NCBI RefSeq assembly: GCF_000376225.1
Contig: NZ_AQXL01000131.1
Location: 1-64,000, forward strand
Direction: 5' to 3'
Origin: Effusibacillus pohliae DSM 22757
GTDB lineage: Bacteria; Bacillota; Bacilli; Tumebacillales; Effusibacillaceae
Length of the DNA stretch: 64,000 bases
In this document: positions 1 through 64,000 of the stretch, piece by piece
Layout: each line of letters starts with the position of its first letter
How positions within the stretch are numbered: the first letter of the stretch is position 1
Made by a program: the position numbers and the translations under genes
The notes under the pieces: model-generated
The model's input: the letters and a program-made list of their open reading frames with translations, nothing else
Databases searched by the model: none
Told to the model about the DNA's origin: nothing

Positions 1-81
1 AGAAGAAAGGCTATGTGGTGACAAAATCAGCTGACGTCACAGCCTAATCAACTTAATTAATCCCCTTAATATGGAAGGAGA

Positions 82-372
82 ATGGGCCTCCCGGGCATCC
101 TATTGCCCAAAAACCGAGGCAAACGATCCCCTACTGCCTCAATGATACTCTATTTTCTCATCAAACACGATGTGGTCGTGCTCAAAGAAGACGTAGCTGT
201 ACTCAAAGAAGAAGTTGCTGGGCTCAAAAACGATGTCGCCGGTCTGAAGCAAGACGTGGCCGAAATGAAAGGACAACTGGATGAAGTGACCCAATCGGCA
301 CACTACCTTGTTCACAAAACCGGCGAGCATGAAAGAGAAATCTACGTACTGAAGTTAAGACAGAATGGTTAA
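82..372 (+). CDS. small coiled-coil protein, function unknown
   Basis: The frame encodes 96 residues. From about residue 30 to 67 it is a run of seven-residue repeats of the type V-L-K-E-x-V-A, G-L-K-x-D-V-A and E-M-K-G-Q-L-D, which predicts a long amphipathic coiled coil followed by a short charged tail. The repeat is visible at DNA level as imperfect 21-base units. A GGAAGGAG sits almost against the first ATG, which is too close for a good ribosome site, so the true start may be the internal ATG at 142 (M-I-L-Y-F). It converges on lipB and overlaps its 3' end by four bases. I do not recognise the family. Confidence 0.45.
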   Translation: MGLPGILLPKNRGKRSPTASMILYFLIKHDVVVLKEDVAVLKEEVAGLKNDVAGLKQDVAEMKGQLDEVTQSAHYLVHKTGEHEREIYVLKLRQNG

Positions 373-1052
373 ACGGCCACACGTTTCCACACGCATTGCA
401 CTTCAAACACCTCCGCAAACGACCGCACCCACCCGCGTTTGACTTCGTCCATTGGGACCTCGCGGCCAAGCAGTCGCTGCATCGATGTCACACCCTTGTC
501 CACAATGCCGCACGGAACAATATGGGTAAAATGACTCAGGTCCGGCTGCACATTCAAAGCGAACCCGTGCGACGTAATAAAACTTTTGCCTGCCCTGTCG
601 CGGCTCGCCTTAACGCCGATCGCGCAGATTTTTTCATTGCCGACCCAAACGCCGGAGAGCCCTTCGATGCGCCCGCTCTCGATTCCGTATTCCCGCAAAA
701 AGCGGATCACCACTTCCTCCAGCATCCGGATGTACCGGCGCACATCATTTCCCCAACGGGCCAGCGGCAAAATCGGATAGCCGACCAACTGCCCCGGGCC
801 GTGGTAGGTGACGTCGCCGCCGCGGTCCACTTCGTACAGGGAGATGCCCAACTGTTTGAGCTGCTGTTCATCCACCAGCACATGATGTTCCCCGCCCGCC
901 CGGCCGATCGTATACACAGGCGGATGTTCCAACAGATAGACCCGGGTGGTCGATTTATCGGCCATCACTTCCCGGACCGCCTGTTTTTGCAATTCAAAGG
1001 CCGCGCCGTATTCGATTTTCCCCAGGTCGATGATCTTGCAAGTTGTCACCAT
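369..1052 (-). CDS. lipB: octanoyl-ACP:protein N-octanoyltransferase LipB
   Basis: This enzyme moves the octanoyl group from acyl carrier protein to lipoyl domains, the first step of de novo lipoate synthesis. The family signature is clear: RGGDVTYHGPGQL near residue 75, the catalytic lysine in A-I-G-V-K-A-S and the catalytic cysteine in V-P-C-G-I followed by VTS. I place the start at the ATG at 1052; an in-frame TTG at 1079 reads through the AGGAGG that serves this ATG (a closer GGGAG is also present). It is the last gene of a row that makes a lipoylated dehydrogenase and then LipA. Bacillus subtilis uses LipM/LipL instead of LipB, so the presence of LipB separates this organism from that model. 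Confidence 0.95.
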   Translation of the reverse strand: MVTTCKIIDLGKIEYGAAFELQKQAVREVMADKSTTRVYLLEHPPVYTIGRAGGEHHVLVDEQQLKQLGISLYEVDRGGDVTYHGPGQLVGYPILPLARWGNDVRRYIRMLEEVVIRFLREYGIESGRIEGLSGVWVGNEKICAIGVKASRDRAGKSFITSHGFALNVQPDLSHFTHIVPCGIVDKGVTSMQRLLGREVPMDEVKRGWVRSFAEVFEVQCVWKRVAV

Positions 1053-1111
1053 CTCTTGCTCCCGCCTCCTGATAAGCAAAAAGACCCCCGCCTTGCGCGA
1101 GGGGCATGTGG

Positions 1112-2038
1112 TTATTTGGCATTTGCTTCCGCCTGCTGAACTTGTTCGTGCGCATGGTAGGAACTCCGCACCAGCGGCCCGGATTCGACATGCTTGAATC
1201 CCCGTTTCAGGCCTTCTTCCTTAAGCGCGGCAAATTCTTCCGGCGTCCAGTAGCGCACGACCTCGAGATGTTTCTTGGTCGGTTGCAGATACTGGCCGAT
1301 CGTCATGATGTCGACATCAACTGCCCGCAAATCGTCCATCGTTTCCAGCACTTCTTCGTACCTTTCGCCAACGCCCAGCATAATGCTCGATTTGGTCGGA
1401 ATGTCCGGCTGCATCTCTTTCGCCCGGCGCAGCAGTTCCAGCGACCGGTCGTATTTGGCTTTGGCACGGACTTTGTCCGACAAGCGGCGAACCGTTTCCA
1501 CATTGTGGTTCAAAATGTCCGGCCGGGCATCCATCACGACCTTCAGCGCGTCCCAGTTCCCCTGAAAATCAGGGATCAGCACCTCGACCGAACACCACGG
1601 CCGCTTTTCCCGAATCGCGCGAATCGTGGCGGCAAAAATGGCAGCTCCGCCATCGTGCAAATCATCCCGCGCAACAGACGTGACGACCACGTGCTGCAGC
1701 CCCATCACTTCCACCGATTCCGCCACCCGCCGCGGTTCCTCCCAGTCCAGTTCGGTCGGCATGCCGGTCGTTACTGCACAGAAGCGGCAAGCTCGCGTGC
1801 AGATCGAGCCGAGAATCATAAAGGTAGCCGTCCGGTTCGCCCAACATTCGAAGATGTTGGGGCAGCGGGCTTCCTCGCAAACCGTATGCAGCCGGTTCCC
1901 CCGCATCAGCTCTTTCAGTTCCGTGAAATTCTGGTTGGTGTTGAGTCGTATCTTCAGCCACTCCGGCCGGCGAAGCGGTTTCGATTCTTGCGTCGTCTCG
2001 TTCAAGACGTTCAGTTCTTCCACCTGTCCCACCTCCAT
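1112..2038 (-). CDS. lipA: lipoyl synthase LipA (radical SAM)
   Basis: Inserts two sulfurs into protein-bound octanoyl chains to give lipoyl groups. Both cluster motifs are present: the auxiliary cluster [12 protein letters not shown] and the radical-SAM CxxxCxxC in C-T-R-A-C-R-F-C. It has about 308 residues, the usual size. The start is uncertain. The ATG at 2038 opens inside GGAGG, while a GTG at 2023 stands eight bases after that same GGAGG and may be the real start. The upstream in-frame extension only translates the intergenic hairpin. The gene follows bkdB, whose product needs lipoylation, and precedes lipB, so substrate and modifying enzymes are probably co-expressed. Confidence 0.95.
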
Positions 2039-2040
2039 AG

Positions 2041-2070
2041 CACGACTTGGCACTTTCGTGCCAAAGCGTG
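2041..2070 (-). promoter_or_regulatory. hairpin between bkdB and lipA
   Basis: TTGGCAC and GTGCCAA face each other across a four-base loop, with outer CACG/CGTG pairs. No T-run follows on the minus strand, so it is not a standard terminator. It could be an mRNA-processing or stability element that separates lipA-lipB expression from the dehydrogenase genes. This is inference. Confidence 0.4.
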
Positions 2071-2119
2071 ACTTGTGCCCAAGTGATGGCAAAAGCGCGC
2101 GGCCGGCGGCTGTGATCGT

Positions 2120-3526
2120 CTAGTAAAGACTCACCTTGCTCCCGTCGAACGACTCCAACCGCTGCTTGACTGCAGTCAGGAACTTGCCGCAGACCAACCC
2201 GTCCAGCACGCGGTGATCGAGCGACAGGCACAGGTTGACCATCGAGCGGATGGCAATCGCGTCGTTTTCCAGCACAACCGGACGCTTGACAATCGATTCC
2301 ATCGAGAGAATCGCGGCTTGCGGCGAGTTGATGATCGGCTGCGACAGGATCGAGCCGAATGCTCCCGTATTGTTGACGGTAAACGTTCCGCCCGAAATAT
2401 CATCCGGTGCCAGTTTCCCCGCCCGCGCCTTGGCAGCCAGCTCATGAATCGCATGGGCAAGCCCGAGGATCGACATGCGGTCGGCATCCTTGATGACCGG
2501 TACAAACAGAGCATCGTCGGTCGCCACCGCAATCGAGATATTGATCCGTTTCTTTATAATAATCTTATCTCCCGCCCATGTCGAGTTCAACACCGGGAAT
2601 TCCTTCAACGACTCGACGACCGCTTTGATGAAAAACGGCAGGAAGGTGAGCGAAATTCCTTCTTTTCGCTTGAACTCGTCTTTCACTGATTCACGGAATT
2701 TGACCAGGCTGGTGACATCCGCTTCCACCATCGTCCAGGCATGCGGAGCCGTATGCTTGCTTTCCACCATCCGCTTGGCGATGGTGGCCCGGATCGGGGT
2801 AACAGGAATCACCGTATCCCCCTCTTCCGCTAACCGCTCTGCCGGTTTCGCCGCCGGGGCTGCAACTGTTGCGCCATTAGCCGGCCGCTCGTCCCCGGTC
2901 TCCACAGTCGTTTTTGGTGCGGCAACCTGAACCGGAACAGATCCTGTCGCCGGTTTTGTCGGAACAGCGACCGAGGACAGGTCTTCTTCCGTTTTGATCA
3001 GCCGTTGCGCCGCTCCTCCCTGTTCAATGAAAGCAAGAACGTCTTTGCGGGTGATCCGCCCGCCTGCTCCCGTCCCCTTGATCTGTGAGGGATCCAGGTT
3101 ATGCTCCTGCAGCAAACGCATCACAGCCGGCGAAAAACGGGCTCTCGCCTCCCCGTCCGCTGCTGCAAACACCGTTGCCGCATTCCCGCGGTCCGCAACT
3201 GCTGCCGGCTCGGCTGCAACCCCCTCTGCAGCCGCTCCCACCGCCGCTGCCGCTGGCGCAGCTTTTGCTTCTTCTGCCGGGACTTCCGCCCCCACCTCTT
3301 CGACGACGGCGATCACCGTGCCGACCGGGACGGTCTCTCCCTCGTGTACCAGAATTTTTGTCAAGACACCTGCAAAATCGGAGGGCACCTCCGCGTTCAC
3401 CTTGTCTGTAATCACTTCGCACAGCGGGTCGTATTTGTTGATCCGGTCGCCAGGCTGTTTCAGCCATTTGGCAATCGTGCCTTCCGTCACCGATTCGCCC
3501 AGTTGGGGCATCTTGATTTCCGCCAT
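2120..3526 (-). CDS. bkdB: branched-chain keto-acid dehydrogenase E2 (dihydrolipoyl acyltransferase)
   Basis: E2 core of the branched-chain 2-oxoacid dehydrogenase complex; it transfers acyl groups from E1 to CoA through its lipoyl arm. Domains in order: lipoyl domain (residues 1-76, lysine in V-I-T-D-K-V-N-A-E), a long Ala/Pro/Glu-rich linker, a peripheral-subunit binding domain (F-S-P-A-V-M-R-L-L), a second linker, and the catalytic domain ending with S-L-D-H-R-V-L-D-G, which holds the active histidine. About 468 residues. The start at 3526 is chosen because AGGAGG lies seven bases upstream and M-A-E-I-K-M-P-Q-L-G-E-S is the family N-terminus. It follows the two E1 genes closely. Confidence 0.95.
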   Translation of the reverse strand: MAEIKMPQLGESVTEGTIAKWLKQPGDRINKYDPLCEVITDKVNAEVPSDFAGVLTKILVHEGETVPVGTVIAVVEEVGAEVPAEEAKAAPAAAAVGAAAEGVAAEPAAVADRGNAATVFAAADGEARARFSPAVMRLLQEHNLDPSQIKGTGAGGRITRKDVLAFIEQGGAAQRLIKTEEDLSSVAVPTKPATGSVPVQVAAPKTTVETGDERPANGATVAAPAAKPAERLAEEGDTVIPVTPIRATIAKRMVESKHTAPHAWTMVEADVTSLVKFRESVKDEFKRKEGISLTFLPFFIKAVVESLKEFPVLNSTWAGDKIIIKKRINISIAVATDDALFVPVIKDADRMSILGLAHAIHELAAKARAGKLAPDDISGGTFTVNNTGAFGSILSQPIINSPQAAILSMESIVKRPVVLENDAIAIRSMVNLCLSLDHRVLDGLVCGKFLTAVKQRLESFDGSKVSLY

Positions 3527-3569
3527 TCGACAACCTCCTTGCATCAGGTTCACCCGTTCCGGGCTGCGT

Positions 3570-4553
3570 CTAGAACTCGGCCAATTTTCGCATCGCATCG
3601 GCGATCTTCGTCGGGTTCAACAGGTAGAATTTTTCCAGCGGCGGGCTGTAGGGCATCGCCGGGATTTCCGGACCGCACAGCCGCATGATCGGCGCATCCA
3701 GATCAAACAGTGCCTCTTCCGAAATGATGGCGGACACTTCGGCTCCGACCCCGCCAAATTTGTTGTCTTCGTGCACGATCAGAACTTTGCCCGTTTTTCG
3801 CGCCGCTTCCAGAATGGTTTCGACGTCAAGCGGCCGGATGCTGACCAGGTCGACCACATGCACCGAAATGCCTTCCTGCGCCAGCGCTTCCGCCGCTTCC
3901 AGACAGAAATGAACCATCAGCCCGTACGTGAAGACCGTGATGTCGGTGCCTTCCCGCTTCACATTCGCCTTGCCGATCGGCAGCACATAGTCTTCTTCCG
4001 GAACTTCTCCCTTGATCAGACGGTAGCAGCGTTTATGTTCGAAAAAAATCACCGGGTCCTCGTCGCGGATCGCGGCTTTCAGCAGGCCTTTCACCTCATA
4101 CGGCGTGGAGGGCGCAACGATCTTCAGCCCGGGAACATGGTGAAAAAGCGCCTCGACGCTTTGCGAGTGATACAGCGCCCCGTGCACGCCGCCGCCGTAG
4201 GGCGCGCGAATGGTGATCGGGCAATTCCAGTCGCCGTTGGAACGGTAGCGAATCCGGGCGGCTTCCGAAACAATCTGGTTGTACGCCGGCATAATAAAAT
4301 CGGCAAACTGGATCTCCGCCACCGGACGCATGCCGACCATCGCGGCGCCGATCGCCACGCCAACGATCGCCGATTCGGCCAGCGGCGTGTCCATCACCCG
4401 CTCCTCGCCAAACCGCTCGATTAAACCGGCTGTTGCCCGGAACACCCCGCCGCGCACGCCGACGTCTTCACCCAGCACAAAGACGCGCGGGTCTTTTTCC
4501 ATCTCTTCGGCCAACGCTTCCGTCACCGCTTCAATGTATGATTTGATCGCCAT
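3570..4553 (-). CDS. bkdAB: branched-chain keto-acid dehydrogenase E1 beta
   Basis: Beta subunit of the thiamine-diphosphate-dependent decarboxylase. It has 327 residues, typical for the transketolase-like beta chain, with G-E-D-V-G near residue 28, an acidic A-E-I-Q-F-A-D stretch and the C-terminal transketolase domain (V-H-E-D-N-K-F-G-G-V-G-A). It begins 15 bases after the alpha gene and ends 43 bases before E2, so the three are one transcription unit. Pyruvate dehydrogenase beta is similar in sequence; the neighbouring leucine dehydrogenase and BkdR argue for the branched-chain complex. Confidence 0.93.
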   Translation of the reverse strand: MAIKSYIEAVTEALAEEMEKDPRVFVLGEDVGVRGGVFRATAGLIERFGEERVMDTPLAESAIVGVAIGAAMVGMRPVAEIQFADFIMPAYNQIVSEAARIRYRSNGDWNCPITIRAPYGGGVHGALYHSQSVEALFHHVPGLKIVAPSTPYEVKGLLKAAIRDEDPVIFFEHKRCYRLIKGEVPEEDYVLPIGKANVKREGTDITVFTYGLMVHFCLEAAEALAQEGISVHVVDLVSIRPLDVETILEAARKTGKVLIVHEDNKFGGVGAEVSAIISEEALFDLDAPIMRLCGPEIPAMPYSPPLEKFYLLNPTKIADAMRKLAEF

Positions 4554-4568
4554 GTTTCCCCGCTCCCC

Positions 4569-5555
4569 CTACTCTGCGTATACGTGAAGCAGCGCGCTTT
4601 CCGGTTCCGCATAGGGCGCTTTTTCCGCCGCTTCCGTCGCTTCATTCACTTCTTTCATGACGCGAGTCTCATACTCGTTGACCAGTTCGTCGGTCAGGAT
4701 TCCTTCCGCCATAAGGTAGTTGCGAAACTTGAGAATCGGGTCGTGTTTTTTCGCTTCCTCCACCTCTTCGCGGGTACGGTAGCTGCGATCGTCGTCGTCG
4801 GACGAGTGCGGCACCAACCGGTACGTCTTCGCCTCGATCAACGTCGGTCCTTCCCCTTTGATCGCCCGCTCGCGCGCTTGTTTAAACACGCGATAGACTT
4901 CCAGCACATCGTTGCCGTCCACAATCACACCGGGAAACCCGTATCCGATCGCCCGATCCGCGACGTTCTCGCAGCCCAGCTGCTTGCTGAGCGGGACGGA
5001 GATCGCGTATTTGTTGTTTTCCACATAGAAAATCACGGGCAGCTTGTGGACGCCCGCGAAGTTGCAGGCTTCATGAAAATCCCCCTGGTTGGTCGAGCCT
5101 TCGCCCAGCGAGGTGAAGGCCACAGTCGGTTCCCGCCGCATTTTGGCGGCCAACGCGATCCCGACAGCGTGCGGAACCTGTGTCGCCACGGGCGAAGAAC
5201 CGGTGACAATGCGGTATTTTTTGCCGCCGAAGTGGCCAGGCATCTGGCGTCCGCCCGAGTTCGGATCTTCCGGTTTCGCAAACGCGGACATCATCACATC
5301 GCGCGCCGTCTGGCCAAACACGAGGGCAACCCCGAGATCGCGATAGTACGGACAAACATAATCATGCTGGCGGTCGAGCGCGTAGGCAGCCCCCACCTGC
5401 GCGGCTTCCTGCCCCTGGCAGGAGATCACGAACGGGACTTTGCCCGCCCGGTTCAACAACCACTGGCGCTCATCAAGACGCCGCGCCAGCAGCATGTAGT
5501 AATACATTTCTAACAATTGCTCGTTCGTCAGGCCCAACTCTTCATGCTTGCTCAC
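4569..5555 (-). CDS. bkdAA: branched-chain keto-acid dehydrogenase E1 alpha
   Basis: Alpha subunit that binds thiamine diphosphate; the GxG...NN cofactor motif reads G-E-G-S-T-N-Q-G-D-F ending in E-N-N. A phosphorylation-loop-like H-S-S-D-D-D-D segment follows. The start is a GTG at 5555 with GGGGGGAG five bases upstream, giving about 328 residues. The frame is open for 76 codons further upstream, but that part is low-complexity and has no ribosome site. It lies between lpdV and bkdAB, matching the order in Bacillus bkd operons. Confidence 0.93.
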   Translation of the reverse strand: MSKHEELGLTNEQLLEMYYYMLLARRLDERQWLLNRAGKVPFVISCQGQEAAQVGAAYALDRQHDYVCPYYRDLGVALVFGQTARDVMMSAFAKPEDPNSGGRQMPGHFGGKKYRIVTGSSPVATQVPHAVGIALAAKMRREPTVAFTSLGEGSTNQGDFHEACNFAGVHKLPVIFYVENNKYAISVPLSKQLGCENVADRAIGYGFPGVIVDGNDVLEVYRVFKQARERAIKGEGPTLIEAKTYRLVPHSSDDDDRSYRTREEVEEAKKHDPILKFRNYLMAEGILTDELVNEYETRVMKEVNEATEAAEKAPYAEPESALLHVYAE

Positions 5556-5686
5556 TTTGACTCCCCCCGCACGGAAGATTTCACTTTTTATGGAGCCGGT
5601 CCCGCGGCTCGGAACCGGAATTGACATGCTGCCAACCACTCGGAGATTTCCATCGGATCCCCGCCAGAGTGCTTGCCGATTAAGCC

Positions 5687-7108
5687 TTATATATGCAGCG
5701 CCCGGCCTTCCACCGCCAATGCAGCCTCTCCAATCGCCTCCGCCAGCGTCGGATGCGGATGGATCGACAATCCGACTTCCCATGCGGTCGCATCCAGCAG
5801 CATCGCCAGCCCCGCTTCCGAAACCATGTCTGTCACATGCGGACCGACCATATGGACGCCGAGCAGGTCATTCGTCTCAGCGTCCGAGACGATTTTGACA
5901 AACCCGTCGATTTCTCCGTTGACCAGCGCCTTGCCGATGGCGCGGAACGGAAAATTCCCGACTTTCACCTGATGCCCGCGCTCTCTCGCCTGCTTTTCGG
6001 TGATCCCGACACTGGCCACTTCCGGCCGCGAATAGGTGCACCGCGGCACGTGATCGTAGTGGATCGGATGCGGATCGAGTCCGGCGATCTTCTCCACCGC
6101 CACAATCCCTTCATGGTCCGCCACATGGGCCAACTGCAGGCCGCCGATCGCGTCTCCGATGGCAAAAATGTTGGACTCGGCCGTCTGCATAAACCGATTC
6201 ACTTTGATAAAGCCTCGTTCCACACGGACTTCCGTTGCTTCCAGGCCGATGTTGTCGATCGCCGCTTCCCGTCCTACCGCAATGAGGATTTTCTCGGCCC
6301 GCAGCGTTTCCGTCCTGTCACCCTGCTGAACCTGGACCGACACTTGATCGCCTTCGATTTGTACCGTCTCCGGCAGCACCTTGGCACCGGTCAAAATTTT
6401 CATCCTGCGTTTCTTGAAGTTGCGGGCCAGTTCGTTCGCCACCTCTTCGTCTTCCTGCGGCAGAATGTGCGGCATCGATTCGACAAGGGTCACGTCACAA
6501 CCGAAGTCGTTCAGCATCGACGCCCATTCCACCCCGATCGCGCCGGCACCGATAATGATCATCGATTTGGGAACTTCCGTCAGTTCCAACGCGTGGTCCG
6601 AGTTGATGATTTTGTCTCCGTCGAATGCAAGCCCGGGAAGCGCTTTCGGACGCGAACCGGTGGCGATGATCACATGATTGGGCGTCAGAATTTCAGACTC
6701 TCCATCCGGCCTTTCAACCCGCACGGCACCTGCCCGCGGCGAAAAAATGGAAGGTCCCATCACCCGGCCGAACCCTTCGATGACCGGTACGTTGTTCTTT
6801 TTCAGAAGATGCTGCACCCCTTTGTGCAGTTGCGCGACGATTTTCGATTTCCGTTCCATCACTTTTGCAAAATCGAGTGTCGGCTCGCCTGTCACAACGC
6901 CAAATTCGCCCAGCTTTTTCGCCGCCTGGAACATCTCGGCGCTTTTCAGCATCGCTTTCGACGGGATGCAGCCCTTGTGCAGGCAGGTGCCACCGACTTT
7001 TGCCTGTTCGACGACCGCGACTTTCAGCCTCAATTGGGCAGCGCGGATGGCAGCCACATAGCCGCCGGTCCCGCCGCCAACAATCACGACATCATATTGT
7101 TCCACCAT
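5687..7108 (-). CDS. lpdV: dihydrolipoamide dehydrogenase (E3)
   Basis: Flavoprotein that reoxidises the lipoyl arm of E2 with NAD+. It has an N-terminal FAD-binding G-G-G-T-G-G-Y, the redox-active disulfide G-G-T-C-L-H-K-G-C, an NAD-binding G-A-G-A-I-G-V-E-W, the G-D-A-I-G second FAD motif and the C-terminal H-P-H-P-T-L-A-E active-site base region. From the ATG at 7108 it has 473 residues; a GGGGGG stands three bases before it. It lies between bcd and bkdAA, so it most likely serves the branched-chain complex. Confidence 0.95.
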   Translation of the reverse strand: MVEQYDVVIVGGGTGGYVAAIRAAQLRLKVAVVEQAKVGGTCLHKGCIPSKAMLKSAEMFQAAKKLGEFGVVTGEPTLDFAKVMERKSKIVAQLHKGVQHLLKKNNVPVIEGFGRVMGPSIFSPRAGAVRVERPDGESEILTPNHVIIATGSRPKALPGLAFDGDKIINSDHALELTEVPKSMIIIGAGAIGVEWASMLNDFGCDVTLVESMPHILPQEDEEVANELARNFKKRRMKILTGAKVLPETVQIEGDQVSVQVQQGDRTETLRAEKILIAVGREAAIDNIGLEATEVRVERGFIKVNRFMQTAESNIFAIGDAIGGLQLAHVADHEGIVAVEKIAGLDPHPIHYDHVPRCTYSRPEVASVGITEKQARERGHQVKVGNFPFRAIGKALVNGEIDGFVKIVSDAETNDLLGVHMVGPHVTDMVSEAGLAMLLDATAWEVGLSIHPHPTLAEAIGEAALAVEGRALHI

Positions 7109-7201
7109 ATGCCCCCCTGTGAGGCCCGGCGGTGCACTGAAGCGGTGCTCCATGCGCTGCCGGGACTCGTTCGTTCCGCTGATTGATTATGGAAAAAAGC
7201 G

Positions 7202-8293
7202 TCACTTGCTGTGCAGGCTCCGTTCGTTCACCAGGAAGTTGCTGCGCGTCCGACGCATCGTTTCGATCCGTTGCTCCGCCAGACGATCCGCTGCTTTGTA
7301 GGTCGGAATCCCTTGCTCTTTGGCGATCTGATACACATTGAGCAGGATGTTGTAGATATTTTCGACTTTCTTGCGGGCCCGTTCCGCATTGTATCCTTCC
7401 AGTTCATCCGCCACATTGATCACGCCGCCGGCGTTGATCACATAGTCGGGCGCGTAAAGGATTCCCAGTTCCTGCAATTTGTCGCCATGCCGGTCTTCCT
7501 TCAGCTGGTTGTTGGCCGACCCGGCGATCGCCTTGCATTTCAATTGCGGAATCGTCTCGTCATTGATCACCGCGCCCAACGCACAGGGTGCGAAGATATC
7601 GCATTCCACGCCGAAGATATCGTTCGGCGCGACCGCTTGCGCCCCAAACTCTTCGACCGCACGCTTCACATTGTCTTCGTTGATGTCGGTGACGATCAAT
7701 TTGGCTCCCGCTTCATACAGATGTTTGCACAAATAGTAGCCGACGTTGCCGACGCCTTGCACGGCCACGACCTTGCCCTCCAGCGAGTCGGAGCCGAACG
7801 CTTCCTTCGCCGTCGCCTGCATGCCGCGGAACACGCCGAGTGCCGTCATCGGCGACGGGTTGCCGGACGAACCGTATGTTTCCGAGACGCCGGTTACATA
7901 TTTCGTTTCCTGGTGAATGATGTCCATATCGTGCACCGTCGTCCCGACATCTTCCGCCGTGATGTAGCGGCCGTTCAGGCTTTGCACGTACCGCCCCAAC
8001 GCGCGGAACAGCGCTTCGCTCTTGTCAGTCCGCGGATTGCCGATGACCACCGTTTTGCCGCCGCCAAGGTTTAACCCTGCCGCCGCGTTTTTGTAGGTCA
8101 TGCCGCGCGCCAGGCGCAGCGCGTCCTGAATCGCTTCTTCTTCTGTCGCATATGTCCACATCCGGCATCCGCCCAGCGCCGGCCCTAGCGTGGTGTCGTG
8201 AATGGCGATGATCGCTTTCAGACCGGACGCTTCGTCGTGGCAGAAAACCAGTTGCTCGTAGTCGTATTTTTGCATGTACTCGAAAACCTTCAT
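7202..8293 (-). CDS. bcd: leucine (branched-chain amino acid) dehydrogenase
   Basis: Oxidatively deaminates leucine, isoleucine and valine to their 2-oxo acids with NAD+, feeding the bkd complex encoded next to it. It is a 363-residue member of the Glu/Leu/Phe/Val dehydrogenase family. G-G-C-R-M-W precedes the glycine-rich L-N-L-G-G-G-K with its catalytic lysine region, and the NAD-binding fold starts at V-Q-G-V-G-N-V-G. It is the first gene after the sigma-54 promoter. The ptb and buk genes that flank bcd in Bacillus subtilis are absent here. Confidence 0.95.
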
Positions 8294-8432
8294 GTGACCT
8301 GCCCCCTCAAGGAATTTTGCAGGGAATTGTGATCAGGTATTAATATCAACTCATGATACCTCCACCTTATCACATTCCGTTTCTGTAAGCAAAGAGGTGA
8401 ACGGGGAAAAATTTGCTTCCCCGCCAGTTACT

Positions 8433-8450
8433 ATGCAAGGAGCGTGCCAA
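8433..8450 (-). promoter_or_regulatory. sigma-54 promoter of the bkd operon
   Basis: On the minus strand the sequence reads TTGGCAC-GCTCC-TTGCAT, a perfect match to the -24/-12 consensus TGGCAC-N5-TTGC. Transcription should start near 8424, leaving a leader of about 130 bases before bcd. Just past the start, GGGGAA and TTCCCC can form a hairpin. A sigma-54 activator gene, bkdR, lies upstream. Confidence 0.92.
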
Positions 8451-8490
8451 CATTTATAACAGCGATTTCAAGCGTTTTGCAGGGGTTTTT

Positions 8491-8541
8491 TGAACAAATT
8501 GTGAACTTCTGTTCACGTCCCTGAAATTTATTTCATGAAAT
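8491..8541. promoter_or_regulatory. candidate BkdR upstream activating sites
   Basis: A perfect inverted repeat GTGAAC-N4-GTTCAC occupies 8501-8516 and a further TGAAC lies at 8491. Two more palindromes, TGAAAT-TT-ATTTCA and ATTTCATGAAAT, follow. The main repeat is centred about 60 bp upstream of the -24 element, a normal distance for an enhancer bound by a sigma-54 activator. That BkdR binds here is inferred from position. Confidence 0.65.
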
Positions 8542-8546
8542 AATTT

Positions 8547-10616
8547 TCATATCCGATCAGTCTGCTGGATTCCGTATTTCTCCAACTTGTTGTACAGATG
8601 TCGGACGGATACACCCAACATCTGGGCCGCCTTCGTCTTGTTACCGGCGCTCGCTTCCAGCGCCCGCAGGATCAGGTTTCGCTCCGTTTCAGCGACCGCC
8701 TGCTCGAGCGTCTGCAGCGTCCGGTCCGCTTCCGCTCCCGATTTTTTCGCTTCCTGCGGCTGCCGGGATTGTTGGAGTTCCGGCAGATGTTCCGCCTCAA
8801 TCACCGTTTCGGTAAATTTCATGTTGATGATCGCCCGTCCCAGCACGTTTTCCAGTTCGCGGACGTTGCCGGGCCAGTCATAGGCCAACATTTTGGCAAA
8901 CGCCGCGTCTGAAATCCGCTCCACATTGCGGCCGTACTCCTGATTGAACTTGCGGATCAGTTTGTGGCACAGCGGCAGCAGGTCCGTTTTTCGTTCCCGC
9001 AGCGGGGGAATCACGATCGGCAGCACGTTTAATCGGTAGTACAGATCTTCCCGAAAGCGGCCGCTGCGGATCGCCTGTTCCAGATCGACGTGCGTGGCGG
9101 CGATCACCCGGACGTCGACAGCGATCGGTTTCGACGAGCCAACCCGCAAAATCTCTTTTTCCTGCAGCACGCGCAAAATCTTCGCCTGCGTGCTGACTGA
9201 CAGTTCACCGATTTCATCGAGAAAAATAGTACCGCCGGACGCCTCTTCAAACAGCCCTTTCTTGCCGCCGCGGGCGGCGCCGGTGAAAGCCCCTTCCACA
9301 TAGCCGAACAGTTCGCTTTCCAGCAATGTCTCGGAGATGGCGGCGCAGTTCACCCGGATAAACTGGTTGTACCGGCGGACAGACGCGCTGTGGATCGCAT
9401 GGGCGAACAACTCTTTGCCGGTTCCCGATTCCCCCCGCAGCAGCACGGTCGCCGGCGTCTGGGCCGCAATCTTCGCCTGCTCGATCGCCATCTGCATTTC
9501 GGGCGATGTCCCGATAATATCTTCGAACGTGTATTTCGCTTCCAGCTTGCGGATCAATTGTTTCGCTTCGTCCAGTTCATCCGACAGCTTCTTGATCTCC
9601 GAGATATCCTGAATCACCGCGACGCTGCCCCGCAGGTTCCCCTCGACCAGCACCGGTGCGACGTTGACCAATACTTCCTTGCGGTTGGGGCCGACTTTCA
9701 TCTGCACGCCCCGCACGGGCTGGCCGGTCTGCAGGACGTGCATGTGCATGCTTTCCCCTTCCGCAATGTCGACTGTCGCCGGTTTGCCCAGCACATCTTT
9801 CTCCGTAAGTCCGGTCAAGCGGGTGTAGGCCGGATTGATCAGCAGTCCGTGCCCCTTTTCATCGACCACCGAAATCGCGTCTTGCGTCGAATGAATGATC
9901 GCGCTTAACAGCGATTGGATCTCTTTTAAGTTGGTGACTTCCTCCACCAGTTCCTGCACTTCCGTCACGTCGCGAAACACGGCGACGGCGCCGATCAGTT
10001 TCCCCGCGTCGTCGGTGACCGGCACCCGGTTGGTGATGATCCTCGTATCCTCCAGCCATTGCAGTTGGTTCAACTCCTGCTGCCCCGATTGCAGCACCAG
10101 ATGCAGCCGCGTGTTGGGGATCACCTCTTGTGCGGGATAGCCGATCGCATCCTCCGAACGAATGCCCATGATCCGCTCGGCTGCCGCATTGAACAGCGTG
10201 ATGATGCCGTTTTGGTCGACTGCGATCATGCCGTCGTGCGTGGAATTCAAAATCACGTCCAGCTCATGCCGCTGCTGCGTCAAGCGGCGGATCAGCCGCT
10301 CCTTCTCTTCGATCAGCGACATCAGCAATTGGGCGATGTCCCCTGGAATCAGGATCACGTGTGCCGGCAAACGTTCGAGGATTTTTTGATACGCTTCGCC
10401 GGAACCGGTCGCCTCAATCACAAGGTCCAACGCTTCCGTCAAAAACGGCTCAAACGTCCGGCCTGTCGGAATGCCCAACTGGCGGGCCAACTGGATGCCC
10501 GGCGCCTGGTCATCCAGGTCGATCACGCCTACCACCTGAACCTGCCCCCTTTCCGTCAACACCCGAAGAATCGACGAGCCGCCCTTGCCGGCTCCAATCA
10601 ACAATACCCGCTTCAT
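8547..10616 (-). CDS. bkdR: sigma-54-dependent transcriptional activator BkdR
   Basis: Activates the neighbouring branched-chain amino-acid degradation operon. 689 residues in this order: an N-terminal Rossmann-like module (V-L-L-I-G-A-G-K-G-G, residues 1-110), two PAS domains (about 120-220 and 240-350), an AAA+ domain with Walker A G-E-S-G-T-G-K-E, the sigma-54-contacting G-A-F-T-G-A loop and Walker B T-I-F-L-D-E, and a Fis-type helix-turn-helix at the C-terminus. The Rossmann segment suggests NAD or another nucleotide as an additional cue. It is transcribed in the same direction as the operon it probably controls. Confidence 0.93.
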   Translation of the reverse strand: MKRVLLIGAGKGGSSILRVLTERGQVQVVGVIDLDDQAPGIQLARQLGIPTGRTFEPFLTEALDLVIEATGSGEAYQKILERLPAHVILIPGDIAQLLMSLIEEKERLIRRLTQQRHELDVILNSTHDGMIAVDQNGIITLFNAAAERIMGIRSEDAIGYPAQEVIPNTRLHLVLQSGQQELNQLQWLEDTRIITNRVPVTDDAGKLIGAVAVFRDVTEVQELVEEVTNLKEIQSLLSAIIHSTQDAISVVDEKGHGLLINPAYTRLTGLTEKDVLGKPATVDIAEGESMHMHVLQTGQPVRGVQMKVGPNRKEVLVNVAPVLVEGNLRGSVAVIQDISEIKKLSDELDEAKQLIRKLEAKYTFEDIIGTSPEMQMAIEQAKIAAQTPATVLLRGESGTGKELFAHAIHSASVRRYNQFIRVNCAAISETLLESELFGYVEGAFTGAARGGKKGLFEEASGGTIFLDEIGELSVSTQAKILRVLQEKEILRVGSSKPIAVDVRVIAATHVDLEQAIRSGRFREDLYYRLNVLPIVIPPLRERKTDLLPLCHKLIRKFNQEYGRNVERISDAAFAKMLAYDWPGNVRELENVLGRAIINMKFTETVIEAEHLPELQQSRQPQEAKKSGAEADRTLQTLEQAVAETERNLILRALEASAGNKTKAAQMLGVSVRHLYNKLEKYGIQQTDRI

Positions 10617-10732
10617 ACATCCTCACCCAGTCTTATATATGAAAAAAATTTCAGGAAATATTCTTCATACACATTCTAACACAATCCAGCAGCCAGGAAA
10701 GTTGAAACATCCGGCAAAATCCGGAAAATCCC

Positions 10733-10761
10733 TTGTGCAAGCCGGTTTGATCTTGTATATT
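10733..10761 (+). promoter_or_regulatory. sigma-A-type promoter for the DUF2627 gene
   Basis: TTGTGC and TATATT are separated by 17 bases, about 25 bases before the start codon's ribosome site. Confidence 0.6.
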
Positions 10762-10784
10762 GAAGCAAGAAAGGAAGGATTACG

Positions 10785-11039
10785 ATGCTGCGGTTGGTTT
10801 CCTGGCTGATTTTGATCGGGATTTTTCTGCTGTCCGGATACGGACTGAATCTGATCCGGGTTGCCGTGATGGACTCGATCAGCAATCCAGCCGCCGTCGT
10901 CTGGTGGCGGATTTTGCTCGGCTCGATTTTGATGCTCGGCGGGCTTTTCTTCCTCGGCGGATTCATCTACTACCGCGACAAAAAGCGCGGTCTGGTCCGC
11001 AAGCCCGCCTGGAAACTGCAGAAGGAGCGGGAAAAATAA
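10785..11039 (+). CDS. yqzF: DUF2627 small membrane protein (YqzF-like)
   Basis: 84 residues with two hydrophobic segments (about 3-25 and 42-66) and a basic C-terminal tail, preceded by AAGGAAGG. The N-terminal pattern and the location divergent from bkdR match the YqzF/DUF2627 family that sits beside bkdR in many Bacilli. Its function is unknown; the conserved location suggests a link with branched-chain metabolism or the membrane. Identification rests on pattern and neighbourhood. Confidence 0.75.
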   Translation: MLRLVSWLILIGIFLLSGYGLNLIRVAVMDSISNPAAVVWWRILLGSILMLGGLFFLGGFIYYRDKKRGLVRKPAWKLQKEREK

Positions 11040-11049
11040 GGCGCGTCTG

Positions 11050-11940
11050 TCATTGCGCCTCATCCCGCCCCAGTTCGTCCATCCATGTCAGCCACCTGTT
11101 CTGTTCGATCAGTTTGCTCAACGAACGGGATTCCGTATACCAGTGCAGACCGGCGAGGACTGCAAGCACTCCCGCCGTGGCTGCCAACCCGAATGATCTG
11201 ACGATCGCATACCCCAACATGCCTCCGATAAAATTGGCGCCCACATCCCCCATCATCGCTCTGCCCCTGAGATCGGCCGGAAAATAGGCGGCTACCGCAC
11301 CGGCCAGCAACAGCAGCAACACCGATGCATCGAACGGCACAAACCATAGCAATCCGCCAATTTTCAACAAACTGGCTTTCAATGCTCGGCCGGGGCGGAC
11401 ATCCAAAAGATTGATCCAATTGGCCATCAGCGCGATCACCAGCCCGTCCAGTAAAATCGACAGCACCAGCTTACCGTTCCAATCCGCGTGTTCCGCCGGC
11501 GACGCGGCCACCGCCGCCCCCAACGCAAGCATCAGACCGCCGGCTGCCTTCAATAGACCGGTTGTAACTTCGCCTTCCATCACCCATTTTCGCAAATGTC
11601 CTTTCAGACCGGCCGCTTCGCGCGATCCGACCATGTCGTCCAACAGACCGAGAAATCCCATGCCAACCGCCAACAGAAGAGCCTGTTCGATGCCTGTGTC
11701 AAGCCGCACAAGCTTGTCAACCAGCAGCACCGGCACCCCTGCAGCCAGAAACGCCAACACCATGATCGCTCCGGCGCTCACCGGGATCCGCTCTCCTTTG
11801 TAATTGGGGCGCAACCACCCGGCTTTCGCCGCCATCCGGCAATAGGCGGGCAGCAACCGGCGGGTCACAGCCGCACTGACCAAACAACCCGCAGCCGACA
11901 TTCCGAAACAGATCAAGTCTGTCTGCCCCAAGCCCCCCAC
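11050..11940 (-). CDS. MraY/WecA-like membrane sugar-phosphate transferase (GT4)
   Basis: A polytopic protein of 296 residues with about nine hydrophobic segments and the family's polar motifs: G-L-L-D-D-M near residue 98, N-W-I-N-L-L-D-V-R-P-G near 170 and M-G-D-V-G-A-N-F near 230. These acidic and asparagine residues bind magnesium and the undecaprenyl-phosphate/UDP-sugar substrates in MraY and WecA. The GTG start stands nine bases after GGAGG, which overlaps the stop of the preceding glycosyltransferase gene. As last gene of the steA-steB cluster it probably makes a lipid-linked sugar for the envelope rather than lipid I. Confidence 0.85.
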   Translation of the reverse strand: MGGLGQTDLICFGMSAAGCLVSAAVTRRLLPAYCRMAAKAGWLRPNYKGERIPVSAGAIMVLAFLAAGVPVLLVDKLVRLDTGIEQALLLAVGMGFLGLLDDMVGSREAAGLKGHLRKWVMEGEVTTGLLKAAGGLMLALGAAVAASPAEHADWNGKLVLSILLDGLVIALMANWINLLDVRPGRALKASLLKIGGLLWFVPFDASVLLLLLAGAVAAYFPADLRGRAMMGDVGANFIGGMLGYAIVRSFGLAATAGVLAVLAGLHWYTESRSLSKLIEQNRWLTWMDELGRDEAQ

Positions 11941-11946
11941 CGGCCA

Positions 11947-12675
11947 TCACCTCCACCCGGCTGTCGGCCGTTCCACTTCCCGGTCAACGTCCGGCAGCGC
12001 CGGGGAATCGTTCCAACACTCCAGCAGCGCCCGCAAAACGTGCAAAAATTGCCTGCCCCGATGCAGGAACCCGCGTATTGTCCGCCCGTATTCGCGGTTG
12101 TGCATCGCAACCGGCACTTCCACCACCCGCCAGCCGGCCCGCAACGCATCGATCGTCATCTTCACCTCCGCACCGTACCCGTCAGCGATGTTGAGCTGCC
12201 GGGCCAATTTTTTGCTCAGCGCCCGCTGACCCGACAACGGCGCTTCTGCAGAAAAACCGGTCAACCGCCGGATCCCCCAGCGCGCGATCCCCTTCACCAT
12301 TCCGAACCCTCCCTTCCCCTGCAGCGGCGGAAACACGCCGACCGTCATGTCAGCCTCCCCGTTTGCCACCGGTTCGATCAGTTTCTGAATCTCCACCGCC
12401 TGCTCGCCCATGTCGGCGTCCACCACGGCCACAATTTCGCTCTGAATCGACTGCAGGCCGGTTTTTAACGCCTGCCCCTTGCCGTAATTTTTCCCGTGCC
12501 ACACCACCCGTGCCCCCGCCCGCAGCGCTTCCGATATGGTGTCGTCGGTCGAACCGTCATCGACCACCAGAATTTCCGCCACTTGCGGCAGGGAACGGAC
12601 CGCCTGAATCGTCATCCGGATCCGCTCCGCCTCGTTATAGGCGGGAATCATCACTCCCACACGCACGCTTTCCAC
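11947..12675 (-). CDS. family 2 glycosyltransferase
   Basis: 242 residues with the GT-A fold markers I-P-A-Y-N-E-A at the N-terminus, V-V-D-D-G-S-T-D-D and the metal-binding V-V-D-A-D-M-G. It most likely moves a nucleotide-activated sugar to a lipid or polymer carrier. It reads from a GTG at 12675 with AGGAGG nine bases upstream, and couples directly to the next, MraY-like gene. No transmembrane tail is visible, so it should act at the inner face of the membrane. Confidence 0.88.
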   Translation of the reverse strand: MESVRVGVMIPAYNEAERIRMTIQAVRSLPQVAEILVVDDGSTDDTISEALRAGARVVWHGKNYGKGQALKTGLQSIQSEIVAVVDADMGEQAVEIQKLIEPVANGEADMTVGVFPPLQGKGGFGMVKGIARWGIRRLTGFSAEAPLSGQRALSKKLARQLNIADGYGAEVKMTIDALRAGWRVVEVPVAMHNREYGRTIRGFLHRGRQFLHVLRALLECWNDSPALPDVDREVERPTAGWR

Positions 12676-12722
12676 CTCCGTTATCCTCCTGCTTCGATCC
12701 GACAGGAGACCAAGATTGAACG

Positions 12723-13598
12723 CTACGAATTGTCCAACGGCGGGATCAAAGATTCGGCCGTTGGCTTGACGCCAAAATGGCCCTGTTTGCCATTGATCAG
12801 CTCAACCAGCGACAGTAGCCCGCTCGCCTGATCGCAGTTGTCGACCGTCGGGATGCCAAGGCTGCGATAGGCCGGCACGATCGAAGTTTCGTTGTCCGAC
12901 CGCTCCGCCCCGACAATTCGCACATTTTGTTTGCGAATCTCTTTTAGCAAAGGGATATCGAACAACTGCAGCCGCGCTTGCGAATTTTTGCCGAGTCCGC
13001 CGAGCACCACCACCGCGTCCGGCCGGCCCCCCAATTGGCCGCGGATCTGCACCCACCCGCTGTCCTGCAAAAAATCCGCCCAGGCGGCAGAAGCCGTCCC
13101 GGTAATGCTGTTCGCCAGCGATTGCGCCGAATGGGAGTAGATGGCGGCACCGCCCGTCTCCGCGGGAATGCCGAGGCCCTGCGCCAACGCCGGCAACGTC
13201 GACCCGTCGAGAAACGAGTCCGGGTCTTTCAGTTTGACCGTCGCCAGAATCTGGGCGCCCGCGTTTTGCAGCCAGCCGGCGATTTTCGTCGCATCCGCTT
13301 TTTCCAGTTGAACGAGCACGATTCTTTTGCCGGCCAGCTTGTCTTTCACGTACGGATCGCCCAGCTGCCGGATCGCCTGGTCGTACTGGTTCGTCTGCCG
13401 CGTCAGCTCCGATACCTTGCGCATCCATTTCGAGTTTTCGGCCCGCAGCCCGTTGTATTTTTCTTCCAGACGATCCAAGAGCGCCACCTGTTCCTTCGGA
13501 AACAGCTCCGGTCCAACCGCCCCGCCCAATAAAATGCCGATCCCCAGCGCCATGAACACGGCGATGACCGTCACGAGGTGATAGCGGAATCCGTACAT
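12723..13598 (-). CDS. steB: SteB/MctB-family envelope protein
   Basis: About 291 residues: a short N-terminus, one transmembrane segment (V-T-V-I-A-V-F-M-A-L-G-I-G-I-L-L-G-G), a coiled coil (residues 35-75) and an extracytoplasmic alpha/beta domain. This is the layout of the MctB family, first named for copper transport in mycobacteria and called SteB beside SteA. It starts at an ATG with GGAGG seven bases upstream, 12 bases after steA. A cell-division or wall role is likely from the pairing with SteA; a copper role is not supported by anything visible here. Confidence 0.82.
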   Translation of the reverse strand: MYGFRYHLVTVIAVFMALGIGILLGGAVGPELFPKEQVALLDRLEEKYNGLRAENSKWMRKVSELTRQTNQYDQAIRQLGDPYVKDKLAGKRIVLVQLEKADATKIAGWLQNAGAQILATVKLKDPDSFLDGSTLPALAQGLGIPAETGGAAIYSHSAQSLANSITGTASAAWADFLQDSGWVQIRGQLGGRPDAVVVLGGLGKNSQARLQLFDIPLLKEIRKQNVRIVGAERSDNETSIVPAYRSLGIPTVDNCDQASGLLSLVELINGKQGHFGVKPTAESLIPPLDNS

Positions 13599-13609
13599 CC
13601 GGCCACCTC

Positions 13610-14788
13610 CTATGCGAACAACAGTTTCAGTTTCCAGTACAGGATCCGCAGGATATTGCGAACCACCGGATTGACTGCCGCCAGCACCGCCACCGGCAGC
13701 AGCGTGGCCAGTATCACCACCAGCACCCCATTCCACGAAACACGGGTCTGGTACAGCTGACTGACTCCTTTCGCGTCCACCAGTTTCGGCCCGACCCGCA
13801 GCCGTGTCAAGAGAGTGCTGGCCATGCCCTTGCGTCCTTTTTCCAGAAAATCGACCATATTCGTATGCGTCCCCACGGCGACGATCAGTTCGGCCCCCAG
13901 CTCGTGCGCGACAAGCATGGCGATGTCTTCACTGGTACCGGGAGCGGGATATTTGTGCGCGCGCAAACCGAGCCGCTCGATTCGTTGCAGCCCCGGCGCC
14001 CTGCCGTCCAGATACGCGTGCACCAGCAGCTCCGCCCCGCAGGCCAACCCCGCATCGGAGACAGAATCCATGTCGCCAACGATCAGATGCGGGCGAAAAC
14101 CGGCCTGCAGCAAGGCGTCCGCCCCGCCGTCCACCCCGATCAGCACCGGTTTTTGCTCCCGGATGTAATGGGAGATCGCCTGCAAATCTTCCCGGTACGT
14201 ACTGCCACGTACAACCACCAGCACGTGCTTGCCGCGGATGCGGGTCTGCAAGTCCGGCACCGGCAGCGGTCCGAGAAAAAAATCTTTTTCCCGGCCCGCG
14301 TATTGCAGGGTGTTATCGAGAAACCGCCGCAATTCGGTGGGCGCGTTCGATTGGGCCAACTCCATGCGGCGGCCGATCTCCCCGCTTGTCAACACTTCAG
14401 CCCTTCCCGCGTAGCGATCCCACACATACAAAACACCGTCGAGAATGGTCATCCAATCCCCGTCATGCACCCGATCGATCAGGCTTTGCCCGCTGTCTTC
14501 CTCCGGCTCGGCGTCGAGCAGCGGGATGCCCGCCTGCAACAAAAGCAACGGGCCGCGATTTGGGTAGCGCCCCGTCATCGAACATCGCGTATTGACAACC
14601 GCCGCGACGCGGGCTTCAATCAACCCTTGCGCCGCGATTTCATCCAGATCTTCGTGTGCCAGCACGGCGATCTCCCCAGGCTGCAGGCGCGGGATCAGCC
14701 GCTTGGTTTTCAAATCGCATCGCACGGGCCCGGCTGCCCGAACCTGACCGGCGGACGCCCGCTGCGGAAGAATCGCCATCTCAACCAT
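13610..14788 (-). CDS. steA: SteA, cytokinetic-ring-associated protein with a thiamine-pyrophosphokinase-like domain
   Basis: 392 residues. The central part carries the fold of thiamine pyrophosphokinase catalytic domains (V-L-I-G-V-D-G-G-A-D-A-L-L, then I-V-G-D-M-D-S-V-S-D), followed by one transmembrane stretch near the C-terminus (about 345-370) that would anchor it. Family knowledge: SteA of actinobacteria and some Bacilli works with SteB at the division site. It is the first gene of a four-gene cluster with steB and two sugar-transfer genes. The ribosome site is weak (GAAGGG); a second in-frame ATG lies four codons in. Confidence 0.85.
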   Translation of the reverse strand: MVEMAILPQRASAGQVRAAGPVRCDLKTKRLIPRLQPGEIAVLAHEDLDEIAAQGLIEARVAAVVNTRCSMTGRYPNRGPLLLLQAGIPLLDAEPEEDSGQSLIDRVHDGDWMTILDGVLYVWDRYAGRAEVLTSGEIGRRMELAQSNAPTELRRFLDNTLQYAGREKDFFLGPLPVPDLQTRIRGKHVLVVVRGSTYREDLQAISHYIREQKPVLIGVDGGADALLQAGFRPHLIVGDMDSVSDAGLACGAELLVHAYLDGRAPGLQRIERLGLRAHKYPAPGTSEDIAMLVAHELGAELIVAVGTHTNMVDFLEKGRKGMASTLLTRLRVGPKLVDAKGVSQLYQTRVSWNGVLVVILATLLPVAVLAAVNPVVRNILRILYWKLKLLFA

Positions 14789-14953
14789 GCCCTTCTGACG
14801 GATTCTCTGTCATTCTTTGGCATTAGTATGGATTTCCAGCCAATGTTTCATACAAAAACAGAGCGGTTTGTTGCAGCAAACCATGGCATTACATAACTCC
14901 GGCGGTTCCGTGCATTCTATGGGTAAATTCAGGCAAGATGGAGGGATTGCACG

Positions 14954-15133
14954 ATGGGATACGATGATGTGCATTTTCAAGGAGAAAAAGACGCGGCGGA
15001 GGAAATGGACCGCATGGAAAACGAAGGCGGGGGTGTGGTGATGCAGAACATCCCGAACGCCGGGCCGGTGCAGCGAGGTGAACTGGTCGAGGTGGAAGGG
15101 GAACCTGGCAAGGCGGAAACGGGCGGGGAGTGA
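14954..15133 (+). CDS. small acidic protein of unknown function
   Basis: 59 residues, strongly acidic, opening M-G-Y-D-D-V-H-F-Q-G-E-K and continuing with an E-E-M-D-R-M-E-N-E helix and a Gly/Glu-rich tail. GGAGG stands nine bases before the ATG and a GC-rich hairpin overlaps the stop. A second, frameshifted copy with about three-quarters identity over its first 75 bases lies at 22862, which supports this being a real gene. I do not recognise the family. Confidence 0.65.
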   Translation: MGYDDVHFQGEKDAAEEMDRMENEGGGVVMQNIPNAGPVQRGELVEVEGEPGKAETGGE

Positions 15134-15147
15134 CAATTCCTCGCCCG
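15120..15147. terminator. GC hairpin at the end of the small acidic gene
   Basis: CGGGCG-GGAG pairs with CTCGCCCG around an eight-base loop that contains the stop codon. The following T-tract is weak, so termination efficiency is uncertain. Confidence 0.5.
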
Positions 15148-15148
15148 T

Positions 15149-15290
15149 TCACTTGACTTCCCGCACGAAATCGCAGCTTTTGACGCTTTTGGCTGAAAGC
15201 CCGGCGCATCGCCATTCTTGCTGCAGGAAAGCGGACACGGAGAGAGTTGCCCGAAACATGCAGTCGACTACCAAATTCGGTACCAATCGT
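15149..15290 (-). pseudogene. decayed moaC tail joined to a moaA-leader remnant
   Basis: Read on the minus strand, 15149-15200 encodes K-S-V-K-S-C-D-F-V-R and a stop, matching the end of the intact MoaC at 22971 (G-K-S-G-D-F-V-R); about 26 of 32 bases agree. Next to it, 15220-15290 matches the 5' half of the moaA leader at 24630-24710: GCTGCAGGAAAGC against GCTGTAGGAAAGC, then AGTTGCCC and ATGCAGT in the same order, with one 23-base gap. The body of moaC, all of moaA and the 3' half of the leader are missing between the two pieces. Confidence 0.75.
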
Positions 15291-15298
15291 TTACCCTA

Positions 15299-15327
15299 TT
15301 GATTAGGGAAGAAACTGCTAGTATGAT
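15299..15327 (+). promoter_or_regulatory. sigma-A-type promoter for moaD-moaE
   Basis: TTGATT and TATGAT with a 17-base spacer, ending 30 bases before the start codon. It abuts the decayed moa leader described above. Confidence 0.65.
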
Positions 15328-15356
15328 ATGATATGTTTTGAACAGGGGGAATCGAC

Positions 15357-16058
15357 ATGGAGCATACAATCCGTTTTTTTGCCGGCGTCGCCGAGGCAAC
15401 CGGACATCGCGAATACACCGTTCGCTTGCAGGAAGGAGCGACGGCCGGCGATTTGCTGGCCAAGCTGCAGGCCGATTTTCCAGCCGCGGCCGAACTGCTG
15501 GGCCGATGCTTTGTGTCGGTCAATCAGGAATATGCGGATCGCGCCACCGTGATCCGGGAAGGTGACGAGCTGGCTGTGATCCCCCCCGTATCTGGCGGTT
15601 CCGGGAACGATCCGCGGTTTGAAATCACGACAGAGCCCCTGTCATCCGACAGGCTGATCCGAAAAGTGTCCAACCCTTACGCGGGCGCTGTCCTGACATT
15701 TGTCGGCACGGTCCGTGAGTTTACCAACGGCCAGCGCACCTTGCATCTGGAATACGAAGCCTATCCGCAAATGGCGGTCAAGAAAATGGCGGAAATCGCC
15801 GCCGAAATCGAAGCAAAATGGCCCGGCACGCAAGTGGCCATCAGTCACCGCATCGGCAAACTGGAGATTGAGGAAGCGGCCGTCGTCATCGCGGTCGCCA
15901 CTCCGCACCGGGCAGCCGCGTTTGAAGCGGGAAGGTATGCGATCGAACGGTTGAAACAGATCGTGCCGATCTGGAAGAAAGAAGTGTGGGAAGATGGCTC
16001 CGAGTGGAAGGGACACCAGCAAGGCCCCTGGAATCCGCTCGCCCATCCGTTGGAATAA
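15357..16058 (+). CDS. molybdopterin synthase, MoaD-MoaE fusion
   Basis: Converts cyclic pyranopterin monophosphate to molybdopterin. Residues 1-81 form a MoaD ubiquitin-like domain ending P-P-V-S-G-G, the place where free MoaD stops; the chain continues with S-G-N-D-P and a complete MoaE domain (F-V-G-T-V-R-E near 120, H-R-I-G-K-L near 165, W-K-K-E at about 210). MoaD needs a free C-terminal glycine to be activated and thiocarboxylated, so the chain must be cut after the GG, as reported for mycobacterial MoaX. moeB follows about 100 bases downstream, and no separate moaD or moaE is visible. Confidence 0.92.
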   Translation: MEHTIRFFAGVAEATGHREYTVRLQEGATAGDLLAKLQADFPAAAELLGRCFVSVNQEYADRATVIREGDELAVIPPVSGGSGNDPRFEITTEPLSSDRLIRKVSNPYAGAVLTFVGTVREFTNGQRTLHLEYEAYPQMAVKKMAEIAAEIEAKWPGTQVAISHRIGKLEIEEAAVVIAVATPHRAAAFEAGRYAIERLKQIVPIWKKEVWEDGSEWKGHQQGPWNPLAHPLE

Positions 16059-16154
16059 TCGACTTGCGAAAAATCCAATCCGGGCGTGGCGGGGATTGCC
16101 GCATCTACTCGCAATCCGCTGGAACAACCGTACCTGTGCAGGAGGTGATTCGCC

Positions 16155-17180
16155 ATGGACCATATGCGTTATTCGAGACAAATCCTGTTCGCCCCGATCG
16201 GCGAGTCGGGTCAACAAAAATTGCTCAACAGCCGGTTGGCGATCGTCGGCATGGGCGCGCTCGGCACGGTGCTGGCGAACCACATGGTCCGGGCGGGCGT
16301 CGGTTTTGTCCGTCTGATCGACCGCGACTTTGTCGAAGAAAGCAATCTGCAGCGGCAAATGCTGTATGACGAGAACGATGCACGGGAGGGAATTCCGAAA
16401 GCGGCTGCAGCAGCCGACAAGTTGCAGCGGATCAATTCCGGCGTCGAGGTGGAGCCGGTAATCGCCGACCTGACGTGGCAAAATGCGGAGAGGCTGTTGG
16501 CGGATGTCGATCTGGTGCTGGACGGAACCGATAATTTTCAGGTTCGCTTTCTGATCAACGACGTTTGCGTCAAGCACGGGATCCCCTGGATCTATGCTGG
16601 CGGTGTCAGCGCTCATGGGATGACGCTCACGATTCGCCCCGGCGAGACGCCCTGTTTGCGCTGCCTGTTCGATTCACCACCGGCGCCGGGCAGCACGCCG
16701 ACATGCGACACAGCGGGCGTAATCGGCCCCTTGATTCATATCGTCGCGTCGTTTCAAGCGGTCGAGGCGATGAAACTCCTGGTTGGTGATCACGCGGCGC
16801 TGCGCCCCTCGATGCTGCATGTCTCGCTTTGGGACCACCACCTTTCGGAGGTGAATGTGAAAGGCGCCAGACGGCCCGATTGTCCGTGCTGCGGCATGCG
16901 GCAGTTCGACTATTTGGAACCGCGGTCCGGCACGGAAGCGACCAGTCTGTGCGGTCGCGACACAATCCAAATCTCGCCGCAAGCGGAGATGCAGCTCGAT
17001 CTGGATGCCCTCCAGCGCAGGCTGTCCCCGCTGGGTGCAACCGAACGGAACAAATTTTTGCTGCGTTTCCAACCGGGCGAGCAAAAACTGGTGATTTTTC
17101 CGGACGGCCGTGTGCTGGTGCAGGGAACGTCCGATCCGGCTGTCGCCCGCACCCTCTACGCAAAATATATCGGGATGTAG
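16155..17180 (+). CDS. moeB: MoeB/ThiF-family sulfur-carrier adenylyltransferase
   Basis: Activates the MoaD C-terminus (or ThiS) with ATP. 341 residues: the nucleotide-binding G-M-G-A-L-G-T at about 33, D-R-D-F-V-E-E-S-N-L-Q-R-Q, the D-G-T-D-N-F signature near 124, two zinc-binding pairs (C-L-R-C and C-P-C-C) and C-D-T-A-G-V-I-G-P. The last 80 residues go beyond the minimal MoeB and resemble a small extra domain without a recognisable rhodanese cysteine. A full AGGAGGTGATT ribosome site precedes the ATG. Being downstream of the MoaD-MoaE fusion favours a molybdopterin role. Confidence 0.9.
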   Translation: MDHMRYSRQILFAPIGESGQQKLLNSRLAIVGMGALGTVLANHMVRAGVGFVRLIDRDFVEESNLQRQMLYDENDAREGIPKAAAAADKLQRINSGVEVEPVIADLTWQNAERLLADVDLVLDGTDNFQVRFLINDVCVKHGIPWIYAGGVSAHGMTLTIRPGETPCLRCLFDSPPAPGSTPTCDTAGVIGPLIHIVASFQAVEAMKLLVGDHAALRPSMLHVSLWDHHLSEVNVKGARRPDCPCCGMRQFDYLEPRSGTEATSLCGRDTIQISPQAEMQLDLDALQRRLSPLGATERNKFLLRFQPGEQKLVIFPDGRVLVQGTSDPAVARTLYAKYIGM

Positions 17181-17182
17181 AC

Positions 17183-17213
17183 GGTTCCCACCGGTTCAGG
17201 TGGGACCTTTTTT
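17183..17213 (+). terminator. rho-independent terminator after moeB
   Basis: GGTTCCCACC pairs with AGGTGGGACC around GGTTC and is followed by six T residues. Confidence 0.92.
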
Positions 17214-17312
17214 CCTGCGTGATGAAGCAAACAGACAGGAATGTTCAATTTATTTGCGAATTGAATAGAGTAAGGAGTTCCGCAATTCGACCAACACCGG
17301 GGGGAATCTCAC

Positions 17313-18923
17313 GTGAAAGTGTCTTCCAAACTGGAAAAACGGGCATTGGCGAAAGTGCAGGCGGCAGCAGACGAACTGGAAAGAATATTGGCCCAGCGGA
17401 CGCTGGAAGAGGCGACTCCCGAGCTGCGCGAACAGCTCGACCGCCATCTCGACGGAGATGAGTATTTCGTGCTCGTGTCGCGGGAAAATGGGCTCGCCGT
17501 ATTACATACCAACCGCTTGCGGGAAGGAATGCACTTTTTCAATTCGAAAATGGAGAAAACAGCCGCCCAGACGCTGCAGCCGATCGCGCAGCCGTATCAC
17601 CGGGACACGGGCGAATTCCTGCTGGATGCAGCGGCGCCGGTGCGGATCAATGGAAAGCCAGCCTACAACCTTCGGTTGGGGATCATCATCCGGTCCGCCT
17701 CGCTCGGCTGGAAAATCCTCGGCGCCTGCGCCGCGCCGACCCTACTGGCCGCAGCCGGAATCTGGGTGGGCGATTCGCTGCTGCTGCGGACGATTTTTAC
17801 GGCTGTCTCCCTGTTGCTTGCGATCCTCGCAAGCCGGTTGATGTTCCGCGATTTTTTGCGGAATTGGAAACAGTGGATGGCGGTTACCAAATCGGTTTCC
17901 TCCGGCAAACTGACAAAACGGGCGGAAACGGGCCGGCGCGACGAATTCGGGCAAATGGCGTTTGAAATCAACAAACTGGCGATCGGCATGCAGAATATCC
18001 TGAAGGAGCTGCGCAACGCCTCCGTTTCCACGCAGGACATCAGCGGCAAACAGGAACAGATGGTGCACGACCTGGTGGCCGCTTCCCAACAGTTGTCCGC
18101 CAGCCTGCAGCAGATGAGCAGCGGTTCGCAGCAGCAGACCGGTCTGGTGCGGGAGACGGAACAAATTTTGAAACAGATCGCAAGCAAAATCAGACAGGCG
18201 GGCGCCGACCTGCAAGCGACCAGCCAACTGTCGCAGGAAGCGGAAAGCGTGGCGAAGCAAGGCATGGAAAAAACGAACACGTTGCAGGCGCAAATGCAAC
18301 GAATTCAAGCGGCCAGCCTGACGGCCGAAGCGTCGATGCAAGAGTTGGAAAAACAGGCGGCAGGCATTGAGCAAATGATTCGTGACATCCGCGAAATCGC
18401 CGAGCAAACCAATCTGCTGGCGTTGAACGCGGCAATCGAGGCTGCCCGTGCGGGGGCCGAAGGCAGAGGATTTGCCGTGGTAGCGGATGAGGTGCGCAAA
18501 TTGGCGGCGCGCTCCGATGAAGTGGCGTCGGGCGTGATGCAACTAGCGGGAGCGATCATGCTGAAGTCGAATCAGGCAGCCACCATCGTGCAGGAGGAAC
18601 GGCTGGAAGTGGAGCAGGGAATTCGGCTGGTGCAGGAATTGCAAACGTTGATTCAGACCCTGACAGACAAATCTTCGGTCACCGCCGTTCAAACCACCCG
18701 CAACTCGACCATCATGGCAGACGTGTTGCGCAGCGTCGATGACATTGAATCGCGCATTGAAAAAGTCCGGGAGATTTCCGACTCGTTCACCCTGTCTGCG
18801 CAAGAAGTAGCCGCAGCCGGCGAAACGCAATACAATGCGACCGAACAACTGGCCGATCAAACGGCCCGCCTGCGGAACGTTTCCGACAAAATCCACCAGA
18901 TTGCAGAACGGTTTGAGGTATGA
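17313..18923 (+). CDS. methyl-accepting chemotaxis protein
   Basis: 536 residues. Unlike most receptors it has no hydrophobic segment at the extreme N-terminus. Residues 1-128 look like a cytoplasmic Cache/PAS-like sensor, followed by a pair of transmembrane segments (about 131-180), a HAMP-like linker and the long signalling coiled coil with its hairpin tip ([18 protein letters not shown] near residue 370). It would report an internal or membrane cue to CheA. The start is a GTG with a G-rich ribosome site. It stands alone between the moa genes and the acyl-CoA module. Confidence 0.9.
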
Positions 18924-18948
18924 CCTAAGCCGGCCAAGTTGCATCCGG

Positions 18949-19074
18949 CTAGTCGAAAGGACAGCCCCCTTGGCTGTCCTCGAAATGGGTCAACGCGACC
19001 AGATCAAAATCGTGTGTCCGGTAAAAATCAGCCAAGTCGCGCAGCAAACTCTGCGGACCGATATCGATCAGCAT
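18949..19074 (-). CDS. possible 41-residue protein coupled to the acyl-CoA dehydrogenase
   Basis: The ATG at 19074 begins five bases after the stop of the dehydrogenase. The frame (M-L-I-D-I-G-P-Q-S-L-L-R-D-L) has the same codon preference as its neighbours and ends inside a GGACAGCC/GGCTGTCC hairpin. No clear ribosome site is present, so it would rely on coupling. It could also be a frameshifted tail of the dehydrogenase. Confidence 0.35.
   Translation of the reverse strand: MLIDIGPQSLLRDLADFYRTHDFDLVALTHFEDSQGGCPFD
18959..18979. terminator. hairpin between the converging chemoreceptor and acyl-CoA genes
   Basis: GGACAGCC and GGCTGTCC form a perfect eight-base stem around a five-base loop. 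T-runs are short on both sides (TTT on the minus strand), so it is only a probable terminator. Confidence 0.5.
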
Positions 19075-19078
19075 CCCA

Positions 19079-20812
19079 TCATCGGCGTTCCCTTTCCTCA
19101 CCGGCCCAGACTGCAAACTGTACAAGCGAACGAAACGCGCTGTCCGAAATCGTCCGCCCGGCCAAAATTTCGCGTTCCCGGTCCGGTCGCACACTCAACC
19201 GGCACCAGTGCTCGACTGCCAGCAACCTTCTGCCGTCTCCGTCCGTCTGCAGATCGTACTGCGCTTCCTCCAGCAGGTGGATGGCGCTGTACACATCGTA
19301 CATCGCGTCGGCCAATTTTTTCGCCACCGCCGTCTGGGTCAGTTCATCCTCGGCCAGGATGTGGCGGATCAGGTGTTCCACCCGATCGGCGACTTCCGTC
19401 AAGGTCTGTTTCAGCTCCGCCGGTTTCGGATGCTCGATTTGCGCCAACGTACTGCGGAGGTCTTCAATGAACGGCTCACCTCCCCCTTTTTGCAGCGTTT
19501 TCAACACCTCCAGCGCCTGGATGTTCGCCGTTCCTTCCCACACCGGATTGACCACCGCGTCGCGCAGCAACCGCGGCGTCACATATTCTTCGATATACCC
19601 ATTGCCCCCGTGCAGTTCCAGTGAACGCTTGGCCGCCGTCACTCCCAGTTCGCTGCAGCGGTATTTGGCAAGCGACAGTAGGATGCGCAGCAGCTTGTAA
19701 TCGGCCTCCGTACCGGCACCGTACGTGTGCACCCGGTCAAACTGCTGGATCATTTGGGCGACGATCGCCCAGCCCGCTTCAATCTCGGTGATCAGATCGG
19801 CTAATGTTTCCTGCACCATCGGGAACCGGTTGATTTTGCTGCCGAACGCCGTCCGGTGGCTGGTGTAAATGGCCGCTTCCAGAAACGACCGCCGCGCGAT
19901 CGCCAGGCCGGCGAGGGCCGTTCCAAGCCGCGACACGTTCAACGCTTCCGCCATGTATTTGAATCCTTGATCCGCTTCGCCAATCAGATAGCCGACCGCC
20001 TGGTTCAAAATCAGTTCGCCGCTCGCCACCGCCCGCACCCCAAGCTTGTCTTTCAGCCTGCGGATCGACACCCGGTTGCGGCTGCCGTCAGGCAGCGTTC
20101 GCGGCAGCAGGAACAGTCCGAGCCCCTTGGTGGAAGGTTTGTCATTCACCCGCGCCAGGGTGATCGCCACTTCGGCGTCACAGTTGCTGGCAAACCATTT
20201 TTCGCCGGTGAGCAGATAGTGATCCCCGTTTTTGACAGCGACCGTCTGGGTGGCTCCCACATCGGATCCGCCCTGGATTTCCGTCAGGAATGTGGCGCCT
20301 TGCGCGATCGTTGCCGGATCGGTCGAGGCCAACCGGGTCAAATAGTTCCGCTTCTGTTCCTCGGAACCGAACTTCTCCAGGACAAAGGCGACCGACTGGG
20401 TGAGCCCGACCGGACAGGTGAAACCTGGCTCCGCTTCGCAGAGCAGGTACAACAGGATGGAATTAACAAAAAAAGGGATTTTCTCGGGCGCATTCTGATC
20501 ATACCGATAGGCCACCACCCCGGTCCCGTATCCTTCCTGCACCGTTTTCAGATACCCTTCGTTGTACCAAACCTCGTTGATCTCCTCCCCCCGCCGGTTG
20601 TATCGAATCAGCCGCGGAGCGCCCTCGCGGTCCGTATGTACCGCCCGCCGGTCGATCGGCCCTGCAGCAAGCGCCCCCGTGTGCATAAACGTTTGTTCCA
20701 CATAATGATAGACCGCCTGCGGCAGGTACCGTTTCGCGTACCGCGTGAGAATCGGATCATCCGAGTACCAGTTGGCGTCGTTGCCTGTCTCCCATTTTTC
20801 GTAATCGATCAT
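19079..20812 (-). CDS. AidB/FadE-type acyl-CoA dehydrogenase
   Basis: A 577-residue flavoprotein of the longer acyl-CoA dehydrogenase group with an N-terminal extension. Visible family features are the flavin-contact segment Q-G-A-T-F-L-T-E-I-Q-G-G-S-D, E-K-W-F-A-S-N, and the C-terminal L-H-G-G-N-G-Y-I-E-E and W-E-G-T-A-N-I. It probably introduces the double bond in fatty or branched acyl-CoA. The ribosome site AGGAGG lies ten bases before the ATG. It follows an acyl-CoA ligase gene and a MerR regulator with a LiuR-like operator, so a branched-chain or medium-chain acyl substrate is plausible. Confidence 0.9.
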   Translation of the reverse strand: MIDYEKWETGNDANWYSDDPILTRYAKRYLPQAVYHYVEQTFMHTGALAAGPIDRRAVHTDREGAPRLIRYNRRGEEINEVWYNEGYLKTVQEGYGTGVVAYRYDQNAPEKIPFFVNSILLYLLCEAEPGFTCPVGLTQSVAFVLEKFGSEEQKRNYLTRLASTDPATIAQGATFLTEIQGGSDVGATQTVAVKNGDHYLLTGEKWFASNCDAEVAITLARVNDKPSTKGLGLFLLPRTLPDGSRNRVSIRRLKDKLGVRAVASGELILNQAVGYLIGEADQGFKYMAEALNVSRLGTALAGLAIARRSFLEAAIYTSHRTAFGSKINRFPMVQETLADLITEIEAGWAIVAQMIQQFDRVHTYGAGTEADYKLLRILLSLAKYRCSELGVTAAKRSLELHGGNGYIEEYVTPRLLRDAVVNPVWEGTANIQALEVLKTLQKGGGEPFIEDLRSTLAQIEHPKPAELKQTLTEVADRVEHLIRHILAEDELTQTAVAKKLADAMYDVYSAIHLLEEAQYDLQTDGDGRRLLAVEHWCRLSVRPDREREILAGRTISDSAFRSLVQFAVWAGEERERR

Positions 20813-20841
20813 CCCGCTCTTCCTCCTTTTTCCTTATGAAT

Positions 20842-22335
20842 CTACAGGTGCTTAACCTGCTGTTTGAGGATCTTTCCACTGGCGTTGCGGGGGAGTTCCT
20901 GCACGAACGAATACAACCGGGGTCGTTTGTAATCCGCCAGGTAAACGCTTACAAAATCCCGTAATTCCGCTTCCGTCACATCTCCTTTCGGCACGATCAC
21001 CGCCTTTACCGTCTCGCCCCATTCGTCATGCGGTACGCCGACAACGCACGATTCGAGCACCGCAGGGTGCCTGGCCAGCACTTCTTCGATTTCCCGCGGA
21101 TAGACATTGACACCTCCGGTGATGATCACATCCTTTTTGCGATCGACGATATAGACGTACCCCTCCTCATCCCGGTAAGCGATATCCCCGGTAAGCAGCC
21201 AGCCGTCCCGGATTACCTCGCTTGTCGCCTGCGGATTGTTGTCGTACCCGAGCATCAGGCTGTCGCCTGTCAACACGATCTCCCCGTATTCGTTGGGAGC
21301 CGTGTCGCTGCCGTCAGGCCGCACGACCCGCATTTCCATGTTCACCGACGGACGCCTGCCAATGCTGCCCGCTTTCGTCAAATGCTCGTGCGGACGCAGC
21401 ATACACCCGTTCGGCCCGGCCTCCGTCAAACCGTACACCTGATAGAAATTATCGTTTTGAAACGCTTCCCGCACTCGCTGGTAGGAGGCAAGCGCCAACG
21501 GCCCTCCCCCGTATGCGAACACCCGCATGCTGGACAAATCGTATTCCCTCAGGTTGGGTTCTTTGGCTACAAGCAGGTAGGCCACGGGAGCTGCAAACGT
21601 AAACGTGGTCTTCTCTTCTTGGATCCACTTCAAAAACGACTGCGGCGTGAAATCTCCCAACACGTGCGAAGCTCCACAATACAGGCCGCTGACAAAAATG
21701 CAGTTCAGCGGAAATGAGTGGGACAGCGGCATCAGGGTTAATATCCGATCGTCGAAAGAAAGCTGGAATTCAATCGAAATCATCGTCGCCGCCGCCAGAA
21801 TCCGTTCGTGGTTGAACATTGCCCCCTTCGGAACGCCGGTCGTCCCAGATGTGAAGAGAATTTTGCACACGTCCCGGGAATCGATCGGCAAGTTGAGATT
21901 GTCCGGGGCGCAGAACGCTGCGGCAACTGCCCCATCCTCGATGCAGATCAGGTGCTGAACCGGGTAGAACTCGCACAATCCGTCTACCGTTTTGGCCAGA
22001 TCTTTTTCAAACAGGATGCCCTTTGCCTGGGAATTGCGCAAGAGCACAGCGAGTTCCGGGGTCGTCAGGCGGGCGTTGACCGGCATCACGATGCATCCAG
22101 CCTTGAGCAGTGCGAAATATGCGTATAAAAAATTTTCATTGTTGCGAGCGAGGATCATCATCCGGTCACCGCGCCCGATGCCGCTTGTTTGCAGCCACCG
22201 CGCAATCCGGTTGGCCGCCTCGTTCATTTGCGAATAGGTGAGACGCTTGCCGGAACTGATGAACGCTTCCTTGTCAGGAAACTTGCGGGCGTTTCGTTCC
22301 AGCAATCCATGGATGGTCGGTGCGGGTTGGCTCAT
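20842..22335 (-). CDS. acyl-CoA synthetase (AMP-forming ligase)
   Basis: 497-residue adenylate-forming enzyme. The P-loop-like signature F-T-S-G-T-T-G-V-P-K-G is at about 170, Y-G-L-T-E-A-G near 300 and the hinge region Y-R-D-E-E-G-Y-V-Y-I-V-D-R-K-K-D near 400, with the catalytic lysine in A-S-G-K-I at the end. It activates a carboxylic acid as its CoA thioester; the chain length cannot be read from the sequence. Its ATG overlaps the TGA of the MerR gene by four bases, so the two are translationally coupled. Confidence 0.92.
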   Translation of the reverse strand: MSQPAPTIHGLLERNARKFPDKEAFISSGKRLTYSQMNEAANRIARWLQTSGIGRGDRMMILARNNENFLYAYFALLKAGCIVMPVNARLTTPELAVLLRNSQAKGILFEKDLAKTVDGLCEFYPVQHLICIEDGAVAAAFCAPDNLNLPIDSRDVCKILFTSGTTGVPKGAMFNHERILAAATMISIEFQLSFDDRILTLMPLSHSFPLNCIFVSGLYCGASHVLGDFTPQSFLKWIQEEKTTFTFAAPVAYLLVAKEPNLREYDLSSMRVFAYGGGPLALASYQRVREAFQNDNFYQVYGLTEAGPNGCMLRPHEHLTKAGSIGRRPSVNMEMRVVRPDGSDTAPNEYGEIVLTGDSLMLGYDNNPQATSEVIRDGWLLTGDIAYRDEEGYVYIVDRKKDVIITGGVNVYPREIEEVLARHPAVLESCVVGVPHDEWGETVKAVIVPKGDVTEAELRDFVSVYLADYKRPRLYSFVQELPRNASGKILKQQVKHL

Positions 22336-22733
22336 TCCGATTCCCCTTTCGTTTCTGTTTCCTTCAGAAACTTTTCCCGGTTGGCCAAAATATCCGCTTT
22401 CAGCATTTCCAGCTCGGCGATTTTCTCGTCGATCTCCCGCAGTTTTCGGTCCGCATACGCGAGGATCCGCCGCCTCTCCTCCTCGCCCGTCGGATTCGAC
22501 TCGTACATGTCCACCATCTCCTTGATCTCCTGCAGGCTGAACCCCAGCCGCTTGCCGCGCAAAATCAGTTTCAGCCGGCGGCGTTCCGTGTTTGTGTAGT
22601 AACGCTGCTGGGTGGGACTCGCCCGCGTTTCGGAAGCCAGCAAGCCGACCTCTTCGTAATAGCGGATCGTGCGCGGGCTAATGTCAAACATGGCTGCCAG
22701 TTCGCTGATTGAATAAAGACGCTCCTGTGACAT
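22332..22733 (-). CDS. MerR-family regulator (LiuR-like)
   Basis: 133 residues: an N-terminal winged helix (Y-S-I-S-E-L-A-A-M-F-D-I-S, then R-T-I-R-Y-Y-E-E-V-G-L), an arm, and a C-terminal coiled coil that ends with no metal-binding cysteines. This is the LiuR/CueR-like type without metal ligands. It heads the acyl-CoA module and carries a perfect palindrome of the LiuR kind just downstream of its own -10, so it probably represses itself and the two acyl-CoA genes until an acyl-CoA intermediate is present. The inducer is not visible. Confidence 0.88.
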   Translation of the reverse strand: MSQERLYSISELAAMFDISPRTIRYYEEVGLLASETRASPTQQRYYTNTERRRLKLILRGKRLGFSLQEIKEMVDMYESNPTGEEERRRILAYADRKLREIDEKIAELEMLKADILANREKFLKETETKGESE

Positions 22734-22745
22734 GGCGACCTCCGC

Positions 22746-22767
22746 AAGTTGACGTTAACGTAAACTT
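22746..22767. promoter_or_regulatory. LiuR-like operator
   Basis: A 22-base palindrome, AAGTTGACGTT facing AACGTAAACTT, with one mismatch per half. Its centre ACGTTAACGT matches the LiuR site family. It covers roughly +1 to +22 of the predicted transcript. Confidence 0.75.
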
Positions 22768-22773
22768 ACCATC

Positions 22774-22802
22774 ATATTATTTTGATAATTCTTTTTTGTC
22801 AA
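22774..22802 (-). promoter_or_regulatory. sigma-A promoter of the MerR-ligase-dehydrogenase operon
   Basis: TTGACA and TAATAT with exactly 17 bases between them on the minus strand. The start would fall near 22767, at the edge of the operator. Confidence 0.85.
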
Positions 22803-22861
22803 GCAAAATTTTCTCTACCCAAGTGTCAGCGCGAGCACGTCTATGGAAATAAACGGGAGGA

Positions 22862-22970
22862 ATGACGAAGGGGTTTCATGATGTGCAATTTCGAAGTGAA
22901 AAAACGTAGCAGAGGAAATGAAGCGCATGGAAAATGAGAAAGGTGGAGAGCAGGGGGATGTGTCGGCATT
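22862..22970 (+). pseudogene. frameshifted, truncated copy of the small acidic gene
   Basis: GGGAGG and an ATG at 22862 open M-T-K-G-F-H-D-V-Q-F, aligned with D-D-V-H-F in the intact copy at 14954. After GAAAAAA one base is missing relative to that copy and the frame reaches TAG; in the shifted frame V-A-E-E-M-K-R-M-E-N-E resumes the match. The C-terminal half is replaced by the moaC terminator. Confidence 0.75.
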
Positions 22971-22982
22971 TCACCCCTGCTC
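22948..22982 (-). terminator. terminator hairpin after moaC
   Basis: GAGCAGGGG pairs with CCCCTGCTC; the moaC stop codon lies in the loop side of the stem. Only a modest T content follows on the minus strand. Confidence 0.6.
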
Positions 22983-23462
22983 GCCTCCCCGCACAAAATC
23001 GCCGCTTTTACCGCCTTTTTTCTCCAGCAGGCAGACGTTGGCGATCACCATCCCCTTGTCGATCGCCTTGCACATGTCATAGACGGTAAGCGCCGCTACT
23101 GAAACGGCGGTCAGCGCTTCCATCTCGACGCCCGTCACGCCCGTCACTTTGGCTGTGGCGTATATGTCCAGCGCGTTTTCGTCCGGTTGCGGTTCAAACC
23201 GGATATCGACTTTCGTCAGTGGCAGCGGATGGCACATGGGGATCAGATCGGCGGTCTTTTTCGCCGCCATGATGCCCGCCACCTGGGCCACCGCCAGCAC
23301 GTCCCCTTTTTCCATCGATCCTTCTCGAATGCGGGCGAGCGTCGCCGGCTGCATAACGATTCGCGCATACGCGGTCGCCGATCGTCGGGTGACCGGTTTG
23401 TCGGTAACATCCACCATGTGCGCCCGTCCTTGCTCGTTAAAATGGGTCAACTCCTTGTTCAT
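22971..23462 (-). CDS. moaC: cyclic pyranopterin monophosphate synthase MoaC
   Basis: With MoaA it builds cyclic pyranopterin monophosphate from GTP. 163 residues with the family blocks H-M-V-D-V-T-D-K near the start, [14 protein letters not shown], and [20 protein letters not shown], which hold the catalytic lysines and histidine. It starts nine bases after moaA and shares its transcript. The gene tail has a decayed twin at 15149. Confidence 0.95.
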
Positions 23463-23471
23463 GCTTCTCTC

Positions 23472-24506
23472 CTACCCGCCTATCTGCGACATGCGGCGTT
23501 CCGTCGGCTGATGGCTGAGCCGCTCCCCGAACAGCACTTTCGCCATTTCGTGGGTTTCCGGTTTGATGTCCAGCGCCCGGAAAAACAGGTCGGCCAGCGC
23601 CTGCTCATCGCCGATATAGTTCCGCACGTTGAACTCGTCCTGCCAGAACAGGCAGGGCTTAAGATTTCCGTCAGCCGTCAAACGCAAACGGTTACACCGT
23701 TCGCAAAAATGGTCGCTGACCGGATGGATCAGGCCAAACGTTCCTTTGGCACCCGGCAGCCTGAAATACTCGGCCGGTCCGTTTCCAAACACGGCTGCCT
23801 CCGGTTGGGGTGTCAGCCCCAAGGCCAGACAGCGCTCTTTTACATAGTCGAGCGGCAGGTATCGGTTTCGCCATCCGTCATCGTCATGGCCGATCGGCAT
23901 GTACTCGATAAAGCGGATGTGGATCTCCCGTTCCATCGACAGCCGCAAAAAGTCATCCACTTCATCGTCGTTGAACCCTTTCATCAGAACCACGTTCAGT
24001 TTGATCGGGTGAAAGCCAACGCGAAACGCCGCTTCCAACCCGGCCAGCACCTTGCTGATATCACCGCCTCGGGTGATTTGCGCAAACCGGTACTGGCGCA
24101 TCGAATCGAGCGAAATGTTGATCCGCGTGATGCCCGCTTGTTTCAAAGCTTCCGCTTTCGGCGCGAGAAAAATGGCATTGGTGGTCAAGGCGATGTCCTC
24201 GATTCCGGGAATCGCCGCCAAACGTGCCACCAGTTGTTCCACATGCGGCCGCACCAGCGGTTCGCCGCCAGTGAGACGCAGTCGGCGCACTCCCAATTTT
24301 GCCGCGACACGCACCACCGCCTCGATCTCGTCAAACGTCAGATGCTTGCCGTTCTCCATAAACTGCATGCCCTCTGCCGGCATGCAATAGACGCAGCGCA
24401 GGTTGCAACGGTCCGTCAAGGATATCCGCAAATAATCGTGCACACGCCCAAACCTGTCCGTCAACAACCGGTTTTCCGCCGCTGTTGGCGCCCTCAATGG
24501 TTCCAT
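23472..24506 (-). CDS. moaA: GTP 3',8-cyclase MoaA (radical SAM)
   Basis: First enzyme of Moco synthesis. About 344 residues: the radical-SAM C-N-L-R-C-V-Y-C, L-R-L-T-G-G-E-P, and the C-terminal cluster C-E-R-C-N-R-L-R-L ending K-P-C-L-F. The protein ends in the conserved G-G dipeptide that MoaA needs for activity. The ATG at 24506 is nine bases after AAGGAG; 28 more in-frame codons upstream only read the riboswitch. moaC follows directly. Confidence 0.95.
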   Translation of the reverse strand: MEPLRAPTAAENRLLTDRFGRVHDYLRISLTDRCNLRCVYCMPAEGMQFMENGKHLTFDEIEAVVRVAAKLGVRRLRLTGGEPLVRPHVEQLVARLAAIPGIEDIALTTNAIFLAPKAEALKQAGITRINISLDSMRQYRFAQITRGGDISKVLAGLEAAFRVGFHPIKLNVVLMKGFNDDEVDDFLRLSMEREIHIRFIEYMPIGHDDDGWRNRYLPLDYVKERCLALGLTPQPEAAVFGNGPAEYFRLPGAKGTFGLIHPVSDHFCERCNRLRLTADGNLKPCLFWQDEFNVRNYIGDEQALADLFFRALDIKPETHEMAKVLFGERLSHQPTERRMSQIGG

Positions 24507-24514
24507 TGTATCAA

Positions 24515-24690
24515 TCTCCTTTCCAAATCGGGAGGACACAGCGTTTCCCCTGTATCCCTTTCGGTCCGACCTCCATGGCGGGAAAATCAACCGGCCAAAA
24601 ATCTGGCGGCCCGCTGATTCCCGCTGTAGGAAAGCCGACTCGGAGATAGCTGCTGCTGATGGGATGCCAAAACGGAGTTGCCCAATATGC
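24515..24690 (-). promoter_or_regulatory. Moco-type riboswitch upstream of moaA
   Basis: The leader folds into several GC-rich helices. Its 3' end reads GGGATACAG, a loop, CTGTGTCCTCCCG and then ATTTGGAAAGG before the start codon. The run CTCCCG-N-AT-TGGAAAGG after a hairpin is the closing portion I recall from the Escherichia coli moaA Moco element. The upstream CTCCGAGTCGGC and GGTCGGACC segments fit the core. Position before moaA agrees with feedback by the cofactor. The assignment comes from motif memory, not a covariance search. Confidence 0.75.
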
Positions 24691-24717
24691 AGTTGGACTA
24701 CCAGTTTCGTTGGCAGT

Positions 24718-24726
24718 ATTATACCA
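24718..24726 (-). promoter_or_regulatory. extended -10 promoter of moaA-moaC
   Basis: TGGTATAAT on the minus strand has a perfect -10 and an upstream TG; no good -35 is visible. The transcript would start near 24711, just before the riboswitch. Confidence 0.7.
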
Positions 24727-24812
24727 TAGGCTTGGCGCCCCCTCTATTTTGCCGCTTTCTCGAGAACAGCTGTTTCGATCATGGTAAGGGAGACGGCGGA
24801 GTATCCTCTTCC

Positions 24813-25721
24813 TCACGCCGCCGTTTTTTGTTTCTTTGCCAGCGACAACGGTACCCTCCCATTCGCCGTGAACAGATACACGCCGCCGATCACCAGCACA
24901 GTGGCGGCCAGCTGCACCAACGTCAAATGCTCACCGATCAGAAAATAAGCCAGGACGGCCGTAAAAACCGGGTTGAAGTTGAGAAACATCCCTGCCCTGG
25001 TGCCGCCCACCCGCTGCACGCCCAGATTCCAAAACACCATCGCCAGTACGGTTGCGCCCAGACTGACATACAGGCTCGCAATCCAGAAGCCCAAATCGGC
25101 GCTGTCAATGGCAAACGAAGGCAGGTTCAACGGCAGCAAAACCAAAACGCCGAAAACGCCCGCCCACAAGGTGGACATATACGGCGAGACGTACTGCATC
25201 GCCTTGCGGCCGGCAACCGAATAGAGGCCCCAGGTGGCGACTGCCGCCAGCATGAACAGATCTCCGCTGTTCAAGCGAAACTGCAGCAACTTCGAGAAGT
25301 CACCATGGGAGATCACGGCCACCACCCCGAACAAGGAGATGCACATGCCGGCGAGTTGGCGCGGCGACATTTTTTCATGCAGGATGAAAAATGAAGCGAT
25401 CGCAATCGCCACCGGATTGAGTGCCGACAAGAGGCCCACGTTGTCGGCGGACGTCCGTTCCAAAGCCAGAAACATGAAAAGATTGAACAGCACGACGCCC
25501 GTCAGGCCCATCAGGAACAGAGGCCACACCGCCTGTTTCGGCGGCAGCAGACGCCGGTCGATCAGCCAGACGACCGGCACCAGGCACACAATCGCCCCCA
25601 GCCAGCGCATGCTGGTCAGCGTCAGCGGCGATGCGTGACCGACGAGAAATTTTCCCGCGACAAAATTTCCGGCCCAGAGAACGCTCGTGCACATCAACAG
25701 CCCATAAAACAGAATTTGCAA
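24813..25721 (-). CDS. EamA-family (DMT superfamily) transporter
   Basis: 302 residues, ten hydrophobic segments in two five-segment halves, the normal layout of drug/metabolite transporters; the substrate cannot be deduced. The start is a TTG at 25721, supported by GGAGGGGG eight bases upstream and by its position three bases after the tatD stop. It is the last gene of an MFS-tatD-eamA row. Confidence 0.87.
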   Translation of the reverse strand: MQILFYGLLMCTSVLWAGNFVAGKFLVGHASPLTLTSMRWLGAIVCLVPVVWLIDRRLLPPKQAVWPLFLMGLTGVVLFNLFMFLALERTSADNVGLLSALNPVAIAIASFFILHEKMSPRQLAGMCISLFGVVAVISHGDFSKLLQFRLNSGDLFMLAAVATWGLYSVAGRKAMQYVSPYMSTLWAGVFGVLVLLPLNLPSFAIDSADLGFWIASLYVSLGATVLAMVFWNLGVQRVGGTRAGMFLNFNPVFTAVLAYFLIGEHLTLVQLAATVLVIGGVYLFTANGRVPLSLAKKQKTAA

Positions 25722-25724
25722 GTT

Positions 25725-26540
25725 CTATTCCCCCTCCAGCCGGAACAGTTCCCGTGCATTGTCGGCGGTTACCACCAGCACCCGTTCGACAGAAACACCG
25801 TGAATCCAGGCCGCCGTCTGTGCGACATCGCCCACCCACAACGGGTGGGTCAGCCTGCCCTGATAAGGCCCCCGGTGCGGCCAAGGCCCGTCCGTTTCCA
25901 GCAGCAGTTGGCCGAGCGGCACCCGGCGCAGCAACTCCATGTCCCGTTCCCGGTACACCGCTTCCGGCGTCACCGAAATGTAAAACCCGTGCGAAACGAT
26001 CTCATCGACCACATCATGCGGAGCTTTCAGCCAATGAAACACGGCTCTCTCGATCCCGTGTCGCAAAATCAGCTGCATGCATGGCCGCGCCATCGTGTGG
26101 ACCGCATGCAGGATGACCGGCAGTCGACAGTTTTTCGCAAGCGTCAGACTCCGCTCCAGAATGTCCCAAGCAAGCCCCGGAATCATCTCCGGCAAACGGC
26201 GGCCCTCCGGCAGCGAGTAGTAAGGTAACCCGACCTCTCCGATCGCGCAAATGTTCCCGCCGCCCATTTGCAACAGTTGCTCCAATTGCCCGATTTCCTT
26301 CATCACAGACGCCCGCGCAGCTGCATCTCCGGAACATACATCGGGTCGTTCCGGGTGTACGCCCACCCCGATTTTTACAAGCTGCGGGTAGCGATCGCGG
26401 ATCTGCAACAGCCGCCTGGCCGATTCCAAACCGGTAGCCGGGGCGATCACTGTTTGCACGCCGCCTGCCTGCGCCTCCCGCAGCATCCGATCCAACTGTT
26501 CGTCATCCAGTTGATCCAGGTGATAATGCGTATCGATCAT
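25725..26540 (-). CDS. tatD: TatD-family metal-dependent hydrolase
   Basis: 271 residues with the TIM-barrel hydrolase motifs: the N-terminal H-x-H in D-T-H-Y-H-L-D, the bridging glutamate in G-E-V-G-L, I-L-H-A-V-H and the late L-L-E-T-D-G-P aspartate. TatD proteins are 3'-5' exonucleases or related phosphoesterases. Its ATG overlaps the stop of the MFS gene by four bases. The frame stays open upstream across the MFS gene, but that portion is out of phase with it and has no separate meaning. Confidence 0.9.
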   Translation of the reverse strand: MIDTHYHLDQLDDEQLDRMLREAQAGGVQTVIAPATGLESARRLLQIRDRYPQLVKIGVGVHPERPDVCSGDAAARASVMKEIGQLEQLLQMGGGNICAIGEVGLPYYSLPEGRRLPEMIPGLAWDILERSLTLAKNCRLPVILHAVHTMARPCMQLILRHGIERAVFHWLKAPHDVVDEIVSHGFYISVTPEAVYRERDMELLRRVPLGQLLLETDGPWPHRGPYQGRLTHPLWVGDVAQTAAWIHGVSVERVLVVTADNARELFRLEGE

Positions 26541-27748
26541 GCGGCCGATTCTCCCTCTTGCGCTTGCGGGGTATGTGTCCAAATCCACAGCGCGGCGGCA
26601 AAAAACATCCCCATCGTCACCAGAAACGTCTCCTGCAGGCCGATCCAGCCGGACAGCCAGCCGCCCGATAGCGGACCGGCCACCGTTCCCAACAATGTCA
26701 TACTGGTCGTCACACCGTACGCCACGCCTCGCTTCTCCTCCGTCACAAACCGGGAAATCAGGGCGTTGCTCGTCGGCATCAGACCGCCGATAAACAGGCC
26801 GGCTGCGATCCGCGTCGCGGCAAACGCCAGAATCGTCGTGGTCAAGGCGGTCAGTCCAAACATCAACGCCGTCCCGATCGTTAACGCCAGCAGAATCCGC
26901 CGATGCCCCACCCGGTCGCCCAACCGTCCTGCGGTGATCGACGAAACGGAGGCAGCAACGCCAGCGAGTGCCAGGATCGTACCGGTGATGGTCGCGACAT
27001 ATGTTTCGGGACCGGCCATCGATTTGATATACAGAGGTACCAGCGGGGCAACGATCATCAGCCCGAACTGGATCAGAAAATTGATAAACGCCATCGGCAG
27101 CAACCCAGGAATCTGTGTGACGGCCGACAGACTGGCGAGGAACGATTCCGGCTTTTTTAACGCATCCGTACGCGGCGGTTCCTGCACCTGGAAATGCACC
27201 AGCAAGAGTGACAGGAAGCTGATAACGCCCATAAAGTAAAATGGAAACCGGTATCCGAACGCATCGGCCAACAGCCCGCCGATAAACGGTCCGGATGCGG
27301 TTCCAATCAACGTTGCCGTCTGGTAGATACCCAGCGCCGCGCCCGTTTTTTCCCGGGGGGTGAACGATGTTACCAACGCCAATGCGGCAGACGCAAAGCC
27401 GCCGAGCATCCCCTGCAGAATCCGCAGCCCGAGCAGCTGGTAGACGTTGCCGACAAACCCCATCGCCACCACGACAAAAATATTGCTCAGCAATACCCGT
27501 TCGACCATCAGCTTGCGGCCGTGCCGGTCGCCGAGATTCCCCCACAGCGGCCCCAACAGGGCGGCGAACAGCGGGGCGGCCGCCATCAGCACTCCCGCCC
27601 AGACGGCCACCTGGTGGGTCTCCGTAATCCCGAGGTATGGCAAATACAACGGCAAAAACGAAAAAATAAAACTCAGACTGATCCCCGCTCCGCATTGCAC
27701 AAAGCACATCATGTACAAATTCCGTTTCCACGTCTCCAACCGATCCAT
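26537..27748 (-). CDS. MFS multidrug/metabolite exporter
   Basis: About 403 residues with twelve hydrophobic segments, the motif G-N-L-G-D-R-H-G-R-K between segments 2 and 3 and its repeat G-R-L-G-D-R-V-G-H-R in the second half, as in the MdtG/Bmr drug-exporter branch. The start codon is uncertain: GTGGAG directly precedes the ATG at 27748, and a TTG three codons later is better spaced. A TTACAAT about 20 bases upstream is a likely -10. Substrate unknown. Confidence 0.88.
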   Translation of the reverse strand: MDRLETWKRNLYMMCFVQCGAGISLSFIFSFLPLYLPYLGITETHQVAVWAGVLMAAAPLFAALLGPLWGNLGDRHGRKLMVERVLLSNIFVVVAMGFVGNVYQLLGLRILQGMLGGFASAALALVTSFTPREKTGAALGIYQTATLIGTASGPFIGGLLADAFGYRFPFYFMGVISFLSLLLVHFQVQEPPRTDALKKPESFLASLSAVTQIPGLLPMAFINFLIQFGLMIVAPLVPLYIKSMAGPETYVATITGTILALAGVAASVSSITAGRLGDRVGHRRILLALTIGTALMFGLTALTTTILAFAATRIAAGLFIGGLMPTSNALISRFVTEEKRGVAYGVTTSMTLLGTVAGPLSGGWLSGWIGLQETFLVTMGMFFAAALWIWTHTPQAQEGESAA

Positions 27749-27840
27749 CTCCACCCGGTTTTGTTTCTTTCCACATTGTAACGGAAAACCGCCGAAGAAG
27801 GAAAGTGGGCTGCAAGCACCCGTATCCGTGCAGAACCGAA

Positions 27841-27869
27841 CACAAACGGCGCCCTGCCGCGGGCGCCGT
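27841..27869 (-). terminator. terminator of serA
   Basis: ACGGCGCCC and GGGCGCCGT form a nine-base stem around six bases, followed by TTTGTG on the minus strand. Confidence 0.75.
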
Positions 27870-27884
27870 AACAAACGGGAGATA

Positions 27885-29471
27885 TTAAAGTTCTACGTGG
27901 AATACTTCCAGGATATTCGGGATCTCCGCGATCTGCCGGATGACTTCCGGGCTTGCCGGGTTGTCGATCCCAAGCACCATCACCGCCTTGCCGCCGACTT
28001 CTTTCCGTCCCACCTGCATCGTTGCGATATTGATGCCGGCATCGCCCAGAATCATCCCGATCCGTCCGATCATCCCCGGCTGGTCCAGGTGCGAGGTGAC
28101 GATCATCCGGCCTTCCGGCGCGGCATCGATCGTGTATCCGTCCAGCCGCACGATCCGCGGACCGAAACCGTTGTTTAACGTGCCGGCTACCCGGCGAGTC
28201 TGATGCGGCGTACTCACCTCAAGCCCGATCAGGTTGGTGAAAACGCTGTGCTTGCCGGTCTTCGATTCGACCACCTGAATCCCGGACTGTTCCGCCACCA
28301 GCGGCGCATTGACAAAATTGACCTCCGCCCCGTGGTGATACGACAGGATCCCTTTCAAAATCGTCCGGGACACGGGCGCCACTTCCAGATTGCTGATGTC
28401 GCCGCTGTAGGTAATTTCGATTTTTGTCACTGGATGGTCGACCAACTGGGCGGCCAGTTTGCCCAATTTTTCCCCCAATACCAGGTACGGTTCCACCTGC
28501 TTCAGTTTATCGGCCGGGAGGGACGGCAGATTGACCGCATTTTTGAACGGTTCGTCGCGAAGCACTTTCAAAACTTCCTCCGCCACGTCGATCGCCACGT
28601 TGATCTGCGCTTCTTCGGTCGACGCCCCCAGATGCGGAGTAAGCACCACGTTCGGAAAATCTTTCAGCGGATGGTCTTTCGCAATCGGTTCTTCCTCGTA
28701 CACGTCGAGCGCCGCGCCGGCCACCTTGCCCGACTTGAGCGCTTCGATCAAGGCCGATTCCTTGATGATGCCGCCACGCGCGCAGTTGAGGATGCGGACC
28801 CCGTCTTTCATCATGGCAAACTCGCGCTCCGCCAGCAGATGTTTCGTCTCTTTGATCAGCGGCGTGTGAACCGTGATAAAATCCGCTTCCGTCACGATCT
28901 CATCAACCGTGCTCGGTTTCACGTTCAGCGAAGCGGCCCGTTGCGGAGACAAAAACGGGTCGTAAGCCAACACCTTCATTCCGAACGCCTGCGCCCGTTT
29001 GGCCACTTCCGCGCCGATCCGTCCCAAACCGATAATGCCGAGCACTTTCTTGTTCAGCTCGACACCGACGAACGTCTTGCGGTCCCATTCCCCGCGCAGG
29101 ATCGATGCATGCGCTTGCGGGATTTTGCGTGCCATCGCCATCATCATCGCAAACGTATGCTCCGCCGTGGAGATGGTGTTTCCGTCCGGCGCATTGATGA
29201 CCACAATCCCCCGCTGGGTGGCGGCCGGAACGTCAATGTTGTCGACTCCTACACCGGCCCGCCCAATTACGCGAAGGCGCGTCGCATGTTCCAGCACCCG
29301 TGCATTGACGCGCGTTTGCGAACGAACCAGCAACGCGTCGTATTCGCCAATCATTCTGCAAAGCTCGTCTTCCGGCAACCCGGTTTTGATGTCCACCTGA
29401 ATGTCGTCCGCCTCTCGCAGCTTGCCAAGGCCCTGTTCCGAGATCGGATCGCTGACCAGTACTCGAATCAT
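27885..29471 (-). CDS. serA: D-3-phosphoglycerate dehydrogenase SerA
   Basis: First step of serine synthesis. 528 residues, the long three-domain form: substrate-binding and NAD-binding domains (G-L-G-R-I-G-A-E-V near 147, the catalytic R, E and H around 230-290 ending L-T-P-H-L-G-A), an intervening ASB domain and a C-terminal ACT domain (V-T-S-H-L-D-Q-P-G-M-I-G), where serine feedback usually acts. The start at 29471 has GGAGGGG six bases upstream. Its leader holds a ZTP riboswitch and a terminator, tying serine and one-carbon supply to purine status. Confidence 0.95.
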   Translation of the reverse strand: MIRVLVSDPISEQGLGKLREADDIQVDIKTGLPEDELCRMIGEYDALLVRSQTRVNARVLEHATRLRVIGRAGVGVDNIDVPAATQRGIVVINAPDGNTISTAEHTFAMMMAMARKIPQAHASILRGEWDRKTFVGVELNKKVLGIIGLGRIGAEVAKRAQAFGMKVLAYDPFLSPQRAASLNVKPSTVDEIVTEADFITVHTPLIKETKHLLAEREFAMMKDGVRILNCARGGIIKESALIEALKSGKVAGAALDVYEEEPIAKDHPLKDFPNVVLTPHLGASTEEAQINVAIDVAEEVLKVLRDEPFKNAVNLPSLPADKLKQVEPYLVLGEKLGKLAAQLVDHPVTKIEITYSGDISNLEVAPVSRTILKGILSYHHGAEVNFVNAPLVAEQSGIQVVESKTGKHSVFTNLIGLEVSTPHQTRRVAGTLNNGFGPRIVRLDGYTIDAAPEGRMIVTSHLDQPGMIGRIGMILGDAGINIATMQVGRKEVGGKAVMVLGIDNPASPEVIRQIAEIPNILEVFHVEL

Positions 29472-29503
29472 TCTAGCCCCTCCCTGTTTTTCCGGCCGAT
29501 TTT

Positions 29504-29556
29504 GCAAAAAGACCGTCTGAACCCCTTGTCTGTTGCAAAAAGGGGCCCAGGCGGTC
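29504..29556 (-). terminator. riboswitch-controlled terminator before serA
   Basis: GACCGCCTGGGCCCCTT pairs with AAGGGGTTCAGACGGTC and is followed by TTTTTGC. Its 5' arm overlaps the CCGCCTGGGC end of the ZTP aptamer, so aptamer and terminator are mutually exclusive: ligand binding should allow read-through. Confidence 0.88.
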
Positions 29557-29620
29557 GGCCATTATCTCCAGTTGCACTCCCTTGTGGTAACCCACTTCCG
29601 CCAGTCATGCAACTTGCTGG
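29545..29620 (-). promoter_or_regulatory. ZTP (pfl) riboswitch upstream of serA
   Basis: Minus-strand hallmarks are in order: GCATGACTGGCGGAAG, then GGGTTACCAC, then GTGCAACTGG, and finally GGCCGACCGCCTGGGC. These match the pfl/ZTP aptamer, which binds the purine intermediate ZTP/ZMP that rises when 10-formyl-tetrahydrofolate is short. A serA target makes metabolic sense because serine is the main one-carbon donor. Confidence 0.93.
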
Positions 29621-29638
29621 TGTGTAATTTATGAGAAA

Positions 29639-29667
29639 ATTGTATTAGTACAGAGCCCGTCTGTCAA
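29639..29667 (-). promoter_or_regulatory. sigma-A promoter of serA
   Basis: TTGACA and TACAAT with a 17-base spacer on the minus strand; the predicted start near 29632 is a few bases before the aptamer. Confidence 0.88.
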
Positions 29668-29710
29668 TCCTAAATTGTAGCAACATTTTTTGACAGATCA
29701 GGAGGGCCCG

Positions 29711-29905
29711 ATGCATCAGGTCGAAACTTTGCTGTTTGCCGACTGGTTCCCGACGCGGGACGGATTTGTCGGAATCCGTCCGGAATATTGTGGAACCGCC
29801 GTCTATCAATATCGTTCGGAAAATCCGCTCAAACATTACTGGTTTCAGCAGCAAGACGTCGCCTATGCGCTGTACGAAGAGTTGCGCCAGTACCTGGCAG
29901 TCTAG
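29711..29905 (+). CDS. small protein of unknown function
   Basis: 64 residues (M-H-Q-V-E-T-L-L-F-A-D-W-F-P), rich in aromatic residues, with AGGAGG five bases before the ATG and a bidirectional terminator after the stop. It diverges from serA. No motif that I recognise. Confidence 0.65.
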   Translation: MHQVETLLFADWFPTRDGFVGIRPEYCGTAVYQYRSENPLKHYWFQQQDVAYALYEELRQYLAV

Positions 29906-29908
29906 CGG

Positions 29909-29943
29909 CAAAAATAGGCGCCCGGTGCATGCGCTATTTTTTG
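29909..29943. terminator. bidirectional terminator
   Basis: CAAAAATAG and CTATTTTTTG flank a GC-rich inner stem; A and T tracts on either side suit both converging genes. Confidence 0.8.
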
Positions 29944-30500
29944 CGGGCAAACAGATGCATTGTGTCCCGGTTCGCCACTTCGTCAAACACGGCAAAGCCG
30001 CTTTCGTCAAAAATCCGGTGCAGTTCCTCCGGCTTGTAAAAAGCATAATACAGATCGTCGATAAACCCGTCCTCCCCTTCCGTCAAAAAAGAGGCATACA
30101 GCACACCGGTGTCTTTCAGCACCCGCCGTACCTGTGACAAGGCGACCGGCAGGTCTTGTTTCATCAGATGCAGCAGCGACAGGTTCGCCCAAATGCCGTC
30201 AAACATGTCGTCCGGATACGGCAGATTGCGAAAATCGCCTTTCCGGAACGGCACGTCATTCACCGTCTTTTGGGCGATCGCCAGCATCTCTTCCGAGATA
30301 TCCAATCCCTGTACATGCACCCCGTACCGTTTCAGAGTCAGCGTGTCCCGGCCCGCACCGCTTCCCAGATCGAGCACCTTGTCACCCAACAGCATCGTCG
30401 TGAACCGCACGACCAGACCGGGGGTCAGTTCCGTATGCCGCCACTCATGAGAACGTGCCAATTGATCGTACCGCTGTTTTGTCCGTTTGATGTAGTCCAT
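29934..30500 (-). CDS. class I SAM-dependent methyltransferase
   Basis: 188 residues with the SAM-binding V-L-D-L-G-S-G-A-G-R-D near residue 40, an acidic V-Q-G-L-D-I-S at the end of strand 2 and the F-D-G-I-W-A-N-L-S-L-L-H segment of post-motif II. The closest resemblance is to small-molecule methyltransferases of the UbiE/tellurite-resistance type. The start at 30500 follows GGGGCGG. The target is unknown. Confidence 0.85.
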   Translation of the reverse strand: MDYIKRTKQRYDQLARSHEWRHTELTPGLVVRFTTMLLGDKVLDLGSGAGRDTLTLKRYGVHVQGLDISEEMLAIAQKTVNDVPFRKGDFRNLPYPDDMFDGIWANLSLLHLMKQDLPVALSQVRRVLKDTGVLYASFLTEGEDGFIDDLYYAFYKPEELHRIFDESGFAVFDEVANRDTMHLFARKK

Positions 30501-30569
30501 CGATACCGCCCCAAACTGTTGATCATCAGGATATTGTATTCGATATTCGCTGGCCCGATCCCTCCCGGC

Positions 30570-30601
30570 AAAAAAGAAAACCCCCAAGCGATCGCTTGAG
30601 G
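30570..30601 (-). terminator. terminator of the 58-residue gene
   Basis: CCTCAAGC-GATC-GCTTGGGG on the minus strand, followed by TTTTCTTTTTT. Confidence 0.9.
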
Positions 30602-30628
30602 CGCGTGTTTGTTGTAAGTCAAACGCTT

Positions 30629-30805
30629 TCAGCGGGCACCGAGAAACGACAGGCACACCCACCATTGGTATTCTTCTTCCGTTCCGTGACTTTCCAGCTC
30701 TTTGTAATACTGGATAAACTCTTGACTGGTCATGCCAAACTTCCGTTCACAGGTTTCCACAAAAGAACGCATGGCTTGTTGACGCCGTTCCAAATATTGT
30801 GTCAT
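30629..30805 (-). CDS. small antitoxin-like protein, possibly autoregulatory
   Basis: 58 residues with GGAGGG six bases before the ATG. The segment E-R-K-F-G-M-T-S-Q-E-F followed by an acidic stretch and Q-W-W resembles short helical antitoxins (K-Y-G-M-S-F-E-E-F type) that pair with RelE-like toxins. No toxin gene is adjacent; the next gene downstream is a methyltransferase. Its promoter has a perfect palindrome in the spacer, which would suit self-repression. The antitoxin reading is inference. Confidence 0.6.
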   Translation of the reverse strand: MTQYLERRQQAMRSFVETCERKFGMTSQEFIQYYKELESHGTEEEYQWWVCLSFLGAR

Positions 30806-30827
30806 ACCTGACCCTCCCTCGAGTATG

Positions 30828-30856
30828 AGTATAACACATTTGATTAAATGTGTCAT
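30828..30856 (-). promoter_or_regulatory. promoter with a palindromic operator in its spacer
   Basis: On the minus strand ATGACA and TATACT are 17 bases apart. The perfect inverted repeat ACACATTT-N4-AAATGTGT (30834-30853) fills the spacer and touches the -35. Confidence 0.7.
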
Positions 30857-30928
30857 TATCATTTCACACTTTCCACAAAAAACACAAAAGAGAGCCTCAG
30901 CGCCCTCGAACCTGAATTTTTGTGCTTT

Positions 30929-31130
30929 TTACTTTGGCAAAACCACCAGGTTGGCCACCATCGGCCCGTGCGTGTTCGCATCCGGGTGCGTCAGGCAACG
31001 GATTTGAAACGTGCCCGGTTTGTTGGCCACGAGCTTGACAATTTCCGTTTTGCCCCGTTCCGCCGACCAACGCCGCCAAACCGGCCGTCATCCACAGACG
31101 GTTCCGGGCGCTCCATTGCACTTTGCCCAT
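30929..31130 (-). pseudogene. cupredoxin-domain protein, broken
   Basis: A good ribosome site (AGGGGGG) and ATG open M-G-K-V-Q-W-S-A-R-N and the start of a membrane segment (A-G-L-A-A-L-V-G-G). Then the frame is lost. In a second frame the end of a cupredoxin is readable: K-P-G-T-F-Q-I-R-C-L-T-H-P-D followed by G-P-M-V-A-N-L-V-V-L-P-K and a stop, where C and H are the usual copper ligands. About 80 residues of the core are missing, so this is an internal deletion plus frameshift. Confidence 0.75.
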
Positions 31131-31203
31131 AAAAAATTCCCCCCTAGATCATGGCTGTTGGGACGACCACTCCACTACCATGTCTATGGGGGAAAAGCCC
31201 CGC

Positions 31204-31677
31204 TCATTCTACCTTCAGGATTTCGAACGTCATTTCGCCGCTCGGCGCCGGCACCACCACTTTTTCGCCTTTTTGTCTGCCCAAGAGGCTTTTGCCGATC
31301 GGCGATTCGTTGGAGATCCGGCCTTCCAGCGGGTCGGATTCGGCAGGACCGACGATCGTGTACACTTCCTCCTCCCCGTCCGGAACTTCCCGGATCGTCA
31401 CGGTGGAACCGATCGTCACCACCCCGCTCACCTTGTCTTCATCGCGGATCAACACCGCGTTGCGCAGCTGATTTTCGAGCATCAGAATCCGCGATTCGAC
31501 CATTCCCTGTTCGTCTTTCGCCGCTTCATACTCGCTGTTTTCACTCAGATCCCCGTAGGACCGGGCGATTTTTAAACGCTCCTTGACCTCGGCGCGCTTT
31601 GTCGTTTTCAGGTATTCGAGTTCTTCCTCCAGTTTGCGAAGTCCTTCCTGTGTGACATAGAATTTGTTGTCACTCAC
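31204..31677 (-). CDS. greA: transcription elongation factor GreA
   Basis: Rescues backtracked RNA polymerase. 157 residues: an N-terminal antiparallel coiled coil with the acidic tip D-L-S-E-N-S-E-Y, and a C-terminal FKBP-like domain ending [14 protein letters not shown]. It begins with GTG at 31677 behind a G-rich ribosome site. It is monocistronic here. Confidence 0.95.
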
Positions 31678-31730
31678 TCCAGATGTACCCCCCTATCTCT
31701 CCGGCCCCCATATTGTACCAACAAATGTTG

Positions 31731-32732
31731 TCAATGCAAAGAGGGTTCTTGCAAAGGATCACGGTATTCCTGTTTGGTGATCACGAACGACTGCCCATTC
31801 CACATCTCGTGAATCTCCCAGTACGGCATCGTGCTGCCGGGCCGCGTCGGGATCGCGTCTTTGCGGTACGTTACCAGTTCCCACCCTTTGTCGGTTTTCT
31901 CCACGCGATCATACGCGGCTTGCGAATGCCACACGGGAACCAGGCCCATTTCCGTGACGGTGAACATCGTACCATATTGGTAGCGGCCCGCACAGTTGCA
32001 TGTCTCGACCACCAGAAATTCTGGCCGTTTGTCGGCGACAATGTTCTCGAAAATACTGCCGTTCGGCATCCATTCCAGAAACACGTTGGAGGCTGTATCG
32101 GATATAGTACGCAGTTTCGTCAACTTCCATGTATGCGCTCCGTTTGCAGCTGTTTCCCTCACGGCTTCATACAGGTCGCCGTAGCCGACCGGCCTGCCCG
32201 CAGCCAGGATCTGGGCCGCCACAATCCAGCGATTCGGCTGCAGCACGCCGACAAACCCGATTTTCGCCCGGCCTTCGTTCCATCCGGCCACCTTCTGCTG
32301 CAAAGCGGCCAGCGATTCGGATGCTGCGGTCACGTTGACCTGTCCGCCGTCCATGCGATAGGGCACGGCGAGCAAGTCGAACAGTTGCCGATTGGGAAGC
32401 AGCAGCCCGTCTGGTACGGCAACCGGCGCATGTGACAAAATCAGCCACCTGCCGTCGAGCAGCGCCGCCCTCCGCCCCGGCTGCACTTCCAACTGATGGC
32501 AGCCGTAGCGGATCACCCGCTCCTCGCCCCGCTCGTTCACCGAAATCGGCAGAATGCCCTGCAGCGCATACACGTCAACCAATCTATCGTCTCCCGCTGT
32601 GCGGGAAGCGTAAGGCAATTGCACCGGAATCCCATCGATCTTCAGTGCCGAATGGCTGGTCTCCGCATACGCCAAACCGGACGCCAACCACCCGAAAACA
32701 GCCAGGAACAAGACCATCGCCCGCAATATCAT
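31731..32732 (-). CDS. secreted protein with a copper-amine-oxidase-N-like domain
   Basis: 333 residues with a signal peptide (hydrophobic core L-F-L-A-V-F-G-W-L-A-S-G-L-A, cleavage after A-Y-A). The next 110 residues (L-K-I-D-G-I-P-V-Q-L, then R-L-V-D-V-Y-A-L-Q-G-I-L-P) resemble the stalk domain common on Bacillota surface proteins. The remaining 200 residues, with one C-N-C, I do not recognise. A strong AAAGGGGG site precedes the ATG. It is probably an extracellular or wall-associated protein. Confidence 0.7.
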   Translation of the reverse strand: MILRAMVLFLAVFGWLASGLAYAETSHSALKIDGIPVQLPYASRTAGDDRLVDVYALQGILPISVNERGEERVIRYGCHQLEVQPGRRAALLDGRWLILSHAPVAVPDGLLLPNRQLFDLLAVPYRMDGGQVNVTAASESLAALQQKVAGWNEGRAKIGFVGVLQPNRWIVAAQILAAGRPVGYGDLYEAVRETAANGAHTWKLTKLRTISDTASNVFLEWMPNGSIFENIVADKRPEFLVVETCNCAGRYQYGTMFTVTEMGLVPVWHSQAAYDRVEKTDKGWELVTYRKDAIPTRPGSTMPYWEIHEMWNGQSFVITKQEYRDPLQEPSLH

Positions 32733-32812
32733 AAACCTTCCCCCTTTCTTCTCTAGGATGAAAAGAAGCAGGGAATTTTATGAATTGCGGCGGCGGGAGG
32801 GCAAGCCGTTCC

Positions 32813-33754
32813 CTACAGGTCTTCTTTCCGCAGCAAATTGAGTTCTTCCAGTTGAAACACGGCCGCCTTCGCGAGCCGGGCGTTTTGTTTGCGAATGCTC
32901 TTTTCGATGCAGTTTCTGACAAATCGGGCGTTGGAAAAATTATACTTCTGCTTCTCACGAAAACACAGGCTCATCAACGCTTTCTGGTATGCCGACGATA
33001 CCTTATAATCGTACTCTTTGGCAATATAGGTGGCAATCGACAGCAGTTCGTCCAGGCTGTAATCTGGAAAATGCAGTTGATAGGGAATTCGTGACGCCAG
33101 TCCGGGGTTGCTGCTGAGAAACTTCAGCATCGGCTCCCGGTAACCGGCGAAGATCACAATGATCTCGTTCCGATGATCCTCCATGTACTTGAGCAGCGTT
33201 TCCACCGCTTCCATGCCAAAATCGTTCGGATTATCCCGCACCAGCGAATACGCCTCGTCGATAAACAGGATCCCGCCCCTTGCCTCCTGCAACACGGCCA
33301 TCGTGTCTTTCGCCGTGTGGCCGACATAGTTCCCCACCAGATTGACGCGGCTGACTTCCCGGAACTTCTCTTCTTTCAAAATCCCGATCCGGTGAAACAA
33401 CTTCGCCAAGAGCCGGGCGACGGTCGTTTTGCCGGTTCCCGGATTGCCGAGAAACGCCATGTGCATGCTCATCGACGGCGTCTTGTAGCCCTGCTTCTTG
33501 CGAAACTGCTGAACGGCCGTATAATGGGCCAACTCGTGGATCGTCGATTTGATCGGTTCCAACCCGATCAATTGATCCAGTTCCCGCAACGCGTCCTCGT
33601 ATTGCCGGTCCGGTAAAGCGGTCCATTCCGGATCGCCCGCCGCCGAAGCGGCAGCAGCCGGGGCGGATGCGACCGGTTTTGCGAGCGGCGGATCGAGAAT
33701 CACTTTTTTTCCGGCTGCTTTCGCGTATGTGAACGTGAGCGTATTTTGACTCAT
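32813..33754 (-). CDS. spoVK: AAA+ ATPase of the SpoVK/CbbX family
   Basis: About 313 residues: a short Ala/Pro-rich N-terminus, an AAA+ domain with Walker A F-L-G-N-P-G-T-G-K-T and Walker B G-I-L-F-I-D-E-A-Y-S, and the helical lid with N-F-S-N-A-R-F-V-R-N. In spore formers this family includes SpoVK, needed for spore maturation; elsewhere it includes the rubisco activase CbbX. No rubisco is near and the organism has ger genes, so SpoVK is the better reading. The ATG at 33754 follows TGGGGGG. Confidence 0.85.
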   Translation of the reverse strand: MSQNTLTFTYAKAAGKKVILDPPLAKPVASAPAAAASAAGDPEWTALPDRQYEDALRELDQLIGLEPIKSTIHELAHYTAVQQFRKKQGYKTPSMSMHMAFLGNPGTGKTTVARLLAKLFHRIGILKEEKFREVSRVNLVGNYVGHTAKDTMAVLQEARGGILFIDEAYSLVRDNPNDFGMEAVETLLKYMEDHRNEIIVIFAGYREPMLKFLSSNPGLASRIPYQLHFPDYSLDELLSIATYIAKEYDYKVSSAYQKALMSLCFREKQKYNFSNARFVRNCIEKSIRKQNARLAKAAVFQLEELNLLRKEDL

Positions 33755-34194
33755 ACAGTCCCCCCAACGCACACTCCCACCGAAGCGGCGCAACCCGCAA
33801 AAGCACGGGAACCCGCACTTTGGGTGAGGTCAAACAGGATGGTGAACGCAAAACGGTGTCAGATCCACCGCAATCGTGCGCCTGTTACCTATCCTATGTA
33901 GCGATCCGGGAGGCAAGTACTCGAATAGCCTTTGACGAGGCCGCCGTCCAGCGCCACCCTCCTTTTGCAACATTCTGAAAGTAGCTCCAGTATACCAAAA
34001 GCGGCTACATCCGAAAAAGAGTCAATGGTCTTGTGCTGCTCGACATTTGTCACAAAATGTTCCGAAATGGGCCGTTCCAACGTCTATTCTACAACAACCG
34101 CATGCCGGCAAAAATCAGTTCGAACAAAGCCAGTTCCCCTGAATATCGATTTGTGATAGGATAAGAGAGGTAGAAAGGGAGGTTGAAACCGGAC
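33755..34194. other. gene-free region between spoVK-like and cytochrome c genes
   Basis: About 440 bases with divergent flanking genes. The only long frame (33889-34080, minus) lacks a ribosome site at its ATG. An AAAGGAGG directly followed by GTG inside it could start a 22-residue peptide but has no spacing. TTTTTC and TATACT 18 bases apart may be a weak promoter on the minus strand. Confidence 0.5.
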
Positions 34195-34629
34195 ATGAAT
34201 CAAAGTCTCAGAGGTATGCTCGTAGCAGCGGTTCCCGCCACACTTGGAATCCTGTTCGGAATCGGCGTCATTGTGTACGGTCTCGATCATGGCCATAAAT
34301 CGGAAGAAGCGGCTGCACAAGCGGGCGGAGACAAGAAACAGCAACAAGCGGCCGGGACGCAGCAAACTTCCGGTCAATCGAGCCAGGCATCCGGGCAATC
34401 CGCCAGCGGAGATGCGGAGATCAAGAAACTGGTAGAAACAAACTGTGCCGCTTGCCACGGTGCTGACCTGAAAGGCGCTTTCGGTCCATCGCTGGTCGAA
34501 GCGGCCAAGAAATACGACGAGAAACAAATCGTCGAAATCCTGAAAAGCGGAAAAGGCTCGATGCCCGCCGGGCGAGCGGCAGGCAAAGAGGAAGCGGTCG
34601 CAAAATACATCAAATCTCTCGCAAAATAA
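34195..34629 (+). CDS. membrane-anchored small c-type cytochrome
   Basis: 144 residues: one N-terminal transmembrane anchor (about 8-30), a Gln/Ser/Ala-rich linker and a C-terminal heme domain with C-A-A-C-H and the distal methionine in G-S-M-P-A-G. This is the arrangement of CccA/c-550-type cytochromes that carry electrons on the outer membrane face of Gram-positive bacteria. GGAGG lies 12 bases before the ATG. It ends in a strong terminator. Confidence 0.92.
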   Translation: MNQSLRGMLVAAVPATLGILFGIGVIVYGLDHGHKSEEAAAQAGGDKKQQQAAGTQQTSGQSSQASGQSASGDAEIKKLVETNCAACHGADLKGAFGPSLVEAAKKYDEKQIVEILKSGKGSMPAGRAAGKEEAVAKYIKSLAK

Positions 34630-34634
34630 TTCGA

Positions 34635-34659
34635 AACACCCCGAACCGGGGTGTTTTTT
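34635..34659. terminator. terminator after the cytochrome gene
   Basis: AACACCCC-GAAC-CGGGGTGT followed by TTTTTT; the A-rich other side can serve the converging Spo0M-like gene. Confidence 0.9.
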
Positions 34660-34663
34660 ACAC

Positions 34664-35344
34664 TCAGTCGAGCTGCAGCGATTTTCGCAGGGACGCGGTC
34701 ACATCCTGTTCGTTCGTCAGCAAAAAGCGAACGGTCTCCCGCTCGTCGATCTGCAAACTCACCTGCACGCGGTCGTTGTCCGGATGAAACAGCACGGTCA
34801 ATTCCTGAACTCCTCTGTTCCGGCCTTTGCCGGCGACAAAATCAAACTCCTGCACCCGGCCGTTCCAGAACCGCGAATCGAGCTTTTCCTGAAATCCCAG
34901 TTCGGACAGTGCTTGCATCAGCCGCGCCTGTTCCCGGTTCGGCTGGATGATGATCGCTTCCAATCCGGCATATTCGTCGCACCGTTCGTTCATCGCAGCA
35001 TCCCGAAAAATCTGGGGCCGCAAGTAATACCGGATGGCGTGCGTCGACACCGGGAGCCATTTCGGCAAGCGGTAGGCAAACGGAAACTCGACGATCAGCG
35101 TATCCTCAAACATTAGCGGTGGATGCGTTTGAAACTCGTCGATTTTTTGTTCGATCACTTCGTCCTTCAGTTGGGCCCGCATCACAAAATCAACGTCAAT
35201 GGCTTTGTCGGTCCGCTCCACCATCTCCCGCCAAAACTGAAAGCTGCCTGTCAGCGTTTCGCCGGCCGGAATCATATTGCGGTGGAGCTTTAGAATCGTC
35301 TCAGGTCGGTCGCACCCAAGCTCAGCCATAGAGTTGTTTAGCAC
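34664..35344 (-). CDS. spo0M: Spo0M-like sporulation-control protein
   Basis: 226 residues from a GTG at 35344, seven bases after GGAGG. It has the arrestin-like beta-sandwich pattern of the SpoOM family: an early G-E-T-L-T-G-S-F, an I-V-E-F-P-F-A-Y-R-L-P strand near residue 100, and F-N-G-R-V-Q-E-F-D-F-V and E-L-T-V-L-F near the end. In Bacillus subtilis Spo0M modulates entry into sporulation and cell division. Similarity is moderate, so this is a family call. Confidence 0.8.
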   Translation of the reverse strand: MLNNSMAELGCDRPETILKLHRNMIPAGETLTGSFQFWREMVERTDKAIDVDFVMRAQLKDEVIEQKIDEFQTHPPLMFEDTLIVEFPFAYRLPKWLPVSTHAIRYYLRPQIFRDAAMNERCDEYAGLEAIIIQPNREQARLMQALSELGFQEKLDSRFWNGRVQEFDFVAGKGRNRGVQELTVLFHPDNDRVQVSLQIDERETVRFLLTNEQDVTASLRKSLQLD

Positions 35345-35525
35345 CCCGATTCCTCCATTCACGAATTCCCTTACGAACAGTATACACCAAGATGCCGTTT
35401 TAGGCACGGAAGAAAAAGGGAAACTTATCCACCCGGTACGCTCCGGGCCGATTCGAAAGCGGATTGAATCCGCTCATTTGGCAAGCCGCTCGTCGACTTT
35501 TTCGCTATCCCTGAACTTTTCTACA

Positions 35526-35756
35526 TTATTTTCCGGCAAGCGCTTTTCCGATCGGTTCGAACACGATTTGCAGCGGCACCGTCGGTTTCGGAACATCGAC
35601 GCCGGCGATCAGCAGGGAACCGATGATCGCCGCCAGTCCCCACAGCCCGCCGCAAACGATCACCTCTTTTTGCAACCCTTTGGCCAACAACGATCGAATC
35701 TGGAAGTACGCGGCAACCGCCAGCAACAGCAAAAAACCGATGATTTGAATCTTCAC
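35526..35756 (-). CDS. small two-helix membrane protein of the germinant-receptor operon
   Basis: 76 residues with two hydrophobic segments (about 3-20 and 33-53). The GTG start overlaps the stop of the gerC-type gene by four bases (GTGA), so it belongs to the operon. Size, topology and position match the D subunits encoded in several ger operons, which tune receptor function. No D-subunit signature is strong enough to be sure. Confidence 0.7.
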   Translation of the reverse strand: MKIQIIGFLLLLAVAAYFQIRSLLAKGLQKEVIVCGGLWGLAAIIGSLLIAGVDVPKPTVPLQIVFEPIGKALAGK

Positions 35757-37006
35757 TGCTTTTTCACCTCTTTTTCCTGCAGATGCAGGGGCGCTCCCGA
35801 CATGCCGGTTCGTATAACGGAGAAGTCTGCCAGGATCTCCACTTCCGTTTCCGGGAATCGTTGCTTCCATTGTTCCTTCAGCGATTTCCACGTTTTTGGA
35901 TGCGTCCGTTGCACCTGCTCACCGAAACCGAAAATGTCCGCCTGATAGTCCTGCTGAGCCTTGGCGATCGCCCGCCGAACCCGTTGTTCAATCGATTTTT
36001 TCAGGGCTTTCTCGGCAATCTTGACATTTTGCGGCTCACTCAAATCCAGGTTCGTGTCATTTTCGTGGATCACACCTTCCCCCTCTACCCGCAGCCTGAT
36101 TTTGACCCGGTTGCCGTTGATCTCCGGTTTGATCTCGCGTTCTGCCTTTGTCAGATCGACACTGACGTTGCCGCCGCCTTCCGGAACATAGGCTGTGATC
36201 ACCCCTCGTTGCAGTTTTCCCGTCACCCACATCCATCCCCGTGTCTCCTCGTCATTCAGATAGCCTGCCAGTTTAAAATCCTTGAATATGGCCATTCCCC
36301 ACAAACGAATCGTTTGCCGCTCCTGCCGGCCGCGCTCTTCCAGCTGTCCTTCCCCTGCCTGTCCACCGTTTCCGGCCGGTCCCTTTATATCCGGAACAGA
36401 CACCGATTCCATTGCAGCCATCACCGGTTGAATCCCTTCTCCGCTGGCCATAATCAGAAAATCGCGAATGGTCACCTCTACGCCGACACCCGTTCGTTCC
36501 AGCTCGCGAACCGCTTCCGACGGGATGCGTTCAAAAGGATATTGCACCTGCAGCATTTCCTGCCCCTGCCGGCCTTTCGCCACCAGGATCTGGGTGCGCA
36601 GCCGGCTGGTCGGGTCGCGGCTGAATTGATCCAGCAGATCCCCGATTCCCCGCTTTGCCAAACGTTCTCCGATAAATATCACCCGGCGATGGCCCTTGTA
36701 CAAACGGCGCGACAGCTTCTCCTGCACCTTCCGTTCCAGATCATGCACGTTGCGGCCGGTTGCCGATACGATAAAAACGCTCCTTTGCTGTCCGCCGCCC
36801 GCTTGCTCGCCGCTGGGTCCGATGCCGACGGCGTTGGGCAGCGCGATCTGAAACGTCCCCAGCACTTTGCCATCTTCCGTCAGGTCCAGCGCGGATCCCA
36901 TAACAAACGCGAGGTCGTTGATCTCGGTGCGGTCCCAGCAGCCGGTCGTGGCCAACACAATCAGCAGCAACACGCAGCATACTGCCTGTCGAATCCGCTT
37001 CGGCAC
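35753..37006 (-). CDS. germinant receptor C subunit (lipoprotein)
   Basis: 417 residues with a lipoprotein signal ending L-A-T-T-G-C-W-D-R, the GerC family start. The body has the GerAC pattern (Y-K-G-H-R-R-V-I-F-I-G-E, then R-T-Q-I-L-V-A-K-G). It forms the outer lipoprotein of a spore inner-membrane nutrient receptor. The GTG start is eight bases after GAGGTG. It follows the A-type gene and overlaps the small D-like gene. Confidence 0.92.
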   Translation of the reverse strand: MPKRIRQAVCCVLLLIVLATTGCWDRTEINDLAFVMGSALDLTEDGKVLGTFQIALPNAVGIGPSGEQAGGGQQRSVFIVSATGRNVHDLERKVQEKLSRRLYKGHRRVIFIGERLAKRGIGDLLDQFSRDPTSRLRTQILVAKGRQGQEMLQVQYPFERIPSEAVRELERTGVGVEVTIRDFLIMASGEGIQPVMAAMESVSVPDIKGPAGNGGQAGEGQLEERGRQERQTIRLWGMAIFKDFKLAGYLNDEETRGWMWVTGKLQRGVITAYVPEGGGNVSVDLTKAEREIKPEINGNRVKIRLRVEGEGVIHENDTNLDLSEPQNVKIAEKALKKSIEQRVRRAIAKAQQDYQADIFGFGEQVQRTHPKTWKSLKEQWKQRFPETEVEILADFSVIRTGMSGAPLHLQEKEVKKQ

Positions 37007-37018
37007 TTCCCATTCACC

Positions 37019-38605
37019 TCACTCCGTCCGCTTGCCCCGCTTCGGACCCGGTTTCTGGCCCCGCGGCACGCGCATCTGATTGTGGAACACCGTCATGCTC
37101 GGCCGCCGGTTCATCCTCCACCAGGGTGCCCGAACCCCAACGTCTTTCAGGTTGCGAACGGTGAGCGGCGCCACAGGCGCAAAATAGGGAACGCCAAATG
37201 AACGAAGGCTGGTGAGATGTATCAGAATGGCCAACACGCCGATTGTAACTCCATACAGGCCGAGCGTACCCGCCAGAAAGATCAACGGAAACCGCAGGAT
37301 GCGAATCGCGATCGCAAAATTGTAGCGCGGCATCGTAAACGATGCGATGCCGGTAATCGACACGATGATCACCATCGGGGCGGAAACGATTCCCGCTTGC
37401 ACGGCGGCCTGTCCGATCACCAACGCTCCGACGATGCTGATCGCCTGCCCCACCTGTCTTGGCAAACGAAGACCCGCTTCCCGCAACGCTTCAAACGTGA
37501 TCTCCATAATCAGCGCTTCGACGAACGCCGGAAACGGACTTGGCTCCCGCGACGCGGCGATCGTCAGCAGCAGATTGGTCGGAAGCATCTCCTGGTGAAA
37601 GGTGGTGATCGCCACATAAAGAGAAGGAAACAGCATCGCCACAAACAGAAAAATGTAGCGAACCCACCGAATCGCGGCCGCAATCAGAAAACGTTCGTAA
37701 TAATCCTCATTGGCGTTCAACGCCTCCCAGAAAAAGGTCGGGACAATCAGCACAAACGGCGTAGTGTCAACCAGAATCGCCACTTTCCCCTCCAATAAAT
37801 TGGCCGCCACCACGTCCGGCCGCTCCGTGTGTAGTACTTGGGGGAACGGAGAAAACGGCAAATCCTCAATCAGTTCCTCAATATACCCCGATTCCAGCAC
37901 GCCGTCGATGCGAATCCGCCCGACCCGCTTGCGGACTTCCCGAACGATCGAATCGGCTGCGATTCCTTCGATATACGCGATGATCACATCCGTTTTCGAC
38001 AATTCCCCTAGCGACAGTGCTTCCAGTTTCAGACGGGCCGTCCGCAGCCTTCTGCGCAGCAGGCTGGTGTTGGTGCGAATATTTTCCGTGAAACCTTCAC
38101 GCGGACCGCGGATCACCGATTCTGCCGGAGGCTCTTCGATCGACCGCTTCTCCCACGTTTTGATGCTGGCGATCAGCGCGCTGTTCTCCCCGTCCGCCAG
38201 GATCGCGATATCGCCTTTCAAAATGCTTTGTACCACATCGGACAACCTGTCGACGGTCTGCGTTTGGGCGACGGCCACCACCTGGTGTTCGAGGATTTTC
38301 CCCATCCGTTCGAGATGGCCCAGCCCCTGCGGCAGTCCTTCGAACATCATCGGTTTCAGAACCACCTCATCCAGGTGCTTCATGTCGACAAGGCCATCGA
38401 CAAAAACCAGCAACGCTTTGATCTGTCCGTGAATGTGAAGCGGGCGGAACACGACGTCGGAGCAATTGTGAAAGACCTGTTTCAAAATCGTTTCGTTTTG
38501 CAATAAATCGCTTCGGATCGGTTCACCCTGCAAATCGGCAACCGGTACCTCCAACCATGTCTGGCCCACCGGTTTGTTCCGCCTGCGTTTGAAAAACTGG
38601 CTCAT
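37019..38605 (-). CDS. germinant receptor A subunit
   Basis: 528 residues: a large N-terminal cytoplasmic domain (about 1-300), five or six hydrophobic segments, with P-S-P-F-P-A-F-V-E-A-L-I-M-E and R-L-P-R-Q-V-G-Q-A-I-S-I-V-G-A-L-V-I-G-Q-A-A-V typical of GerAA/SpoVAF proteins, and a basic C-terminal tail. It works with the B and C subunits in nutrient sensing by spores. It overlaps the upstream B gene by four bases. Confidence 0.93.
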   Translation of the reverse strand: MSQFFKRRRNKPVGQTWLEVPVADLQGEPIRSDLLQNETILKQVFHNCSDVVFRPLHIHGQIKALLVFVDGLVDMKHLDEVVLKPMMFEGLPQGLGHLERMGKILEHQVVAVAQTQTVDRLSDVVQSILKGDIAILADGENSALIASIKTWEKRSIEEPPAESVIRGPREGFTENIRTNTSLLRRRLRTARLKLEALSLGELSKTDVIIAYIEGIAADSIVREVRKRVGRIRIDGVLESGYIEELIEDLPFSPFPQVLHTERPDVVAANLLEGKVAILVDTTPFVLIVPTFFWEALNANEDYYERFLIAAAIRWVRYIFLFVAMLFPSLYVAITTFHQEMLPTNLLLTIAASREPSPFPAFVEALIMEITFEALREAGLRLPRQVGQAISIVGALVIGQAAVQAGIVSAPMVIIVSITGIASFTMPRYNFAIAIRILRFPLIFLAGTLGLYGVTIGVLAILIHLTSLRSFGVPYFAPVAPLTVRNLKDVGVRAPWWRMNRRPSMTVFHNQMRVPRGQKPGPKRGKRTE

Positions 38606-39747
38606 CTTCTGACCTCCGAATCAACACAAGGATGGTATGGATGTTTCATGCTTTTGTCCCCGCGGCTTTTCTTCCGTTTCACCGAGTCGATCAGCAGTAA
38701 CAAACTGGGTATAAGGTTGAAGGTAAAAAGAGCCGCCCCCGGAAACGTGAGAGTCAGAAATTGTTTCATGTCGGCCGTATTGTCGCTCGTCCAGCGTTCT
38801 CCGATGATCAACAGCAAGGTCAATGGAATCACAACGGTTCGGTAATCGGACAATCGGAACAGTTGTTTCACACAAACGCAAAACACAAATAGAAAAGCGG
38901 CTTCCTTGAGAAAGATGCCCATCGTCCAGGCCGCGACGATGATCGGGTCGATCCGTTCGATAAATTCGGCAATGCTGATATACCGGATCACTTCAAAAAA
39001 CGGGTAATTATGTTTGCTGGTGATATCCCCCAGCACCGTGATGGTTTGCAGATTGATGAATATCATAATCAACACCATGATGCCGATCGCCAGCAGGGAA
39101 ACTTTGCGTCCATCGCTCCGCCGATCCAGATAGGGCAACAGAAATGCGAGTACGAACACCTCCCCCAGCCAGCCCGACGGTACAATGGCCGCTTTCAACA
39201 CCGGTAACACCCCGTTTCCCAGGAAAGGCTGCAACCGGTCAAACTCCATATTCGGCAGTGACAAGACGAAGAAAGGGATCAAAAACAGAACAAAAAAGGG
39301 AACTAGAAACTGGCAGCAACGTCCGATTGACTCAATGCCCACATATACGGTGATGCCACACAACACCAGAAACACTCCCGCTTCCACGACCACGGGAGTT
39401 CGCGGCAATGCGACCGTTTCGATAAAATCCGTATGCTCCCGGGCGATGACGATCACAAACAGATAGTAAATGTACACCAGATACACATTCAACAGTTTGG
39501 CGGCCCAACCGCCGATGATTCTCGAACTGTATTCGATGATCGTCATGCCCGGATACCGCCTGCCCAACTCCGCCAATACCAATACGCTCCAAATCCCGGT
39601 GGCGGAGGCGGGGATCGCCGCCAGCCACGCGTCCTGTTTTGCTACCGCGCCCATCACTGCAGGCAGGGATAAAATGGCGGTGGCCATCACCAGGGGAATC
39701 AGGAGCATCCCCAATTGTCCGCTCGTGATTTTCTCCTCAACCCGCAT
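38602..39747 (-). CDS. germinant receptor B subunit
   Basis: 381 residues, about ten hydrophobic segments, the APC-superfamily spore-germination permease (GerAB/YndE type), opening with E-K-I-T-S-G-Q-L-G-M-L and L-P-A-V. In known receptors this subunit binds the germinant. It starts at 39747 with GGAGG seven bases before, and is the first gene of the operon. The order B-A-C-D differs from the common A-B-C. Confidence 0.92.
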   Translation of the reverse strand: MRVEEKITSGQLGMLLIPLVMATAILSLPAVMGAVAKQDAWLAAIPASATGIWSVLVLAELGRRYPGMTIIEYSSRIIGGWAAKLLNVYLVYIYYLFVIVIAREHTDFIETVALPRTPVVVEAGVFLVLCGITVYVGIESIGRCCQFLVPFFVLFLIPFFVLSLPNMEFDRLQPFLGNGVLPVLKAAIVPSGWLGEVFVLAFLLPYLDRRSDGRKVSLLAIGIMVLIMIFINLQTITVLGDITSKHNYPFFEVIRYISIAEFIERIDPIIVAAWTMGIFLKEAAFLFVFCVCVKQLFRLSDYRTVVIPLTLLLIIGERWTSDNTADMKQFLTLTFPGAALFTFNLIPSLLLLIDSVKRKKSRGDKSMKHPYHPCVDSEVRR

Positions 39748-39816
39748 CTCTGTTCCTCCGTTCCGTTGCCGTTGCTTTGTCGCCGCACTGAACCCTTCCA
39801 GCTTTCCGCAAACGCA

Positions 39817-39846
39817 AGTATATTTTTCCAACTGACATTCATTTCA
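39817..39846 (-). promoter_or_regulatory. candidate forespore (sigma-G-like) promoter
   Basis: TGAAAT and ATATACT separated by 17 bases resemble the sigma-G pattern TGAATA/CATACTA. The match is partial. Confidence 0.35.
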
Positions 39847-39974
39847 TGCAAATCAGCAATCACCGCACAAGAAAACACTCCGTTTCCCCATCTCTTCGGC
39901 AAAAAACACTGCGAATTAGCCAATGTGGTAACGGAGAAGCTACAGATAAGCAAAACGGGGAAGGATGAAGACGG

Positions 39975-40829
39975 ATGAGCCAGGATTTGATCAATCGGAC
40001 TTGTGAATCGTTGTCGCTTCCGCTGTACGCACTGATCCACGACTCGGTGATCCATGCGTTGAAAGCGTCTCGCGTATCCCGGCAGGTGGCGCTGGCCGTA
40101 TTGCGCGAGATTCCAAAATTGCCGCTCAGCCGGAAAGAACAGGAAGAATTGAAAAGCGCCAAAGGCGGGATCGAATTGGAAGACAGTTTTGGCTCCGGTA
40201 ATTTTTTTGTGGTGGATGCGGGGTCACAAGAGGCGTTTGTGTGCGCCGACAAAAAACATGCCAATTATCTGGATCATCTGTTGGAAAGCCGGTCGGATCA
40301 AGACTTTTTGCCGGATGATGCTGCACAAGGCGGCGACAGGAAAGCAGGGGGCGGCCAGGCGGCCGCTTTCCGCCGGCAGCAGGGGCAAGGGCAAGGACAG
40401 GCGCAAGGACAGCAAGTCACGACTGAAGATTTGCTGGCCAAACTGCAGATGGTCGAGCTGATGTTGCAGGGAACCCAACCAAAGAACAAGCGCCGCAATA
40501 TCCGGATCGGCCAGAGAAACCAGCAGACCGGGAAGAACCTGCTGCAGCAGATCGCTTTGCTGGAAGTGCTGCGCGGGACTGATCCGAGCGAACTGCTAAA
40601 CCGCTTGCAGATGCTGCAATTGGCAGAACAACTCACAGCATCGGACAAAGACCGGCAGGGCGGGCGAACGGGACAGCAGGCGCAGCAACAGCAAGACCAA
40701 AAACAGCATGGCGAAGATCAGCAACAGGACGCCCAGACTCAATCCCAGGGGGCATCACAGCAGCAAGGCAACGATCTGCTGGAGACGCTTCGCGAATTGC
40801 AGCTGGTGAAAGCGTTGCAGCAGCTTTAG
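39975..40829 (+). CDS. glutamine-rich protein with repeated amphipathic helices, function unknown
   Basis: 284 residues. The first 110 form a globular-looking domain (S-L-P-L-Y-A-L-I-H-D-S-V-I-H-A-L). After that come Gln/Gly-rich linkers separating three similar leucine-rich amphipathic segments: L-L-A-K-L-Q-M-V-E-L-M-L, L-L-N-R-L-Q-M-L-Q-L and L-L-E-T-L-R-E-L-Q-L. It diverges from the ger operon, so a spore-structure role is possible, but no family is recognisable. AAGG nine bases before the ATG is a modest ribosome site. Confidence 0.75.
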   Translation: MSQDLINRTCESLSLPLYALIHDSVIHALKASRVSRQVALAVLREIPKLPLSRKEQEELKSAKGGIELEDSFGSGNFFVVDAGSQEAFVCADKKHANYLDHLLESRSDQDFLPDDAAQGGDRKAGGGQAAAFRRQQGQGQGQAQGQQVTTEDLLAKLQMVELMLQGTQPKNKRRNIRIGQRNQQTGKNLLQQIALLEVLRGTDPSELLNRLQMLQLAEQLTASDKDRQGGRTGQQAQQQQDQKQHGEDQQQDAQTQSQGASQQQGNDLLETLRELQLVKALQQL

Positions 40830-40942
40830 TCCTTTTTCGACCGGTAATACGGCAGCTTGGTGAACTTTTGTTTGCGAAAAAACAGCACATAAGCCAGGAT
40901 CATGACTCCCGCGCCAATTCCGGCATACAGCAACCATTTCAT
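40826..40942 (-). CDS. 38-residue single-pass membrane protein
   Basis: M-K-W-L-L-Y-A-G-I-G-A-G-V-M-I-L-A then a strongly basic tail. GAGGG is eight bases before the ATG. It converges on the glutamine-rich gene and overlaps its stop by three bases. Too short for family assignment. Confidence 0.6.
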   Translation of the reverse strand: MKWLLYAGIGAGVMILAYVLFFRKQKFTKLPYYRSKKD

Positions 40943-41035
40943 TCGGAGATCCCTCTTTTCGCAAGATCGGTGTCCAACACGTGAACTGACACCACTAGCA
41001 TTTCTGGATTTGTGAAACGCCATTCAAAATACCAC

Positions 41036-41097
41036 ACAAAAACAGCCGCTTCCGCCACGGCAGCATCTTGCCGGCCGATCGGCGAGCGGCTGTTTTT
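41036..41097 (-). terminator. terminator after the exonuclease gene
   Basis: AAAAACAGCCGCT and AGCGGCTGTTTTT are separated by about 35 bases; on the minus strand the stem ends in a T-tract. Confidence 0.75.
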
Positions 41098-41104
41098 GTT
41101 CTGG

Positions 41105-41854
41105 TTAAACCCGTTTGGCAAGAATCATCGCTTCGTACAATTCTCCGAGCGTGGTCACCCCTTTTTGCCGGATCTCCTGCAGCAGAATGCTCCACAGTTG
41201 GGCGGTCAGCTTCGCATCGCCGATGGCCGTGTGCCGGCCCGCAACCGGAATCCGGCAGGCAGCCAGCAGATCATCCAGGCTGTACTGGTTGAGTCTTGGC
41301 CATACCCATTTTGCCACATCATGGGTATCGAGCACGCGGTGCGTCAAATGGGTGCGCGACGTTCGCCACAGGGCGGCGTTTAAAAACCGCACATCATGGC
41401 CCGCATGATGCATGACCAGTACGGCATCTCCCGCGAATTCGAAAAATCGCTGCAGTACATCCGCCACCTTCGGCGCGGCCGCCACATCCGGATCGCGGAT
41501 GCCAGTCAGTTTGCTGACGACCGGCGGGATCGGTCTGGCCGGCTCCGGACGGATCAGAGATTCGAAAGCGGCGTCCGGCATGATCCGCTCTCCGATCATT
41601 TCCACCGCACCGATCGCAATCAGTACATCTGTATTCGGATTGAAACCGGTTGTCTCCGTATCGACCACCACAAACCGCGTGTTGGCAAGCGGCGCCACCC
41701 AGCCGGCTTCGTTTTTTGTGTTGGATTCCTTAAGCAGATGGCGGATCAACGCTTCCTTCCGCAGATCCGAGTCTCCGGCCATCGACAGCGGCAGAACGTT
41801 CGCGTTTTTCGAACGGAAAAAACGGCGCAGCATGCCAAGCAGATTCTGTTCCAT
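41105..41854 (-). CDS. DnaQ-like 3'-5' exonuclease (DEDDh)
   Basis: 249 residues. The exonuclease motifs are complete: V-D-T-E-T-T-G (Exo I), H-H-A-G-H-D-V-R-F (Exo II) and H-T-A-I-G-D-A (Exo III with the catalytic histidine). About 55 residues precede the domain. It resembles the epsilon-subunit/PolC proofreading family but stands alone next to a DUF294 nucleotidyltransferase gene, a partnership seen in proteins that fuse both with CBS domains. The substrate is unknown. Confidence 0.9.
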   Translation of the reverse strand: MEQNLLGMLRRFFRSKNANVLPLSMAGDSDLRKEALIRHLLKESNTKNEAGWVAPLANTRFVVVDTETTGFNPNTDVLIAIGAVEMIGERIMPDAAFESLIRPEPARPIPPVVSKLTGIRDPDVAAAPKVADVLQRFFEFAGDAVLVMHHAGHDVRFLNAALWRTSRTHLTHRVLDTHDVAKWVWPRLNQYSLDDLLAACRIPVAGRHTAIGDAKLTAQLWSILLQEIRQKGVTTLGELYEAMILAKRV

Positions 41855-41864
41855 CGGCGTTCGC

Positions 41865-42908
41865 TCACTTCGGCTTGCGGAACCGCCTGGCGGTCCGTTT
41901 TTGCAGGTGTCTGGCCGTTCGCATCGCTTCTTTCAAAGCGGCCGCTTCCGTGTCCGACAGCCTATCCGGGCACACATAATTGCCCCAGATCCGGTGATGG
42001 ATAAACAGCCGCAACGCGCCGGCCACACGAGACGCCCATTGCTCCTCCCAAATCGCCAGATCACGCAAGGCCGCAATCCGCTCCAAAGTGGATGTCGCAT
42101 GGACACCGTGCGCCAGCGACCAGAGCCGGGCAGCATTCACGATCTGCAAATAGCCGCCTTCCTTGATGTTGAGTTCTCCCATATGATCGCCCCACTTTTC
42201 AGTTCGAAAACGGTCGCGCCAGTCGAGCGCCACCGGCTGCTGCCAACCGTGTTGGGCCGTTTGCCAATGGACGAAGGCGAGTTCCCTCACCTGCCCGGAA
42301 AACCATTCACGAAGCTCGGCAGCCAACCGGAAATCGCCGCAGATCGGGCGCATATCGGCCGCCATCGCCAAAAAACGGGCATTGTTCCCATCGGGATAAC
42401 CGGCATACGATCCGATCGCCTGCCGCCATTCCCGCAACGATCCGTTCCAGCGGGGATTTGTCGCCATCACAAAACCGGGACAATAAGGGTAGCCGACCGC
42501 AGCCAACCGGCTGACCACCCACTCGGCCAACATTTGAAAAAATGCCCTCGTCTCCCCCCGCGTATCGGAAGGTTCCTCCAGATACAACAGAGCATTATCC
42601 TGATCCGGCGCCAGCGTCTGCTCCCGGCGCCCGCCGCTGCCCAGCAAAAGCCAGCAAAACGGGGTGGGCGGGGCCCCTCGGCCGGCGCTCTCCAAATCGG
42701 CCAGCGTCAATTCGATCGTGCGTTTGATCAACTGGTCGTGCCACTGATTGATGAAGGAGAGAATTTCGCAAGCATCGAAGCCGGATCTTTGCCAATCGCG
42801 GGCCACATCCGGCATCCGGTCATGCAGCACCCGCAACGCGCGAATCTCGTTCGCACTCTCCACCTGGCTGATGATCTGCCTCAACATGGATTGCCCGGCT
42901 GCCTGCAT
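41865..42908 (-). CDS. DUF294 putative nucleotidyltransferase
   Basis: About 347 residues. The nucleotidyltransferase signature G-S-G-G-R-R-E-Q-T-L-A-P-D-Q-D lies near residue 95, preceded by a helical domain and followed by the DUF294 C-terminal region. GlnD-like uridylyltransferases share this fold, so a signalling role is conceivable. AAGGAG stands seven bases before the ATG at 42908, which overlaps the end of the MgtC-like gene. The exonuclease gene follows 10 bases later. Confidence 0.85.
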   Translation of the reverse strand: MQAAGQSMLRQIISQVESANEIRALRVLHDRMPDVARDWQRSGFDACEILSFINQWHDQLIKRTIELTLADLESAGRGAPPTPFCWLLLGSGGRREQTLAPDQDNALLYLEEPSDTRGETRAFFQMLAEWVVSRLAAVGYPYCPGFVMATNPRWNGSLREWRQAIGSYAGYPDGNNARFLAMAADMRPICGDFRLAAELREWFSGQVRELAFVHWQTAQHGWQQPVALDWRDRFRTEKWGDHMGELNIKEGGYLQIVNAARLWSLAHGVHATSTLERIAALRDLAIWEEQWASRVAGALRLFIHHRIWGNYVCPDRLSDTEAAALKEAMRTARHLQKRTARRFRKPK

Positions 42909-42912
42909 TCCA

Positions 42913-43614
42913 TTACTCCTTTCCCGACGATTCCAATTGAACAGATAAAACGTTGTCGATCTTTGAAATCGTTTCCACCACTTCTTGCAGATGAGAATCG
43001 ACAACAGGAGGAGCGGAAAATTCGATCGTTGTACTCACGACATCCTCATCCGCGTGCATCGAAACATCGGTGATATTGAGCCCTTTTTGTCCCAGAATCG
43101 CGGCGATTTCGGCCAGCAGCGCCGGCCGATCGACCGACACGTAGGTCAACTGTTTCCGCTGCGGTTTATGGATCCGCTTTTGTAAGCGCGGAATTCCAAC
43201 CATACACAAGATCACAAGCGCGACCGTGACAGTTGCGACAAAATATTGCCCGCTGCCGACCGCAAATCCGACAATCATCGCCAACAGCAGCATGGCGGCG
43301 GTCGAGTAGCCGCTGATCGCAAACCGGTCGCTGCGCAGCACGATCCCAGCCGCCAGAAATCCGCCGATTCCGCCGCCCACCTGGGCGGCCAGGCGAGCCG
43401 GATCAAAACGGGCATTCGGATGGTTGGTAAAGTCGGCAAACGAATAGGTGGAGAGCCACATCAACAGGCAGCCGGACACGGATACGAGAATATGCGTTTT
43501 CAAACCGGCCGATTTGTTTTTTCTCTCCCGTTCCCAGCCCAACAGTCCGCCAAGCAGGATGCTGAGCGAGATGCGCAGCAGAAAAACCAAATGGAGATCG
43601 GATGCTGCAGCCAC
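42913..43614 (-). CDS. mgtC: MgtC/SapB-family membrane protein with C-terminal ACT domain
   Basis: 233 residues: five hydrophobic segments carrying the family motifs G-G-L-L-G-W-E-R-E-R, L-K-T-H-I-L-V and G-G-G-I-G-G-F-L-A-A-G, then a soluble ACT-like domain (L-L-A-E-I-A-A-I-L-G-Q-K-G-L-N-I-T-D-V). MgtC proteins adjust membrane ATP synthase or magnesium homeostasis; the ACT domain suggests ligand control. GTG start at 43614, nine bases after GGGGAG. Confidence 0.88.
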   Translation of the reverse strand: MAAASDLHLVFLLRISLSILLGGLLGWERERKNKSAGLKTHILVSVSGCLLMWLSTYSFADFTNHPNARFDPARLAAQVGGGIGGFLAAGIVLRSDRFAISGYSTAAMLLLAMIVGFAVGSGQYFVATVTVALVILCMVGIPRLQKRIHKPQRKQLTYVSVDRPALLAEIAAILGQKGLNITDVSMHADEDVVSTTIEFSAPPVVDSHLQEVVETISKIDNVLSVQLESSGKE

Positions 43615-43763
43615 TGCTAGTCACTCCCCATAAGCAGGCTTTTCCGGAACGGCAAGAGAACGGGACCCCTGAAGCCCCGCCCCCGCCCACACCCGCTTCC
43701 ATTTCGACTAAGCGAACGGTTTTCAGATTGACGGGGCCCCGCAATCCCCCTGGACCGTTTGCA

Positions 43764-45167
43764 TCAGTTGAAAGCCGCTTCCGTAGACGTTTTGGCATAG
43801 TGGCCGCCGTTTGGCAACTGTTCCGGATAGCCGGATGCGCCGTGTTCGCTGATGTCCAGTCCGATGATCTCCTCTTCGCGGCTGATCCGCAGACCCACCG
43901 TGACTTTGATCAGGTACATGATGACAAACGATGCCACGAACACATAGGCGAATGAGGCAGCAACACCCAAGAACTGTACCCACAGTTGATGCAAACCGCC
44001 GCCGTAGAACAAACCCGGCTGACCGACACCAACCTTTTCAACGAGGTCAGGAGCAGCAAAGAACCCTGTCGAAAGTGTTCCCCAGATCCCGGCGACGCCG
44101 TGAACCGAGAAAGCCCCAACCGGATCGTCGATCTTCAGCACGCGTTCGAAGAAGAGAACCGAGAATACCATCACAATCCCTGCGATTGCACCGATTACCA
44201 CAGCCGCCCACGGTTTGACGAACGCACAGGATGCGGTAATCGCAACCAAAGCTGCCAAAACGCCATTTAACATGTAGCCGATGTCCGGTTTACCGAGTAC
44301 CGCCCAGACGGTGAACACAGCTGCTACGGCACCGGCTGCTGCCGCCAGATTGGTGGTCAGTGCCACATACGGGAAGAACGCTCCGTTTGCCGCCAAGGTC
44401 GAACCCGCATTAAATCCGAACCAACCAAACCAGAGAATGATTACGCCCAAGACAGAATATACCATGTTATGGCCCGGAATCGTGTTCGACGTACCGTCCT
44501 TGTTGTACTTCCCGATACGCGGTCCCAACAGGATGGCGCCAACGAGAGCCGCAGTTCCTCCAACCAGGTGAACGACCGTCGATCCAGCAAAATCCTGCAT
44601 GCCCAGGCTGGACAGCCAGCCGCCGCCCCACACCCAGTGGCCGATCACCGAATAAATCGCGGCGATGAATACAGTTCCAAACACGAAGTAGACGATCAAT
44701 TTTGCACGCTCTGCGATTCCGCCCCAGAAGATCGCCAACGATACGCCTGCAAATACGACCTGGAAGAGGAATTTGGCGCCAAGCGGTACACCGGATGCGG
44801 AAAGAGACGCAAACACCTCATTCACCTGATCATCCGCTACATGCAAGAACCAACCGCTCGTACCGAATACACTGTTTCCTGTTCCGAAAGTAATGGCAAA
44901 ACCAACCGCCCAGAATACAAGTGTCGTAAGTGCGAAGCTGAGCACGTTTTTGCCGGCAATATGCCCTGCGTTTTTCATCCGCGTGGCTCCCGCTTCCAAC
45001 AACGCGAACCCGGCTTGCATCAAGAACACCAGAACCGCTGCCACAATCACCCATACAGAGTCGACCGCGAGCATCGCGTCCTGAACAGTCGGTTCTTGTC
45101 CGGCAGCCAGCGCCTGCCCGGTCAACATCGACAAAAGAATCGGCAACAGCGTCAATCCTTTTTTCAT
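43764..45167 (-). CDS. amtB: ammonium transporter AmtB
   Basis: 467 residues: signal peptide, then eleven hydrophobic segments with the ammonium-channel signature D-F-A-G-S-T-V-V-H near 200, and the pore histidines and phenylalanines in the usual places. The ATG at 45167 follows AGGAG by five bases. Normally amtB is paired with a PII gene (glnK); none is present here. Instead an ANTAR regulator gene lies immediately upstream. Confidence 0.95.
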   Translation of the reverse strand: MKKGLTLLPILLSMLTGQALAAGQEPTVQDAMLAVDSVWVIVAAVLVFLMQAGFALLEAGATRMKNAGHIAGKNVLSFALTTLVFWAVGFAITFGTGNSVFGTSGWFLHVADDQVNEVFASLSASGVPLGAKFLFQVVFAGVSLAIFWGGIAERAKLIVYFVFGTVFIAAIYSVIGHWVWGGGWLSSLGMQDFAGSTVVHLVGGTAALVGAILLGPRIGKYNKDGTSNTIPGHNMVYSVLGVIILWFGWFGFNAGSTLAANGAFFPYVALTTNLAAAAGAVAAVFTVWAVLGKPDIGYMLNGVLAALVAITASCAFVKPWAAVVIGAIAGIVMVFSVLFFERVLKIDDPVGAFSVHGVAGIWGTLSTGFFAAPDLVEKVGVGQPGLFYGGGLHQLWVQFLGVAASFAYVFVASFVIMYLIKVTVGLRISREEEIIGLDISEHGASGYPEQLPNGGHYAKTSTEAAFN

Positions 45168-45195
45168 CCTGTCTCCTCCATTCATGTGTGTTTCC

Positions 45196-45792
45196 TTACC
45201 CTGACATGTCAGTGAGATCCTGCAGCAGCAGAATGCTCTCCGCAATCTGTACCATGCTCTTGCGGTTGCGCATTGCCTCCCGCCGAATCCGCCCGTACGC
45301 TTCCGCTTCCGAGAGTGCGAACCGGTCCATCAAAAGCCCCTTCGCCCGTTCGATCAATTTTCGATTGTTCAGCTCGGTCAGCGCCTGTTCCGCCCGTTTC
45401 CGGTACATCCGTTCGCTTTGCCAGCCGGCGACGGCGGTTTTGACCGAACAAACGGCAGCCAACGGGTCGGTTGCGGGCGTCAGGATGCCCTTTGCCCCGA
45501 TCTCGTCGAACAAGCGGACGACTTTCCGGTTCAGGCGGGCAACGGCCCACAGCACAGGTCCTTGTTCGGCCTGCAGCAACGCTTGCGTCCAGCTGGCCAA
45601 ATCGACATCGTCCTGCAAAATGCAAGCCTCAGCAGCCACCTGCACGGCGATGGCGGCAACCGCCTGCTCGCCGGATTCCGGCTGTTGCGGAACCTGGACA
45701 AACCGCAGACGATACGGGCATTCGGCCAACACCGACGGCAACCATCCGTTCAGCCGATTACCGGAACCGATGACCACAATTTCATCACGCAC
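45196..45792 (-). CDS. ANTAR-domain RNA-binding antiterminator with degenerate receiver
   Basis: About 198 residues. The C-terminal 60 (N-R-K-L-I-E-R-A-K-G-L-L-M followed by S-E-A-E-A-Y-G-R-I-R-R-E-A-M) match the ANTAR domain that binds paired hexaloop hairpins and blocks terminators, as in NasR, NasT, AmiR and EutV. The N-terminal half has the length of a receiver domain but not a clear phospho-acceptor site, so the signal is probably not phosphorylation. It sits 28 bases before amtB. Candidate targets are the nas and narK leaders at 62.7 and 48.8 kb. GTG at 45792 is preceded by GGGGAGG; an upstream GTG at 45807 is possible. Confidence 0.85.
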   Translation of the reverse strand: MRDEIVVIGSGNRLNGWLPSVLAECPYRLRFVQVPQQPESGEQAVAAIAVQVAAEACILQDDVDLASWTQALLQAEQGPVLWAVARLNRKVVRLFDEIGAKGILTPATDPLAAVCSVKTAVAGWQSERMYRKRAEQALTELNNRKLIERAKGLLMDRFALSEAEAYGRIRREAMRNRKSMVQIAESILLLQDLTDMSG

Positions 45793-45822
45793 CCGCCTCC
45801 CCCTCACTTCTTTCCGGTTTCA

Positions 45823-45839
45823 TGTCAGAATATATAACA
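45823..45839. promoter_or_regulatory. TnrA box before the ANTAR-amtB genes
   Basis: TGTTATATATTCTGACA read on the minus strand is a perfect TGTNA-N7-TNACA. It lies about 20 bases downstream of the predicted start, so it may act negatively. Confidence 0.75.
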
Positions 45840-45856
45840 CATCACTTCATATCTGT

Positions 45857-45910
45857 ATTCTATGTGCAAAATCAGAAAAGTTCAAACTCGCAATGTAATC
45901 AAATATGACG
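45857..45910 (-). promoter_or_regulatory. promoter with upstream TnrA-like box for ANTAR-amtB
   Basis: TTGAAC and TAGAAT are 17 bases apart (start near 45850). A near-consensus TnrA site, TGTAATCAAATATGACG on the plus strand (one mismatch), is centred about 52 bp upstream, the spacing of TnrA-activated promoters. Confidence 0.65.
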
Positions 45911-45964
45911 TAACATCTGGATAAGCAACCGTTTTCACTCGATTTTTCTCTGTTTTTCATATCA

Positions 45965-45981
45965 TGTTATGTTTTATTACA
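45965..45981. promoter_or_regulatory. additional TnrA box
   Basis: TGTTATGTTTTATTACA is a perfect TGTNA-N7-TNACA, about 120 bp upstream of the predicted amtB-operon start and just after the previous gene's terminator. Confidence 0.65.
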
Positions 45982-46010
45982 TAATTCGTCCTGTATCATG
46001 CTCAGGCCGC

Positions 46011-46042
46011 AACAAAACAACCCCTGTCCGTTAGACAGAGGA
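46011..46042 (-). terminator. terminator of the aromatic-acid-exporter-like gene
   Basis: CCTCTGTC-TAACG-GACAGGGG followed by TTGTTTTGTT on the minus strand. Confidence 0.85.
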
Positions 46043-46101
46043 TGCGTGCGTTTGCCACTGCCATTGTGGGTGTTCGATTGGATTCCGGCAGTCTGCGGCC
46101 G

Positions 46102-47217
46102 TTATATTTTCAAAAAATCTGATGTCAATTTTACTAACGCATTGCTTTTGTCAGGGTCCATGAAAGGTACGACCCTGCTGTTGGCGTTCGGGTATTTGAC
46201 CGCGCCGATCCCTTCGCCGCCGCACGAGGCGCGGAACGCCTCCAGTTCCCGCAGATACTCCAGCAAGTGGTGGTAGAGGTTGTAGAAACACAACGCGGAC
46301 GCAAAATCCGCATCTGCGGTTTGCTCGGTTCGCTGGCTCCAGATCCCGTTTTTCCTCGCTTCCAGCGCGCGTTGGACCGTTCCAAGGCCGGCACTCCGTC
46401 CCGCCACCAATCGCTCCTGCAGCCGGATCACGACCCGGATCGCCTTGTTGGCAAACTGAAGTTCGCCGTGCGCCCGGCCGATTTTTTGCAGATCGATTTT
46501 TTGCAGTTCCTTCACGATGTCGCGGATCCGTTCCGCCATGCTCTCAAACGAGTGAAACATCGCCAGCGGATCGCGGCCGGCCGTGTGAAATCTCTTGTCC
46601 TCGCGGATCAGACGGGAGATGTCCTTGCCTTTTTCGATATACGCGCGAACCTGCGAAATCTGCCCTTTCATCACGGGATCATACGGGGTTACGCGGCGGT
46701 CCTGCAAGTCCAGGCAAATGTAATGGAGCAGGGCTCGCAACATGCGTTCCGACTGGACGGCAGCCACTTCCGCCCGCGCTTCGTGCGCCGGTTTGTGCAG
46801 CAGGTTGACCAGCGTACCAATCCCCATCCCGATCGCGACCAGCGCCATTTGGTTGAAGGCCGATTCGGCGAACGTCAGGCGGCTCGTTCCCATCGTGTTG
46901 ATCGCGATGACGACGGCGACCAGCAGCGAGTTGGTCCAGCCGATTCTCACGTGCAATGCCATCAGCAGCAGGGCGACTCCGCCCATCACCAACCAGGAAT
47001 TGCCCGCAACAAAGAGCACCCATGCGCCCAAAGCCGCCCCCATTAAGGCGCTGGCTGTCTGTTGCAGTCCGTGGCGAAAGGTCCGGTAAATCGAAGGTTG
47101 TACCGCCAGGACCGAAACGATGCCGGCGAATTGGGGCGTGTCGAGTTTACAACTGCGGGCGATCAGAATCGAGAGAGACACGGCCAGGGAAGTTTTGATC
47201 ACGCGCGCCCCGATCAT
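46102..47217 (-). CDS. aromatic acid exporter family (ArAE/YgaH-like) membrane protein
   Basis: 371 residues. The first 150 hold about six hydrophobic segments (I-K-T-S-L-A-V-S-L-S-I-L-I-A and Q-P-S-I-Y-R-T-F as in ArAE_1 proteins); the rest is a cytoplasmic, mostly helical domain. The ATG at 47217 has AAGGAGG six bases upstream. It ends in a clear terminator before amtB. The substrate is unknown; a TnrA-like box at its promoter suggests nitrogen control. Confidence 0.82.
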   Translation of the reverse strand: MIGARVIKTSLAVSLSILIARSCKLDTPQFAGIVSVLAVQPSIYRTFRHGLQQTASALMGAALGAWVLFVAGNSWLVMGGVALLLMALHVRIGWTNSLLVAVVIAINTMGTSRLTFAESAFNQMALVAIGMGIGTLVNLLHKPAHEARAEVAAVQSERMLRALLHYICLDLQDRRVTPYDPVMKGQISQVRAYIEKGKDISRLIREDKRFHTAGRDPLAMFHSFESMAERIRDIVKELQKIDLQKIGRAHGELQFANKAIRVVIRLQERLVAGRSAGLGTVQRALEARKNGIWSQRTEQTADADFASALCFYNLYHHLLEYLRELEAFRASCGGEGIGAVKYPNANSRVVPFMDPDKSNALVKLTSDFLKI

Positions 47218-47347
47218 GCACAGCCTCCTTCCCTGCGGTTTGCCGAACCGCCTGGTGGACACCCGGCAGCATCCGCATTGCATCTCCCGTCACCGGCGGG
47301 TTCTTGCCTTCCCGGATTTTCTGGGCAATTTCATACAGCAGCCCCAT
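47147..47347 (-). CDS. small frame overlapping the exporter start, possible leader peptide
   Basis: A well-placed GGAGGG nine bases before an ATG opens M-G-L-L-Y-E-I-A-Q-K-I-R-E-G-K, 66 residues, ending 70 bases inside the exporter gene in another frame. The N-terminal third looks like a natural helix; the remainder is constrained by the overlap. It may be a small gene or a translational leader. Confidence 0.4.
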   Translation of the reverse strand: MGLLYEIAQKIREGKNPPVTGDAMRMLPGVHQAVRQTAGKEAVHDRGARDQNFPGRVSLDSDRPQL

Positions 47348-47387
47348 CCTCAGTCCCTCCCGTTCTCACATGTTGTGGTTTGTTTTC

Positions 47388-47440
47388 AGGATACCAGGGA
47401 GGGAACAGGAACTCAATTTTTTATGTTAGGATATATGACG
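47388..47440 (-). promoter_or_regulatory. promoter with TnrA-like box for the exporter gene
   Basis: TTGAGT and TATCCT are 17 bases apart; the start is near 47381. TGTTAGGATATATGACG at 47424-47440 (one mismatch from consensus) is centred about 51 bp upstream. Confidence 0.65.
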
Positions 47441-47453
47441 TAAACTTTCCGTC

Positions 47454-48692
47454 TTATCCGCTGATGCCGGAACTGACCTGGCCGACCTTTGCCTTGCCTC
47501 CTTCTCCGATCCAGGTTCGCTTCCATTGCCCCTGTACCGCCAGCAAAAGCAGGAAGGCGCAAACGGCTATTCCGGACAAAGCAAGGAAACCGGGTGTGAA
47601 GGAACCGGTCGACTGCTTCAGGTTGCCGAGAATCTTGGGCAGGAAATAGCCGCCCAGGCCACCCGCCGCCCCGACGATTCCGGTGATAATGCCGATCTCC
47701 TGCTGGAACCGTTGCGGCACCAACTGGAACACGGAGCCGTTGCCCATCCCCAGACTCATCATGGCAATAAACAGCATCACGGTCGTCGGCCCCAGTCCGG
47801 GCAGTGTCGAGATGCCGGCCATCATCGCGGCGACCACCAGGTAGAGACCGGTCAGCATCCGAATCCCGCCGACTTTGTCAGCCAGCCATCCCCCCACCGG
47901 TCGGAAGAAACTCCCGGCGATCACGCACAAGGTGGCAAAATCAGCCGCCCGCACGGGAGACAATCCGTATTGCGTGTTGAAAAATATCGTCAGATAGCTG
48001 GACATGCCGACAAAGCCGCCGAATGTGACGCTGTAAAAGATGCAGAAAAACCAAGCGTCTTTTTGCTTCAATACGTTCGCGTAATCGGCCCACTTCCGGG
48101 GTTCGGGTTGATTGGGGCTGTCCTTTGCCAGCAGGGAAAACAAGACAAAGGTAATAAGCACCGGAAGCAGGGCGAAACCGAACACCACATGCCAGTCGCC
48201 GCCAAAATGCTGTGCGATCCGGTTGGCAAAGAGAGTCGTAAAGATGGTGCCGCTGTTACCCGCACCCGCGATTCCCATCGCCAATCCCTGGTACTGCGGC
48301 GGATACCAGCGGCTGGCAAGCGGCAGCGCCGCCGCAAAGCTGGCTCCAGCCACCCCCAGCAACAGAGCGATTACGTATAGCTGGTTCATGCTGTCCGCCA
48401 ACAGCCAGCCCCAGGAAAGCGGAATCATGGTGAGCAGCATCCCGATCTGTCCGGTCTTTTTCGGGCCGATCGAATCGGTCAAATACCCGAGCACCAGCCG
48501 CAGGATCGAACCGCCCAAAGTCGGCAGGGCGACCAGGTTGGCCTTATCGGCTGCGTTCAAGTGAAAGTCGTTTGCAATCACAACGGCAAGCGGTCCCAAA
48601 AGCACCCAGACCATAAAACTCACGTCAAAATACAGGAACGCGCTGAACAAAGACGGCGTATGGCCGCTTTTTAAGAAACCTTTAGGCTGCAC
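47454..48692 (-). CDS. narK: nitrate/nitrite transporter (NarK/NasA type MFS)
   Basis: 412 residues, twelve hydrophobic segments, with the nitrate-porter signatures: an early [21 protein letters not shown] near segment 4, a G-x-G-N-S-G in segment 5 and [15 protein letters not shown]. It imports nitrate for the reductase encoded at 60.4-62.6 kb. Start at a GTG with GGGAG eight bases upstream. Its long leader holds an attenuator and a TnrA-dependent promoter. Confidence 0.92.
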
Positions 48693-48790
48693 TCTGTCCA
48701 CTCCCTCTCTTTTTTCATCTTCAGGAAAAGAAAAATAAAACCATTCCTCCGCTGCCGCCCTCTCTCCATCCCCCTTTGCGTCCATCCGGC

Positions 48791-48851
48791 AAAAAAAGCC
48801 TCTGCTCGTTTCCGAACAGGGGCTTCATTGCCCGGCCATGCCACTCTGGCA
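48791..48851 (-). promoter_or_regulatory. ANTAR-type attenuator in the narK leader
   Basis: Downstream element: GGGC-AATGAA-GCCC (48820-48833), a hairpin with a six-base loop that has A at position 1 and G at 4, the rule for ANTAR targets. Its 3' arm is also the 5' arm of a terminator, GCC-CTGTTCG-GAAA-CGAGCAG-GGC followed by seven T, so the two exclude each other. The upstream hairpin TGCC-AGAGT-GGCA (48839-48851) has a five-base loop and is a less certain partner. Confidence 0.75.
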
Positions 48852-48880
48852 CACAGCAAGATGTTTTCTCAGTTGAGAGA

Positions 48881-48930
48881 ATAGTACAGAGGCCAGCTGT
48901 ACACAACCCCTCATGTTATGTTTTCTGACA
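48881..48930 (-). promoter_or_regulatory. TnrA-activated promoter of narK
   Basis: A -10 TACTAT without a good -35 predicts a start near 48874. A perfect TnrA box, TGTTATGTTTTCTGACA on the plus strand (48914-48930), is centred about 48 bp upstream. Confidence 0.75.
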
Positions 48931-48938
48931 TGCTTTTC

Positions 48939-49757
48939 TTATTTCCGTACCTTGAATGACGGTTTGCCAAGTAGTTCTCGGCGCACCCGATCCCAACATG
49001 CGTGCATGAACGATTGCAAGGCGCTTGCCGAGCCCCCCAGCATCCTGATGGCGAGTCCGTTGTTCAAAAGCAAGCTCACCCCGGCATATACCGGATCGTC
49101 CCGCCCGAAACTGATCAGTTCCTGAAGTTGCTCCACGTGCCGGTTGGAAATCTTCTCGGATAACACCCATAATGTGCCAAAATGTGTAAAGTCTCCAAAA
49201 ATTTGTTTCGCATCCAGCCAGTTTCCGGGTTCCAGCACAAGCGAGTCCCAAACCGTCCATTTCCCGTTCCAATACACCGAAAACCGACTGACCACCTTTT
49301 TGTATTGAAATACCTCGCCCCGGCCTACCCTGCCCGGTGTCAGAATCTCGCCAATGATGGCCTGGGCGCCGGTTCTCATCTCCACAACCGTCTCCCCGAT
49401 AAAATCGGCCCCCCTATAGGGGACCAGCGGTTCCGGAAAATATTCCAGAACCGCTCCCTCGTGCAGGTAAAAACGTTGAATTTGCCGGCTCTCGAAGGCG
49501 GCCAGCGAGGGATGCAGCTTGCATGAGGATTGGTTGGTCAAATAGAGATGGGTGTTATTCAGTAGACGACATTCAATTTCCTGCCGATCCCCGTTGAACA
49601 AGCCTGGCGATGCGTCCATCAGATACAACAGGAGTTCGCCATGTTCTCCCGTGAACGGTTTTGCCACTTTCAAGGGCGCCCTCTGCCGGGTATCGGCCAG
49701 TATGCTGACACCACGGTTCAAAGCGATCGTCCCCGTCCAGGAGCCGTGAACCTTCAC
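48939..49757 (-). CDS. ureD: urease accessory protein UreD
   Basis: Scaffold that, with UreF and UreG, opens the urease active site for nickel. 272 residues of the UreD/UreH family: an early [20 protein letters not shown], and Y-L-T-N-Q-S-S-C-K. The GTG start overlaps the ureG stop by four bases. It is the last gene of the urease row; nothing follows before the narK promoter region. Confidence 0.92.
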
Positions 49758-50431
49758 ACCGTCACCCTTTCCGTTTCACCGTGATACGCTTGCGAGATCC
49801 AGCGGGCGATCTCCGGAACCCCGATATTTTCAAACAGATTGGTGAAGAAAAACGGTCTATCTCCCCGCATACGGCGGGAATCCTGTTCCATCACCTGCAG
49901 GCTGGCGCCCACATGTTCCGCCAGATCGATTTTGTTGATCACCAAGAGATCGGACCGGGTAATGCCTGGACCTCCTTTGCGGGGAATTTTCTCGCCCTGT
50001 GCGACGTCGATGATATAGACGAACAGGTCGACCAACTCGGGACTGAACGCGGCGGCCAGATTGTCTCCCCCGCTTTCGATGAAAATAATGTCGAGATCGG
50101 GAAACCGTTTCTCCAGTTCTTCCACCGCGGCAAAATTCATGGAAGCATCTTCCCGGATGGCGGTATGGGGACAGCCTCCGGTCTCCACCCCTATAATGCG
50201 GTCCGCCGGTAAGACACCCGTTTTCGTCAGGATTTCGGCATCCTCTTTTGTGAAAATATCATTGGTGATCACCGCCAGACTGTACGTGTCTTTCAGGGTC
50301 CAACACAATTTTTCAACGAGTGCCGTTTTGCCCGATCCCACCGGGCCGCCGATGCCGACCCGCAACGCGCGTCCTCCCTGAAAACTCCTGTGTTTCCATG
50401 CATGATCGTGGTGAACATGCCCCAGACACAT
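49754..50431 (-). CDS. ureG: urease accessory GTPase UreG
   Basis: 225 residues: P-loop [17 protein letters not shown] with the C-P-H nickel-binding motif, E-S-G-G-D-N-L and the base-specific N-K-I-D. A short N-terminal H-V-H-H-D-H histidine patch could hold nickel, which may matter because no ureE gene is present. AAGGAGG is eight bases before the ATG. Confidence 0.96.
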
Positions 50432-50460
50432 TTTCGTTTCCTCCTTTGAATTTCCTATTT

Positions 50461-51177
50461 TTACGACATGAAAAGCCGGGAATACAGCGTTTCATGCCGC
50501 ATGGCTTCAATTTCTTGCAGCAAAGAACAACTGTAAAGCGCATCGGCTGCGGGCGGATCGGCCAGCAACCGACCGGTTGCCTGCTCGATCATGGGAAACA
50601 TCGACTGCAACACTTTCTGTGCCTCCAGCTGCCCAATCGTCATCGCACGAAGCGCATTTTGTACCAAACTGTTGATTTCGTTGTACAAGTAGCATACAAC
50701 GGCTGTTTTGCGCGATAACTGGAGATGCATGGACAGCCAGCCGTGGACAACGGCGGGATGTCCGTAGCATTCCTTATTTCGAATCCAGTCGCTATACAGG
50801 TCGAGTCCACTGGCGGGATACAATTCCCGCGCCAAGGCCAGGTATCGTTTCCCGACCTTGATCGCACCCTCTCTCGATTCGCGGGCGAAGCGGGACAACG
50901 TCAACCGCCGGTCCAGGTTTTTCAGATGTTCCTCTGCATTTGTCCGATCCGGTGAAGCGGTGTGCAGCCATTCCGCATAATGACAGCTCCAGTAGACCCC
51001 GGTGCCCTCCATCGGGGCCAAACCGGTAACCAGATAGGCGGTCAGCCATTCGAGCAGACCATGCGAGTCCTTCACCCGATTTTCCTGGAGAGCGGTTTCC
51101 AGCCCGTACGAGTGAGAGAAAGCCCCGACCGGAAAAGCGGAATCCGTCAATTGCAGTAAAGGCAGCAGAGAATGCAT
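50461..51177 (-). CDS. ureF: urease accessory protein UreF
   Basis: 238 residues, all-helical, opening with [21 protein letters not shown], the family hallmark. It acts as the GTPase regulator of UreG in the UreDFG complex. GGGGGG-ACAGGG precedes the ATG. It is 11 bases downstream of ureC. Confidence 0.95.
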
Positions 51178-51188
51178 CCCTGTCCCCC

Positions 51189-53246
51189 CTAAAACAGAAA
51201 ATAGCGCTGTGCCATCGGCACCGTCTCGGCCGGTTCGCAGGTTACCCGTTCCCCGTCCGCCATCACCTCATATGTCTCCGGGTCCACTTCAATCTTTGGT
51301 GTGACATCATTGTGAATCATGTCTTTTTTCCCGATGTTCCGGCAATTTTTCACCGGCAACACCTGTTTTGCCAATCCGAGTTGCTGCGGCACCCCCGCTT
51401 CCCAAGCCGCTTTTGAAACAAACGTGATCGCACATTTCGCAACCGCTTTGCCAAAAGAAGCAAACATCGGACGCCCCATCACCGGTTGCGGAGTCGGAAT
51501 CGACGCATTCGGATCCCCCATCGCGGCATAGGTGATAAAACCGCCTTTCAATACCAGTTCCGGCTTGACGCCAAAAAAAGCCGGCTTCCACAAAACGAGA
51601 TCAGCCCATTTTCCGCGCTCGATCGAACCGACGTATTCGGCAATTCCGTGGGCAATGGCAGGATTGATCGTGTATTTCGCCAGATAGCGTTTGACCCGGA
51701 AATTGTCGTTGTCCCCCGTCTCTTCCGGCAGAGGACCTCTTTGTTTCTTCATCTTGTCGGCCGTTTGCCAAGTCCGGAGAATCACCTCCCCCACTCTCCC
51801 CATCGCCTGCGAATCGGAACTGATGATGCTGAATACGCCGAGATCATGAAAAATATCTTCGGCCGCAATCGTCTCCGGCCGGATCCTGGAATCGGCAAAC
51901 GCCACATCCTCCGGGATCCGGCTGTCCAAATGGTGGCACACCATCAACATGTCAAGGTGTTCGTCAATCGTGTTCACCGTAAAAGGCCGTGTCGGGTTGG
52001 TGGAAGAAGGCAGGACGTTCGGTTCCCCGGCCAGCCGGATGATGTCAGGAGCGTGTCCGCCGCCCGCCCCTTCCGTATGGTAGGTGTGGATGGTGCGTCC
52101 GGCGATCGCCCGGATGGTATCTTCCACAAATCCCGCTTCATTCAGTGTGTCGGTATGAATCGCCACCTGGACGTCGAAGCGGTCCGCGACTGTCAGGCAC
52201 GTGTCGATCGCGACCGGCGTCGTTCCCCAGTCCTCATGCAATTTCAACCCGATGGCCCCGGCCTGAATCTGCTCTTCCAACGCCGCTGCATCCGACGCGT
52301 TCCCCTTCCCGAGAAATCCCAGATTCATCGGAAATGCTTCCGCCGCCTCCAGCATGCGGTGAATATTCCAGGCACCCGGGGTGCAGGTCGTGGCATTCGT
52401 CCCTGTGGCTGGCCCGGTGCCGCCGCCGATCATGGTGGTGATACCGGATGCCAGCGCGGTTTCAATCTGCTGCGGACAGATGAAGTGGATATGGGTGTCG
52501 ATCCCGCCCGGTGTGACGATCAGACCTTCTCCGGCAATCACTTCGGTCGAGGCGCCCACCACCAGTTCCGGATCCACCCCATCCATCACATCCGGATTGC
52601 CCGCTTTTCCGACACCGACGATGTGTCCATCCTTGATTCCGATATCCGCCTTCACAATCCCCCAATAATCGAGAATCAACGCGTTGGTGATCACTACATC
52701 CAGTACGCCCTGCGACCGAGTGGCCCGGGATGATTGCCCCATACCGTCCCGCAGCACTTTGCCACCGCCAAACTTGCATTCATCGCCGTAAACGGTGAAA
52801 TCTTTCTCCACCTCGATAAACAACTCCGTATCCGCCAGACGCACTTTGTCACCAGTGGTAGGGCCAAACATGCTGGCGTATGCTTCCCGGGTCATTTTCA
52901 ATCCTGTCTGTTCGGGTGATGGATTTTGCTCAATCGCTTGCTTGACCGACCCGGACACCAGCCCGTTGTGTCCGTAAATTTCCCGGTTGCCGCCGATCGC
53001 GACCAACTGCACGACCTTTTCCTCCCCTGGCTCAAACCGTACCGCCGTTCCGGCAGGGATGTTCAGACGCATTCCCTTGGCTTTTTCACGGTCAAAATCG
53101 AGTTCTTTGTTCACTTCATAAAAATGAAAATGAGACCCCACCTGCACCGGCCGATCTCCCCGGTTAATCACTTTCAAATCGGTCGTTTTCCTTCCGGCAT
53201 TGAGCAAAATCGGTTCGCTTTTCAACCGATATTCACCCGGTATCAT
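51189..53246 (-). CDS. ureC: urease beta-alpha fusion (UreB-UreC)
   Basis: 685 residues. Residues 1-105 are a full UreB ([12 protein letters not shown], then [11 protein letters not shown]). A short linker ([12 protein letters not shown]) leads without a stop into a full UreC ([12 protein letters not shown]). The active-site residues are intact: T-H-I-H-F, the carbamylated lysine in [16 protein letters not shown] and the flap H-H-L-D-S-R-I-P-E. An ATG at the UreC start with AGGA before it could also give separate UreC. The start at 53246 follows GGGAG. Confidence 0.95.
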
Positions 53247-53304
53247 GACCATCTCCCTCACTTCCCTTCGTTACTCTCTGAACGGGCGGGTGTACTTGAC
53301 CATT

Positions 53305-53640
53305 TCATATTTGGTCTTTGACTATGGTCCCGTCCTTGGGCCGGATCGGCATATGAACTGTGACCAGCTTTGTCCCGTCCGGGAAAGTCGCCTCCACCTG
53401 CACTTCTTGAATCATCGCATCCACCCCTTCCTGTACATCTTCTTCTGTCAGGATGGTGGTTCCCCAATGCATCAGCTCACTGACCGATTTTCCGTCTCTC
53501 GCCCCTTCCAGAATTTCATATGTGAGAATTGCCATCGCTTCCGGATAGTTTAATTTCAAGCCGCGTTTCTGGCGGCGGCGGGCCAAATCGGCCGCCACCA
53601 CGATCCACAATTTTTCTTTCTCCCTGTCCGTCAGATGCAT
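53305..53640 (-). CDS. ureA: urease gamma subunit UreA
   Basis: 111 residues of the normal UreA chain: [25 protein letters not shown] and the C-terminal D-G-T-K-L-V-T-V-H. The ATG at 53640 is favoured (GAGAGG nine bases upstream). First urease gene after the urea transporter genes. Confidence 0.95.
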
Positions 53641-53655
53641 AAACACCAACCTCTC

Positions 53656-54351
53656 TCACACGGTCAGATAAACCCGGACCACGTCTTCCCCGATCTTCGT
53701 CGGTTGGCCTTCCGCCGCCACGGATCCTTTTTCCAAAACGTAACAATAATCCGCCACAGCCAAGGCGAAATCGAGACTCTGTTCGACCAGAACGATCGCC
53801 ATGCTTCGTTTCTCTTTTAGCGACCGGATGACTTCTTCAATCTCCTGCACAAGATTCGGCTGAATCCCTTCCGTTGGCTCGTCAAGCAACAGCAGTTTAG
53901 GCCGGGTGACCAATGCTCTGGCGATGGCAAGCTGCTGCTGTTGACCTCCGCTGAGGTCACCCCCTTTGCGCGAACCCATGGTTTTCAACAATGGGAACAT
54001 CTCGTAGATCTCGTCCTGAATCTTGCGCTCCCGTTTGGGTAACGGCTGTAGTCCCAACTGTAGATTTTCTTCCACCGTCAATTGGGGAAAAATCTCCCTC
54101 CCCTGCGGCACATAAGCGATCCCCCGGGCGGCCCGCTGTTCCGGTCTGAGATTCGTGATGTCCTGCTGTTCGAAGCAAATCGTTCCCCGCTGCGGATGCA
54201 GAAGACCGATGATAGTTTTTAAAAGCGTCGTTTTCCCTACCCCGTTCCGCCCCAGCACAGACACTACCTGTCCGGTTTGCACGGAAACATGTAAGTTGCG
54301 CAAGACCACCGTTTCTCCGTAACACACTTCCAGATTCTCCAGCTTTAACAT
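53656..54351 (-). CDS. urtE: urea ABC transporter ATP-binding protein UrtE
   Basis: About 231 residues: Walker A G-R-N-G-V-G-K-T-T, the ABC signature L-S-G-G-Q-Q-Q and Walker B L-L-L-L-D-E-P-T-E-G-I-Q-P, the last run being typical of UrtE/LivF. The ATG at 54351 overlaps the end of the (frameshift-corrected) urtD. The gene itself is intact, but its partners UrtA, UrtB and most of UrtC are missing here, so it may no longer serve a transporter. Confidence 0.9.
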   Translation of the reverse strand: MLKLENLEVCYGETVVLRNLHVSVQTGQVVSVLGRNGVGKTTLLKTIIGLLHPQRGTICFEQQDITNLRPEQRAARGIAYVPQGREIFPQLTVEENLQLGLQPLPKRERKIQDEIYEMFPLLKTMGSRKGGDLSGGQQQQLAIARALVTRPKLLLLDEPTEGIQPNLVQEIEEVIRSLKEKRSMAIVLVEQSLDFALAVADYCYVLEKGSVAAEGQPTKIGEDVVRVYLTV

Positions 54352-55099
54352 GCCGCTTCGATCCTCCGTCCCAGATACACTTCCGTCACCCGGGGGTCTT
54401 CCTGCACCTCTGCGATGGTTCCCCGGCAAAGAATTCTGCCTTCATGCATGACTGTCACATGGTCGGAAAATTTTCTGACAAATTCCATGTCATGATCCAC
54501 CACCAACAGCGAACGGGTTTTCGCAATTCCTGAATCAACTGGCCAGTCTTTTCCGTTTCCGGTTTGGTCATGCCGGCCACCGGTTCATCGAGCAAAAGCA
54601 GTTCTGGATTCTGCATCAGCAACATGCCGATTTCCAACCATTGCTTCTGCCCGTGTGCCAATGTCTCGGCTTTCATATGCGCGAAGTCGAGCAGGTTGAT
54701 CATTTCGAGCTGCTGCCAAATCTGATCCCGTTCTTCCGCTGACAGTTTTGCCCGTAGAGCGGCCAGCAGGTTGCGGTTTTGTTGCATCGATAATTCGAGA
54801 TTCTCAAACACAGTCAGATTGCCGAATACAGACGGGGCTTGAAACTTGCGGCCGACGCCCAAGCGTGCAATCTGATATTCCTGCAGTTGGGTCAAGTCGA
54901 TTTCACCCTTGAAAATCACTTCCCCACGCTCCGGTTTGACTTTGCCGCAGATGACATCCAGCAGGGTGGTTTTGCCCGCCCCGTTCGGACCGATCAGAAA
55001 ATGAACCTCGCCCTGTCGCATTTCGAAATCGATCTGGTTCAACGCTTTAAAACCGGCAAAATCAACCGTTACGTCTCGGATCCAGAGAATGGGTTTCAT
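54345..55099 (-). pseudogene. urtD: urea ABC transporter ATP-binding protein UrtD, frameshifted
   Basis: The reading frame from 55099 gives Walker A G-P-N-G-A-G-K-T-T, A-H-G-Q-K-Q-W-L-E-I-G and Walker B L-L-L-L-D-E-P-V-A-G-M, then departs at an AAAA run (54518-54521) and stops at 54455. Adding one base there restores L-L-V-V-D-H-D-M-E-F-V and the rest of UrtD to a TAA at 54345 that overlaps the urtE start, as in intact operons. So one A is missing from a homopolymer, by mutation or by sequencing error. Confidence 0.85.
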
Positions 55100-55322
55100 A
55101 GAAACGATCCACCGCCCTTTTCCAGCCGAATTTTTCCCGAAACCAATCCGACACACCAACAATTCCGTGTGGCAAGAAAAGCACGACGACAAGAAACAGT
55201 CCTCCGAGAAAATACAACCAGATATCGGGATACGATTCGCTAAAAAAGCTTTTCGCTGCATTTGTCAACACAGCGCCGACAACCGCTCCGAATAATGTTC
55301 CGCGGCCGCCAAGAGCCACCCT
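55062..55322 (-). pseudogene. 3' remnant of urea permease gene urtC
   Basis: V-A-L-G-G-R-G-T-L-F-G-A-V-V-G-A to the stop matches the last quarter of UrtC, with the final two membrane segments and I-W-L-Y-F-L-G-G-L-F. Everything before it (about 280 residues) is absent, together with urtA and urtB. It joins abruptly to a different gene at about 55320. Confidence 0.85.
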
Positions 55323-55485
55323 TTTCTTTGACCAGGTACCAGACAAACCAACCGGGCCACGGACTCAGCCCCAGGCGGATTTTTTGTTGGTTTGCGCCGG
55401 AAGTTTGCGAAGCTTCACCACCGGAACAGCCCGTCGTCGCAACCAGCAGCAGGGCACTGATCAACCATGCAGCCAGTTTTCTCAT
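55318..55485 (-). pseudogene. 5' remnant of an ABC substrate-binding lipoprotein gene
   Basis: AGGAGGAGG precedes an ATG and a lipoprotein signal (L-L-L-V-A-T-T-G-C-S-G-G), then I-R-L-G-L-S-P-W-P-G-W-F-V-W-Y-L-V-K-E-K-G, the first strand and helix of NMT1/SsuA-like binding proteins found beside guanidine or urea-carboxylase genes. The match ends after 56 residues, exactly where urtC sequence begins. Confidence 0.82.
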
Positions 55486-55520
55486 AAAATCCTCCTCCTC
55501 GCTAAAAATTGCTCTTGAAT

Positions 55521-55553
55521 AAAAAAGGAGTTAACAAACAGATTGTTAACTCC
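55521..55553 (-). terminator. riboswitch terminator
   Basis: GGAGTTAACAA and TTGTTAACTCC form an 11-base stem followed by TTTTTT. The 5' arm overlaps the last bases of the guanidine aptamer (GGGAGGAG). Confidence 0.9.
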
Positions 55554-55657
55554 TCCCGGGCTTTTGTCCCTCCGTGTAGCATTTGCACCAGGCAAATGCC
55601 GTTCTCTCTTGGACCAGTCCCCACCGAACATCCCGTGGGCGGAACCCTAGAAAACCT
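55552..55657 (-). promoter_or_regulatory. guanidine-I (ykkC) riboswitch
   Basis: Minus-strand landmarks are in the right order: TCTAGGGTTCCG, then GGACTGGTCCAAGAG, then TACACGGAGGGACAAAAG and CCCGGGAGG. The second conserved block, ACGGAGGGA with AAAAGCCCGGGAG, is the guanidine-I type, not the ppGpp or PRPP subtypes. It precedes a terminator, so guanidine should turn on what follows. What follows is now the urease operon with a damaged front. Confidence 0.9.
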
Positions 55658-55679
55658 TGATCTATGTGGTTGTGGTTTG

Positions 55680-55732
55680 AGCATAGCAAAATCGGTTGGG
55701 AAGTTGAATATTCCATGTTAGACTATCTAACA
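55680..55732 (-). promoter_or_regulatory. TnrA-activated promoter of the riboswitch-urease transcript
   Basis: A TGC-TATGCT extended -10 predicts a start near 55673. The perfect and nearly symmetric TnrA box TGTTAGACTATCTAACA (55716-55732) is centred 51 bp upstream. Confidence 0.85.
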
Positions 55733-55846
55733 CGTAATCGAAATTTGAGAGTCTTGTTGAACCTGTAAGTCGCGACAAAGAAAATTTCAGCCACCCCGTT
55801 CAGTTTGTTCGGGCGGCCGAATGAGTACTGACAAATGGGTGGAAGG

Positions 55847-56257
55847 CTATTTTTTCTGCTGATTTTTGTAAAACTGTGCCAATTGACCTTCAATGATGGA
55901 GGTTGACCAGGAACGTTCGGTCCGATTGTGCAGTTGATTGCGAATTCCCCGCAGCAGGCGGGCGTCGTCCAGTTCCGTTTCCGAAGGCAGGGGTTGCTGC
56001 ACCGGTTCCGAGGGCGTCTGCGGCGGCTCCAGGATCTGCTTGATCTGGTAAATCGGATACTCCTGATCCATCATGTCTTTGATCCGCAACAACCGCGCCA
56101 CGTCATTGATCGAGTACAGCCGTTGCTCGCCTTCAGAACGGAGCGGACTGACAAGTCCCAGTTCTTCGTAATAGCGAATTTGCCGCAGGGATAGCCCTGT
56201 TAATTTTTTCACAATCCCGATCGTCAGCACGGCCATGTCGCGAGGCACCGGATCCAC
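55847..56257 (-). CDS. tnrA: nitrogen regulator TnrA (MerR family)
   Basis: 136 residues: a MerR-type winged helix (T-I-G-I-V-K-K-L-T-G-L-S-L-R-Q-I-R-Y-Y-E-E-L-G-L) shared by GlnR and TnrA, and a C-terminus ending I-I-E-G-Q-L-A-Q-F-Y-K. The last part resembles the M-L-E-G-Q-L-N-A-H-F tail by which Bacillus TnrA binds feedback-inhibited glutamine synthetase, so TnrA fits better than GlnR. GTG start with GGAGG nine bases upstream. The TnrA boxes around it are the expected targets. Confidence 0.88.
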   Translation of the reverse strand: MDPVPRDMAVLTIGIVKKLTGLSLRQIRYYEELGLVSPLRSEGEQRLYSINDVARLLRIKDMMDQEYPIYQIKQILEPPQTPSEPVQQPLPSETELDDARLLRGIRNQLHNRTERSWSTSIIEGQLAQFYKNQQKK

Positions 56258-56377
56258 CGGAACATCCCTCCGTTTCTGCTGGGCAACGCGATGGGCCGCC
56301 GGCAGGTGTGCAAACCGCTCCTGTTGCTCCCGCCGTTCAACCGCTGCGGGCGGTGAACCGCCAGGCTTTGCCCCTGG

Positions 56378-57400
56378 TTATGGCGATTCCGCCGGCGCCC
56401 TGCGCCAATCCTCAAATTTCTTCCACGCGTCTCCCGCATCCAGTACGGAGCGGCCGAGTTCGATTCCCTCTCCCATGTTTTGCACCCGTTCCGTCAGCCA
56501 CAAACGCAACCCGCTGTTGAGCAGCACCATATTTCGGTACGCATGTTCTCCTTGCAGCACGCCGGCGATCGACGCAGCCTGTTCGGCGGCCGTCAAATTC
56601 GCCGGTTCATTTTCCGCGTGCAGTCCGTATCGCTTTGGATCGATCAGGTGTTTTTCCATCGTGCCGTCCTGAATCCAATACAAGGCGGAAGGACGGTTGA
56701 CGGGCACATCCTCCGAACCGTCGATTCCCTGCACGATCATCGCCCGCTTGTAACCCAGTTTCACCGCCAGCTCCGCCGCCTTTTCGAGAACGGTCGTGTG
56801 GAAGACGCCCGCCACCAGATAGTCGGCGTTTGCGAGGTTGAGGAATTTTTCCGCTGTATTGAGCAGCGTCCGCACCCCGAGCTGTTCGCGAACCGGACGC
56901 AGTTGTCTAAGCGGCCGGCAAAAATTTTCCGTGTCGATGAACGCGATCCCCAATTGATTGAGCATCCGGCCAACCGTTTGCCCGTCGCCGCCTGTCGGAA
57001 CGCCCGCCTCGCGCAGGATTTCACGCAAGCTGACCCCATACTTGGGCGGCAGCGTTCCGCTTCCGTGCAAGACGACCGGCACGCCGGCCGCAGCCAAAAC
57101 GGCCGCCACCGGGATGGTCGCCGCAAACGATTTTGCCCGCCCATCATAAGGCCCGGCACAATCCAAAACACCGCCGAGCGAATGCGGGATCACGGTGGAC
57201 CGCTCCCGGGCAGCCTCGATAAACGCGAGCAGTTCGTCGACCGTCTCGCCTTTCACCCGTTCCGCGATGAAAAATGCGCCGATCTGGGCATCGCTCGCCT
57301 GCCCGTCAAAAATCTGTGCGGCCGCTTCCTTGGCCGCTTCGTACGGGAGATCCTTGGCCCCTTTTTTGCCGCGGCCGACTTCCTTGAGAAATTGCTGCAT
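56378..57400 (-). CDS. TrpD2/YbiB-like glycosyl transferase family 3 protein
   Basis: 340 residues with the anthranilate-phosphoribosyltransferase fold: an N-terminal helical domain and the V-V-L-H-G-S-G-T-L-P-P-K-Y-G loop where true TrpD has G-N-R. The altered loop and absence of trp neighbours point to the TrpD2 branch, known for binding nucleic acid rather than making tryptophan. It lies directly after nirD, a location seen in nitrate-assimilation clusters; the role there is not known. Confidence 0.8.
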   Translation of the reverse strand: MQQFLKEVGRGKKGAKDLPYEAAKEAAAQIFDGQASDAQIGAFFIAERVKGETVDELLAFIEAARERSTVIPHSLGGVLDCAGPYDGRAKSFAATIPVAAVLAAAGVPVVLHGSGTLPPKYGVSLREILREAGVPTGGDGQTVGRMLNQLGIAFIDTENFCRPLRQLRPVREQLGVRTLLNTAEKFLNLANADYLVAGVFHTTVLEKAAELAVKLGYKRAMIVQGIDGSEDVPVNRPSALYWIQDGTMEKHLIDPKRYGLHAENEPANLTAAEQAASIAGVLQGEHAYRNMVLLNSGLRLWLTERVQNMGEGIELGRSVLDAGDAWKKFEDWRRAPAESP

Positions 57401-57529
57401 TGTGTTCCGCCCCTTCGTCGCGATTCCCGCCAAAGCCATACCAACCGAAAACATACGATGCACCATCCAAACGGCTGCCGTTTCGGGAGACCCGAATCGT
57501 TCGCCAACCGGACGCTCTAGCAGGAATCG

Positions 57530-57569
57530 AAAGTGTATACCAGTCTTCCTACATACTGATATACACTTT
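57530..57569 (-). terminator. long AT-rich hairpin at the end of nirD
   Basis: AAAGTGTATA and TATACACTTT, extended by CAGT/ACTG, pair around a ten-base loop that overlaps the nirD stop. There is little GC and no T-run beyond the stem, so it may be a processing or stability element. Confidence 0.5.
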
Positions 57570-57869
57570 CTCGTTCACCACGTCTACCTGGAACGTCGTG
57601 ACACATCCGTTGTCGGGGGCCTGCACATTCCCGTCTCGCAAACAGATTTTCCAGTCGTGCAGCGGGCAGAATACGTACTCCCCGCAGACGATTCCTTCCG
57701 CCAGCGGCCCGCCTTTATGCGGACAGCGGTTTTCCACCGCCCGCACCTCGCCTGTGCTCAGGCGAAACAATGCGATTTCGCGTCCGTCCACTTTCACCAC
57801 CCTGCCCGTTTGCACGGTCAGTTCCTGTAATGTGGCCACTTGCAGCCTGACCGCCTGTACTCCTTTCAT
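57549..57869 (-). CDS. nirD: nitrite reductase small subunit NirD (Rieske)
   Basis: 106 residues with both cluster-binding motifs: C-P-H-K-G-G-P-L and C-P-L-H-D-W. It partners NirB in NADH-dependent reduction of nitrite to ammonium. AGGAGGG lies seven bases before the ATG at 57869. About 120 bases separate it from nirB. Confidence 0.93.
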   Translation of the reverse strand: MKGVQAVRLQVATLQELTVQTGRVVKVDGREIALFRLSTGEVRAVENRCPHKGGPLAEGIVCGEYVFCPLHDWKICLRDGNVQAPDNGCVTTFQVDVVNEKVYISM

Positions 57870-57987
57870 CGCAATCCCTCCTCGCGAGACTTGTGCATTT
57901 TGGGCCTCAATTCCGCCTGGCTGCCGCTCCCACGGGGTCGCCAAAACAGCTGTCACCCAACCGCGGAGAAGCGGGAAGCACCACCAT

Positions 57988-60434
57988 CTATTGTCTGTCC
58001 CCCGCCAGCACCGACAGCTCCTCAAACAGCGAACGAGACTGTTGGTTGCGGACGATCTCCTGCCACGGATCTTTCAAGACCGACAGCGCCACGTCGATCC
58101 GTTCGTTCAACTGGCGGCGGGTTTCCGGATCGTCCAGCACCTGCCGGATCGCGTCCACGCCGACCCGTTCCACCCAATAGGACGTGCGTTCCCCGTAGTT
58201 GGCGTTTTCCCGGTAGTACTGCAGGAACGCGCCGATCCATTCCATCACTTCCGCTTCCGTCTTCACCTTGCACAGCAGATCGCCGGCCCGCACATGCACG
58301 CCGCCGTTGCCGCCGACGTAGAGTTCCCAGCCGCCGTCGATTCCCACGACGCCCACATCTTTGATTCCCGATTCCGCACAGTTGCGGGGACATCCGGACA
58401 CCGCCATCTTCACCTTCGCCGGCGTGTTCAGCCGTTCAAATTTTTTCTCGATGTCGATACCCATCTGGATCGAATTTTGCGTTCCAAACCGGCAAAAATC
58501 GCTTCCGACGCACGTTTTGACGGTACGGATCGCCTTGCCGTAAGCAAATCCGGACGGCATGTCGAGTTCTTCCCAGATCTTCGGCAAATCTTCCTTTTTC
58601 ACACCCAACAGATCGAGCCGCTGGCCGCCGGTGATTTTCACCATCGGCACCCGGTATTTCTCGGCCACTTCGGCAATCCGTTTCAGTTCTGCAGGCGAGG
58701 TGACGCCCCCATAGATGCGGGGGACCACCGAATAGGTGCCGTCCTTTTGGATGTTGGCGTGCATCCGTTCGTTGACGAAGCGGGACTCCGGCTCGTCCGC
58801 ATGTGCGTCCGGCCAGAGCAGGTTGAGATAATAATTGAGCGCCGGCCTGCATTTGGAACATCCTTCCGGCTCATGCCATTCCAGCACGTGCATCACTTCC
58901 CGCACGCTCGTCAGACCCTTTTCCCTGATTTCCGCCAGCACTTCTTCCCGGCTCAGCGATGTGCAGGAACAAATCGGCTCTTTCTGCGCCGCCGCAACCG
59001 CGTCGCCCAGGACGTGCTCCAACAGTTGGGCCACCAGCGGTTTGCAGCCGCCGCAAGAGCGTGACGCCCCGGTGCAGCCCTTGATCTCTTCCACCGAGCA
59101 CAGCCCTTTTTCGCGGATCGCTCGCACGATTCTGCCCTTCGACACCCCGTTGCAGCCGCACACGATCTCGTCGTCCGCCATCGCCGCAACGGCAGATGCG
59201 CCGCCCGCCCCCCTGGCTGCTCCGCCTGCCGTCGCAGCCGGATTTTCCAAAATCGACACGCGCCGAATCTGCATCACATCGGTACCGTTTCGCATCATCT
59301 GCAAAATGCGGGAACTGTCGCTTGTATCCCCGAACAGCACAGCGCCGACCACTTTGTTGTCGCGCACCAGAATTTTTTTGTAGATGCCGGCGAACTCGTC
59401 GTGCACGCGGATCGCTCGCGTGTCGGGACTGTCCAGAAACTCGCCGGCGGAAAATACATCCACCCCCGACACCTTCAGCTTCGTATAGACGATCGAACCT
59501 TCGTACGGCGCGGTTTCCACTCCGCAGAGCCGTTTGGCCAGGACCTGCCCCTGCTCAAACAAAGGCGCCACCAGTCCGTAGACCACCCCGCGGTGCTCCG
59601 CGCATTCCCCCACCGCGTACACATGCGGCACGTTCGTTTCCAGATAGTCGTTGACCACGATGCCGCGGTTGACCTCGATGCCGCTGTCCTTCGCCAGACT
59701 TACGTTCGGCTTGATGCCGACCGCCATCACGATCAGATCGGCTGCCTCCTCCGTGCCGTCCGCAAACCGCAGCCCGGTCGCCCGCTTGCCGCCGAGGATT
59801 TCGGCCGACTGCTTTTCCAGCAGGAACCGCATCCCCTGCTTTTCCAGCTCCCGCTGCAAGAGCTTCGACGCAACCGGGTCCAGCTGCCGCTCCATCAGAT
59901 TGTCGAAAATGTGAACGACACTGACCTCCATCGACAGGTTGAGCAGCCCGCGCGCCGCTTCCAGCCCGAGCAATCCGCCGCCGATAACGATCGCTTTTTT
60001 GTATTTCTTCGAGGCTTCGATCATCGTCTCACAGTCCTTGATGTCCCGGAACGGATCACCCCTTCCTTGTCGGTGCCGGGAATCGGCAGCATGAACGGCA
60101 GCGAGCCGGTGGCGAGAATCAGATCGTCATACGGTTCCACGATCCCGCCATCGGTGTAGACCAAACGCTTCTCCGTATCGATTTTCGTCACCGTCTGACC
60201 GGCGTGCAGCATGATTCCGTTTTGCTCATACCAATCCCAGTCATTCAGCACGATGTCCCGGATGTCCGCATCGCCTGCCAGCACGGATGACAACAAAATC
60301 CGGTTGTAGTTCGGATGCGGCTCTTTGCCAAAAATGGTGATCGCAAACCGGTCCGGCGCCAGCTGCAGAATCTCCTCGACGCACCGGACGCCGGCCATTC
60401 CGTTACCGACCAGCACCAATTTTTGCTTGTTCAT
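57988..60434 (-). pseudogene. nirB: nitrite reductase large subunit NirB, split by a frameshift
   Basis: The first frame (from 60434) gives the FAD-binding start (V-L-V-G-N-G-M-A-G-V-R) and runs to G-T-D-K-E-G-V-I. One base is then missing at about 60050, and the frame stops at 60021. The next frame continues F-R-D-I-K-D-C-E-T-M-I-E-A-S and is complete: NAD-binding I-G-G-G-L-L-G-L-E, two BFD-type 2Fe-2S motifs (C-G-C-N-G-V-S and C-S-C-T-S-L-S), and siroheme/4Fe-4S cysteines in C-V-G-S-D-F-C and S-G-C-P-R-N-C. If the shift is real the enzyme is lost, unless the second part works alone. Confidence 0.9.
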
Positions 60435-62583
60435 GTTCTTTCTCCCTTTCGCTTCCGGTTCTGATTTTCCTAAACGAGACGGCGCACAATTTAAACTCCG
60501 GCATCCGCGACTCCGGGTCCAGTTCCGGGCTGGTCAGCCGGTTGACGGACCGTTCCTCCTCCCAGTGCATCGGCACAAACAGGGTGTCCGGCCGGATGGA
60601 TGGGGTGATTTTCACCCGGTATTGCACGGTTCCCCGGCGGCTCGCCAGTTCCACCCAATCGCCATCTTCGATCCCGTTGGCCGCCGCCGTCTCCGGATGC
60701 ATCTCGACATACGGTTCGGGGCACCTCGCGTTCAATGACACCGTCCGCCGGGTCTGCACCCCCGTCAAATAGTGGTTGATCAGGCGGCCGGTCGTCAGCC
60801 GATAGGGATAGTCGCCGTCAGGCAGTTCGCCCGCTTCCCTGCATTCAACCGGATGAAACATCGCCTTGCCGTGCGGATGGGCAAACCGCTCGGCAAACAG
60901 CCGCTCCGTGCCCGGATGCTCCTCTGCCGGGCAGGGCCAAAAAACGCCCTTTTGCCGCTCGATCTTTTCGTAACTGATGCCGGAATAATCCGCCTTGCCG
61001 CCTTTGCTCGCCAACCGCAGCTCTTCGAAAATCGCTTGCGGCGAGTCGTACGCGAAAAACCGTCCTTTGCCCAGACGTTCCGCCAGATCGCACAAAATCC
61101 GCCAGTCCGCCCGCGCCTGCCCGGGCGGCCGCTGCGCCGCCCGGCGCAGAATCACGCGGCCTTCCAGATTCGTCATGGTTCCCTCGTCTTCCGTCCAGGC
61201 GGAACCGGGCAGCACGATATCGGCCATTTTCGCCGTTTCGCTTAAAAAGAGATCGACCACCACCAACGTATCCAGCGCCGCCACCGCCCGTTTCACCAGG
61301 TTGCTGTTCGGGCTGGAAGTGACCGGATTGGACGCGAGCACGAACAAGCCTTTGATTTCGCCGGCCGCCATCGCTTCAAACAGCTCATAGGCCGATTTTC
61401 CCTTGCCCGGCAGTTCCCGTTCGTCGATCCCCCAAACGGAAGCGATGTACCGGCGGTGTTCCGGATGCTCGATCGAACGGTAGCCGGGCAGCTGATCCGC
61501 TTTCTGGCCGTGTTCCCGCCCGCCCTGGCCGTTGGCCTGACCGGTCACCGCCCCGTAGCCGCAGCCAGGCCGGCCGATTTTGCCGGATGCCAGCACCAGA
61601 TTGAGACAGCTCAGCACATTGTCGACACCGCGTGCGTGCTGCTCGATACCGCGCGCCGTGTACAGAATCGCCGTCTCCGCCTGCCCGTACCAACGCGCAA
61701 TCTGGCGGATGTGTTCCACCGGCACGTCGGTGATCTGCGCCACCCTTTCCGGCGTATAAGAACGGACCGTCCGTTTCACCTGCTCGAATCCGATCGTGCG
61801 GTTCTCGATAAAATCGGAGTCGATCCAGTTCTCTTCGATCATCACGTGCAGAATGCCGTTCATCAGCGCCAGATCGGTTCCCGGCCGAATCGGGACGTGC
61901 AGATCGGCCAGCTTCGCCGTGCCGGTTGCCCGCGGATCGACAACCACGATCTTCGCCCCGTTTTTCTTCGCCTGCAGCAGGTAGGGAAGGATGGTCGGCT
62001 GGCAGTCGGCCAGATTCGCGCCGACGATCAAAATGAACCGGGCGAGCGGGATGTCATGCAACGGAACCGTCATTCCCCTGTCGATCCCGAACGCCTTGTT
62101 CATGGCGGCCGCCGCCGAGGACATGCAGTAACGCCCGTTGTAGTCGATGTTGCGGGTGCCAAGCGCCACCCGGGCGAATTTTCCGAGCAGATACGCCTTT
62201 TCGTTGGTCAACGACCCGCCGCCGTAAACGGCCACCGCGTCACGCCCGTGCCGCTTCTGGATCGAGGCGAATCGCTCTGCGATCTCATCGATCGCTTCCT
62301 CCCATGTGGCGAGTGAGAATTGCCCGTTTTTCCGGATCAGGGGCACCGTCAGCCGTTCCCGGTGGCGGACATGTTCATGCGCGGCGATTCCTTTCAGGCA
62401 GGCTCTGCCGGATGCGACCGGAAATTCTCTCACCGGCTGCACGCCCGTTATTTTGGATTGAACCGGATCGACGCGCAGTTCAAGCGCACACTGCATGCTG
62501 CAAAAGCAGCAGTGGCTGGCGACGCCGACTTCAGGTGCCGTCTGGTCGACCTTGGTTTGAAACGTATGCAGCAAGTTCTGCAT
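60403..62583 (-). CDS. nasC: assimilatory nitrate reductase catalytic subunit
   Basis: 726-residue molybdopterin oxidoreductase: an N-terminal 4Fe-4S motif (H-C-C-F-C-S-M-Q-C, then C-L-K-G near 60), the molybdenum-binding core (Y-N-G-R-Y-C-M-S-S) and the C-terminal dinucleotide-binding domain (L-T-T-G-R-L-I-N-H-Y). Lack of a Tat signal and the nirB-nirD genes downstream identify the cytoplasmic assimilatory enzyme (NasC/NarB). It needs the Moco made by the moa genes in this window. AAGGAGG precedes the ATG; it overlaps nirB by 32 bases. Confidence 0.94.
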   Translation of the reverse strand: MQNLLHTFQTKVDQTAPEVGVASHCCFCSMQCALELRVDPVQSKITGVQPVREFPVASGRACLKGIAAHEHVRHRERLTVPLIRKNGQFSLATWEEAIDEIAERFASIQKRHGRDAVAVYGGGSLTNEKAYLLGKFARVALGTRNIDYNGRYCMSSAAAAMNKAFGIDRGMTVPLHDIPLARFILIVGANLADCQPTILPYLLQAKKNGAKIVVVDPRATGTAKLADLHVPIRPGTDLALMNGILHVMIEENWIDSDFIENRTIGFEQVKRTVRSYTPERVAQITDVPVEHIRQIARWYGQAETAILYTARGIEQHARGVDNVLSCLNLVLASGKIGRPGCGYGAVTGQANGQGGREHGQKADQLPGYRSIEHPEHRRYIASVWGIDERELPGKGKSAYELFEAMAAGEIKGLFVLASNPVTSSPNSNLVKRAVAALDTLVVVDLFLSETAKMADIVLPGSAWTEDEGTMTNLEGRVILRRAAQRPPGQARADWRILCDLAERLGKGRFFAYDSPQAIFEELRLASKGGKADYSGISYEKIERQKGVFWPCPAEEHPGTERLFAERFAHPHGKAMFHPVECREAGELPDGDYPYRLTTGRLINHYLTGVQTRRTVSLNARCPEPYVEMHPETAAANGIEDGDWVELASRRGTVQYRVKITPSIRPDTLFVPMHWEEERSVNRLTSPELDPESRMPEFKLCAVSFRKIRTGSEREKEHEQAKIGAGR

Positions 62584-62653
62584 GTGGACCGGACCTCCTT
62601 TGCATTTGCCAGTGGCTGCCTCGCCCGAGTACCGGCCCCGTTGCCCGCAACCG

Positions 62654-62751
62654 CATAAAGCGAAATAATCGAAGCCCTGACACGAACCTGTTGCCCGTCC
62701 GGGAGGACACTACGTCCCGGCGGACCGCACGCAGGTTGCTGCAGGGCTTCA
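62654..62751 (-). terminator. long terminator-like stem in the nasC leader
   Basis: GAAGCCCTG pairs with CAGGGCTTC about 60 bases later, with inner AACCTG/CAGGTT and GTCCG/CGGAC helices. GATTATTTCGCTTTATG follows. The 5' arm begins inside hexaloop hairpin P2, so P2 and this stem compete. Confidence 0.65.
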
Positions 62752-62785
62752 TTGCCGCAACACGATTTTGACAACATTGTCAAAA
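62745..62785 (-). promoter_or_regulatory. tandem ANTAR hexaloop hairpins in the nasC leader
   Basis: P1 is TTTTGAC-AATGTT-GTCAAAA (62766-62785), a perfect seven-base stem. P2 is GGC-AATGAA-GCC (62745-62756). Both loops have six bases with A at position 1 and G at position 4, and they are nine bases apart, followed at once by a terminator. This is the architecture recognised by NasR/EutV-type ANTAR proteins. An ANTAR gene lies at 45.2 kb. Confidence 0.85.
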
Positions 62786-62802
62786 CACGGTCTCTTGATA
62801 TG

Positions 62803-62819
62803 TGTTATTTTTTCTAACA
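62803..62819. promoter_or_regulatory. second TnrA/GlnR box, downstream of the nas start
   Basis: TGTTATTTTTTCTAACA is a perfect box, centred about 11 bases after the predicted transcription start, where binding would block rather than activate. Confidence 0.7.
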
Positions 62820-62828
62820 TGTACCTTC

Positions 62829-62882
62829 ATTATATACAGGAGGAGGGCGGTTAGCAAGAGGTTTGTGTTAGATTTTCTGACA
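62829..62882 (-). promoter_or_regulatory. TnrA-activated promoter of nasC-nirB-nirD
   Basis: A perfect TATAAT with start near 62822 and no clear -35; the perfect box TGTTAGATTTTCTGACA (62866-62882) is centred about 52 bp upstream. Confidence 0.85.
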
Positions 62883-62923
62883 TACAATGATTAATCAGGG
62901 TTGAGGGATCAGGAGCTTGTTAG

Positions 62924-63076
62924 TCAGCAAATCACAAAACGGAAAACATCGGAGCAGGTTATCTGAAAATAGCCAACTGTTTGGAAGCAGGCAAACAGGA
63001 GGGTGCCAACAAGCAGATGGCGGCGTTTGAAAGACAGTTGGAAACGAACCAACAGCGAACCGGCCGCATAGACTAG
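62924..63076 (+). pseudogene. remnant of a C-terminal repeat domain
   Basis: An open stretch of 50 codons without a start reads G-Y-L-K-I-A-N-C-L-E-A-G-K-Q-E-G-A-N and then M-A-A-F-E-R-Q-L-E-T-N-Q-Q-R-T-G. The pattern resembles the FIMAH helical domain at the end of secreted Bacillota proteins. Short and start-less, so probably a gene fragment; tentative. Confidence 0.3.
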
Positions 63077-63115
63077 ATCGGGGTCGCCTCTCCGGCATCG
63101 TTCAGGGGATACAGC

Positions 63116-63874
63116 TCATGATGTCCGGGGAGGGGCCCCGCCTTCTTCTGCGGCGATTTCCTGCAGCCACCGGCGATCCTGCTCCGTCAGTTCCGCCCGC
63201 TCAAGCAGATCGGGACGCCGCAGGTAGGTGCGACGCAGGGATTCTCGCCGGCGCCACTGCTCGATTTTTTCATGATGGCCCGACAGCAGCACATCCGGCA
63301 CTTTCCAGCCGCGAAACTCGTATGGGCGCGTGTAATGGGGATGTTCCAGCAGGCCGTTGCGGAACGAATCAAGTTCAGCCGACGCATCGTTCCCCAGCAC
63401 CCCCGGCAGCAGGCGGACCACCGAGTCGATGATCGCCATCGCCGGGATCTCGCCGCCGGTCAGCACATAATCGCCGATCGAGATCTCATCGGTGATCAGA
63501 TGCTGGCGAATCCGTTCATCGTACCCTTCATAATGGCCGCAAATCAAGATCAGATGCTGTTCCCGCGCCAACTCCAGCGCCCGTTCCTGCGTATACGGAA
63601 CTCCCTGCGGGCAGGTGAGAATAATCCGCGGTTTGGTGTCAGATTGTTCGAGCAGCGATTCGACCGCCGCAAAAATCGGCTCCGGCTTCAGCACCATGCC
63701 GCCTCCGCCGCCATACGGAGTATCGTCCACCGTCTGGTGCTTGTTCGTCGAGAACTTGCGAAAATCGGTCACGCCGATCTGCACAGCGCCAGACGTCCGG
63801 GCACGGCCGATGATGCTTGCGGACAAAACGCCCTCGAACATCTCAGGAAACAAAGTCACAATGTCGATCTTCAT
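63116..63874 (-). CDS. trmD: tRNA (guanine37-N1)-methyltransferase TrmD
   Basis: Methylates G37 of tRNAs to prevent frameshifting. 252 residues with the trefoil-knot SAM site: [20 protein letters not shown] and [10 protein letters not shown]. The ATG at 63874 overlaps the rimM stop by one base. The rplS gene that usually follows is not present downstream. Confidence 0.95.
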
Positions 63875-64000
63875 CAATCGATCAAACCTTCCAGCAAATG
63901 GACGCGAACCAGTTTGTTTTCCACATCGACGTGTTTGATGCAGTCGGGAATTGCCGGCAACAGGATGTCCTTGCCTTTCGGCGGCCTGACGACATATACG
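63874..64000 (-). CDS. rimM: ribosome maturation factor RimM, 3' end only
   Basis: The last 41 codons are in the window: [16 protein letters not shown] and V-D-V-E-N-K, ending L-L-E-G-L-I-D, the PRC-barrel end of RimM. The gene continues beyond the window edge. It joins trmD directly, as in the usual rpsP-rimM-trmD group. Confidence 0.9.

Follow-up and report, generated by a model that had tools for sequence, protein, structure and literature searches.

Does the leader of an assimilatory nitrate reductase operon in Bacillota carry an RNA switch of its own? In the standard Bacillus subtilis picture, GlnR/TnrA governs how Bacillota assimilate nitrate, and to our knowledge this picture has no nitrate-specific RNA layer. 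A sequence-only reading of the 64-kb window analyzed here (the whole stretch of DNA under study) had proposed an ANTAR antitermination element in the nasC leader, made of two hexaloop stem-loops and a terminator-like stem, and acting below a TnrA promoter. Two-hairpin ANTAR targets with A at loop position 1 (A1) and G at position 4 (G4), in which the second hairpin overlaps a terminator, were defined by Ramesh et al. (2012), and antitermination of nitrogen genes is established for the ANTAR proteins NasR, NasT, and EutV. For nitrate, the proteobacterial systems that have been studied are NasR and NasT (PMC7496416, PMC3795266), in agreement with the sequence-only reading. Since antitermination of this kind is already known, an element at nasC joins a known kind of switch and does not represent a new one.

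The two stem-loops, AATGTT and AATGAA, are present on the minus strand, nine bases apart, as claimed (Table 1). The first (P1) consists of the arms TTTTGAC (62785-62779) and GTCAAAA (62772-62766) around its loop (62778-62773), and the second (P2) of GGC (62756-62754) and GCC (62747-62745) around its loop (62753-62748), separated by the linker 62765-62757. The stem of P2 comprises three strong pairs only. Published criteria for ANTAR targets ask for two stem-loops, each with 3 bp or more, and a linker of 2-25 nt (PMC8164766); the nasC leader has 7 bp, 9 nt and 3 bp, and both loops are hexanucleotides with A1 and G4. The long hairpin pairs GAAGCCCTG (62750-62742) with CAGGGCTTC (62679-62671) and consumes P2 loop bases 4-6 together with the entire P2 3' arm, so that the sharing of sequence between the terminator-like stem and the second stem-loop is exact. 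The nasC leader folds with a z-score of -5.1 compared to shuffles. The folding energies are -5.0 kcal/mol for P1 in the ANTAR form, -2.8 kcal/mol for P2 and -46.5 kcal/mol for the long hairpin, which means that without protein the long hairpin wins over P2, as the ANTAR mechanism requires. The loop of this hairpin exceeds the length that the promoter/terminator scan accepts, and the nasC terminator was therefore missing from the output of that scan.

Table 1. Features of the 64-kb window that bear on control of the nas operon and narK.
Feature	Position	Strand	Description	Evidence
P1 hairpin, ANTAR target	62766..62785	-	7 bp, hexaloop AATGTT (A1, G4)	Sequence, covariance model, covariation
P2 hairpin, GGC-AATGAA-GCC	62745..62756	-	Hexaloop with A1, G4	Sequence; GGC/GCC and loop letters kept in relatives
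Long terminator-like hairpin	62671..62750	-	Mutually exclusive with P2	Folding energy; same arm in relatives
Predicted promoter of nasC transcript	62829..62857	-	TTGCTA-17-TATAAT	Consensus scan
TnrA/GlnR box	62866..62882	-	TGTCAGAAAATCTAACA; centered ~51 upstream of predicted start	No mismatch
Second TnrA/GlnR box	62803..62819	-	TGTTAGAAAAAATAACA; just 3' of predicted start	1 mismatch
nasC	60403..62583	-	Assimilatory nitrate reductase catalytic subunit	Pfam; NCBIfam NasC 1057 bits (cut-off 1100)
nirB	57988..60434	-	Nitrite reductase large subunit; two overlapping ORFs	Pfam
nirD	57549..58025	-	Rieske-type small subunit	Pfam
TrpD2-like gene	56378..57466	-	Glycos_transf_3 fold; candidate ANTAR partner	No GTGGD motif of TrpD
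GlnR/TnrA-like gene	55847..56257	-	MerR-family regulator	Best PDB matches GlnR and TnrA
TnrA/GlnR box before narK	48914..48930	-		1 mismatch
Second ANTAR-like target, before narK	48791..48852	-	P1, P2 and terminator	R1 14 bits; sequence, fold
narK-type gene	47454..48701	-	Nitrate/nitrite transporter; likely GTG start	NCBIfam TIGR00886 306 bits (cut-off 311.7)
ANTAR protein gene	45196..45807	-	Degenerate receiver-like domain, coiled coil, ANTAR	PF03861 65.4 bits (curated cut-off 27.3)
amtB	43764..45180	-	Ammonium transporter, directly 3' of ANTAR gene; start approximate	Pfam

The predicted nasC transcript starts near 62822, and P1 begins about 37 nt downstream of it. The whole window holds no more than six TnrA/GlnR boxes with at most one mismatch: two upstream of nasC, two upstream of ANTAR-amtB, and one each upstream of narK and of a guanidine-riboswitch operon. 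The proposed TnrA promoter over the leader is thereby supported, also because the nas operon encodes a GlnR/TnrA-like protein. The boxes and the position of this GlnR/TnrA-like gene after the nas genes support a two-step control, in which nitrogen status would act at the promoter and nitrate would act at the leader. In a GlnR study of P. polymyxa (PMC9948412), GlnR sites were described at nasA and nasD and ANTAR was not mentioned. The nirB gene is a single ORF of 805-842 amino acids in most relatives, which indicates a frame break near 60024 in the window, either a draft error or real.

We consider it very probable that the nasC leader is an ANTAR target combined with a terminator-like hairpin, in an operon driven by GlnR/TnrA and opened by ANTAR antitermination in response to nitrate or nitrite, and that narK is controlled alike. 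Promoter activity, direction of control, signal and RNA binding are what we infer in the following scheme. When nitrogen is limiting, GlnR/TnrA would turn on the nasC promoter. By default the nascent RNA would form the long hairpin, and transcription of nasC-nirB-nirD would stop early. Sensing of nitrate or nitrite would release or activate the ANTAR protein, whose dimer would bind the loops of P1 and P2, hold P2 and block the terminator, allowing read-through of the operon. The same mode of control would apply to the narK leader.

The target before narK has a stem, linker and stem of 5 bp, 4 nt and 4 bp. Its P1 (GTGCC-AGAGT-GGCAT) has a five-base loop and departs from the hexaloop criterion, its P2 is GGGC-AATGAA-GCCC, and its terminator ends in a clean TTTTTTT (U7). 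The presence of this target besides the one at nasC suggests a small regulon that covers both uptake and reduction. In both leaders P2 overlaps an intrinsic terminator, classic at narK and with a poor U-run at nasC (GGGCTTCGATTATTTCGC), where termination may be weak, or may need a pause or a factor. The poor U-run after 62671 brings up a different use of the same target, in which the bound ANTAR protein would affect translation or the stability of the RNA, and actinobacterial ANTAR targets that overlap the ribosome-binding site or start codon have been reported (PMC8164766). However, the long hairpin ends 88 bases ahead of the nasC start codon, and the same arms followed by T-runs are found in nearly all relatives and in the narK leader, which makes this alternative improbable.

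Covariance models were used to evaluate the antitermination element, a search that the sequence-only reading had suggested. The first model (R1) was built from seven leaders, all from other genomes and with the window site left out; N padding was placed in the linker of the training set, because MAFFT put gaps into P1. On the 64-kb window, the nasC site ranked first (31.3 bits, E 1.2e-4), followed by the target in the narK leader. For the second model (R2), matches taken from named Bacillota loci of other genomes served as the training set, and over the 3.36-Mb genome the sole R2 match with E < 2 was 62743-62785 (E 0.67, 19.5 bits). Under strict filters at genome scale, R1 did not return the nasC site of the window, which was detected with R2 when fewer genomes were scanned. 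Both models also detect likely EutV targets by the eut genes of another locus (L060, 6114 and 7095), near a EutV-like gene, and these matches are an unplanned positive control for both models.

Seven relatives, ranging from the same genus to the same class, have an ANTAR gene near nas (G001, G002, G007, G033, G049, G016, and G039), and P1, P2 and the terminator were found before nasC, nirB or narK in all seven. In their loops A1 and G4 are retained, and a C-G pair closes each loop. The element sits before narK of a narK-nasC-nirB operon in G049, and G033 has one element on each of two divergent operons. No element was found in G009, which has nasC and no ANTAR match. A single-sequence search of genome contigs with the ANTAR protein gave no match, and the ANTAR alignment was too variable for searching; a set of 79 nirB loci of named Bacillota was therefore gathered with a nirB alignment. 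An ANTAR gene lies beside the cluster in 32 of the 79 loci, including Paenibacillus, Cohnella, Fontibacillus, Gordonibacillus, and Paludifilum. The other 47 (Bacillus, Neobacillus, Robertmurraya, Priestia, and some Paenibacillus) have none beside the cluster. The P2-plus-terminator element was present in the leader of 32/32 loci with ANTAR compared to 1/47 without, and the contig of this single exception (L126) stops before the ANTAR side. Matches in seven further control loci fall outside the leader, and shuffled loci yield about 10 matches per 79. Fisher's test gave 7e-15 when chance matches anywhere in the 47 controls were counted, a value that is no true probability as the loci are related. 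Thus, hexaloops and terminator are kept rather than lost next to nas genes of related genomes, and the view that the hexaloop pair follows the ANTAR target rule gains from both the held-out covariance model and the tracking of the ANTAR gene.

The pairing of P1 is supported by compensatory changes at six of its seven pairs, with 48 double changes among 31 distinct relatives' matches. P1 cells are paired in 96.3% of cases in an alignment that was fitted to the model and is biased in favor of structure; none of 500 shuffles reached this percentage or the covariation score, and pairing falls to 28-41% when the partners are slid by 1-3 columns. P2 gives no covariation signal because its three pairs never vary. 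These data also bear on the possibility that P1 serves as a binding site on DNA, an operator recognized by a repressor or redox regulator, with the long hairpin as an mRNA-stability element and the hexaloops as coincidence. P1 is indeed a perfect 9+9 DNA palindrome (TTTTGACAA-TG-TTGTCAAAA, with 2 bases between the arms) just 3' of the predicted start, but what relatives keep is the fold and the loop letters and not the arm sequence, P2 and the terminator always follow P1, and the presence of the element tracks the ANTAR gene. We regard an operator as very unlikely. An unrelated riboswitch or molybdenum-cofactor RNA, for which a long and stable leader ahead of a molybdoenzyme gene might speak, has hardly any chance, as no Rfam family matched the nasC leader even at E 5 while a guanidine-I riboswitch in the same window was detected, and as conservation does not extend to the distal part of the hairpin, whose base alone shares letters with P2.

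Tandem pairs of targets were found in about eleven loci. In seven loci (L088, L094, L099, L100, L103, L111, and L115) two ANTAR target/terminator units lie about 100 bases apart before narK, which suggests a double gate in several Paenibacillus. At ~9479-9600 of L057 (G049), about 77 bases separate P1 from P2, a linker that is far longer than the reported 2-25 nt and contains an extra hairpin. At ~3980-4040 of L061 (G041), two tandem P2-like hairpins, with a terminator-like hairpin behind each of them, precede an ammonium-transporter gene, and an ANTAR gene lies about 4 kb away.

The ANTAR gene proposed to act on the leader was confirmed 17 kb from it, beside amtB, and is the only ANTAR gene in the genome. 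Its PF03861 score lies above the curated cut-off. The predicted structure (pLDDT 88.7) resembles EutV and AmiR; the best PDB fold match is EutV (6ww6/6wsh), and AmiR (1qo0) is likewise similar. Across eight orthologues, no invariant Asp or Lys was found in the N-terminal half, where a EutV-type response regulator would have its phospho-acceptor Asp, and Pfam searches for a receiver domain gave no match to E 0.1 in seven orthologues or to E 0.01 in the window protein. ANTAR is the sole domain over the Pfam cut-off, with no fused NIT domain as in NasR. The missing Asp/Lys and receiver match, together with the model, indicate that the ANTAR protein is most likely under the control of a partner, as AmiR and NasT are.

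A full-length gene of the PF13379 type, to which NasS belongs, was not found in the ANTAR loci except L119 and L052, and in L052 it lies elsewhere in the nas region. Within the window the sole PF13379-like ORF is truncated and lies at the guanidine locus. PF13379-type genes occur elsewhere in the genomes, and PF13379 is too broad to single out NasS genome-wide, so that a more distant NasS may exist. The candidate partner is a TrpD2-like protein with a phosphoribosyltransferase fold, in which a conserved GPYDGR (DCAGPYDGR) stands where TrpD has its catalytic loop GTGGD. Its gene shares the locus with ANTAR in 27 of 32 loci, mostly adjacent; in G033 and G049 the reading frames of the two genes overlap, and in the window the TrpD2-like gene lies within the nas operon itself. 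TrpD2-like genes also occur in G009, G031, and L124, where no nas-type ANTAR was found, so the protein could be a general nitrate-assimilation factor. AmiC and NasS hold their ANTAR proteins with folds unrelated to that of the TrpD2-like protein. We tentatively raise the idea, itself rather unlikely, that the TrpD2-like protein is the sensor of this Bacillota ANTAR branch, binding nitrate or a nitrogen metabolite and holding the pseudo-receiver ANTAR protein. If true, nitrate antitermination would have gained one more sensor by convergence, and cyanobacterial CnaT might be easier to explain. CnaT is TrpD/glycosyl-transferase-like and may in this resemble the TrpD2-like protein described here, and we know of no ANTAR element for CnaT. 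As activator of the nir operon, CnaT is a regulatory gene of nitrate assimilation (PMC9430850).

Compared to known systems, the Klebsiella NasR/nasF leader is similar in combining a nitrate assimilation operon, a two-hairpin target and ANTAR-domain antitermination, but NasR has its own nitrate-sensing NIT domain, whereas the N-terminal half of the protein studied here is a degenerate receiver-like domain. Proteobacterial NasT/NasS shares a pseudo-receiver-type ANTAR protein acting on a nas leader; here, however, no NasS-type binding protein lies within ~10 kb of ANTAR in 31/32 loci, and the TrpD2-like gene stands in place of the NasS gene. EutV/EutW with the eut leaders (Enterococcus, Bacillota) offers the same RNA element in Bacillota and the best fold match, but EutV, a response regulator, is paired with a kinase and becomes phosphorylated, and the protein described here has no conserved phospho-Asp. 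Pseudomonas AmiR/AmiC has the same arrangement of pseudo-receiver, coiled coil and ANTAR (1qo0) under partner control, but it serves an amide operon with AmiC as sensor, and no such partner gene was recognized here. Among the papers searched, none with both "ANTAR domain" and Paenibacillus was found. The kind of switch is known and its conserved Bacillota nas branch is apparently undescribed, although the supplementary tables of Ramesh et al. (2012) may already list some of the leaders. From these data, Paenibacillus, Cohnella, and relatives are expected to have a second control step, a read-through that responds to nitrate. The survey supplies a ready list of candidate leaders, and the unexplained TrpD2-like partner gene could be the missing sensor.

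Two further RNA matches were observed in the window. The Rfam 5' ureB sRNA family matched 52457-52751 (+) with 98.9 bits, antisense inside the urease alpha gene; many of its pairs are broken, and the match may reflect coding-sequence similarity and not an RNA. The guanidine-I riboswitch (55551-55661, minus strand, 89 bits) has a TnrA/GlnR box upstream and precedes a truncated substrate-binding ORF that runs into an apparent permease remnant of a urea-type transporter, indicating that this guanidine/urea transport operon apparently carries a deletion.
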